Virus record (IMG/VR): IMGVR_UViG_3300003885_000026
Coordinates: 1 to 32,074 of that record
Source of the DNA: a virus
DNA: 32,074 nucleotides
Reading direction: 5' to 3' (one strand)
Part shown: piece by piece, positions 1 through 32,074 of the stretch
Layout: each line of letters begins with the position of its first letter
Numbering within the stretch: position 1 is the first letter of the stretch
The notes under the pieces: model-generated
Databases searched by the model: none
The model's input: only the letters and a program-made list of their open reading frames with translations
What the model was told of the DNA's origin: nothing
Position numbers and translations under genes: made by a program

Positions 1-1
1 T

Positions 2-256
2 ATGATTATTGAAATTAACAGCATGATTGAATCAGTACCGCTAATGGACTATAAAACATTGGTTAGTTTTTTAACTGGTGGTTTTTGTTCAGGTGTTCTT
101 TTTGCACTTGACGGTTACATAGGTAAAAAGGAAGATTTAAAACTTAATTATAAAGACGGTAAATTAGATAAAGTTAATGATATTAGTATTAAAGACCCAC
201 TAGGAAAAGATAAATTGAGTTTAGTTGATGAAAACAAAAAACCAAAACACCCCTAA
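2..256 (+). CDS. Small protein of unknown function with one hydrophobic segment; possibly the 3' part of a longer gene
   Basis: This 84-residue reading frame opens at the second base of the window, so its true start cannot be judged here. Residues about 20-38 (LVSFLTGGFCSGVLFALDGY) form a hydrophobic stretch that could cross or sit on a membrane. The C-terminal half is charged (repeated K, D). None of the in-frame ATGs at 2, 23 and 44 has a good ribosome binding site inside the window. If the window ends are circularly joined, the open frame at the right end (31896 onward) runs straight into this frame, so it may be the C-terminal part of a protein of about 144 residues. It overlaps the next gene by 29 nt. 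I do not recognise a family. Confidence 0.55.
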   Translation: MIIEINSMIESVPLMDYKTLVSFLTGGFCSGVLFALDGYIGKKEDLKLNYKDGKLDKVNDISIKDPLGKDKLSLVDENKKPKHP

Positions 257-413
257 AAGATTTAAAAAAACTGAAGAAAGTGAAAACCAAAAAGAAACGG
301 CACTTAATAAATTGCAACAAACTATTATTAACCAAAGATATAAAATAGAAAAACTAAATAAAAAGATTGCTTTATTAGAAAGAAAATTAGAAAAGTGCAT
401 AAACAAAAAATAA
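228..413 (+). CDS. Small coiled-coil protein of unknown function
   Basis: A 61-residue, very lysine-rich protein. Its C-terminal half (from about LNKLQQTI to the end) has the heptad-like spacing of I/L residues expected of a single coiled-coil helix. I start it at the ATG at 228; a TTG directly before it at 225 is in the same frame, but there is no reason to prefer it. It starts inside the end of the preceding gene, which suggests translational coupling. Small coiled-coil proteins at the head of a phage early operon are common and usually unassigned. No function can be given. Confidence 0.55.
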   Translation: MKTKNQNTPKRFKKTEESENQKETALNKLQQTIINQRYKIEKLNKKIALLERKLEKCINKK

Positions 414-435
414 ACAAACAAACAAAGGGAAGGTA

Positions 436-849
436 ATGATGGAAGAACTATTAAGGTCGGCATCTAAATTTTTAAGTGATCTAGGCGCTAATTGCATGGA
501 ATTGTCCATGGCCCTTGATTCTATTTATGATCAAGACATTGAAAACACCAGCGCTGGTGGTGAAGAAAAACAAGTTGAAGAAAAACAAGTTGAAATGGAA
601 AACCCACCAACTGAAGAAAAGAAAAAAAGAAAAACTCGAAAGGATGTTGAAGATGAAATTAGGCTTGAATGTAGGAGGGTATCTAAAGAAGTTTCTAAAG
701 AAGTAGCTTATGGCATCTTAAAAGATTTTGGCACCAGCTCAATTAAAGAATTAGATAAAAAAGACTTAAGGCCTTGTCTTAAAAAATTAAAAGAAACTAC
801 AAAGGAATCATTTGAATCTGAATTAACCGATGATGATACTGATTTTTAA
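436..849 (+). CDS. Charged helical early protein with SSB-like acidic C-terminus (resembles the phage proteins often mis-named 'rrp5')
   Basis: 137 residues in three parts: an N-terminal amphipathic helix (about 1-38), a Glu/Lys-rich linker with a repeated EKQVE and a basic KKKRKTRKD stretch (about 45-75), and a helical C-terminal domain (KDVEDEIRL... to LKDFGTSSIKELDKKDLRPCL) ending in the acidic tip TDDDTDF. From memory, this order (helix, linker, a helical region containing 'L..FG...I..L', then a 'L...L' helix) is seen in small phage proteins beside DUF2815/DUF2800 genes that databases often call 'rRNA biogenesis protein rrp5'. That link is a weak, unsearched inference. The acidic tip is like the C-terminus of single-stranded DNA-binding proteins and of the DUF2815 protein encoded downstream. 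A ribosome binding site (AAGGGAAGG, 425-433) precedes two adjacent ATGs (436, 439); either could be the start. Confidence 0.7.
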   Translation: MMEELLRSASKFLSDLGANCMELSMALDSIYDQDIENTSAGGEEKQVEEKQVEMENPPTEEKKKRKTRKDVEDEIRLECRRVSKEVSKEVAYGILKDFGTSSIKELDKKDLRPCLKKLKETTKESFESELTDDDTDF

Positions 850-851
850 AT

Positions 852-1031
852 ATGGATAAAAAAACGGCAAAAGTAACAAAAAATATTATTAATGCCATCT
901 TTAATGGTATCTGTGAAGTTGGAAACAATGAAAAAGATATAATTGAAATACGTTTAGAAACAGAAATAGGTAAAAGAAATGTGGTGATTGCTGTAATTAG
1001 CGAAAAACTTTACTCTAAAGAAATAGGATAA
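852..1031 (+). CDS. Small protein of unknown function (59 aa)
   Basis: An unbroken frame from ATG 852 to TAA 1029-1031, 2 nt after the previous stop and 5 nt before the DUF2800 start, so it fills an otherwise empty gap in a tightly packed operon. The product has a basic N-terminal helix (MDKKTAKVTKNIINAIF) followed by a beta-rich second half (IIEIRLETEIGKRNVVIAVI). The AGGA that serves the DUF2800 start lies in its last codons. The upstream Shine-Dalgarno match is poor, so it may depend on translational coupling with the preceding gene. No family recognised. Confidence 0.55.
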   Translation: MDKKTAKVTKNIINAIFNGICEVGNNEKDIIEIRLETEIGKRNVVIAVISEKLYSKEIG

Positions 1032-1036
1032 TTAAA

Positions 1037-2083
1037 ATGCAGCATAGTATTTTTGGGGCATCAAGCGCATCAAGATGGTTTGAATGCCCAGGTTCAGTAA
1101 ACCTTTCTAAAGATGTTGAAAGAACCACTTCAAGTTATGCTGCTGAAGGTACAGCGGCACATGCTCTTTGTGAAAAACTTTTTGAACCGACAAAACCTAA
1201 CCTAGATAAAATAGAAGAAATTGAAGGGTACAAGGTTAATGATGAAATGAGGGAAGCTGCCCATGATTACTATAATTACGTTAGTAAAAACATGGGCGAG
1301 TATTTACAAATCGAACAAACAGTTAACCTTTCTTGGTTGGCCCCAAAATCAGGCATTGATATTTTTGGCACTACTGATGCTATTTCATGGGATGATTTTG
1401 GGGTTTTAAAAGTTTTTGATTTTAAGTATGGGGTAAGGTCAGTTAACCCTGAAAATAACCAGCAAATGCTTTTTTATGCCGTTGGTGCTGCTACTAAAGA
1501 TGGTGTAGATTGGGGTGATTTTAGTCATGTTGAATTACATGTGTGCCAACCTAGGGGTGGTGGTAATAAAGTTTGGGAATGTTCAATAAAACATTTGAAA
1601 GATTTTGCTGAATTACTAAGGGTGAAAGTTAAAGATGCCCTAAAACATGATGCCATACTTAAAGCTGGTAACCATTGTTTCTTTTGCCCAGCTAAACCCC
1701 TATGCCCAAAACAAAAAGAAAAAGCGTTGAAGATTGCACAAGCTGAATTTGATGATATACCAAAATTACCAATTTCTGAATTAGCTGAAATGTTAAAAAG
1801 TAAAGAAGATGTTGTAAAGTATTTTACGGCAATTGAAGAACTACTTTTTGCTGAAGCAAAAAAAGGCACCAAGGTACCAGGCTTTAAAATCGGTCAAGGT
1901 AAAAAAAATAGGGGCTGGGGTGATGCTAAAGAAGTGGAAAAGATTTTATCATTAGTTTACGGTAAAGAAATTTTCACAAAGGCATTATTAAAAAGTGTTG
2001 CCCAAATGGAAAAGGTAGTACCAAAAGAAGAATTAATAAGCTTTATAGTCACTAGTAGTAGTGAAAAATTACTAAAAATTTAA
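1037..2083 (+). CDS. Cas4/RecB-like PD-(D/E)XK nuclease with Fe-S cluster cysteines (DUF2800 family)
   Basis: 348 residues, typical length for DUF2800, a phage family related to the Cas4/AddB nucleases. Visible motifs in order: SSASRWFECPGS with Cys17; EGTAAHALCE with His42; FGTTDAI with Asp114; FDFKYG with Asp128 and Lys130 (the D-x-K core of the PD-(D/E)XK site); NNQQMLFY with Gln142/143 and Tyr147; and a terminal CFFCPAKPLC with Cys214, Cys217 and Cys223. One N-terminal plus three C-terminal cysteines is the known layout for a 4Fe-4S cluster in Cas4/AddB-type nucleases. The enzyme is inferred to act as an exonuclease that makes single-stranded DNA for recombination or replication. Its neighbour encodes the ssDNA-binding partner, an arrangement commonly seen with this family. 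AGGA lies 8 nt before the ATG. Confidence 0.9.
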   Translation: MQHSIFGASSASRWFECPGSVNLSKDVERTTSSYAAEGTAAHALCEKLFEPTKPNLDKIEEIEGYKVNDEMREAAHDYYNYVSKNMGEYLQIEQTVNLSWLAPKSGIDIFGTTDAISWDDFGVLKVFDFKYGVRSVNPENNQQMLFYAVGAATKDGVDWGDFSHVELHVCQPRGGGNKVWECSIKHLKDFAELLRVKVKDALKHDAILKAGNHCFFCPAKPLCPKQKEKALKIAQAEFDDIPKLPISELAEMLKSKEDVVKYFTAIEELLFAEAKKGTKVPGFKIGQGKKNRGWGDAKEVEKILSLVYGKEIFTKALLKSVAQMEKVVPKEELISFIVTSSSEKLLKI

Positions 2084-2097
2084 CAAGGAACTAAAAA

Positions 2098-2658
2098 ATG
2101 GCAAAAGGTGACGAACTAAGAGTAATGACCCCTGAATTTATGGTGTCTTATCCAGCGGTATTTGAAAAGAAAATGACCCCTTCAGGTAAGGATAGGTTTT
2201 CTATTCAAATGGTTTTTGATAAAACCAATACCGATTTAGGTAAGATGAAAAAAGCCGCCCAACAATGTGCAATTAATAAATGGGGTGCTGATAAAAACAA
2301 ATGGCCTAAAGGAATGAGAAAACCCTTTAGAGATGGTGATGTTGAAGATAAAGGTGAAATGCTACACGGTAAAATCTTTGTGAACGCTGCTACTGATTAC
2401 AAACCGGGATTAGTAAATCAAGACCGTGAACCAATCATTAGCGATGAAGATTTTTATGCTGGTTGTTTTGCTAGGGCAACGGTTGTACCTTTTGCATACA
2501 ATACCGCTGGTAATTCTGGTGTTTCTTTTGGTTTAAGAAATATACAGTTGATTAGAAAAGGCGATCGAATCGGTGGGGGCATTGCCGCTGAAGATGAATT
2601 TGAATCATTAGCTAGTGATTCATATGAAGCTGATAGCAATAATGATGATGATTTTTAA
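2098..2658 (+). CDS. Single-stranded DNA-binding protein (DUF2815 family)
   Basis: 186 residues with the hallmarks of DUF2815: a beta-rich N-terminus (VMTPEFMVSYPAVFEKK), the FSIQMVFDK strand, the KPFRDGD motif near residue 80, the 'HGKIFVNAATDYKPG' strand, the 'DEDFYAGCFARATVVPFAY' stretch, and 'GVSFGLRNIQLIRKGDRIGG'. The last 30 residues are acidic and end in NNDDDF, like the protein-interaction tip of bacterial SSB. The family is thought to be an OB-fold ssDNA-binding protein of phage replication/recombination. It follows the DUF2800 nuclease by 14 nt with a strong AAGGAA site 7 nt before ATG. The polymerase lies downstream past a terminator, so this gene ends the first early transcription unit. 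Confidence 0.9.
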   Translation: MAKGDELRVMTPEFMVSYPAVFEKKMTPSGKDRFSIQMVFDKTNTDLGKMKKAAQQCAINKWGADKNKWPKGMRKPFRDGDVEDKGEMLHGKIFVNAATDYKPGLVNQDREPIISDEDFYAGCFARATVVPFAYNTAGNSGVSFGLRNIQLIRKGDRIGGGIAAEDEFESLASDSYEADSNNDDDF

Positions 2659-2699
2659 ATAAAAGGTTTATATCTTTTTTGGTGGAGTATAAAACTTTT

Positions 2700-2739
2700 A
2701 CCCGTGGGGGCCTTTCGAGTGTACCCCACGGGTTTTTTT
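2700..2739 (+). terminator. Intrinsic (Rho-independent) terminator
   Basis: A perfect 10-bp G+C-rich stem (2700-2709 with 2724-2733, ACCCGTGGGG/CCCCACGGGT) closes a 14-nt loop and is followed at once by a run of seven T (2733-2739). It sits between the ssDNA-binding protein and DNA polymerase genes and should limit read-through on the + strand. That implies partial read-through or a separate promoter for the polymerase. I could not identify a convincing promoter in the 18 nt left before the polymerase start. Confidence 0.92.
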
Positions 2740-2757
2740 ATCCTGATTGGGGGTTAG

Positions 2758-4698
2758 TTGAATCATTTGTACATAGATTTTGAAACCCGTGCCATTGTTG
2801 ACCTGAAGAAAACAGGGGCATGGAAGTATTCGCTTGATGAAAATACCATTCCATTATGTTTAGGTTATGCTATAAATGACAGCCCAATTAAAATACTTAA
2901 TAGGGTTGAAATTTTAGAAGCACCACCTAAAGAAATTTTAGATATTCTTTCTTATGAAAACATGTTTACCGTTGCCCATAATGCTGGTTTTGAGTATGCT
3001 ATTTGGAATAATATTTTACATAAAAGATTTAACTGGCCGTACTTACCAATTAATAAATTAATTTGTACCGCTGCTATTGCCAGGTATAACGGCCTACCCG
3101 GTGCCCTTGAAAAAACTTCATTAGCTTTATTTGAAGATGCTGAAAAGGACATGGTGGGGCATAGGTTAATGCTACAACTGGCACGGCTAAAAATGCCTTC
3201 ACATGTTGACCCTAACTTTTGGGAAAACAACCCAGATAAATTTAAAAGGCTTTATGAATACTGTAAAACCGATGTTGAATTAGAAAGAAAGATTCACCGC
3301 ACCCTTGGTAATCTCACTAAACCAGAAAGAAAATTATGGTTACTAGATCAAAAGATAAATCTTCATGGTGTTGCTTTAGACTTACCTAGAATTAAAAAAT
3401 CTATAACCATATCTAAAGTATTTGATAAAAGAATTTTAAAAGATTTTAACCAGCTAACTGGCCTAAAATCCCCACGTCAAGTAGCAGAATTAATGAAGTA
3501 CCTAAACAAAAATGGTGAAGATATTGAAAACCTACAAAAGAAAACCATCGAGACATATAAACCAAAAACAGAAAAAGGTAAAGAAGCAATTAAATATAGA
3601 ACCTACCTTTCAAGGTCATCAGTCGCAAAACTTTCTTCAATGCTCAACCTTGAAGTTAATGGGATTGTTAGAAACAACTTCATTTACCACGGAGCTACGA
3701 CCGGGCGTTGGACATCGGTGGGTGTCCAATTACAAAACATTCCTAGGGGGGAATTAAGTGCCGACAATGTTTTTGATGACCTTGATTATTTAAATAAAGA
3801 AGATTTTTTGCATTTCTACCCAGATACTAATCAAGCTATTTCTGCAATGCTTAGAGGTATGGTCATACCAAGGCCGGGTAAAGTTTTTATTTCTGGGGAT
3901 TTTTCAGCGGTTGAAGCTAGGGGTAACTTTTGGCTTAGTGGTGAAATAAAAGGCATTAAAGCGTATGAAGCTGGTAAAGATTTATACAAAGAAATGGCAT
4001 CGGATTTGTATAGAAAAGCAGTTGATAAAATAACAAAAGATAATAGATTTTATGGGAAGCAATTAATTCTTGGTGCTGGTTATGGTCTAGGTCATAAAAA
4101 ATTTAAAATGATGTGTGAACAGTACGGCCAAATTATTACACTAGAATTTGCTAAAGGTGCAATTACCAAATACCGTGAAAAGTATTCCAAGGTTGTTAGG
4201 AATTGGTATGCACAGGAAAATGCCGCTGTAATGGCAATGCAATTTCCGGGTAGAACCATTGCATGTAGAATGGTCAAATGGAAGTTTGATACAACTAAAA
4301 AAGTTTTAAAATGTTTATTACCAAGTGGTAGGGTTTTAAAATATTGGACACCAAAACTAGAAGTAGTAATGACCCCGTGGAAGCAAAAAAAAGCGCAGCT
4401 ATCCTATATGGGTATTAACCCAAAAACAAAACAATGGGTAAAAGAAAGAACCTATGGTGGTAAAATAGTTGAAAATATTGTTCAAGGAATTTGTAGGGAT
4501 TTATTAGTTTTTAGTTTACACCAATTAGATAAAGCTGGTTTTGATATTGTTATGCATGCCCATGATGAAGTGGTAGTGGAATCAGAATTTAATAAGGTTG
4601 AAGAATTTAAAAGGTTGATGAACACCACCCCTGATTGGGCAAAGGGTTTTCCTTTGAACAGTGATACATGGGTAGGTAATAGGTATAAAAAGGATTGA
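2758..4698 (+). CDS. DNA polymerase, family A (Pol I-like) with 3'-5' exonuclease domain
   Basis: 646 residues, the usual size of stand-alone phage family A replicases. Exonuclease motifs: Exo I YIDFET with Asp7 and Glu9, Exo II HNAGFE (74-79), Exo III YEYCKTD with Tyr168 and Asp172, giving proofreading. Polymerase motifs: GATTGRW (312-318); motif A GDFSAVEAR with catalytic Asp381; motif B NRFYGKQLILGAGYG with Lys434 and Tyr442; motif C HAHDEV with Asp603-Glu604. No 5'-3' exonuclease domain is present. The start is TTG at 2758: it is 4 nt after a GGGGG run, and the next ATG would remove Exo I. It should be the replicative polymerase acting with the DUF2815 and DUF2800 proteins encoded upstream. 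It lies just past a terminator, suggesting controlled expression. Confidence 0.97.
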   Translation: MNHLYIDFETRAIVDLKKTGAWKYSLDENTIPLCLGYAINDSPIKILNRVEILEAPPKEILDILSYENMFTVAHNAGFEYAIWNNILHKRFNWPYLPINKLICTAAIARYNGLPGALEKTSLALFEDAEKDMVGHRLMLQLARLKMPSHVDPNFWENNPDKFKRLYEYCKTDVELERKIHRTLGNLTKPERKLWLLDQKINLHGVALDLPRIKKSITISKVFDKRILKDFNQLTGLKSPRQVAELMKYLNKNGEDIENLQKKTIETYKPKTEKGKEAIKYRTYLSRSSVAKLSSMLNLEVNGIVRNNFIYHGATTGRWTSVGVQLQNIPRGELSADNVFDDLDYLNKEDFLHFYPDTNQAISAMLRGMVIPRPGKVFISGDFSAVEARGNFWLSGEIKGIKAYEAGKDLYKEMASDLYRKAVDKITKDNRFYGKQLILGAGYGLGHKKFKMMCEQYGQIITLEFAKGAITKYREKYSKVVRNWYAQENAAVMAMQFPGRTIACRMVKWKFDTTKKVLKCLLPSGRVLKYWTPKLEVVMTPWKQKKAQLSYMGINPKTKQWVKERTYGGKIVENIVQGICRDLLVFSLHQLDKAGFDIVMHAHDEVVVESEFNKVEEFKRLMNTTPDWAKGFPLNSDTWVGNRYKKD

Positions 4699-4700
4699 AT

Positions 4701-4943
4701 ATGTTTAAAGCAAAATATAATGCTGGTGATGAAGTATTTTTCTTTTCTTGTTTGGATTGTTTTGAATTAGATTTACCTAAAGATGAAATGGTAAAATTTG
4801 GAGTAATTAAAGATGTAATATCAAAATTCCCTAAATCAGCACCACCATTAACAGAAATACTTTATAAATTTCATATAAAGGAAAAACTTTTTGGTGAATA
4901 CATTTCTTACATACCTGAAAAAAATATCATAGGTGTTTTATAA
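4701..4943 (+). CDS. Small protein of unknown function (80 aa), possible SH3-like barrel
   Basis: I use the ATG at 4701, because AAAAAGGA lies 6 nt before it and overlaps the polymerase stop; an in-frame TTG at 4695 has no proper spacing. The product begins KYNAGDEVFFF and later has 'FGVIKDVI', 'YKFHIKEKLFGEYISYIPEKNI'. This alternation of short beta-strands around G/D turns resembles small SH3/KOW-like barrels seen in short phage proteins (a fold guess by eye, not a homology claim). It is 2 nt downstream of the polymerase gene, so translation is probably coupled. Function unknown. Confidence 0.65.
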   Translation: MFKAKYNAGDEVFFFSCLDCFELDLPKDEMVKFGVIKDVISKFPKSAPPLTEILYKFHIKEKLFGEYISYIPEKNIIGVL

Positions 4944-4944
4944 A

Positions 4945-5202
4945 ATGGCCAAAAGAAAAAATGAAACCAAAAAAGAATTTGGTAAAAGAATATGGAAGGA
5001 AGAAAAAGAGGCAATAAAAGACCCTGTTTATAAGCAGTACAAATATGAACAATGGTTAAAATGCCACCATAAAAGAATAAAAGACCCTGAATACAGAAAA
5101 AAAAGTAATAGCTACCATTTAAGTTATTATTACCGAGTGGTTAAACCAAGACGGGAAAAGAAAAAAAAGGAATTAGAAAATGAAGCCACAAGTATACGTT
5201 GA
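4945..5202 (+). CDS. Small, strongly basic protein of unknown function (85 aa)
   Basis: Start set at ATG 4945, one base after the previous stop; AGGTG at 4931-4935 is a modest ribosome binding site, and an in-frame GTG at 4933 is a less likely start. The protein is rich in Lys/Arg and contains two similar segments, KDPVYKQYKYEQWLKCHHKR and KDPEYRKKSNSYHLSYYYR, suggesting an internal duplication of a helix of type 'KDPxYxxxxxxxxxxxYxR'. The charge suggests nucleic-acid binding, but no known domain is recognised. The next gene starts 23 nt before its end. Confidence 0.6.
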   Translation: MAKRKNETKKEFGKRIWKEEKEAIKDPVYKQYKYEQWLKCHHKRIKDPEYRKKSNSYHLSYYYRVVKPRREKKKKELENEATSIR

Positions 5203-5476
5203 TATTATGAAAAACATTGATACCGAATTAAACGCCATGATGAATGAATGGGCCATTGACTTAAATGGCAAAGGCCTAAACCCTGAATATAATATGTTTT
5301 TAGTTTTTTCAACCATTAGCAATTGTTTACATGCTAAAATTATCGGTGCCCATGTAGTAGTGGAAAAGCACCCTAATATATTAACTGGAATAAAAGCAAC
5401 CATACAACATTTAAAAGAATGTAATAGGGATACTGAAGAATTTTATAGAAAATCATTTAACTTTAACTGGGACTAA
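5180..5476 (+). CDS. Small helical protein of unknown function (98 aa)
   Basis: The ATG at 5180 has a strong AAGGAA 7 nt upstream, located inside the coding end of the previous gene. The protein appears all-helical, with a mix of acidic residues and a central 'EYNMFLVFSTISNCLHAKIIGAHVVVEKHPN' hydrophobic segment. Two Cys and several His are scattered without a clear metal-binding pattern. It ends 5 nt before the next gene. I do not recognise it; its place among polymerase-adjacent small genes suggests an early, accessory role. Confidence 0.6.
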   Translation: MKPQVYVDIMKNIDTELNAMMNEWAIDLNGKGLNPEYNMFLVFSTISNCLHAKIIGAHVVVEKHPNILTGIKATIQHLKECNRDTEEFYRKSFNFNWD

Positions 5477-5481
5477 ACAAA

Positions 5482-5997
5482 ATGGAAGAACAAACTAAAA
5501 CAAAATTAGACGAACAAAAAGATGGTGAACTAATTAAGCAATGGGAAAAGGAAGCTAAAGAAATGACCATTGGCAGTTTACCAAGCTTTATTGAAAAACT
5601 AACAACACATTATGAGCATGATTATGGTACCGTATGCCGTGCCATTGCTTGTGTTGCCATTGCCTCTGCAAATGCAACAATGAGGACACCGGCCTGTGAT
5701 GGTATAACAGGTTTTCAAGCCGGTTGTATCCAATGGGATATGATCAGATTATGGGGGATATTTAATAGCGTTACAGGTTTAAAAATAATTGATCATGATG
5801 AATTACTTTACCCACACAATGAAGCTGAATTTAGAACTATTAGTAGAAATGTTTGGGTAAAAGTGCAAAAAGAAGCTAGGGATAAGTTAAAATACAACCC
5901 TAATGCTAACCCTAGCGTTATTAAACATTGGAATACAATTGTTGATGGTAAAATCCCTTTTGGTTTAACTTTAGAGAGTGAAGGTAAAGATGCCTAA
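5482..5997 (+). CDS. Conserved phage protein of unknown function (171 aa, 'ITGFQAG' type)
   Basis: From memory this matches a widespread conserved phage protein family without assigned function. Recognisable stretches are 'EHDYGTVCRAIACVAIASANAT', 'GITGFQAGCIQWDMIRLWG', 'DHDELLYPHNEAEFRTIS', 'VWVKVQKEARDKL' and the end 'IKHWNTIVDGKIPFGLT'. The first 40 residues are charged and probably flexible; the rest is helical. In other phages the family sits among early or DNA-metabolism genes, as here. GGGA lies about 9 nt before the ATG. The next gene overlaps its end by 8 nt. The identification with the family is moderately sure; the function is unknown. Confidence 0.75.
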   Translation: MEEQTKTKLDEQKDGELIKQWEKEAKEMTIGSLPSFIEKLTTHYEHDYGTVCRAIACVAIASANATMRTPACDGITGFQAGCIQWDMIRLWGIFNSVTGLKIIDHDELLYPHNEAEFRTISRNVWVKVQKEARDKLKYNPNANPSVIKHWNTIVDGKIPFGLTLESEGKDA

Positions 5998-6160
5998 AAT
6001 TATTGAGGTACTAGAAAAAGCAACATTTGGCACTTCACCAGTAACCAATATACTTTATTTATTTACACCAATTAAAGATGGTACTTCCTTTGTTAAAAGA
6101 GAAATAACAGATAAAGAAAAAGAATTTTTAAAAGACTACTTAAACAAAAAAGGGAATTAA
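5990..6160 (+). CDS. Small protein of unknown function (56 aa)
   Basis: I start at ATG 5990 because AAGG (5981-5984) lies 5 nt upstream; a GTG at 5978 in the same frame would place the ribosome binding site inside the gene. The product, beginning MPKIIEVLEKATFGTSPV, has a short beta-rich middle and a charged C-terminal helix (ITDKEKEFLKDYLNKK). It overlaps the preceding gene by 8 nt, a pattern typical of translational coupling. No family recognised. Confidence 0.6.
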   Translation: MPKIIEVLEKATFGTSPVTNILYLFTPIKDGTSFVKREITDKEKEFLKDYLNKKGN

Positions 6161-6162
6161 TT

Positions 6163-6336
6163 ATGAATTTATTTAATTGTTTTCAGGCCGTGGCATTTTA
6201 CACCCTAACACCTTTTGCTATTCAATGGTTATTTACCCACGGGTATAATGGTTGGGCCTACATTGCTTGTATTGGTGAACTAGTAGGTTTTGTTTTAATT
6301 AGTTTAGCTATTGAAGAAAAGAAAGGTAGTTATTAA
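6163..6336 (+). CDS. Small membrane protein with two predicted transmembrane helices (57 aa)
   Basis: ATG 6163 follows AGGGAA (6151-6156) at ideal spacing and reads to TAA 6334-6336. Residues about 8-25 (QAVAFYTLTPFAIQWLF) and 32-50 (AYIACIGELVGFVLISLAI) are hydrophobic and separated by a short turn (THGYNGW), giving a hairpin with a charged C-terminus EEKKGSY. Small two-helix membrane proteins in phages can be holins, superinfection-exclusion or host-takeover factors. Its early-operon position, far from the lysis genes, argues against it being the main holin. The last base of its stop codon is the first base of the next ATG. Confidence 0.65.
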   Translation: MNLFNCFQAVAFYTLTPFAIQWLFTHGYNGWAYIACIGELVGFVLISLAIEEKKGSY

Positions 6337-6665
6337 TGGGTGGTTCACATAGTAGAACAAAGGGCCATTCTTTCGAGAGAAAAATTGCTAATGAATTAAA
6401 ACGGTTTTACCCTGAAGCAAAAAGAAATGTTACTGAAACACAAACAGGGGGGCAAGGGGTTGACCTAGTTGATACCGGCCCTTTTAAAATCCAGTGTAAA
6501 AGATATAAAGGATATGCCCCAATCAATAAAATTTTTGAAGTTGTTTGTAAGGCCGAAACTGATATACCCCTGTTAATTACTAAGGCCGATGCTGAACCAA
6601 TTATGGTAGTAATAAGCATGAAGCATTTTTTATTAATGTTGAGAAAAGTAAAAGGTGAAGTTTAA
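6336..6665 (+). CDS. Hjc/Mrr-type PD-(D/E)XK nuclease, probable Holliday junction resolvase
   Basis: 109 residues. SRTKGHSFERKIANEL carries the family's N-terminal glutamate (Glu14). GGQGVDLVDTGPFKIQCKRYKG carries Asp43 and Gln53-x-Lys55, i.e. the D...(E/Q)xK core. A C-terminal helix-strand pair follows (IPLLITKADAEPIMVVISMKHFLLML). QxK in place of ExK is known in Mrr-like members. Small enzymes of this class resolve branched DNA during phage replication and packaging. It follows the preceding small gene with a 1-nt TAATG overlap and has the same overlap with the next gene. A restriction-like role cannot be excluded, but size and context favour junction resolution. Confidence 0.8.
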   Translation: MGGSHSRTKGHSFERKIANELKRFYPEAKRNVTETQTGGQGVDLVDTGPFKIQCKRYKGYAPINKIFEVVCKAETDIPLLITKADAEPIMVVISMKHFLLMLRKVKGEV

Positions 6666-6886
6666 TGGTTACTGAAAAATTCTTAGAAGATAAATTTTTA
6701 CCTAAAGGTGCCCTAGTAAAAGAATTTACAGCGGTACCTAATGATGATAGTACAAGAAATTGTATGTCTTTTAAAGTGAACGTTCTTTATTACAATGCTG
6801 AAGGTATTATGAAAAAATCAGAAATAACAATTGGTAGGAATTTAATTATTAAATACAACAAAGATAAAAAACTGGTTAATGCCTAG
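6665..6886 (+). CDS. Small beta-rich protein of unknown function (73 aa)
   Basis: Last gene of the rightward arm; its ATG shares one base with the stop of the nuclease gene. Predicted strands (MSFKVNVLYYNAEG, KKSEITIGRNLIIKYNK) suggest a small beta fold. No family recognised. Its stop codon lies in the left arm of an imperfect inverted repeat shared with the convergent late operon. Confidence 0.6.
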   Translation: MVTEKFLEDKFLPKGALVKEFTAVPNDDSTRNCMSFKVNVLYYNAEGIMKKSEITIGRNLIIKYNKDKKLVNA

Positions 6887-6929
6887 GTGGGTGATGAATA
6901 GGGTATCTTTGTTGAAATATCCACTAGGC
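6881..6929. terminator. Possible bidirectional terminator hairpin between convergent operons
   Basis: GCCTAGGTGG (6881-6890) can pair with CCACTAGGC (6921-6929) with a one-base bulge around a 30-nt loop. It lies exactly where the rightward early arm and leftward late arm meet, and both stop codons fall in or next to the arms. There is no clear T-run on either side, so this is position-based and uncertain. Confidence 0.35.
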
Positions 6930-7213
6930 TAATTATCTTTAGGCACCCTTATTTCAAAATCCCTAAACATTTGGTATGAAGCTTGATCATTTAAATTTTT
7001 TACATCTACAAACCATTCTTTACATGTTTTCCTAATTAAAGATCTGTTCACACATTGCCTAAAACAGATATTACCTAAAAAATCTTCAACCCATTCAGGT
7101 GGGCATGTTTGGTAAATTCTTTTTGAAAAATCTAAAATGGGTATTCTTTTTGCTGAAGCACAAGCCGTTAAAGAAATACTAATTATAATATGAAGTAAAA
7201 ATTTTTTAACCAA
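6929..7213 (-). CDS. Cys-rich outer-membrane lipoprotein of the lysis cassette, possible o-spanin-like protein
   Basis: Starting at TTG 7213 (AAAGG 6 nt upstream), the product begins MVKKFLLHIIISISLTAC. The lipobox is LTAC with lipidated Cys18 and Ala at +2, which is not an inner-membrane retention signal. The mature part holds four more cysteines (37, 50, 54, 64), enough for two disulfides, around PPEWVEDFLGNICFRQC. An alternative GTG start lies one codon upstream, and the frame is open up to 7237. It is the last late gene, overlapping the preceding gene by 8 nt and following the M15 peptidase. This is where phages of Gram-negative hosts carry the outer-membrane spanin. It is not proline-rich like lambda Rz1, so the spanin role is an inference from location and lipobox. 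Confidence 0.7.
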   Translation of the reverse strand: MVKKFLLHIIISISLTACASAKRIPILDFSKRIYQTCPPEWVEDFLGNICFRQCVNRSLIRKTCKEWFVDVKNLNDQASYQMFRDFEIRVPKDN

Positions 7214-7454
7214 CACTTGCCTTTCTTCCTTTTTCAATTTGTCGCTCGAAATGTTTTAAAAGTAATTCCATTTCATCTTCAAGCTGAACAATTAAATTAT
7301 GGTCACGGTCTTTCTTTTCTTTTTTTCTTTCATTATTTAGGCTTTTATTTAGATCATAATATTTTTTAGTATATTTTTCATCCATTTTGATAAGGCCCAT
7401 AGATAGAACCTTATCAATTACATTTAATGCTGATGTTGCTAATCCAATGGCCAT
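7206..7454 (-). CDS. Small coiled-coil protein of the lysis cassette
   Basis: 82 residues: an N-terminal segment AIGLATSALNVIDKVLSMGLI, hydrophobic but interrupted by Asn/Asp/Lys and so more likely amphipathic than membrane-spanning, followed by a long charged helix (from about residue 25 to 75) with coiled-coil character. The overlap with the downstream lipoprotein gene and its position after the endolysin recall inner/outer spanin gene pairs. However, a true i-spanin needs a membrane anchor, which is doubtful here. The ATG directly follows the upstream stop (TAAATG). Function uncertain. Confidence 0.6.
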   Translation of the reverse strand: MAIGLATSALNVIDKVLSMGLIKMDEKYTKKYYDLNKSLNNERKKEKKDRDHNLIVQLEDEMELLLKHFERQIEKGRKASVG

Positions 7455-7634
7455 TTATTCTTCTTTTGGTAAAAATTTTGTTTCAAGTGCTAGTAAAGCA
7501 GTTTTAATTGTATTAGAAGCAATATCGTCCCAGGAAGTAGAAGTTAATGAAGTGATTTCTTCATCAATAACTTCTAGTAATTTTCTGGCCATTTTGAAGC
7601 CGAACCTTTTCCAATTAATTTTCTTTTCTGGCAT
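7455..7634 (-). CDS. Small protein of unknown function (59 aa)
   Basis: ATG 7634 has AAGGAA at good spacing and reads to TAA 7457-7455, immediately before the next ATG. The product is helical: a basic N-terminus (MPEKKINWKRFGFKMARK), an acidic segment (EVIDEEITSLTSTSWDD) and an amphipathic helix (NTIKTALLALETKFL). No transmembrane segment. It sits between the endolysin and the coiled-coil gene in the lysis cassette. No family recognised. Confidence 0.65.
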   Translation of the reverse strand: MPEKKINWKRFGFKMARKLLEVIDEEITSLTSTSWDDIASNTIKTALLALETKFLPKEE

Positions 7635-7682
7635 TTTTTAATTCCTTGTATAAAGTTAACTCGAAAATTTTACATTAAAACT

Positions 7683-8108
7683 TTACAATGTAAATTTACT
7701 TTTCCCAAATAGTTTGATGCCACGCTTTACTTGTAGGTGAAAATGAAACCCGGTACCAGCATCATGGTAAACTACAACCCTTGGTTTTTTACCTTTAGGG
7801 GCAGTACCGTAATTTTCACTATACATATCATTTAATTTATTGGTTATTCCGTGGGCGTGAAATGTATCCCATTTTTTTGCACTTATATCGATGGCCCTTC
7901 CAGTTTCATGGGTCTTACTGATTCTATTCGGTGCTTTATCGATGATGCTGGTAACCACTACTGGCAGCTTGTTTTCATGGGCAAATTGAAGAAAGGTGTA
8001 AAATATCATACCTAGAACAGGGCTAACCATTAGAAAATCACCTAGGTTGATTGAAGCATCTTTAAGGATAAATTTTTTACTGGGTAAAGGGGGTTTTTTA
8101 CTCTCCAA
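7683..8108 (-). CDS. Endolysin, M15-family peptidoglycan peptidase
   Basis: 141 residues, the size of a single-domain M15 (VanY/L-alanyl-D-glutamate or D-Ala-D-Ala peptidase). Zinc ligands are visible as the family pattern S-x-T-H-x6-D and H-x-H: SKTHETGRAID gives His67 and Asp74, and FHFHLQ gives His124. It is inferred to cleave peptide stems or crossbridges of peptidoglycan at lysis. There is no signal peptide, so export needs a holin or pinholin. The start is TTG 8108 with GAGG 6 nt upstream; it overlaps the end of the small membrane protein gene by 11 nt. Alternative roles (virion-associated peptidase) are less likely given its place after the tail fibre genes. Confidence 0.88.
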   Translation of the reverse strand: MESKKPPLPSKKFILKDASINLGDFLMVSPVLGMIFYTFLQFAHENKLPVVVTSIIDKAPNRISKTHETGRAIDISAKKWDTFHAHGITNKLNDMYSENYGTAPKGKKPRVVVYHDAGTGFHFHLQVKRGIKLFGKSKFTL

Positions 8109-8295
8109 TTAAGACCTCATATATTTTGTCAATTCTAAGCCTGATATATTTTATATCATCTTTTAAACTATTTTCATTTTTTTCAATTGATTGTATTGAT
8201 ATTGTATTAGTAGTAATGTCTCTTTGAAAACCCCATAGGGTAGCGACAAGCCCTGTCAACATTGTAAATAAAATTGTGGCAGTAACTACTTTCAT
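8098..8295 (-). CDS. Small membrane protein with N-terminal TM helix and coiled coil; holin or i-spanin candidate
   Basis: 65 residues. Residues about 4-22 (VTATILFTMLTGLVATLWG) form one transmembrane helix, followed by a coiled-coil region (ISIQSIEKNENSLKDDIKYIRLRIDKIYEVLI). One TM helix plus a coiled coil directly upstream of the endolysin suits an inner-membrane spanin-like subunit or a small one-TM (pinholin/XhlA-like) holin. The Shine-Dalgarno match is weak. It overlaps the endolysin start by 11 nt, so the two are probably co-translated. It is the only clear transmembrane protein in the cassette, making it the best holin candidate by elimination. Confidence 0.7.
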   Translation of the reverse strand: MKVVTATILFTMLTGLVATLWGFQRDITTNTISIQSIEKNENSLKDDIKYIRLRIDKIYEVLIGE

Positions 8296-8327
8296 TTAAC
8301 AATATTTTAACCTGATTGTGGTTTTAA

Positions 8328-8849
8328 TTATACTTTTTTATCAGCATACCTTCTACTAGAAGGGGTAATTGACTTTATAACTTTTAATTTTTCAGGGGTA
8401 ATTAATTCAATTTGATTTTCAAAAGGCCTTACTTTTTCCGGGGTAAATTTTTTGGTGTATCTTTTAACCCCTTCAGCATCTACTAAAAAATTTGAAGGGT
8501 TATTTTCCCACGTATCCCTTTTTCCATCCCAATCTTTTTGAACTAAATAATCCGCATCAGTTAGGCCATCATCTTTGTGTGGTGTTTTCCAACTAGGGTT
8601 AGTTATAGTTTTAATTGCTGGTTGTTCTATATCACTGACAGAAATACTTCCATCATCCCCGACGTTTAACCTTGTCTTTTTTCTTGATGCCATTACCTGA
8701 AGTTTATTAAATTCTTTTTTATTGTATGAAATAACCTCTACCTTACTTTTATCAAGATCATTTGTAGCTATATACTGCTCAAGAAAATCATCTTCATTTT
8801 CATTATTCCAAATTGAATCAAATTTATTATTAACTAAAAGAACAAACAT
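8328..8849 (-). CDS. Protein of unknown function following tail fibre genes; possible fibre chaperone or virion protein
   Basis: 173 residues. The N-terminus (MFVLLVNNKFDSIW) is hydrophobic and then acidic; the middle is a charged linker; the C-terminal part has repeated Trp-containing segments (NPSWKTPHKD, QKDWDGKRDTWENNPSNF) and ends with YTKKFTPEKVRPFENQIELITPEKL. AAGGAAAAAAA before ATG 8849 is a strong start signal. Its place just after the last fibre gene is where fibre-assembly proteins often lie, but no sequence family supports that. Unknown. Confidence 0.6.
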   Translation of the reverse strand: MFVLLVNNKFDSIWNNENEDDFLEQYIATNDLDKSKVEVISYNKKEFNKLQVMASRKKTRLNVGDDGSISVSDIEQPAIKTITNPSWKTPHKDDGLTDADYLVQKDWDGKRDTWENNPSNFLVDAEGVKRYTKKFTPEKVRPFENQIELITPEKLKVIKSITPSSRRYADKKV

Positions 8850-8858
8850 TTTTTTTCC

Positions 8859-9428
8859 TTATGGTATTGAGAATAAAGCAATAGAATATCTAGCTGCACC
8901 AGTTGTTTTAATAACCGTGCCTGATTGTACCCAAAAATTATTAGCCGCTGAAGTAGCATCTTGACCTTTTTCCCACCCACTACCGTATTTTGTCACTGTT
9001 CCAGTAGCCGAGTTAGAGTATCCCCTTACGGCCATTGAATAACCACCTTCCCATGACCTATTAGATAGCCCCAGGTTATCAATTTGTAAGCCTGATGATG
9101 ATGTACCAGAGTCACCATGCGCTTTTATTACCACTTGCTGTGTAGCAACAAAATTTGTAGAAAAGTTTAAAACCCCGTGTCTAGCAGCATTGAAAGTGAA
9201 CAGGACAAAGTTTGTGTTTTCAGCCGTGGTAGACACATTTATTATTGCCCGGTCATCGGCTAAAGAATCTAAAACAGTTACATCACCACCACCAGCATCA
9301 AAGGTTACCGCCCCACCATCTTCACAATTCGCTGAAACAAAACCATAGCTTCCCACTGGTACGGTATAATTTGCTGTACCCACAATATTATTACTTGGAT
9401 TGAAATTGAAAGGTAGAAATAAACTCAT
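8859..9428 (-). CDS. Distal tail fibre / receptor-binding protein candidate
   Basis: 189 residues, rich in Gly, Ser, Thr and Asn with alternating short strands and no long helices, as in trimeric fibre tips. Segments such as TANYTVPVGSYGFVSANCEDGG and 'GYSNSATGTVTKYGSGWEKGQDATSAANNFWVQSGTVI' resemble C-terminal domains of phage tail fibres that describe surface-exposed loops. The ATG shares one base with the stop of the preceding fibre gene, so the two products may be made in fixed ratio and assemble together. No catalytic motif is seen. Confidence 0.6.
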   Translation of the reverse strand: MSLFLPFNFNPSNNIVGTANYTVPVGSYGFVSANCEDGGAVTFDAGGGDVTVLDSLADDRAIINVSTTAENTNFVLFTFNAARHGVLNFSTNFVATQQVVIKAHGDSGTSSSGLQIDNLGLSNRSWEGGYSMAVRGYSNSATGTVTKYGSGWEKGQDATSAANNFWVQSGTVIKTTGAARYSIALFSIP

Positions 9429-10216
9429 TAAGGTACCCCGGCTAAAACAAAATGAAACCTATTTTGGTTTGTTTGAAAAGAAGTTATATCAAAACGTAAA
9501 AAATCACCAGCTAGTACAGCGGTTGTTGAAAAAACTTGATTGGTTGATGGTGTATTAGCACCAGCTACATTTGCTTGAGAAATTGTTATGTTAGTGCCAT
9601 CACTAGTTGTTAACAATGCTTGAGTAGCATTGTCACATGAAACGGTTATTATTGCCGCCCCCGGTGCTGGTGCTGCTACCCCTGTTACTCCGTTTATTGC
9701 TGAAGCCAATGATGTTGCCGTGGCGTTGTTTGACGTTGCCGCCGTCCAATCTACACCTTCAGTTAATACCGTTGTGGCCCCACCAGTAATTGCTACTGTA
9801 AAAGTATCACCACTTAATAAAGTGTAATCTACTACTGTAATAGTTGAATCTTTTGAAGCTATGGAAGGCTTAGTTGAAAATACACTAGCAAAAGCACCGC
9901 CAATTCCAGTAGCTTTTAAAATATCTACTTCTAAAGTACCTACTAACCCAGCATCTATTTGGGTTAATAATGCAGTTGTTAAAGTAAAACCAGTACCGGC
10001 ACGAAATAAAATTAATTCTTCAAAGGTTGTAGTGGAAGCAAATTGTGATGAATTTACTATAAGGTCATCAATAACTGTAATTGAACCTGAACCAGATTCA
10101 AGGGAATTGATTCTGGTTTCATGATCATCATCATTACCTTTGACTTTATCCCATAAATCTTTAGTTACAGGGTCACCAACATCAATAGCACCACTAGGAA
10201 TTGTTACAAAGGCCAT
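9428..10216 (-). CDS. Tail fibre-like protein with virion-attachment N-terminus
   Basis: 262 residues. The N-terminal part has a short coiled coil (KVKGNDDDHETRINSLESGSG). Residues about 130-190 ('GDTFTVAITGGATTVLTEGVDWTAATSNNATATSLASAI') carry a beta domain seen in many phage tail and fibre proteins. The remainder is Thr/Ser/Ala-rich beta structure. It follows the large hub protein with a stop-CTT-ATG junction and a weak ribosome binding site, implying coupled translation. It is inferred to link or extend the tail tip. Confidence 0.65.
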   Translation of the reverse strand: MAFVTIPSGAIDVGDPVTKDLWDKVKGNDDDHETRINSLESGSGSITVIDDLIVNSSQFASTTTFEELILFRAGTGFTLTTALLTQIDAGLVGTLEVDILKATGIGGAFASVFSTKPSIASKDSTITVVDYTLLSGDTFTVAITGGATTVLTEGVDWTAATSNNATATSLASAINGVTGVAAPAPGAAIITVSCDNATQALLTTSDGTNITISQANVAGANTPSTNQVFSTTAVLAGDFLRFDITSFQTNQNRFHFVLAGVP

Positions 10217-10219
10217 AAG

Positions 10220-12799
10220 TTACCCTATCACGTTCATTTTATATGTCTCGTTTAAACTATTAACTATACCGTTAGAATCAGTTAAATACCCTTTTACTGC
10301 CCTACCATTAGCATTTGAATTAGCGTAAATAACTGAAGAATTTGATGCAATACTACAAACCTTATTAAACATACTTGATAAATCAGTCAATGAAAAATCA
10401 ACCGATAGGCCATCCTTTTTAACTGAAACTACTACACCAATTTTTGATAAATCATTTGAAGTACCAAACCTTTCAAACAACCTATCAAATTCAAAATAAA
10501 TTACATCATCAATTGAAGCATCTATAAAACCAAGTTTCGCTTTTATTTTAATAACTGAATTAGCAGCTTCCCTTAAAAGTGAAACTCTTTGGGTTACAAT
10601 AGTTACTTCATCTATTTCATATAAATAAAGATCAATAGTTTCTTCCCTAGAAATGTTAGAAATATTGTTAATAAAGGAATTAGTATTTGAAAAAGTAAGC
10701 GAACCTTGATCACCAGTAAAACGGCCAGAATCAAAATGCCTATATTTACTATTAACTGTTTTTACAATATTTTTACCTGAAGCTTCAACCGACCATGATA
10801 AAATATTATCATCGGTTACTATTGTGCTAGCGCTGCTTTTCTTCTTTGGGGATAAAACATTATATTCTATTTTCAAACTAGTATTAGTATGTAAATTACC
10901 AAACACTGATTTATTAACTAAATTTATTATATCCCTTACTATGGGCCTTTCATCATCTTTATCCAAAGGAAGTTTTAAACTAATCAAATAAGGGGCATCA
11001 ATTTCAGCTTCAGTAAATGAACCAGTTTCTAATCTTGATGCTAATCCGGCCTCTTTTAATAAATCTTCTACTACTTCAGCACCAGTTGTAATATCAGCAC
11101 CAGTTGATAAACCATCTTTAGTTTTCCCAAAACAGTCAACCGTTATAGGGGTATCATCTTCAACATAATTAGGGCGCTTAATTAATGTTGCCGCTGTGAT
11201 TGTTGCTTCACTATAAGGCACCCTTAAATCTAAACTGGTATCAGAATTTATTTGTAGTACTTCATGATAAACTGTTCTACCAATTGGAAGTAACCAATCA
11301 CCCGGTTTTATATCAACTAAAAAAGTTGTAGCTGTACCTGTTACCGCCCGGCCTACATTAGTAAAAGTTAAACTAGTACCATTTAAATTTGATGGCCTTC
11401 TTATATTTAGTTCGGCCTGGGCATCTAATACCAGCTTACAAACACCGCTAGTATTAGTTATGGTAAAATCCCTAGTTAAAATTAATTCTTTACTACCAAC
11501 AAAAACCTTTTGAATTGCTGCCCTAAAAACTTTATCACTAATTGATGGTGCTGAAGGTAAATCTTGAACCAGTACCACTTCATTACCGCTGATTCTATTT
11601 ATTACCGCCTTATCAGATACAACAAAAATATCATCACCTGGTGAAAATTCACTGGCATCAGCTAGGGTAAATCTATTAAGTGGGAAGTTAACATCTATTG
11701 AACTAATGGTTGATTGTGGTTCACGTATTTCATGGTCAGATACTAAATGCGTCCTATTACCACGTCTTAATGCCCTATCTGGCCTTTGGGTTAAAACTAA
11801 AGCGGTAAAGGTGTCTGTTATAGTTTCAGTAACAGTAAAAGAAACATCACTAGCAATTGAATCAACTTTAAATTCTACTTCATCACCTGTTAATACATCA
11901 ATGAAAAATACAGTATCTTCAGGGGATAATTCGGCCAATAAAGATGAACCTACCCCGGTTATTGTTGAAGATGCCGCTGTACCTGAAAACGTGCCAGTTA
12001 AATTTACACCGTCAAGGGTTTGGTCTAATGATTGAACTAGTAACCCAGCCACACGACCATAAATTCTTCTTTTAAAAGTTGATAAAATATCTTCATTAAA
12101 AACACCATCACTAATAGTATAAGCATTTAAAGGTATTTCACTTCTCAACCTTTCTACTACATCACGGATATTAAAAGAAACTTGTTTTGGCGAAAATGAT
12201 TTAGTAGTTATTTCACCACGGTAAAGAATTTGAGCATTACTAGGTAACAAGGTATCACTATAAGAATAGACTGAAGCATCAGCACCTTCCCAGAATAGCT
12301 TATCAAAAATGGTATTAAAAAAACCTTCATTGTTTTCAAACCTTAATGAACCAGTACCACTTAGAGCAATGCCAGTAAAATCATCAGGGTCAACTTTAGA
12401 ACCAAATTTGGAAGTTTTTTTTAATATGTCTTTATAGGGTACAGTTTTACCAGTGTTCAAATCAAAAGGTAAGTTAACTGACCTATTTGAAAAAAATAAT
12501 CTATATGTAGAAGTAGTAAAAACATTGGAAGGGTCAACATCAGTTAGGCCCCTAACATATAAAATTTTATTAGTTGAATCAAAAAACCATTCACCTGAAC
12601 CAACTATACCACCTAAAGTTGTTCTTTCAGTTAAATCAATACCACCTTCTTTAATATTGATTATATAATGGTTTACTGTTTTCTGGTAAACTGAACCAGA
12701 ATTAAGTGCCCAAACTAAAAGCCTTTCATTAGGTTCTAAGTGAACTAATACTAGTTTTTCAGATACCTTTTTATTTTTGAATTCATTAAAAGTGGTCAT
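10220..12799 (-). CDS. Large tail tip / baseplate hub protein with two inserted beta domains
   Basis: 859 residues, the largest protein here. The N-terminal region (1-230) is beta-rich (VHLEPNERLLVWALNSG, TGIALSGTGSLRFENNEGFF, FNIRDVVERLRSEI), like tail hub/tip proteins that follow the distal tail protein. Two copies of a 'GT.....GvGs.l...l.PGD......g..y.V..I.SDtsltl' beta domain are visible at about 267-337 and 475-543, the second with KPGDWLLPIGRTVYHEV and INSDTSLDL. The C-terminal half (550-800) contains 'DDERPIVRDIINLVNKSVFG' and 'SWSVEASGKNIVKTVNSKYRHFD'. Likely role: the central tip component that carries the fibre proteins. Its position between tape measure/distal tail genes and fibre genes agrees. 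No peptidase motif was noticed. Confidence 0.75.
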   Translation of the reverse strand: MTTFNEFKNKKVSEKLVLVHLEPNERLLVWALNSGSVYQKTVNHYIINIKEGGIDLTERTTLGGIVGSGEWFFDSTNKILYVRGLTDVDPSNVFTTSTYRLFFSNRSVNLPFDLNTGKTVPYKDILKKTSKFGSKVDPDDFTGIALSGTGSLRFENNEGFFNTIFDKLFWEGADASVYSYSDTLLPSNAQILYRGEITTKSFSPKQVSFNIRDVVERLRSEIPLNAYTISDGVFNEDILSTFKRRIYGRVAGLLVQSLDQTLDGVNLTGTFSGTAASSTITGVGSSLLAELSPEDTVFFIDVLTGDEVEFKVDSIASDVSFTVTETITDTFTALVLTQRPDRALRRGNRTHLVSDHEIREPQSTISSIDVNFPLNRFTLADASEFSPGDDIFVVSDKAVINRISGNEVVLVQDLPSAPSISDKVFRAAIQKVFVGSKELILTRDFTITNTSGVCKLVLDAQAELNIRRPSNLNGTSLTFTNVGRAVTGTATTFLVDIKPGDWLLPIGRTVYHEVLQINSDTSLDLRVPYSEATITAATLIKRPNYVEDDTPITVDCFGKTKDGLSTGADITTGAEVVEDLLKEAGLASRLETGSFTEAEIDAPYLISLKLPLDKDDERPIVRDIINLVNKSVFGNLHTNTSLKIEYNVLSPKKKSSASTIVTDDNILSWSVEASGKNIVKTVNSKYRHFDSGRFTGDQGSLTFSNTNSFINNISNISREETIDLYLYEIDEVTIVTQRVSLLREAANSVIKIKAKLGFIDASIDDVIYFEFDRLFERFGTSNDLSKIGVVVSVKKDGLSVDFSLTDLSSMFNKVCSIASNSSVIYANSNANGRAVKGYLTDSNGIVNSLNETYKMNVIG

Positions 12800-12800
12800 A

Positions 12801-13229
12801 TTAAGTTAGTGGTTCAACAAAGGTTCTATATGTTGCTGCCCAATCAATGTTGTTATTAATTGCACCAGTTACTTGTATTAAAATATCGGTACCAGAAACG
12901 GCCAGTGTAATATCCCACCCAGCTTGATCTTCATTGGTATGTACATCAGTATCACCATCATCAGTTAATACACCGGCATCATTTACAAATTTAGATAATC
13001 TTTTATAGGTTGCCGAATCACCACTAGCACCAGCGGCACCGCCTGTTCTAGCACCCACTAAAGTAGATTCAACTAAAATTACATTCCCGGTTGATGTTGA
13101 AATTGTTGCAATGGTGGTTACAGTAGCATCGGTTGTAGATACCGTTGCCGATTGTTCACCTGAAGATAAATTATCCGGGTCATTAGCACTTGTAAAACCA
13201 TCATCAAAATCTATTGTTCTAATTCCCAT
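12801..13229 (-). CDS. Small beta-rich tail or fibre protein
   Basis: 142 residues with Thr/Ser-rich strands (STTDATVTTIATISTSTGNVILVES), then 'VGARTGGAAGASGDSATYKRLSKFVNDAGVL' and a final 'DITLAVSGTDILIQVTGAINNNIDWAATYRTF'. From memory this pattern (Gly/Ala-rich loop, 'sG..i.iqvtG....nidW.....') recurs in small jelly-roll-like phage fibre domains. AGGT about 7 nt before ATG 13229. It sits between two small tail-tip genes and the hub; I infer a minor structural or accessory tip protein. Confidence 0.6.
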   Translation of the reverse strand: MGIRTIDFDDGFTSANDPDNLSSGEQSATVSTTDATVTTIATISTSTGNVILVESTLVGARTGGAAGASGDSATYKRLSKFVNDAGVLTDDGDTDVHTNEDQAGWDITLAVSGTDILIQVTGAINNNIDWAATYRTFVEPLT

Positions 13230-13234
13230 AATTT

Positions 13235-13699
13235 CTACCTGTTTTTATAAGTTGTTATTTCAAATGAATAAGGGTTCTGGGTATCATTTTCAGCTACACC
13301 ACTAGGGGTAATAGTTAAATTTTCATGCTCTTTTACCCACCCTATATGATCATTCTGGGAAAAAGTGTAACTACCTGAAGCTGCTAGTCTTAAAAAATAA
13401 GTACCAGCTTGTAATAATAAAGGGGTATCAAAAATAAAAGATATGTTGCCATGATAATGGTTTGTTTGAAGTAAAGTGCTTCCGGCCGATCTTATAGCTG
13501 CTAGGGTTTGTATCTTTGACCCATAGGTAATAGTTTTCAATGAATTTAATACTGATAAAGTTAAAGTACCAGTTATGTTGCCGCCCGGTTGTCTTATTAA
13601 AAGGTGGGGTCTTATTCTTTCAATCATCAAGCGACCATTAGTGGGTATGGTAAATGATTGATCTAAGCTTGTTTTTAATTCACCATAAACTAATTTCAT
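13235..13699 (-). CDS. Beta-sandwich minor tail protein candidate
   Basis: 154 residues with regular beta strands (LDQSFTIPTNGRLMIERIRPHLL, GTLTLSVLNSLKTITYGS, GNISFIFDTPLLLQAGTYFLRLAASG), a pattern like lectin-like or carbohydrate-binding sandwiches in tail tips. The ATG overlaps the previous stop by 4 nt (ATGA). No known family recognised; a structural or glycan-binding role at the tail tip is an inference. Confidence 0.55.
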   Translation of the reverse strand: MKLVYGELKTSLDQSFTIPTNGRLMIERIRPHLLIRQPGGNITGTLTLSVLNSLKTITYGSKIQTLAAIRSAGSTLLQTNHYHGNISFIFDTPLLLQAGTYFLRLAASGSYTFSQNDHIGWVKEHENLTITPSGVAENDTQNPYSFEITTYKNR

Positions 13700-13881
13700 T
13701 CTTCTCGCCTTCTATTTATAGTGTCGGCCATATAGCAATGTTCTATATCTGTTAATTCATCAGAAATAAAAGTATGAAATTTGTCATCTATTATATAACC
13801 AAAAACAAATTTATTGCCAAATCTTTCTTTAATTATATCCACAATTTCCCTGAAATCTTCAATATTAACAACCTTATTCAT
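13696..13881 (-). CDS. Small protein of unknown function in tail-tip operon (61 aa)
   Basis: The product is mixed alpha/beta: NIEDFREIVDIIKERFGN (helix), KFVFGYIIDDKFHTFISDE (strands), then a basic end DTINRRREE. ATGA overlaps on both sides (13878-13881 and 13696-13699) show it is a genuine translated gene in a coupled series. Such small genes between distal tail protein and hub are sometimes assembly factors, but there is no motif to support this. Confidence 0.6.
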   Translation of the reverse strand: MNKVVNIEDFREIVDIIKERFGNKFVFGYIIDDKFHTFISDELTDIEHCYMADTINRRREE

Positions 13882-14669
13882 ATGACTTCCAATAACTGAA
13901 AAGCAGTATCATACCTTTTAAAAAAGGTATTAGTTAGCATAGGCCTTCTATTAAACTGTACATAACCAGCAAATATTTCTTTATTAGTGATTATGTTTTC
14001 AGTTGAATCAAGTAATAAGAAAATTCCCTTAGTGATACCAACAATATCAATCATAGTTTGATAATTGGTATGGGTAGCATCTTCCATTATTTTTACATCA
14101 CCTGAAAACATTTTTTGATCATTAATTTCATCTATAAACTTTTGCCCATACCTTCCTTTTTGTGCCTTACTATTATCAATTCGTTCAAACTTCCAACCAT
14201 AAGAAAATGACCTTAATTCATTAGGGGTACTTAATGACTCTCCAAGAAAGATGTTTGAATAACCAACAAACCCAGCACCAGTGGTAGCAACAATTCTCCA
14301 AAATCTATACGCTTGTGTAGCAAAAGAATGAAAGGCAATGTTTTCTTCAAAATCAAAATCAGTTGATAATAATGTGGTAGTAAAAGCTGGTGCTGAAAAA
14401 TTACTAGTAGGGTTAGCTTCAATGGTTATTGCAGTTACATTTAGTTCATTAGTAGCGTTATTACCCACTAAAGCAAAATCTGTAATGTTTCTAACAGTTT
14501 TAAAATCAATTATTAAATTAGAAGTAGTAGTGCCATTGGGTGTTCTAAATTCATCAACCGTGTGAAGTTGTTTTAAATTTGATACTGGATAAAAAGCATC
14601 AACGGCATCAGGGGTTAAAACTGTTTCATCTAAGGTAACTAAATTATCGTATAAATATTTTGTACTCAT
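13878..14669 (-). CDS. Distal tail / minor tail protein with discoidin-like beta-sandwich
   Basis: 263 residues. The stretch 'AFYPVSNLKQLHTVDEFRTPNG...SNLIIDFKTVRNITDFALVGNN' followed by 'AYRFWRIVATTGAGFVGYSNIFLGE' is the pattern of a galactose-binding-like (discoidin) sandwich, frequent in phage proteins encoded right after the tape measure. The C-terminal half (GRYGQKFIDEINDQKMFSGDVKIM, then FNRRPMLTNTFFKRYDTAFQLLEVI) is compatible with a tail-tube-like fold of distal tail proteins. The start overlaps the tape measure stop by 4 nt (ATGA). Inferred function: connects tube and tip. The exact family is not certain. Confidence 0.68.
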   Translation of the reverse strand: MSTKYLYDNLVTLDETVLTPDAVDAFYPVSNLKQLHTVDEFRTPNGTTTSNLIIDFKTVRNITDFALVGNNATNELNVTAITIEANPTSNFSAPAFTTTLLSTDFDFEENIAFHSFATQAYRFWRIVATTGAGFVGYSNIFLGESLSTPNELRSFSYGWKFERIDNSKAQKGRYGQKFIDEINDQKMFSGDVKIMEDATHTNYQTMIDIVGITKGIFLLLDSTENIITNKEIFAGYVQFNRRPMLTNTFFKRYDTAFQLLEVI

Positions 14670-16504
14670 GAAACAAACCCCAATTCATTTTGTACTTTAA
14701 GTGCCCTAGCTAATTCAAAACCATCAATTTCTACAACGGTGGGTTGTTGTTGTATAGCTTCAGCTAATTGCTGTATGGCCGATGATTCACCACCATCACC
14801 ATTAGCTAAATTAATAAATTCTTTTTGTTGCCCTTGGGTAAGTACCGCTTCACCAGCATTGCCATTAAATAATGTTTGATCACCAATGGAATTATTACCA
14901 CCTAAGATACCACCATGATTCATGCCTGGTGGTTTTGACCCAGCAATTTTTGCAATATTTAATGCCGTTGCCGTACCAATAATGGCGGCAAAAGCAATAT
15001 TTAAAGGGAATAATCCACTAGCTAATGCTTTTTGTACTGCCACAATACCGTCAACCGTTGCCGTGGCAATACCACTGGCCTTACCAATGGCAAATAAAGT
15101 TTTGTTACCGCTAGATTGAAGGCTTGCCATGGTACCTAAAGTTGACTTTAAATTAGCCGACCTATCTTTACTAACACCCTTTTCAAAAGAAAACATGTCA
15201 GTTAGGCCCTTGGTAGAAGTATCTGTTAATGACCTTTCAAGTGCTGATAACTTTTTAACTTTTTTAGTTGTAGTTTTAATATCTTTAGCAGCGGCCTTTT
15301 TCCTTATTTTACTTTCAGCTTCAAGTGATTCTGCTAATGAAGTTAACCTGGCCTCAACCGCTTCAGTATTAAAAGGGGCATCAAAAGACGTTTTTATATC
15401 GTCCATATCTTGAACAATACTTTCAGAAAATTCTGCCATTAATTCTTGTGCGGCCGTAAAATCTGTTCTAAATCTTTCAGGTATTAAACTAGAAGAATTT
15501 GTGAAGGCATTTATACCTTTTTCAATTAATGCCAGTGGGGTAATCACCCCTAGTGCCATTGTTCTAGCTGCTATTTTTACAACATCGAAAGAAATTTCCA
15601 TTGCCGTTGCAAAAGGCCCCACGGCACCTGATACTTCAGCTAACCCTTTTATTAAACTTATTAAACCAGTGTTAACAAATTTAATAATAGAATCACGGTT
15701 AGTATTTATACTAGCGCCCATTTCAGTAAATATAGTTTGAAACTGGTTTACGGCACTTATTACTAAAGGGTTTTTAGTTATTAAAAAACCAATTTCTTCT
15801 AATAAATCCCCAAAAGAATTTGCAGCCTGTTGGGTAGCACCCGAAAAGGTTTTCAATTGCCCAGCGGCCGCACCACCAAATTTTGTATTTAAAGTTGTTA
15901 ATACTTTTTGAAAAGTATCAGCATTATCTGAACCTCTTTTAACTATAATACCATATCGACTTAAAGAACCAATTTCACCTACCGCTGCTTTACCAACTAA
16001 AGTCATTGCTGATTCTAAACTAACACCCAATGCTGATGACATATCAAGTGCCGCTTTAGTAGCAGTTTTTAGACCTTCACCAGATAAACCAGATAAAGAA
16101 ACCAAAAGCCCTTGTGCTTTTAAAATAGTTTCATCACCAAATTTAGTTGTCTGTTGTAATGAAGATGCAAATTTTTGCATATCCCTACTAGCAGCTTCAG
16201 AAAAACTACCAGCCGTTTTCAATGCAACATTAAGGGAATTGATTGCATCTTCCTGTTCATTAGCTAATGAAATTACTTTAGCACCAGCAAAAGCAGCGGC
16301 AAATCCAACCGCTGCGCCTTTAAGGGATACTAACCCACCTAATAAAGACCTGGTACCACTACCTAATGCTTTTAATGAGCGGCCTATTTTCTTAATTGAT
16401 TTGTTGGTTTTTTTTGCTTGTTTTTCGGTTTTCTTTAAATCTTCTTTAGGTTTGTTTTTACCAGTAACAAAATCAAAAATAAATTGTAATTTATTTACTG
16501 CCAT
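14666..16504 (-). CDS. Tail tape measure protein
   Basis: 612 residues. Lys-rich helical N-terminus (TEKQAKKTNKSIKKIG), a Gly/Ala hydrophobic segment at about 55-82 (GLVSLKGAAVGFAAAFAGAK), long helical stretches, 'LVSLSGLSGEGLKTATKAALDMSSALGVSLESAMTLVGKA' typical of tape measure proteins, a second hydrophobic segment near the C-terminus (LFPLNIAFAAIIGTATALNI) and the Gly/Asn-rich tail MNHGGILGGNNS. It sets tail length and passes into the host envelope during DNA injection. At the family's usual ~0.15 nm per residue this predicts a tail near 90 nm (inference). AAAGG precedes ATG 16504; the start overlaps the GT frame by 14 nt. Confidence 0.93.
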   Translation of the reverse strand: MAVNKLQFIFDFVTGKNKPKEDLKKTEKQAKKTNKSIKKIGRSLKALGSGTRSLLGGLVSLKGAAVGFAAAFAGAKVISLANEQEDAINSLNVALKTAGSFSEAASRDMQKFASSLQQTTKFGDETILKAQGLLVSLSGLSGEGLKTATKAALDMSSALGVSLESAMTLVGKAAVGEIGSLSRYGIIVKRGSDNADTFQKVLTTLNTKFGGAAAGQLKTFSGATQQAANSFGDLLEEIGFLITKNPLVISAVNQFQTIFTEMGASINTNRDSIIKFVNTGLISLIKGLAEVSGAVGPFATAMEISFDVVKIAARTMALGVITPLALIEKGINAFTNSSSLIPERFRTDFTAAQELMAEFSESIVQDMDDIKTSFDAPFNTEAVEARLTSLAESLEAESKIRKKAAAKDIKTTTKKVKKLSALERSLTDTSTKGLTDMFSFEKGVSKDRSANLKSTLGTMASLQSSGNKTLFAIGKASGIATATVDGIVAVQKALASGLFPLNIAFAAIIGTATALNIAKIAGSKPPGMNHGGILGGNNSIGDQTLFNGNAGEAVLTQGQQKEFINLANGDGGESSAIQQLAEAIQQQPTVVEIDGFELARALKVQNELGFVS

Positions 16505-16748
16505 TGTTTGCCTTTTTTATCCCTTCATCAACACTTGACCTTATTAATTCAAAAACTTCTATTACTTCATAATCAAATTCATCAGCATTAAAAACAACCC
16601 CTAATTTTTGTGCCTTGGTAAACATGTTATACCTAGTAAAATAGTGGGCAACACCCATAAATTCGTTATATTTGTAAGTGTCTATTTCTTTAATTGAGTC
16701 AAAGGGTATCCCATTAACCCACAAACTAGATGCTTCAAGTATTAATTC
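16491..16748 (-). CDS. Tail assembly chaperone T domain, expressed as G-T fusion by -1 frameshift
   Basis: An open frame that continues the chaperone G in the -1 frame. After a slip on A_AAA_AAG, translation reads E-L-I-L-E-A-S-S-L-W-V-N-G-I-P-F and on to the stop at 16491, adding about 85 residues to the first 108 of G (GT about 193 aa). No ribosome binding site precedes the possible internal TTG at 16724, so independent translation is unlikely. G and GT proteins of siphophages coat the tape measure during tail assembly; the T part binds the major tail protein. Location between major tail protein and tape measure is exactly where this pair occurs. Confidence 0.85.
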   Translation of the reverse strand, partial: ELILEASSLWVNGIPFDSIKEIDTYKYNEFMGVAHYFTRYNMFTKAQKLGVVFNADEFDYEVIEVFELIRSSVDEGIKKANNGSK

Positions 16749-17071
16749 TTTTTTTTAGAGGCCAAAGAAAAAGCACTAAAAATTTCACCAGCTATTTTAG
16801 AAAGAATTCCCATCATTTCAAAATGGTTAATTAATTCTTTGTAGCTAGTGATTTCTTTTTCATCTATTTTCATAGAAACTTTACTTACAAGAAACCCCAT
16901 TTCTAAAATCATTCTACCAGTATAAATATATTCTTTTGTTTGAAAATCTTCATCAATATCTTCAGCTTCAACACCTGGTTCTTTAACCCCAATTTTTCCC
17001 ATTAGCTGAATAGCTTCAGGTACATTAGGAAGCCTATATTCTACAAAACCATAATCATTTTCAAATTTCAT
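16742..17071 (-). CDS. Tail assembly chaperone G
   Basis: 109 residues, acidic and helical (VPEAIQLMGKIGVKEPGVEAEDIDEDFQTKEYIYTGRMILEMG), ending in KKKN at an A-rich slippery sequence. AAGGGA gives a strong start at ATG 17071. Known siphophage chaperones of this kind are made as a short form (G) and a rarer frameshifted long form (GT). The gene order (major tail protein, G, GT, tape measure) supports the call. Sequence homology cannot be seen by eye, so the assignment rests on order, frame layout and the slippery site. Confidence 0.85.
   Translation of the reverse strand: MKFENDYGFVEYRLPNVPEAIQLMGKIGVKEPGVEAEDIDEDFQTKEYIYTGRMILEMGFLVSKVSMKIDEKEITSYKELINHFEMMGILSKIAGEIFSAFSLASKKKN
16748..16754 (-). 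other. Programmed -1 ribosomal frameshift site (A_AAA_AAG)
   Basis: Read on the minus strand, codons TCT AAA AAA AAG AAT TAA end chaperone G. The last seven bases of the A8G run form A_AAA_AAG in the zero frame, the efficient bacterial slippery heptamer known from E. coli dnaX. A one-base backward slip lets the ribosome skip the TAA two codons later and enter the T frame. A possible small downstream hairpin (GGGT...ACCC, about 30-45 nt further on) is weak, and no strong upstream Shine-Dalgarno-like stimulator is obvious. Confidence 0.85.
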
Positions 17072-17080
17072 ATTTCCCTT

Positions 17081-17212
17081 TTACTTAGCTACTAAACCGT
17101 AAATTAACAACACCCAAAATAAATTGCAAATAATAAAACCAAGTACAAAAACAAAGGTTATTCTTATATACACATCTCTTTCATTTAATTCAGTCATATT
17201 TTCATCGTTCAT
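17081..17212 (-). CDS. Single-TM microprotein (43 aa) between major tail protein and chaperone genes
   Basis: ATG 17212 to TAA 17083-17081. The product has an acidic N-terminus (MNDENMTELNERD) and one strong transmembrane helix at about 18-41 (ITFVFVLGFIICNLFWVLLIYGLV). GGGTATAA just upstream overlaps the major tail protein stop and can act as a ribosome binding site. It fills exactly the gap between two tail genes. A membrane protein is not part of known tail assembly, so it may be a host-envelope modifier or an extra holin-like factor. No family recognised. Confidence 0.55.
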   Translation of the reverse strand: MNDENMTELNERDVYIRITFVFVLGFIICNLFWVLLIYGLVAK

Positions 17213-17217
17213 ATTTG

Positions 17218-18735
17218 TTATACCCAGTTTAAATGCACATCTTTTTGAGTACCAGTAACGTGTGCTTTAGCTTCAATGTTTACCACTTGATAACCTTCAT
17301 TATCAGCAACAATATGTGAAGTGATTGTGGCATTAGCAAAATAAATATTAAAGCATTTCCCACCTATCCAGTTATCACTGGATTTAGGGCCGGCATTAAA
17401 AGCTAGTGTTGTAGTGGTGTTATTTATAAACTTATCAAATAACCCCACTTCAAATTGTTTTAAAATTAATGTTGCCGTAAAAGTTACTTCCCTATCCATT
17501 GTTACTGAAGATTCAATTCCATTAGCATCACATATGTCATCAATATCAGTTTTAGGGGTAGCAATTGCAAATGCAGCGGTGGTAGCACTTTTACAAAGAA
17601 ACTCACCAAAATTGCCTAGTATTAATTCATTCCCTTTTACGACAATCTTTTCAGAATCATCAAAAACAGGTACTAAACCGGGGTCAAAAGAAATGGCACT
17701 GTCACTGACATAAGAAGATGAACCAGTATCATCGGCCGCAACACTAAACCCTAAAGCGGTACCAATTGCCGTTGCGGTGTTTGTACCAGTATTCCACAAT
17801 AAGGAAAACGTGCCGCCATCACTAGATAGGGTAAAATTACCCGTTGTACTTGAATATGAAACTGTAATTGCATCAGCGGTTAGGGCGTTCATTTTAACTT
17901 CTATTTCACGCCCTAATTCAATCGGGGTTTTATAAACTTTTTGCGTAATAGATGCATTTCTTTGAACACCATCACTAAAATCCATTGAAAAATTACTAGA
18001 AGTTATTTCAATTGGGTTAAAGAAAAATTCAATACCAGCAAATTCAAAATCCATTACAGCATAGTCACTAGCTGGGAATTCTATATTTATGGCCGTGGTA
18101 CTCATGCCGGCCATGGCCTGGTGATATGCTGAACTTGTTTCAGCTTGAAATAAATGCCCTGAAAACCTTTTATGCCCAGTAGATGCTGGGGAGTAATGAA
18201 TTGGTAAACCAAGATTTACACCAGCGGCTGGGGCATTTGATAAGTTATGAGCTAAAGTTAATACATCACCAGCTATTGACCTGATATTTCTTACTGTATA
18301 ATTATTTAAATTATCTTTTATTAATAATGCCATACCAGCAAAAAATTCTGAACCTTCACCAGTATCAACCGTTATTGTAGCAGCGGCACTTGAAGTACCA
18401 GCCGCGGCGCTTACAACATCACGTTCAATTGATTTTACATTTCTAGTGCCCATTGCTGATTCAATAGCTAGGGAAGTTTCGGGTGCAGTACCTTCAATAC
18501 CAGAATGTTTTAAATAATTAGGAAAGGTCATTGTTGGAGTTTCTTTCCCAATGGCACCTTTTGTTTTACCAATATCGTTTTGTATTTCATCACTGGATAG
18601 GGTTTCAACATTAGAATCAAAAGTGTACCCACTTCTTAAAGGTAAAAATTCTGAACCAGCTACTAAAGCAATTAATGTGCCTTCAGTGGTTTCTTCTTTC
18701 ATTCCAAAAATTGCACTTCTAGTTACCTTTGCCAT
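17218..18735 (-). CDS. Major tail (tube) protein with inserted decoration domains
   Basis: 505 residues, well above the 150-350 usual for tube proteins. The N-terminus (KVTRSAIFGMKEETTEGTL...FLPLRSGYTF) and C-terminus (LILKQFEVGLFDKFINNTTTTLAFNAG, FNIYFANATITSHIVADNEGYQVVNIEAKA) are like known siphophage major tail proteins. Two inserted beta domains are visible: about 105-182 ('AATITVDTGEGSEFFAGMALLIKD...RSIAGDVLTLAHNLSNAPAAG') and about 268-346 ('GREIEVKMNA...ITVSYSSTTGNFTLSSDGGTFSLLWNTGT...IGTALGF'). The second is a domain found in many tail proteins. They probably project from the tube surface. AGGGGAT precedes ATG 18735. The position between terminator and chaperone genes is canonical. 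Confidence 0.85.
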   Translation of the reverse strand: MAKVTRSAIFGMKEETTEGTLIALVAGSEFLPLRSGYTFDSNVETLSSDEIQNDIGKTKGAIGKETPTMTFPNYLKHSGIEGTAPETSLAIESAMGTRNVKSIERDVVSAAAGTSSAAATITVDTGEGSEFFAGMALLIKDNLNNYTVRNIRSIAGDVLTLAHNLSNAPAAGVNLGLPIHYSPASTGHKRFSGHLFQAETSSAYHQAMAGMSTTAINIEFPASDYAVMDFEFAGIEFFFNPIEITSSNFSMDFSDGVQRNASITQKVYKTPIELGREIEVKMNALTADAITVSYSSTTGNFTLSSDGGTFSLLWNTGTNTATAIGTALGFSVAADDTGSSSYVSDSAISFDPGLVPVFDDSEKIVVKGNELILGNFGEFLCKSATTAAFAIATPKTDIDDICDANGIESSVTMDREVTFTATLILKQFEVGLFDKFINNTTTTLAFNAGPKSSDNWIGGKCFNIYFANATITSHIVADNEGYQVVNIEAKAHVTGTQKDVHLNWV

Positions 18736-18744
18736 ATTATCCCC

Positions 18745-19200
18745 TTAGATTATTTCACTAATATCAATTGAAAAAGTAATATTCATCGTCATTATACTAA
18801 AATCATCAATATTCGCATATTCTACACCTGAACTACCCACAAAAGTTACCTTTTCAATGCTAGAATCAATACCTAATTGATCAAAATTTAAAAAATCTTG
18901 TTTTAAGGTTACCATATCTTCTAAAATTGATAGAAGCACCGTATCACGGGAATCGGCATCATGGTTCGTTCTAATTAATTCTTCAGTAAAAACAATTGTA
19001 AATTCCCTACTAATATTAGAATCTTTAAAGGTATCTAAAGCCGAAATTGTTGAGGCCCCTACCATTACACCATAACCATCACGTAATAAATTATTATCAT
19101 TATCAGGTAAACTTTCTGGTAAAGGTATTTTAGTTTTACTAGGAAATAAACCAGCTACCTTTGTTAAAATTGTATTATAAACAGTTGTTATTTTACTCAT
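18745..19200 (-). CDS. Tail terminator / tail completion protein candidate
   Basis: 151 residues of alpha/beta type: N-terminal helix (KITTVYNTILTKVAGLFP), 'RDGYGVMVGAS', then 'SREFTIVFTEEL', a helix 'RDTVLLSILEDMVTLKQDFL' and final strands 'FSIMTMNITFSIDIS'. This strand-helix-strand layout and its place directly before the major tail protein fit gpU-type tail terminators, which cap the tube and join it to the head. The ATG overlaps the previous stop by one base. The assignment is by order and fold pattern only. Confidence 0.65.
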   Translation of the reverse strand: MSKITTVYNTILTKVAGLFPSKTKIPLPESLPDNDNNLLRDGYGVMVGASTISALDTFKDSNISREFTIVFTEELIRTNHDADSRDTVLLSILEDMVTLKQDFLNFDQLGIDSSIEKVTFVGSSGVEYANIDDFSIMTMNITFSIDISEII

Positions 19201-20063
19201 TAGTTAAAGCCTTCATTTAAAAATTCAGGGCCACGTGAAATTCTACCTTGGTAAGAAATTTCTTCAGTAGGGTCAACTATGCCATCATTATCCCTATCAA
19301 ATTTAGTAGCCTTTTTTAACCTTGAATAATATTCTGTTCTAGCTGCTTTTTTCTGTTCTAAATAATCATCACCAAAAGAATTATAAATTATTTCTGCTAC
19401 CTTTTGAATTGAGGCCGGCATTAATTCATCACGATCAAGTATTTGTGATTCATGTTTTATTAATTTCATTTTCTTTAAATCATCTTCGATTAAAATTGCT
19501 GCCCTTACCGCCTGTTCTTCCCAATCAGTTTTCCCACTGGTAAAAGCTGCCTTGGTATTGGCCCTATTTAAATCAGGGAATTCTGAACCTAATTCAGCAT
19601 CATCAGAAAATAAATGACCTAACCAAGATAAAGTGGTGCCAACATCAAGATCAATACTAAAATCAATTTTTATCCAATATTTATCATAGATTGTAATACC
19701 GCCTAACCCTGTTACCTGTTCTACACCGGCCGAATTTACAGTATCTTCTTTACCCCATAAATTATTTCTATCAGGCACCCATGTTGAATAATTTGGGTTT
19801 TTAAACCCATTAGTTTCATCCCTGAATTCTGCTACTGCTTTAAAGGTGTTACCATCCCATATTTTAATAAGCATATTTGCATTTGCGGTGTTGGCCAATC
19901 CAAATTTAAAATATAAATGATTTATAGGGAGAGTAACCCCAATAAATAGTGAATCTTCAGCCGCCGCATAATCAAAAGTTTTAGTACCTGAAGAATACTT
20001 ATTTAATTCCTGTGTGAAATCTTCTAAGGTACCATTGTTTGAAAATATAATTCTAGTTTTCAT
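19200..20063 (-). CDS. Connector- or tail-region structural protein with EF-hand calcium loop
   Basis: 287 residues. The first ~150 form a beta-sandwich-like region (SLFIGVTLPINHLYFKFG, MLIKIWDGNTFKAVAEF, YWIKIDFSIDL...TLSWLGH) recalling carbohydrate-binding modules. The rest is helical (WEEQAVRAAILIEDDLKKMKLI, ASIQKVAEIIYNSFGDDYLEQKKAARTEYYSRLKKA). Residues 256-267, DRDNDGIVDPTE, match the EF-hand loop D-x-D-x-D-G-x-[ILV]-x-x-x-E at every key position, so calcium binding is likely. GAGGGAA gives a good start at ATG 20063. Order suggests a head-tail connector or neck protein, but a sandwich plus EF-hand is unusual there; a neck-attached adhesin is an alternative. Confidence 0.65.
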   Translation of the reverse strand: MKTRIIFSNNGTLEDFTQELNKYSSGTKTFDYAAAEDSLFIGVTLPINHLYFKFGLANTANANMLIKIWDGNTFKAVAEFRDETNGFKNPNYSTWVPDRNNLWGKEDTVNSAGVEQVTGLGGITIYDKYWIKIDFSIDLDVGTTLSWLGHLFSDDAELGSEFPDLNRANTKAAFTSGKTDWEEQAVRAAILIEDDLKKMKLIKHESQILDRDELMPASIQKVAEIIYNSFGDDYLEQKKAARTEYYSRLKKATKFDRDNDGIVDPTEEISYQGRISRGPEFLNEGFN

Positions 20064-20217
20064 CTTTAACTTCCCTCAACGTCCCTTGATTATTTGGATT
20101 GCTAGGTATTGTTTGTTTTTGGTATTCTTTTTGTAATTCATTAATAAAAAAAGCGGTTTCTTTATAAGGCCTATCGGCTAAATAAGTAATTAACTTTTCT
20201 AAAAAATCTTGCTTCAT
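20053..20217 (-). CDS. Small helical protein of unknown function (54 aa)
   Basis: ATG 20217 follows AAAGGGTATACA; the frame runs to TAG 20055-20053 and overlaps the next gene start by 11 nt. The product is MKQDFLEKLITYLADRPYKETAFFINELQ... followed by a polar tail. It fills an otherwise empty 180-nt gap between coupled genes, which supports its reality. No family recognised. Confidence 0.6.
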   Translation of the reverse strand: MKQDFLEKLITYLADRPYKETAFFINELQKEYQKQTIPSNPNNQGTLREVKDEN

Positions 20218-20239
20218 TGTATACCCTTTTTAAAATATA

Positions 20240-20494
20240 TTAAACACTAAGTGCATCTATCTGTGATTGCATATTTATTATAGATGCTTCAGCTTGTGCT
20301 TTATTTTCTACTAATTTAGTAAGCTTTTTTGAGTTTAATACCGCTATTGTTTGGGCCTTATCAGTTAAAATATCCCATTTAGCTTTCATTAATCCCATAA
20401 CCGCTGGTAGTGAATAATCAGTATTACTTTCTTCCATGTAAATTTCTAGTAATTCTATTACTTCAGAAAAACTTTGATCACCTATAACTGACAT
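20240..20494 (-). CDS. Small helical/coiled-coil protein of unknown function (84 aa)
   Basis: I start at ATG 20494 because AAAAGGGGATTT precedes it; the frame is open further upstream but that part overlaps the fibre-like gene. The product is all-helical: SFSEVIELLEIYMEESNTDY, LPAVMGLMKAKWDILTDKAQT, and a C-terminal coiled coil (LTKLVENKAQAEASIINMQSQIDAL). It follows the fibre-like gene and could be its partner or assembly factor. No family recognised. Confidence 0.65.
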   Translation of the reverse strand: MSVIGDQSFSEVIELLEIYMEESNTDYSLPAVMGLMKAKWDILTDKAQTIAVLNSKKLTKLVENKAQAEASIINMQSQIDALSV

Positions 20495-20507
20495 AAATCC
20501 CCTTTTA

Positions 20508-22103
20508 TTAAATCCATGCTGGTATCCAATGGCTTGTCCCATTTATTTCTACTTGTAACCATTGTGATTGTGCAGCGGCCGTTGGGCCTGAACCACCAAT
20601 AGTGCCTAAAGTAGGTGCCACACCACCGCCTAATGCTACCCCATTATTTACATCTAAAGATTCACAATCAATATTCCCACATAGGTCATGATCACCACCA
20701 CCCCAACTATTTTTTATTGCATTATCCATAAATACGCCCCATGTAAGGGACGCAACGGCCATTCTACTTCTAAACCCTACTTTAATTACATTACCGTTGA
20801 AGGGTATCGCCTCAACGTCAACGCCATGATAGCTAGTCATAGTTTCAACACCCGATTGAGTTTGGAATAAAGCAACCGCTGGGTTTTTACATAGTACACC
20901 CCTTACATTCCCTAAATTAACTGTACTGCCCGTTGTTGTAGAAAAAGTTGGCGAAAAACTTAAACCAGTGGTGTTACTAACATTCATAGTACCCCCACCT
21001 TTTGATTGTATTTGTTGAGCGCATGAAACAACTAAATTATTAACCGTGGTTCTAGTACCAGTATTTAAATGCCTAATTGTAGGCCCACCATTTAAAACTA
21101 TTGCTTGTAATGGGTTATGTGTTGCCCCCGTACCTGATGCTAAAATTGGAAGGGCCTGAAATAAAGTAAAGGCAGCAAAAGCTGGTGCTACACCTGAAGT
21201 AATATTAGGGGTACCCCTTAGAGTTTCATATATAAAGGTAGCATTATCAAAATCAATAGTTCTTTGATCGGCATAAGTACCACCTATAAAAACACCTGTA
21301 ATTGTTTCGGTAGCGTCGGCCAGAATTGTATAAGGGTTTAAAGCATTGGCCGCAACGGTTGTTTCAAATCTTATAGGTGACCAGCATCTTATTTGCCCTA
21401 AATTACTAGCAGTAGTACCCCTCAATTCTAATTCACCACTAGTTGTAGTTTTACCAGCAAATATGCCACCACTGGTAAACCTAGCAATATCAGTGGTACC
21501 ACCACCATTAGTTACTTCAAAAATAACATCTTTATTTAAACCACCATTAGTAAATTTAAAATCAAAAACACCACCAGAAAGTAATTGATTGGCCCCGGCC
21601 CCTACACCTAATAAAAATTGGTAATTCCCAAACCCACCACCATCATCATTAGCAAAAGAAACACTTCTTATTAATGCCCCAGTATCATTATTCAATCTAA
21701 AATTTATAGTTGAACCAAAAGCATTTTCACTGGTAATCATTTTCATTGTTTGGCGAAATAAAATAAATTCAGGTAAATAAACTGATTGGCCTGGTCTTAA
21801 GTCAATGGCCGGCCCACCGGCTATTGTATTGTTAGCATCAAGTAAAATCATTTCAAGTTGGCCGCCTAATGAACTATTTACGCCCAATGCTAAATTTTGA
21901 TCTATACTTTCACTTCTAATTGTAAATTTTGTTGCCGCTGTATGGGTTAAATCATTTAAATTTGTAAGATCAAAACCCCCATAATTCCAATTGGCCGTCA
22001 TGGGTAAAGTACCATCACGTTTTACAAAAAGGGTTTCAACGGTAGCATCATAGACATCTACAAAATCAAAATTACCAGTAAATGGATTGAATTTTAAACT
22101 CAC
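20508..22103 (-). CDS. Large fibre- or spike-like structural protein encoded between head and tail modules
   Basis: 531 residues. The N-terminus MSLKFNPFTGNFDFVD and C-terminus (about 510-531, ...QWLQVEINGTSHWIPAWI) are typical end motifs of phage fibre/spike proteins. The body is repetitive beta structure rich in Gly/Thr/Asn (TNGGGTTDIARFTSGGIFAGKT, SGELELRGTTASNLG) with an aromatic-poor, parallel-beta-helix look. It starts at GTG 22103 in a GTGA overlap with the previous gene. The location just after capsid/decoration genes and before the tail terminator is unusual for a tail fibre, so a head fibre or neck fibre is possible. It likely contacts the host surface. Confidence 0.68.
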   Translation of the reverse strand: MSLKFNPFTGNFDFVDVYDATVETLFVKRDGTLPMTANWNYGGFDLTNLNDLTHTAATKFTIRSESIDQNLALGVNSSLGGQLEMILLDANNTIAGGPAIDLRPGQSVYLPEFILFRQTMKMITSENAFGSTINFRLNNDTGALIRSVSFANDDGGGFGNYQFLLGVGAGANQLLSGGVFDFKFTNGGLNKDVIFEVTNGGGTTDIARFTSGGIFAGKTTTSGELELRGTTASNLGQIRCWSPIRFETTVAANALNPYTILADATETITGVFIGGTYADQRTIDFDNATFIYETLRGTPNITSGVAPAFAAFTLFQALPILASGTGATHNPLQAIVLNGGPTIRHLNTGTRTTVNNLVVSCAQQIQSKGGGTMNVSNTTGLSFSPTFSTTTGSTVNLGNVRGVLCKNPAVALFQTQSGVETMTSYHGVDVEAIPFNGNVIKVGFRSRMAVASLTWGVFMDNAIKNSWGGGDHDLCGNIDCESLDVNNGVALGGGVAPTLGTIGGSGPTAAAQSQWLQVEINGTSHWIPAWI

Positions 22104-22372
22104 GTTCTAACCACGCTGTTTAGCCGGTCACTTACATCATAACCGAGTGTTAATGTGGCAACGGTAACTGAATTTAATTCATAAATAACTGTTTGAATTT
22201 CACCAGTACCATTTCCAGCCGCTACATAGGTTAAAGAAATTTCATCAAATTCTTCAGGGACTAACTTCCCACCTAATTCATTGACTTGTAGAATGTAATC
22301 GGATTTATCACCGGGGGTACGTTCACGGCCGGCTTTTTTAATAGTTTCTAAACCGTGGTCATCAACTGCCAT
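22100..22372 (-). CDS. Small conserved phage protein of unknown function upstream of fibre-like gene (90 aa)
   Basis: 'LETIKKAGRERTPGDKSDYILQVNELGGKLVPEEFDEISLTYVAAGNGTGEIQTVIYELNSVTVATLTLGY' has a beta-strand-rich C-terminal half. From memory, short proteins of the form '...RTPGDK.DYi..lN.LGG.lvPe.FDei.LtYv..G.GtGEi.tV.Y.l....VatLtl.Yd' occur next to fibre genes in other phages. This is an unsearched impression. GAGGGGTAACAA before ATG 22372 is a strong start. GTGA overlap with the fibre-like gene suggests a paired function such as attachment of that fibre. Confidence 0.65.
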   Translation of the reverse strand: MAVDDHGLETIKKAGRERTPGDKSDYILQVNELGGKLVPEEFDEISLTYVAAGNGTGEIQTVIYELNSVTVATLTLGYDVSDRLNSVVRT

Positions 22373-22409
22373 TTGTTACCCCTCATTTAAAACATTATCG
22401 GGAATACGC

Positions 22410-22496
22410 TTATTTTTTACTAGTTTTTTTAAACGGGTTTTTTTTAGGTTCTTTTTTTTTGTTTTTCTTTTTTTCTTTATCAGTATGTTTTGGCAT
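22410..22496 (-). CDS. Very small lysine-rich peptide (28 aa)
   Basis: ATG 22496, preceded by AAGGGGATAAA (an ideal ribosome binding site), reads MPKHTDKEKKKNKKKEPKKN and eight more residues to TAA 22412-22410. Over half the residues are lysine. The strong initiation signal and tight fit between neighbours are the evidence for translation. Such a peptide could bind DNA or RNA, or neutralise packaged DNA, but this is speculation. Confidence 0.45.
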   Translation of the reverse strand: MPKHTDKEKKKNKKKEPKKNPFKKTSKK

Positions 22497-22497
22497 T

Positions 22498-22641
22498 TTA
22501 TCCCCTTACACCGGCCGATGCCGGTCTTTTACCCTTACCTGGGTTTTTTTGTATTTCACTTCTTATTTTTTGTTTTATTTTACCCATAATGGTGCGGCTT
22601 TTTCTAGGTTTTTTATCCCTAGCGCCTTTAGTTCTTCCCAT
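22498..22641 (-). CDS. Small, strongly basic protein (47 aa)
   Basis: ATG 22641 to TAA 22500-22498 gives MGRTKGARDKKPRKSRTIMG, then a basic helix GKIKQKIRSEIQKNPGKGKRP and end ASAGVRG. It overlaps the end of the secreted Cys-rich protein gene by 14 nt, and its last codons carry the Shine-Dalgarno site of the next micro-gene. The start signal is poor, so coupled translation is assumed. It could be a nucleic-acid-binding protein. Not recognised. Confidence 0.5.
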   Translation of the reverse strand: MGRTKGARDKKPRKSRTIMGKIKQKIRSEIQKNPGKGKRPASAGVRG

Positions 22642-22873
22642 TACAAACTTTTTTTATTTTTCTAACTTTATCAATACACTTAAGATCATTTATTAAGTAA
22701 GTTTCAAACCTTAAATAATTTTCATAATTCTTTTGGAAACAATCCCTATAAATTTCTAAATCAGTTAACCCACAATAATTAATACCAACTGGGTCTTTTA
22801 AAGGGTTGTATGAATGGGCATAAGCGCCACATGAATCTAAACTAATAAGTAAAAATATTAATAATTTTTTCAT
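22628..22873 (-). CDS. Small secreted Cys-rich protein (signal peptide), function unknown
   Basis: 81 residues. MKKLLIFLLISLDSCGAYAHS is a signal peptide, either cut after AYA (residue 19) or, less likely, lipidated at Cys15 (LDSC has an atypical Asp). The mature part has four cysteines (34, 45, 66, 77) and would form two disulfides in the periplasm. It is encoded among capsid genes, with an ATGA overlap on the preceding gene. A periplasmic or envelope protein here could block superinfection or act on the envelope late in infection; that is inference. It is separate from the lipoprotein in the lysis cassette, with which I see no clear similarity. Confidence 0.65.
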   Translation of the reverse strand: MKKLLIFLLISLDSCGAYAHSYNPLKDPVGINYCGLTDLEIYRDCFQKNYENYLRFETYLINDLKCIDKVRKIKKVCNGKN

Positions 22874-23070
22874 TTGTCTAAATCCCCGGAAAATTCTTCC
22901 TTTAAATTTTCATCATCAGGAAGAATGAACCATAAAAACCATTTGGCCCCTTTTAAAACCGGGGTACCCTTAATTTCAATTCTATAAGGTAACTTATTCA
23001 CATAAGACATAAGAAGGTCGGCATCTTTAGAAGCCGACCATCTAAGTCTAGTAGCTATTGGTTTTGACAT
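22870..23070 (-). CDS. Small protein of unknown function after capsid decoration gene (66 aa)
   Basis: The sequence contains TRLRWSASKDADLLMSYVNKLPYRIEIKGTPVLKGAKWFLWFILPDDENLKEEF. It is mixed alpha/beta, with hydrophobic strands and a Trp-rich segment (KWFLWFILPD) that may form a small beta-hairpin rather than a membrane helix. The start signal is weak. It overlaps the Cys-rich protein gene by 4 nt. It could be a head-completion protein by position only. Not recognised. Confidence 0.55.
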   Translation of the reverse strand: MSKPIATRLRWSASKDADLLMSYVNKLPYRIEIKGTPVLKGAKWFLWFILPDDENLKEEFSGDLDK

Positions 23071-23076
23071 AATTTT

Positions 23077-23532
23077 TTAAAGTTTTGGCATGTAGAATTC
23101 TACAATAAAAACTGCTTTACCAGCGGTGTGTGTGCCGGTCATTACAACACTAAATGCCCCACCATTTGTATCAGGTACCCTATAAGGAATTGGTTTAACC
23201 GCTGCTGGTGTTGTCCCAATTGTTGCTTTAATTAATGCCCCTGGTGCAGCTTCATCTTCTTCACCATTAAAAACTGCATTTGCAGTTAGTGAGGCCGTGA
23301 CAATTGCTGTACCAGAAAAACCATTTGAATCTGTTTGGTTACCCCATGCTAAATCGGTACCAGCGGCAAAAGCTGTTAAAATTTTAGCTTCAACACTTTT
23401 TACCATAGCACCAATTGGTAATGGATTAGCACCGGCCTTGACTGATAAATCAATTGTACCTGTACCAGCATCACCAGCGGCAATATCTAAAACAAATTCT
23501 TGAACGTGCATTTTTCCTAATATCGTTGACAT
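23077..23532 (-). CDS. Capsid decoration / head-stabilising protein candidate
   Basis: 151 residues, beta-rich and Ala/Gly/Thr-rich, with no helices of note: FVLDIAAGDAGTGTIDLS, GANPLPIGAMVKSVEAKIL, GTDLAWGNQTDSNGFSGTAIVTASLTANAV, and a final AGKAVFIVEFYMPKL. It lies directly downstream of the major capsid gene, the standard place for decoration proteins, with a strong AAGGGG site 6 nt before ATG 23532. The composition suggests an immunoglobulin- or jelly-roll-like sandwich. Function is inferred from position and fold pattern. Confidence 0.68.
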   Translation of the reverse strand: MSTILGKMHVQEFVLDIAAGDAGTGTIDLSVKAGANPLPIGAMVKSVEAKILTAFAAGTDLAWGNQTDSNGFSGTAIVTASLTANAVFNGEEDEAAPGALIKATIGTTPAAVKPIPYRVPDTNGGAFSVVMTGTHTAGKAVFIVEFYMPKL

Positions 23533-23556
23533 AAAAAACCCCTTATAAATTATTAA

Positions 23557-24396
23557 TTAAGATAAAGTTACAATTCTAGTATTAGAAAGTTGTTTATTCC
23601 CTAAAAGAATATCAACATTAATTCTTGCGGCCCTAACACCCTCAACACCTAAATCATAAATCATGATATTCAATTGATCTTGAATAGCTAAAGTCATAAA
23701 AGAAGTATGGAACCAATAAGAAGTGCTACCTACAACGGTTGTCATCTTAGGAATAAAACCAGCTACCGGGGTACTAATTGTACCTGAAGTAATTGGTGAA
23801 CCGGCCGGGATAAAATCACGACTAATAAAAGAAGTAATATTGAAAAGATCATTCCATTGGGCACTACCCATAACCCCTGACCTGTTTTCTTCAGGTACAT
23901 TTTGATTATCTAGCAATTCTTTTGCTTCTAGAATATCAGCTAGTGCTAAAGTAGTACCAGTATCATAAGCAATGGTGTGATCAGGTGCCGCTGCACTTGG
24001 TACAATATCATCAATTATAATTTGTTGGATTCTTTTCATGATTGCAAAAACGGCCTTATCCCTTATCCCATCCATAAATGAAAGTGATTGAAGCTGTGCC
24101 TTTTTAGTAACCATGTAATCTTTGTGGGGCCTTTTGTTAACTAACAATTGTTGGCCTGAAATTGTAACCGCTTCAGTATCAGCGGCCGCACCTTCAGCTA
24201 ATTCAGTCGCATCACCAAATTCAGGGATAGTAGAAATATTTACCGTATCACCTAAATCTTGAATTTCACCTTCATAACCTCTATCAACATTATCGTTGAA
24301 AGGGAGTTTTGCTAAAAGCACATCATAAAATTTTGCGCTCCAAATTTCAGGTATAATTGCTGATGTTTCAGTGGTTGAGATTGCTTGATTTGCCAT
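23557..24396 (-). CDS. Major capsid protein (HK97-fold type)
   Basis: 279 residues from ATG 24396 (GGAG upstream). The start MANQAISTTETSAIIPEIWSAKFYDVLLAKL, followed by 'GDTVNISTIPEFGDATELAEGAAADTEAVTISGQQLLVNKRPHKDYMVTKKAQLQS', a spine-like helix 'MDGIRDKAVFAIMKRIQQIIIDDIV' and 'LADILEAKELLDNQNVPEENRSGVMGSAQWNDLFNI', is typical of phage coat proteins of the HK97 fold. It has no large N-terminal delta domain, in keeping with a separate scaffold encoded just upstream. It forms the icosahedral shell. The 76-nt gap before it is the longest within the head module and may hold a promoter. Confidence 0.9.
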   Translation of the reverse strand: MANQAISTTETSAIIPEIWSAKFYDVLLAKLPFNDNVDRGYEGEIQDLGDTVNISTIPEFGDATELAEGAAADTEAVTISGQQLLVNKRPHKDYMVTKKAQLQSLSFMDGIRDKAVFAIMKRIQQIIIDDIVPSAAAPDHTIAYDTGTTLALADILEAKELLDNQNVPEENRSGVMGSAQWNDLFNITSFISRDFIPAGSPITSGTISTPVAGFIPKMTTVVGSTSYWFHTSFMTLAIQDQLNIMIYDLGVEGVRAARINVDILLGNKQLSNTRIVTLS

Positions 24397-24472
24397 TTTT
24401 AACTCCAAAAGTTAATTAGGTGAAAACCAATCATTCCCACTAAGAATTTATGCCATATTGTGTAAGGGTAAA

Positions 24473-25207
24473 CTAACCTTGTGCTATTTTCAACCTATTT
24501 TTTACATATTTTTGGTATTCTTCAGGTTTTTCTTTTTCTAACTTGATGATTTGTTGCGGTGTTAGTACCTTACCATCAAGGTTTTGATTATTATCCCCAC
24601 CGCTATTATTAATATTTGCAGCGCCTTTAGTACTAAATAATTCAGGGTTTAGAGTTTTAAAACCGCTAACATATTCTTCAGCGCCCAAAACATTTATATT
24701 ACCGCTTGAAGTTGTTTCAATTTGCACTGAAGGGTCACTTTTATTTAAAAACTTTAAATAGTTTTCTTTAATACCAGCTTTTAATGCTGATTCTTTGATG
24801 GCCGAAAACTTTTTATCATCTAAATAAGAATTTTTAAAAGTGTTTAACTCAGTTTCTTTTTCTACTCTTTTAGTTTGTTCTAGCTCATATAATTCTTTGT
24901 ATTGTTCTTTTTCTTTCAGTTGATTAGTTTGGCTTGTTTCATTTGCTTTTAATAAATCAGTGATCTTTTTTTCTTGATCATTAAATTTTGTTAAAAGTGA
25001 ATTATATTGTTCTTTTGGAATACCACCTTCACTTGGTTTACCACCTTCACTTGGTTTACCACCTTCACTTGGTTTACCACCTTCACTTGGTTTACCACCT
25101 TCACCTTCCCCACCTTCACTACCACCTTCACCACCACCGCCTTCACCACCGTCAACCATAAAGATAAATTGAAATACCAAAAAATGTAATAGCCTTTTTA
25201 AATTCAT
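24473..25207 (-). CDS. Capsid scaffolding protein with low-complexity repeats and hydrophobic N-terminus
   Basis: 244 residues from ATG 25207 (AAGGGAAAAATT upstream). Three parts: MNLKRLLHFLVFQFIFMVDG, a leader-like hydrophobic start; residues about 20-60, Gly/Glu-rich with four exact GGKPSE repeats; then a long coiled coil (YNSLLTKFNDQEKKITDLLK to NTFKNSYL) and an acidic, flexible C-terminus. The coiled coil, charge and place directly upstream of the major capsid gene are standard for phage scaffolds. The leader is not. A start at Met17 would remove it but has no ribosome binding site. Confidence 0.82.
   Translation of the reverse strand: MNLKRLLHFLVFQFIFMVDGGEGGGGEGGSEGGEGEGGKPSEGGKPSEGGKPSEGGKPSEGGIPKEQYNSLLTKFNDQEKKITDLLKANETSQTNQLKEKEQYKELYELEQTKRVEKETELNTFKNSYLDDKKFSAIKESALKAGIKENYLKFLNKSDPSVQIETTSSGNINVLGAEEYVSGFKTLNPELFSTKGAANINNSGGDNNQNLDGKVLTPQQIIKLEKEKPEEYQKYVKNRLKIAQG
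25028..25099 (-). repeat. Four perfect tandem 18-bp repeats inside scaffold gene
   Basis: Four identical consecutive copies of TTCACTTGGTTTACCACC (+ strand), encoding GGKPSE units in the scaffold protein. They are flanked by imperfect GGA/GAA-rich sequence that codes for Gly-Glu runs. The exact identity of the copies at DNA level suggests recent slippage or unequal exchange. Confidence 0.95.
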
Positions 25208-25220
25208 AATTTTTCCCTTG

Positions 25221-25697
25221 TTAAATATTAGTTGTTGATACAATATTTTTTATTAACTTAATTAATGGTTTAGTAATTGTTTTTGAAAATTCTTCACCCG
25301 ATCTGTTAGGTATTAGCCTTCTAAAGACTTTACCACCGGGGGCATCATTCCTTTTTACACCAAGATCATTATGGTATTCTGCTTTTTTGTCAGTAAAGAA
25401 AACTGAAAAACCAGTTTTAACATTAATGACTTTCAAACTATTAACCATTTTACCTGTTATAGTCATATTGACGGGCCTTTGTTTTTTACCAGGTAGCTTA
25501 CCTTTTTTTATTTGCTTTTTATATGAATCGGCATAACCCATGAACCTTTTTTGCCCTTTAACAGGTGATAAACCTTTTTTAATAGTTGTTTTTATTTTAG
25601 CTTTAACTAATAGTTTACCTTGGAATTTTATTTTATCCTGTATTTTTTTAAAATACTTATCAAAATCAATATCAATTTTACTTTTATCAACCATCAT
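25221..25697 (-). CDS. gpG-like virion morphogenesis / tail completion protein, paralogue of upstream gene
   Basis: Start at one of three adjacent ATGs (25700, 25697, 25694); AGG at 25703-25705 favours 25697 (158 aa). Very basic protein: KKGLSPVKGQKRFMGYADSYKK, then 'NMTITGKMVNSLKVINVKTGFSVFFTDKKAEYHNDLGV', and a C-terminal 'GGKVFRRLIPNRSGEEFSKTIT'. The 'SPVxGQ...Y', 'G.MxxSL' and 'HN' signals are those of Mu gpG-like virion morphogenesis proteins, which act in head-tail joining. It overlaps the previous gene and shows the same pattern, so the two probably arose by duplication. Confidence 0.65.
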   Translation of the reverse strand: MMVDKSKIDIDFDKYFKKIQDKIKFQGKLLVKAKIKTTIKKGLSPVKGQKRFMGYADSYKKQIKKGKLPGKKQRPVNMTITGKMVNSLKVINVKTGFSVFFTDKKAEYHNDLGVKRNDAPGGKVFRRLIPNRSGEEFSKTITKPLIKLIKNIVSTTNI

Positions 25698-26169
25698 CAT
25701 CGCCTGTTTTAAAGTCATCAATTATATCAATAACCCTATCAACAATAAAGGGCCTAAATGATTCATCATCATTTGGTATAAATTGCCTCTTAGGTACTTT
25801 AGTTCTTTTACTTTTAGCTGAAAACTTATTATGGTTGTCGGCTTTTTTTGCTTCTTTACTATCAAAGATACCAATTTCAACACCATCACTAGTTATGTTA
25901 AATTTAAGTGAATCTAGCATATCCCCATTCAATTCAAGGTTAGGTATCCCTGGTGCCTGTTTAGACTTTAATTCTTTATAATCAGGTGAAAGGCTTTTGA
26001 AGTTTCTAGGTTGTCCGGCCACGGGTGATTTAGTTGAACCAACATCTTGTAATATTTGTTCAACTAAAAATTCACCTATTTCATTTTTAACTTCATCATG
26101 TCTTTCACTAGGCACATCTTCAAGGCCTAATTGAAATAAATCTAATTTGTAGGTTACCTTACTAACCAT
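25687..26169 (-). CDS. gpG-like virion morphogenesis protein
   Basis: 160 residues: an N-terminal helix (VPSERHDEVKNEIGEFLVEQILQDV), the signature 'KSPVAGQPRNFKSLSPDYKELKSKQ', then 'PNLELNGDMLDSLKFNITSDGVEIGIFDSKEAKKADNHN', and a C-terminal 'VPKRQFIPNDDESFRPFIVDRVIDIIDDF'. This is the layout of phage virion morphogenesis (Mu gpG-like) proteins: a helix, P-V-x-G signature, 'L..sG.l..Sl', HN, then R-x-F-[IL]-P. Position just after the portal fits a minor head or neck role. Its acidic C-terminal end overlaps the start of a second, basic homologue. Confidence 0.68.
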   Translation of the reverse strand: MVSKVTYKLDLFQLGLEDVPSERHDEVKNEIGEFLVEQILQDVGSTKSPVAGQPRNFKSLSPDYKELKSKQAPGIPNLELNGDMLDSLKFNITSDGVEIGIFDSKEAKKADNHNKFSAKSKRTKVPKRQFIPNDDESFRPFIVDRVIDIIDDFKTGDDDG

Positions 26170-26171
26170 AA

Positions 26172-28022
26172 TTATTTAGCCTTTTTCTTTGTTGCCTTTT
26201 TCTTTGTTGCTTTTTTCTTTGTTGCCTTTTTCTTTGTTACTTTTTTCTTAGTTACTTTTTTCTTTGTCGCTTTTTTCTTTTTCTTATTTTCTGGTAATGA
26301 TGGTTCACCTTCACCTTCATCTTCATCTTTATCTTTATCTTCATCTTCATCTTCATCTTCATCTTCATCTTCAATGTCTTTAGGGGGTTCATTCCCTGAT
26401 TCATCCCCTTCACCTTCACCTTCCTGGTTATTAAGTGGGTTCATTTCTAAAAGCTTCATTCGCATTGCTGTTTCTTTTAGTTTACTTTCAAATAAAGCTA
26501 ATAATTTTTGTTCGGCATCTTCTTTAGTTAGCCCGGAATTATCTCGCATCAATGAATCAACCATTGAGTCTAACATTAAATCACGTCTTTTTTCTATGAT
26601 GTCCAGTTTATCCTTTTCGCCTACAAATTGTGCTGGTTCATTAAATTCTAAATTGGTTTGTATTTCTTCATCTAAAGAACTAAATTCTTCAAATTCTTTA
26701 GCTAATGCTTTTCTATCTGATAAATCATTCAACCATTTTGCCATCACCCTAATGGCCTTTGGTTCTTGTTCCCTATAAACTTCCCTTTGATCTTCAATAT
26801 CTTCAGTGTTTTCTGCACGTCTTATCATTTCTTGAACACCTGAATTTGCACTAGTAGCACTTAATTGCCCTTGTACAGTAGATACTTCAAGATTATTAGT
26901 TGATAAAAGAAGTGCAACATACATTTCAATCATTTTCATATGTGCATCTAATGGTGGGTTAGAACTAGCAAAACCTATACTAGGTGTTTCATCACCATCT
27001 TCAGTTTCAATAAAGATGCCATCACTAGGCCCTATCTTAATATTCTTAGGAATCTTTTTACCGAATAAATAAAAGATACCCATACCCTGAAATTTAGCAA
27101 TGAAATGTAAATCAGTTATTAAAAGATTTAATAATAAAGAACCATCAACTAAATCATCACCACCCACCGCCCAGAAATGGCCGTCTTTATCTTTAGCAAA
27201 ATTAATAAAGGGTAATTCTTCAATTGGGTTTAAGTTATCATCAGGGGATTTTTCAGCAATTATCATGCCCTTACTATTAGTGGTAAAATGATATTTATCC
27301 GTCCACCATATATAATGCTTTTTATTAGCACCATCATCATTAGGTGAATCAGCTATAATTTGATCTTTACCATCACCTTTATTAAAATTTTGTGATGACC
27401 TATTGTGGAAACCAGCTTCATTAGGAGCAGCGTAATTCATTGCTTGCTGGTCTTTAGAAGTGAATTGATTGAATATATAGACCCTAGGGTGTTCAGTGTT
27501 TTCTTCATCTTCAATTACATCATAAGTAAAAGGGGTAAGTGCCGACACTGTTAGTTCTTTTTTATCCCTGTTTTTTCTACTTGATTTAGGGACTATGAAT
27601 AAATCACAATTTTTAAATAGTTCAACATACTTATTAATTTTTTTCATTACAGTGTTGAATTTTAATTTCTCTAAAAGATCATCAACCAGCTTTTGTTGCG
27701 CCTCAATTTCAGATTCACTTTTATCTGTCACTTCCCTTTTGGCACCGTCTTTATAAACCATTGCTTTTTTGTCAATGATCTTTCTAAGAAATGAAATACT
27801 TCCAACACGGTTTAATACATCGGTAACAACATTTGAACCTAATTCATTTTTTATCATTTCTAAAACGTATGGCCGTGATTGATCTTTAAAAACATCATAC
27901 CGCTTTTTCATTTCACGTTTTCTAGCTAGGTTTTCCGGTGCTTCAATTTCACCAATGACTTTAGCTCTGAAGTTAATATCTAATACTTGATCTTCATCAT
28001 TTAGTTTTGTATGCAAGGTCAT
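26172..28022 (-). CDS. Portal protein with acidic tract and lysine-repeat C-terminal tail
   Basis: 616 residues. The body (1-530) matches phage portal proteins in length and in segments such as YVLEMIKNELGSNVVTDVLNRV, 'ELTVSALTPFTYDVIEDEEN', 'PIEELPFINFAKDKDGHFWAVGGDDLVDGSLLLN', 'SATSANSGVQEMIRRAENTEDI' and 'EEIQTNLEFNEPAQF', and it follows the large terminase with an ATGA overlap. The portal is the dodecameric ring for DNA packaging. Residues about 551-573 form an acidic DE run; residues 580-616 are a run of TKKK[AV] repeats like histone H1 tails. These extensions are unusual for portals and might contact DNA, scaffold or host factors. Confidence 0.88.
   Translation of the reverse strand: MTLHTKLNDEDQVLDINFRAKVIGEIEAPENLARKREMKKRYDVFKDQSRPYVLEMIKNELGSNVVTDVLNRVGSISFLRKIIDKKAMVYKDGAKREVTDKSESEIEAQQKLVDDLLEKLKFNTVMKKINKYVELFKNCDLFIVPKSSRKNRDKKELTVSALTPFTYDVIEDEENTEHPRVYIFNQFTSKDQQAMNYAAPNEAGFHNRSSQNFNKGDGKDQIIADSPNDDGANKKHYIWWTDKYHFTTNSKGMIIAEKSPDDNLNPIEELPFINFAKDKDGHFWAVGGDDLVDGSLLLNLLITDLHFIAKFQGMGIFYLFGKKIPKNIKIGPSDGIFIETEDGDETPSIGFASSNPPLDAHMKMIEMYVALLLSTNNLEVSTVQGQLSATSANSGVQEMIRRAENTEDIEDQREVYREQEPKAIRVMAKWLNDLSDRKALAKEFEEFSSLDEEIQTNLEFNEPAQFVGEKDKLDIIEKRRDLMLDSMVDSLMRDNSGLTKEDAEQKLLALFESKLKETAMRMKLLEMNPLNNQEGEGEGDESGNEPPKDIEDEDEDEDEDEDKDKDEDEGEGEPSLPENKKKKKATKKKVTKKKVTKKKATKKKATKKKATKKKAK
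26175..26285 (-). repeat. 15-bp tandem repeats encoding TKKK[AV] units
   Basis: About seven imperfect copies of a 15-bp unit (CCTTTTTCTTTGTTG on the + strand) make the lysine-rich C-terminal tail of the portal protein. Copies differ by single bases that switch Ala and Val codons or are silent. Confidence 0.9.
26304..26372 (-). repeat. Hexanucleotide repeat tract encoding Asp-Glu run in portal
   Basis: TTCATC repeated, with some TTTATC variants, on the + strand encodes alternating Asp and Glu (with two Lys) near the portal C-terminus, just before the lysine tail. Length variation by slippage is likely between relatives. Confidence 0.85.
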
Positions 28023-29413
28023 ATAATTTTCCTTTTTAAGAATCTTTTATCAATTCCAATATTTTGAATTTGTCTAAATATACCATAGGTAGCGGCATTT
28101 GACATGTGTTGCCATTCATTTTTATCATCTTCTATATACTGCCCACCTTTTTTTAATTTAGTCAATCGGAAACCCTTATCGACCATTTCACATGCCGGGT
28201 GAACCACAAAAACTTTACATTCTTTTTTGGCATTGTACATTTGCCCATTTACATAGATATGCCTTTTTCTAATAGGTGGGTTTGATAGCGGTATATCTAT
28301 TTCAAATTGGATTGGTTCATGAGTTTCAGGGTCAATATAATTTTCAAAATGTTTTTTAATAATATCATAATCGGATTTATTGAATCTGGTATCTGAATTA
28401 GCACCACTAGCATCACCGTTGATTACATATTTAAAGCCTGATTTAATAAAGCCCCGTGCCGACCATTCATCTAAAGTGTTTTGTGTATTAGCACCTTGAA
28501 TAGATACTTCAGCAAAAAAGTAAAATTTATTGCCAATGTATTGAAACATACAGCATGACATTGGTTTACCTAATCCAATATTAAAATCATAGGTAAGGTA
28601 AATGTTATAGTTAGGGTCTACCCTATAACTAGAAATTCTTGATTTTTTAGCATCATAAGCATAGTAAACAACTTCAGTTTTTAATTCTAACCATTCGCCA
28701 TAAATCATTCTTCTAGCTTCACGTTCGGTAAAAGTTTCTAGAAGGGTTTCAATATAATCTTTAGGTAAGAAAGGGTTATCAGTTGTTACTGAATAAAAAA
28801 CTTTTCTGTTTGGTTTGGGGTTACCAATGAAATAATCATAAGCTGAATGTGAAGGGGCATCAGGGTTAGTAGCACATATGATAAATTTTTCAGGTATATG
28901 TAAAAGCCTTCCAATACGTGCCTTCATTTCTTTATAAAACCCATCAAATTCTTCACTAGTATTTTCTGTTATTTCTTCAATGATTGCCGCTGAATAATCG
29001 TATGATCTAAATTTCTTATATTTTTTATCACCCCATGTAAGTGCTTCAATCAATGAACCAGTTTTTAAAAACTTTATTTTAGCTGAAGTATAATTGATTT
29101 TATAATCAATACCTTCTTTAAGTTTTTCATCTTGTAAGTGTTCAATGATCTTTGAAAAAATTGTGCCCTTTAGGTCGGGTAATGTTTGACGGCCCATTAA
29201 TACTTTAGCATTTCTAAACATTAAACAATGGGTAACCGCTAGATGTGCCATTAGGATTGATTTAGCTGAACCAACTGAACCAGATAGCATTACTTCTAAA
29301 AGTGATTTGTTATAGTCCCAATCTTTTCTTACTAATTTAATTACATCATACTGGTACGGTACCGCTTTAGGGTCAAATTCAGTAAGTGAAGGGGTTGAAG
29401 TTACTAATTCCAT
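28019..29413 (-). CDS. terL: Terminase large subunit
   Basis: 464 residues. ATPase: Walker A GSVGSAKS (45-52, Lys51), Walker B AAIIEE (142-147) with catalytic Glu, and coupling motif CATNP (180-184). Nuclease (RNase H fold): LTYDFNIG with Asp276, INGDASG with Asp334, and a C-terminal 'NEWQHMSNAATYGIF' containing the last metal-site region. These are the hallmarks of the motor that cuts concatemers and packages DNA through the portal. The ATG overlaps the previous stop by one base, and its own stop overlaps the portal start by 4 nt. Family (Terminase_3/6-like) is not resolvable by eye, so cos versus pac packaging is open. Confidence 0.95.
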   Translation of the reverse strand: MELVTSTPSLTEFDPKAVPYQYDVIKLVRKDWDYNKSLLEVMLSGSVGSAKSILMAHLAVTHCLMFRNAKVLMGRQTLPDLKGTIFSKIIEHLQDEKLKEGIDYKINYTSAKIKFLKTGSLIEALTWGDKKYKKFRSYDYSAAIIEEITENTSEEFDGFYKEMKARIGRLLHIPEKFIICATNPDAPSHSAYDYFIGNPKPNRKVFYSVTTDNPFLPKDYIETLLETFTEREARRMIYGEWLELKTEVVYYAYDAKKSRISSYRVDPNYNIYLTYDFNIGLGKPMSCCMFQYIGNKFYFFAEVSIQGANTQNTLDEWSARGFIKSGFKYVINGDASGANSDTRFNKSDYDIIKKHFENYIDPETHEPIQFEIDIPLSNPPIRKRHIYVNGQMYNAKKECKVFVVHPACEMVDKGFRLTKLKKGGQYIEDDKNEWQHMSNAATYGIFRQIQNIGIDKRFLKRKII

Positions 29414-29739
29414 TATACATCTATGTGACCTTCAAAACTATCGCCGTTAAAATGTTCTTTACTAGTAATTGATTTATCCTTTGCCTTAATTTCTTTTTCT
29501 TTTGTTGCTAGTGCTGCCTTTGCAAATATTTGTGTGAAATCTTTTACTAGGTCTTTTAACCTTTCATCATTTAAATGAATATTTCTAGTTAAAGCACACA
29601 TCTTTATTTCATGGGTAAGATTTTCAAACATCTTGTGGCGTCTAGGGTGTTCTAATAGAAACTTTTTTATTTCATACTTTTGACTGAAAAGAGTATTCAC
29701 ATGATGAATGTAAAAAGTTTCTATCTTATGATTGATCAA
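29413..29739 (-). CDS. Small helical protein between His-rich protein and terminase (108 aa)
   Basis: Start TTG 29739, with AGG 8 nt upstream and only 2 nt after the previous stop; no other start gives a sensible fit. The product is helical and basic in its first half (QKYEIKKFLLEHPRRHKMFENLTHEIKMC), then LNDERLKDLVKDFTQIFAKAALATKEKEIKAKD. It could be a packaging accessory by position. No family recognised. Confidence 0.62.
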   Translation of the reverse strand: MINHKIETFYIHHVNTLFSQKYEIKKFLLEHPRRHKMFENLTHEIKMCALTRNIHLNDERLKDLVKDFTQIFAKAALATKEKEIKAKDKSITSKEHFNGDSFEGHIDV

Positions 29740-29741
29740 AT

Positions 29742-30317
29742 TTACAACCTAGCATAAGCTGATTGAAATTTAGCAGCTTCACTATTAAGCTTCCTTATTT
29801 CAATCTTATCTGATTTTATATAAGTAACTTCATGAACGTGATTATCACCAGCACCTTCAGCGGCACCAGAATTGAATGGTGTGTTTTCATATCTTCTTTT
29901 TTTAGGATTCCATACCCTTTTAAGTGGGCGTGAACATGTGGCACTAAGGTTACCTTTCTTATCAACCTTGACTTCCATTTCATGAAAATGGCCGCCCGTT
30001 GCTGAAGATTTTTCTAACCGCTTACCTGAAGAATCATGTGAATGGTAAAAATGGCAATGTTCGGCCGGCATCCAAATAGGGTTATTAATATCAATTGAAA
30101 TATTTTTTAAAAATTTGGCCGCTTGTAACTTAAATAAATCATGATCAATAGTAACATCACCCTTGTACGTTCTATTGATTGTGTCTGATGTTGCATCAAT
30201 ACCATCATTGGGTTTATGTACAGTTGATTCTTTAGGTTGATATGGTTTAGGTTCTTCATTAAACTCACCATTACCACCCATATTCACTTGCTGATCTTTC
30301 TTTTTGTTAGTGTTCAT
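29742..30317 (-). CDS. His-rich protein with three HxH clusters, unknown function
   Basis: 191 residues. The first 45 are disordered, rich in Lys, Asn, Pro. The core has HCHFYHSH (His87, 89, 92, 94), GGHFHE (His110, 112) and NHVHE (His160, 162), three spaced HxH clusters that strongly suggest metal binding. The rest is beta-rich (HEMEVKVDKKGNLSATCSRPLKRVWNPKKRRYENT). GAGGAGTAAAAAATT gives a good start at ATG 30317; the GAGGAG comes from the end of the methyltransferase gene. It sits between the small and large terminase genes. A cupin or virion-associated role is possible, but no family is recognised. Confidence 0.68.
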   Translation of the reverse strand: MNTNKKKDQQVNMGGNGEFNEEPKPYQPKESTVHKPNDGIDATSDTINRTYKGDVTIDHDLFKLQAAKFLKNISIDINNPIWMPAEHCHFYHSHDSSGKRLEKSSATGGHFHEMEVKVDKKGNLSATCSRPLKRVWNPKKRRYENTPFNSGAAEGAGDNHVHEVTYIKSDKIEIRKLNSEAAKFQSAYARL

Positions 30318-30323
30318 AATTTT

Positions 30324-30342
30324 TTACTCCTCTAAATTATAT
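30324..30342. repeat. 19-bp direct repeat, copy 1 (end of methyltransferase gene)
   Basis: TTACTCCTCTAAATTATAT, identical to 31041-31059. On the minus strand it encodes the last residues YNLEE-stop of the methyltransferase and provides the GAGGAG ribosome binding site for the His-rich protein gene. Confidence 0.95.
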
Positions 30343-31037
30343 ATTCTGTTTTTTGCTACATTAAAATACTCTTTATCTTTTTCAATACCTATAAAATTTC
30401 TATTTAAATTTTTACAAGCAACACCTGTACTGCCACTACCCATTGTAAAATCTAAAACAGTTTCACCTTCTAATGTGTAAGTTTTAATTAGGTATTCAAG
30501 TAATGGTATAGGTTTTTGTGTGGGGTGAGTGGGTTTTCTGGTACGGTTAAACTCAATTGTGGTTAAAGGGTATCTTTCACCTTTATTAATTGTTTCCGTT
30601 GGTTTGTATTTTCTATTAGTCCCCTTCTGTTTATTTGGTTTATTTGTTGTTTTATATGGTTTTCCTTTTCTCATTTGGGGGTAGTAATTGCATTTTTTAT
30701 AAAAGATACTTACTAATTCTGTATCTCTTAAAGGCATTTTCTTTGCATTTAAAAATCCTAAGCCTTTTTCCTTCTTCCAAATCCAATCATATTTAAACAT
30801 TTCAATATTACTAATTCTTAAAGCACTACTGAAAGGTTCACTTCCAAATAAACAAATGGCACCATTATCTTTTACAATTCTTTTCAATTGTGCCCACATA
30901 GGTTCAAAAGGGATTACATTATCCCACTTACAAGCGGTAGTGCCATAAGGTGGGTCAGTTAAACATAGGTCAATAGAATTATCTGAAATAAAGTCATTCA
31001 TAATTTCTAAACAATCACCTTGGTATAAATAAATCAA
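30324..31037 (-). CDS. DNA (adenine-N6 or cytosine-N4) methyltransferase, beta class
   Basis: 237 residues. Motif IV DPPYG (28-32) near the N-terminus and SAM-binding motif I FTMGSGSTG (197-205) near the C-terminus give the permuted order of beta-class enzymes, with HPTQKP (171-176, motif X region) between. The N-terminal 'LYQGDCLEIMND' is also typical. It transfers a methyl group to an exocyclic amine in DNA. In phages such solitary enzymes usually protect DNA from host restriction. The start is TTG 31037, 6 nt after GAGGAG; an ATG at 31041 is out of frame. No companion restriction gene is seen. It is flanked by an exact 19-bp direct repeat, suggesting a mobile cassette. Confidence 0.93.
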   Translation of the reverse strand: MIYLYQGDCLEIMNDFISDNSIDLCLTDPPYGTTACKWDNVIPFEPMWAQLKRIVKDNGAICLFGSEPFSSALRISNIEMFKYDWIWKKEKGLGFLNAKKMPLRDTELVSIFYKKCNYYPQMRKGKPYKTTNKPNKQKGTNRKYKPTETINKGERYPLTTIEFNRTRKPTHPTQKPIPLLEYLIKTYTLEGETVLDFTMGSGSTGVACKNLNRNFIGIEKDKEYFNVAKNRIYNLEE

Positions 31038-31040
31038 TCA

Positions 31041-31059
31041 TTACTCCTCTAAATTATAT
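31041..31059. repeat. 19-bp direct repeat, copy 2 (end of small terminase gene)
   Basis: Identical to 30324-30342. On the minus strand it encodes the last residues of the small terminase (YNLEE-stop) and the GAGGAG that starts the methyltransferase. The spacing between copies, 717 bp, equals the methyltransferase gene plus 3 nt. Confidence 0.95.
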
Positions 31060-31421
31060 TTTAGCCTTATTACATTATTTTCATTGCCTTCAGGTAATTC
31101 AGGTTCAGGGTTGTCACACCACTTGAACCTATTTTTCATATTAAATGCCCAGCCTGAAGGACTAGCTGATATTTTACCCGTGGCCAGTGCCATGCCAATA
31201 CCTTCCCACCAAAGCATATTTTTCTCGATGCCCACCCTTTTGGCCTCTAACCATTTTGGGAAAATCTTTTCCCATAAATAAAGTGTTGATCGGTGGGTTT
31301 CAATAACCGCTGCAAATGTTTCATAAGAAAATCCTTTTGACATATGTTCTAAGAGGTCATCACAATATTCTTCTAAAAAATTTGGTACATTCCCATCAAG
31401 GGTTGTTAATTGAAAATTCAT
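31041..31421 (-). CDS. terS: Terminase small subunit
   Basis: 126 residues from ATG 31421 (in-frame GTG and TTG at 31427 and 31430 are alternatives; no clear Shine-Dalgarno site). 'KGFSYETFAAVIETHRSTLYLWEKIFPKWLEAKRVGIEKN' is a helix-turn-helix region as in phage small terminases that recognise packaging DNA, followed by 'WWEGIGMALATGKISASPSGWAFNMKNRFKW', a pattern common in this family. It is the first gene of the late arm, and the rest of packaging follows. It forms an oligomer that brings DNA to the large subunit. Confidence 0.83.
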   Translation of the reverse strand: MNFQLTTLDGNVPNFLEEYCDDLLEHMSKGFSYETFAAVIETHRSTLYLWEKIFPKWLEAKRVGIEKNMLWWEGIGMALATGKISASPSGWAFNMKNRFKWCDNPEPELPEGNENNVIRLKYNLEE

Positions 31422-31572
31422 TGGCACCAATCATGCTGGGTTGATAATTTTATGGTAAGCGTATTTTACATTGAAAAGCAATATTGAAATAAGTGTCTTA
31501 TAAAACGTCAAATTAATTTTTAGTAAAATTTTCTTAATAGTGCCTTTTATTGTTATACAATTTTATGCCATA

Positions 31573-31667
31573 AACCCCTAAAACATATGTGATTCTAAGT
31601 GTTTAGGGTATTTTTACTGCATGAAAAAGGTAAATTTTACCCTGTAAATACCCCTCAAATACCCTAG
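31573..31667. promoter_or_regulatory. Cluster of AAATACCCT-type repeats, probable protein-binding array
   Basis: Three direct copies at an exact 11-bp spacing: TTTTACCCTGT (31635), AAATACCCCTC (31646), AAATACCCTAG (31657). Further copies are AACCCCTAAA (31573-31582) and an inverted one, TTTAGGGTATTTTT (31602-31615). The palindrome GGTAAATTTTACC lies at 31629-31641. Eleven-base spacing places copies on one face of the helix, as in repressor operators and replication iterons. Confidence 0.6.
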
Positions 31668-31669
31668 TG

Positions 31670-31678
31670 TGTTACTAT
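31670..31678 (+). promoter_or_regulatory. Candidate extended -10 promoter element
   Basis: TGTTACTAT (TG-N-TACTAT) ends 38 nt before the zinc-ribbon gene and directly follows the repeat array, so a protein bound to the repeats would affect it. The region where a -35 box should lie (about 31650-31655) does not match the consensus, leaving this tentative. Confidence 0.3.
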
Positions 31679-31716
31679 GGTGCATTAATAACCACCCTTA
31701 AATAAAGGATACGATT

Positions 31717-31899
31717 ATGAGTAGAACAACTTGGGCTGATATTGAACGTGAAGAAAACCCACCTAATGAAGTCAAGTGTGGTGATTGTGGGCGTGAATTC
31801 ACACCCACACCTGAAAATGAGGAATATTGTTGGAAGTGCCTAGGTGCTTTTTATGCCGCTGCTAGGAGTGAATACGAATACGGTGGGCCTTCAATATGA
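31717..31899 (+). CDS. Small zinc-ribbon protein (60 aa)
   Basis: First rightward gene after the control region. CGDCG (Cys21, Cys24) and CWKC (Cys38, Cys41) form a four-cysteine zinc ribbon. The N-terminus is TTWADIEREENPPNEV and the tail AAARSEYEYGGPSI is short. AAAGGA lies 7 nt before ATG. Small zinc-ribbon proteins made early can be host RNA polymerase or nuclease modulators; nothing more specific can be seen. Its stop overlaps the next start by 4 nt (ATGA). Confidence 0.75.
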   Translation: MSRTTWADIEREENPPNEVKCGDCGREFTPTPENEEYCWKCLGAFYAAARSEYEYGGPSI

Positions 31900-32074
31900 A
31901 AGTTTTAGGCATGAAAAAGAAAAATTTCATTTTAGAGGTTACACCATATGAAATGAAAACAATTACTACTACCCTATCTGAATGGGGTGAAGTTGAAAGT
32001 AACCAATTAGCCCCAGCTAGTGAATTTAATAAAGTTTTAAATAGGGTTTATAGGAGTAAGGGAAAATTCCTTGC
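31896..32074 (+). CDS. Unknown protein, truncated by the window end
   Basis: ATG 31896 overlaps the previous stop (ATGA). The frame is open to the last base: MKVLGMKKKNFILEVTPYEM followed by a helical segment KTITTTLSEWGEVESNQLAPASEFNKVLNRVYRSKGKF. The N-terminal strand 'FILEVTPYEMKTI' and helices resemble many 60-80-residue early phage proteins of unknown function. If the genome is circular here, the frame continues at base 1 into the frame at 2-256. Confidence 0.6.
   Translation, partial: MKVLGMKKKNFILEVTPYEMKTITTTLSEWGEVESNQLAPASEFNKVLNRVYRSKGKFL

Follow-up and report, generated by a model that had tools for sequence, protein, structure and literature searches.

In the accepted view of phage mosaicism, new genes are inserted at gene boundaries by illegitimate recombination, and morons proper carry their own promoter and terminator. 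As in morons and mosaic evolution, the locus described here, in a viral DNA of 32,074 nucleotides (the window, meaning the whole stretch analysed), has one gene placed between two operon genes with neither disturbed; unlike a moron, the insert appears to finish in duplicated sequence from the end of the gene upstream, which provides its final codons and a ribosome-binding site for the gene that follows, and no moron-type promoter or terminator was detected at it.

Among the known genes of phage metagenomic islands, methyltransferases are the commonest, in some cases as whole-gene deletions, and terminase genes are likewise frequent there (passages of PMC7468147). The orphan methyltransferases of those passages resemble the present gene in being solitary genes gained or lost whole in conserved phage genomes; that study, however, used read mapping, and the same passages report no copied neighbour tail at a junction. 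T4-type PeSL cassettes (Arbiol 2010 and Comeau 2014, as cited in PMC4503421) also have short boundary repeats tied to gene shuffling but, as described there, a PeSL is a promoter-stem-loop, whereas the repeat in the window is coding. A PeSL cassette was rejected because the repeat copies hold no promoter-like or terminator-like site and no stem-loop; a TATAAT (-10-like) lies within the repeat, yet the promoter scan passes no promoter there. The SAS of cluster K mycobacteriophages (PMC3203893) is likewise a short repeat with a ribosome-binding site ahead of start codons; it precedes many genes, whereas the 19-mer of the window encodes two protein ends and occurs just twice even when three mismatches are allowed, so that SAS/ESAS repeats were also discarded. 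Phage methyltransferases are already known as flexible genes. Against this background of flexible genes and insertion at gene boundaries, an end copied from the neighbouring gene is a variant for which no description was found in the open-licence literature searched.

An exact 19-bp repeat at two gene ends

The features of the locus are listed below; related loci are denoted by L numbers.

31041-31430, minus strand: small terminase (terS), 129 aa, with conserved C-terminal tail VIRLKYNLEE; PHROG 309
31041-31059: repeat copy 1, the native terS end, which carries GAGGAG for the methyltransferase; terS relatives share the tail type
30324-31037, minus strand: inserted gene, predicted beta-class amino DNA methyltransferase, 237 aa, TTG start, DPPYG and DFTMGSG intact
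30339-30347, minus strand: likely right junction, where the R-I-Y codons (AGA ATA TAT) would meet the terS tail in common A/T (about ATATA), judging from the L089 end
30324-30342: repeat copy 2, probable acquired terS-tail sequence, which encodes the C-terminal residues of the methyltransferase and provides the His-rich gene with GAGGAG
29742-30317, minus strand: His-rich protein, 191 aa, the gene after the insert; in L171 and L172 it comes straight after terS
29413-29739, minus strand: 108-aa protein of the same module, with homologues in L171 (33%) and L119 (31%)
28019-29413, minus strand: large terminase (terL), 464 aa, PF04466 E=4.7e-12; used for the tree

The sequence TTACTCCTCTAAATTATAT is present as exact copies at 30324-30342 and 31041-31059, in agreement with the initial annotation. 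The two genes that bear it have minus-strand orientation; read in that direction, each copy is ATATAATTTAGAGGAGTAA, i.e. ..YNLEE-stop; the same ending had been claimed for the small terminase (31430-31041) and the methyltransferase (31037-30324), and this is what the copies encode. Each was also said to supply GAGGAG to the next gene, and this motif indeed lies 6 nt upstream of the TTG start of the methyltransferase and 9 nt upstream of the ATG of the His-rich gene.

It is clear that the repeat is real and not a product of chance, which is ruled out by three counts. Allowing up to three mismatches, TTACTCCTCTAAATTATAT has 2 matches in the whole window where 0.04 are expected; among stop-anchored exact runs for all 1,326 gene-end pairs in the window a run of 19 nt is seen here only, the next being 10 and 7; and the 10 nt that remain beside GAGGAG (ATATAATTTA) occur in the repeat's codon phase at 2 of 10,122 codon positions, which are the repeat copies (the probability of a random match of these 10 nt alone is ~7e-6). 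GAGGAG itself has two sites in 32,074 bp, both within the copies, and stretching the repeat to 22 bp brings in one mismatch. Homology of the two proteins as the source of their common end is ruled out by their differing families, which bears out the earlier view that it does not reflect protein descent.

terS matches the terminase small subunit of PHROG 309 (E=6.8e-9), and its closest solved structure is Sf6 gp1 (3hef; sequence profile E=1.4e-5, Foldseek E=0.045 with probability 1.00); with this profile, an HTH and helical core and a terL nearby it has the characters of an Sf6 gp1-like small terminase. The inserted gene matches PF01555 (N6_N4_Mtase; E=8.6e-36) and PHROG 67, has a homologue 77% identical in L089, and its nearest solved chains are 5hfj/5hek. 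TDPPYG near residues 27-32 stands ahead of the FxGxG-like DFTMGSG at 196-202, both invariant or nearly so among homologues, and the product is a predicted beta-class amino methyltransferase with intact motifs. Its suggested anti-restriction role would follow general knowledge of phage methyltransferases (passages of PMC7468147). The His-rich protein has paired HxH motifs (HCH, HFH, HVH) and no Pfam or PHROGs match; as a single query it found no match in viral_contigs or phages, and its alignment as query found relatives in 12 viral loci, mostly adjoining terminase genes. The terL search of genome_contigs gave no match.

Origin of the shared tail

The comparison of sequences indicates that a tail of the YNLEE type belongs to terS by descent. 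Across 11 relatives neither L123 nor Y125 varies, and ends of the same kind on terS relatives include LKLAYNLEDDE (L009), INLSYNPDE (L001) and IKLNYKLKEEE (L172). The motif [LIVMF]x[LIVMF]xY is C-terminal in terS, both in the window (residues 119-129, 31041-31073, predicted to be disordered) and in loci of its terL class (L171-L248). Within the same terS family it is found in 15/16 proteins with a window-like terL versus 2/55 with another terL (Fisher 2e-12, with kinship ignored, so that P is a guide only). terS bodies of other kinds beside the window's terL class often have the same motif; the terS of L170 shares 71% identity with the L107 protein, yet L170 has a different terL and its terS has another tail. 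In lambda and P22, terL is bound by the terS C-terminal region (PMC9611059). Given the shared ends of relatives, the link to one terL class and this precedent, the tail is probably a peptide that docks terL. YNLEE ends on related small terminases lacking a repeat had been named beforehand as an argument against an insertion scar; ends of this type do occur on terS relatives, so that the argument applies to terS, though not to the methyltransferase.

The methyltransferase family looks quite different. Most members stop within ~7 residues past YFxIAxxRI, with very variable last residues, and the YNLEE ending is seen in 0 of ~80 homologues; the ending is therefore foreign to the methyltransferase and looks to have been borrowed from terS. 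The L089 homologue ends RIYGN (GAAAGAATTTATGGTAACTAA). In the models of the window's enzyme, of which 1/5 is confident, the last predicted helix stops at residue 233, and the final residues would fall outside the fold. Since one homologue (L128) ends RIKNLL-stop, the methyltransferase could itself have had some of the RI.NL stretch, in which case fewer than 19 bp were copied. A copied tail is absent from all eight known phages that have a related methyltransferase at another place. Several other phage methyltransferases, including L126 and L151, have QLTMF-/QATLF-like ends that resemble sliding-clamp binding motifs, a resemblance only.

Occupied and empty sites in relatives

In the terL tree the window groups with L172 (98/88) and L171 (98/87), whose terL proteins are 50% and 55% identical to that of the window, the latter being the nearest. 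In both, terS abuts the His-rich gene, followed by the third gene and terL; the methyltransferase is absent and there is one tail. L196 has the same gene order. The L172 tail runs ...AAAGAGGAAGAG TAA ATG, with a purine-rich ribosome-binding site ahead of the His-rich start. This arrangement is most simply read as an insertion that took place in the lineage of the window, and the direction of change would be a gain. The relatives foreseen by the initial annotation, lacking the gene and with one tail, were thus found, but not its single copy of the same 19-mer: the exact search of viral_contigs gave 0 matches, so no single-copy phage was found and the event itself is uncaught.

The cleanest occupied and empty sites come from two loci that are close to each other. 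In L119 (3001-3747) a methyltransferase occupies the terS/terL overlap, and in L260 (at 2427) the site is empty; their terS and terL are 85% and 97% identical, a case of related methyltransferases being present or absent at this junction in close relatives, in support of the initial annotation. The joins (ATGAT and TGAA) have short common bases on each side, the target is not duplicated, and the L119 enzyme ends in EHRH, read off the terL start in another frame. When tested as an island gene, the window's methyltransferase is absent from L171/L172, at 55% and 50% terL identity, and the gene present or absent in L119/L260 is a 56% homologue, not the window's own. In L200, L222 and L119 the methyltransferase adjoins terS without tail duplication or flanking repeats; duplication of the tail is therefore not a regular outcome.

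It did, however, occur a second time, independently. L107 has the order terS, methyltransferase with a terS tail, second methyltransferase with a native end, terL; terS ends NEAKEGLRLAYSINGKQ-stop, the next gene RINEAKEGLKLAYSINGKQ-stop and the one after RINEA-stop, with the join at AAYGAAGC. Of the 17 terS-tail residues on the methyltransferase (L107:1866-3735), 16 are identical; the copies differ by 11 nt and one conservative amino-acid change where ~7 changes would be neutral (P ~5e-6), which suggests either that the peptide is under constraint or that a different terS allele was the donor. In its sister L225, terS lies immediately before terL, without a methyltransferase. In a comparison of 6,243 gene-end pairs no more than three genes apart, drawn from 248 loci, unrelated genes seldom share an end to this degree (L107, L199), a further case, L083, coming from a separate scan; other long shared ends are mostly those of paralogous methyltransferases or of low complexity.

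In L083 (1248-1619 and 2099-2473; EPPTPART) and L199 (1120-1560 and 1542-1925; ECGETE) the stop and the ribosome-binding region lie within the repeat. Tandem methyltransferases with near-identical ends are present in L100 (2117-4930), where the stop of one gene overlaps the start of the next, and in L118/L120 (3133-4513).

Routes to the repeat

We consider it likely that the methyltransferase entered an operon of terS, His-rich gene, third gene and terL by short-homology recombination and obtained its last codons from the recipient DNA. The insertion point would be exactly behind the terS stop codon, with the left join just past that stop and the right join in the few A/T bases common to the methyltransferase R-I-Y codons and the terS tail. 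Insertion with these joins would therefore close the methyltransferase with a second copy of the final 19 bp of terS. The terS protein, with its probable terL-docking tail, would be unaltered; GAGGAG would be retained before the His-rich gene, and the other copy would drive the methyltransferase. Considered with L119/L260 and L107, this suggests that such methyltransferases enter junctions precisely and are completed by codons of the recipient, a process of which the 19-bp repeat would be one outcome. The initial annotation had proposed a scar left by duplication of a short target; the scar stands as the best explanation, while transposon-like duplication does not, there being no transposase or terminal inverted repeats. 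A transposon or IS was rejected on the same grounds, the insert being the methyltransferase only with no inverted repeats at its ends, as was homing endonuclease or intron mobility, because only PF01555 passes the cut-off within the insert.

The L107 arrangement could also point to a different history for the window, in which unequal exchange, involving the terS tail and the end of a methyltransferase, gave a tailed and a native-end methyltransferase in tandem and one was later deleted, leaving the terS-tailed copy before the His-rich gene. L107 is the exact intermediate form, its join at an 8-nt common stretch, and L100 and L118/L120 hold tandem enzymes with near-identical ends; the window, however, has one methyltransferase and its His-rich start follows copy 2, so that a second, equally precise event is needed, and this history seems unlikely. 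Selection for a ribosome-binding site over the stop (GAGGAGTAA encodes EE-stop) in an AT-rich background, with the rest accidental, is a poorer explanation still and very unlikely. The three neighbouring genes of L021 that end GEE-stop share 12-13 nt around the ribosome-binding site, which serves as a benchmark for convergence of this kind, and RIKNLL at the end of the L128 methyltransferase shows a partly similar end, but GAGGAG is not otherwise used in the genome, the extra 10 nt carry the small chance given above, and the shared tail of L107 is much longer than a ribosome-binding site.

A maintained device, in which recombination between the repeats toggles an anti-restriction gene and both states persist in populations, is a further reading; the initial annotation had named a design that allows such gain and loss. 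On the sequence, recombination of the exact copies would leave terS whole and the His-rich gene still preceded by a ribosome-binding site. Short direct repeats are known to undergo RecA-independent slippage, which falls with distance (PMC8047081), and phage methyltransferases are present or absent in natural populations (passages of PMC7468147). Exact loss by such slippage is possible, and the deletion form would join terS ...GAGGAGTAA straight to AAAATTATGAAC. However, no deletion form was seen, a match of 19 bp over 717 bp makes a poor substrate for recombination, and a single insertion scar, with no selection for removal, would look identical. Moreover, the gene is present or absent in L119/L260 without repeats, and L200 and L222 also have a methyltransferase here without them; the evidence therefore does not support a design by which the gene is gained and lost, and we regard the device as highly improbable.

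It is conceivable, but decidedly unlikely, that the terS-type tail is functional on the L107 methyltransferase, as a terS mimic recruiting the enzyme to the packaging motor, the YNLEE of the window being a reduced form. A docking role for the window's methyltransferase tail is disfavoured, as this tail is without the hydrophobic-x-hydrophobic-x part of the motif. If the mimic were real, some phages would bring a methyltransferase to the packaging motor by this means.

The preferred reading, insertion by short homology, would mean that phages can add a methyltransferase to a tightly packed essential operon with neither neighbour broken; recipient DNA would provide the last codons and stop of the new gene as well as the ribosome-binding site of the gene after it. 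Neighbouring unrelated genes with an identical tail may then serve as a signature of recent gene insertions. Furthermore, the conserved C-terminal terS peptide tied to one terL class offers a candidate for the terS-terL contact that can be put to the test.
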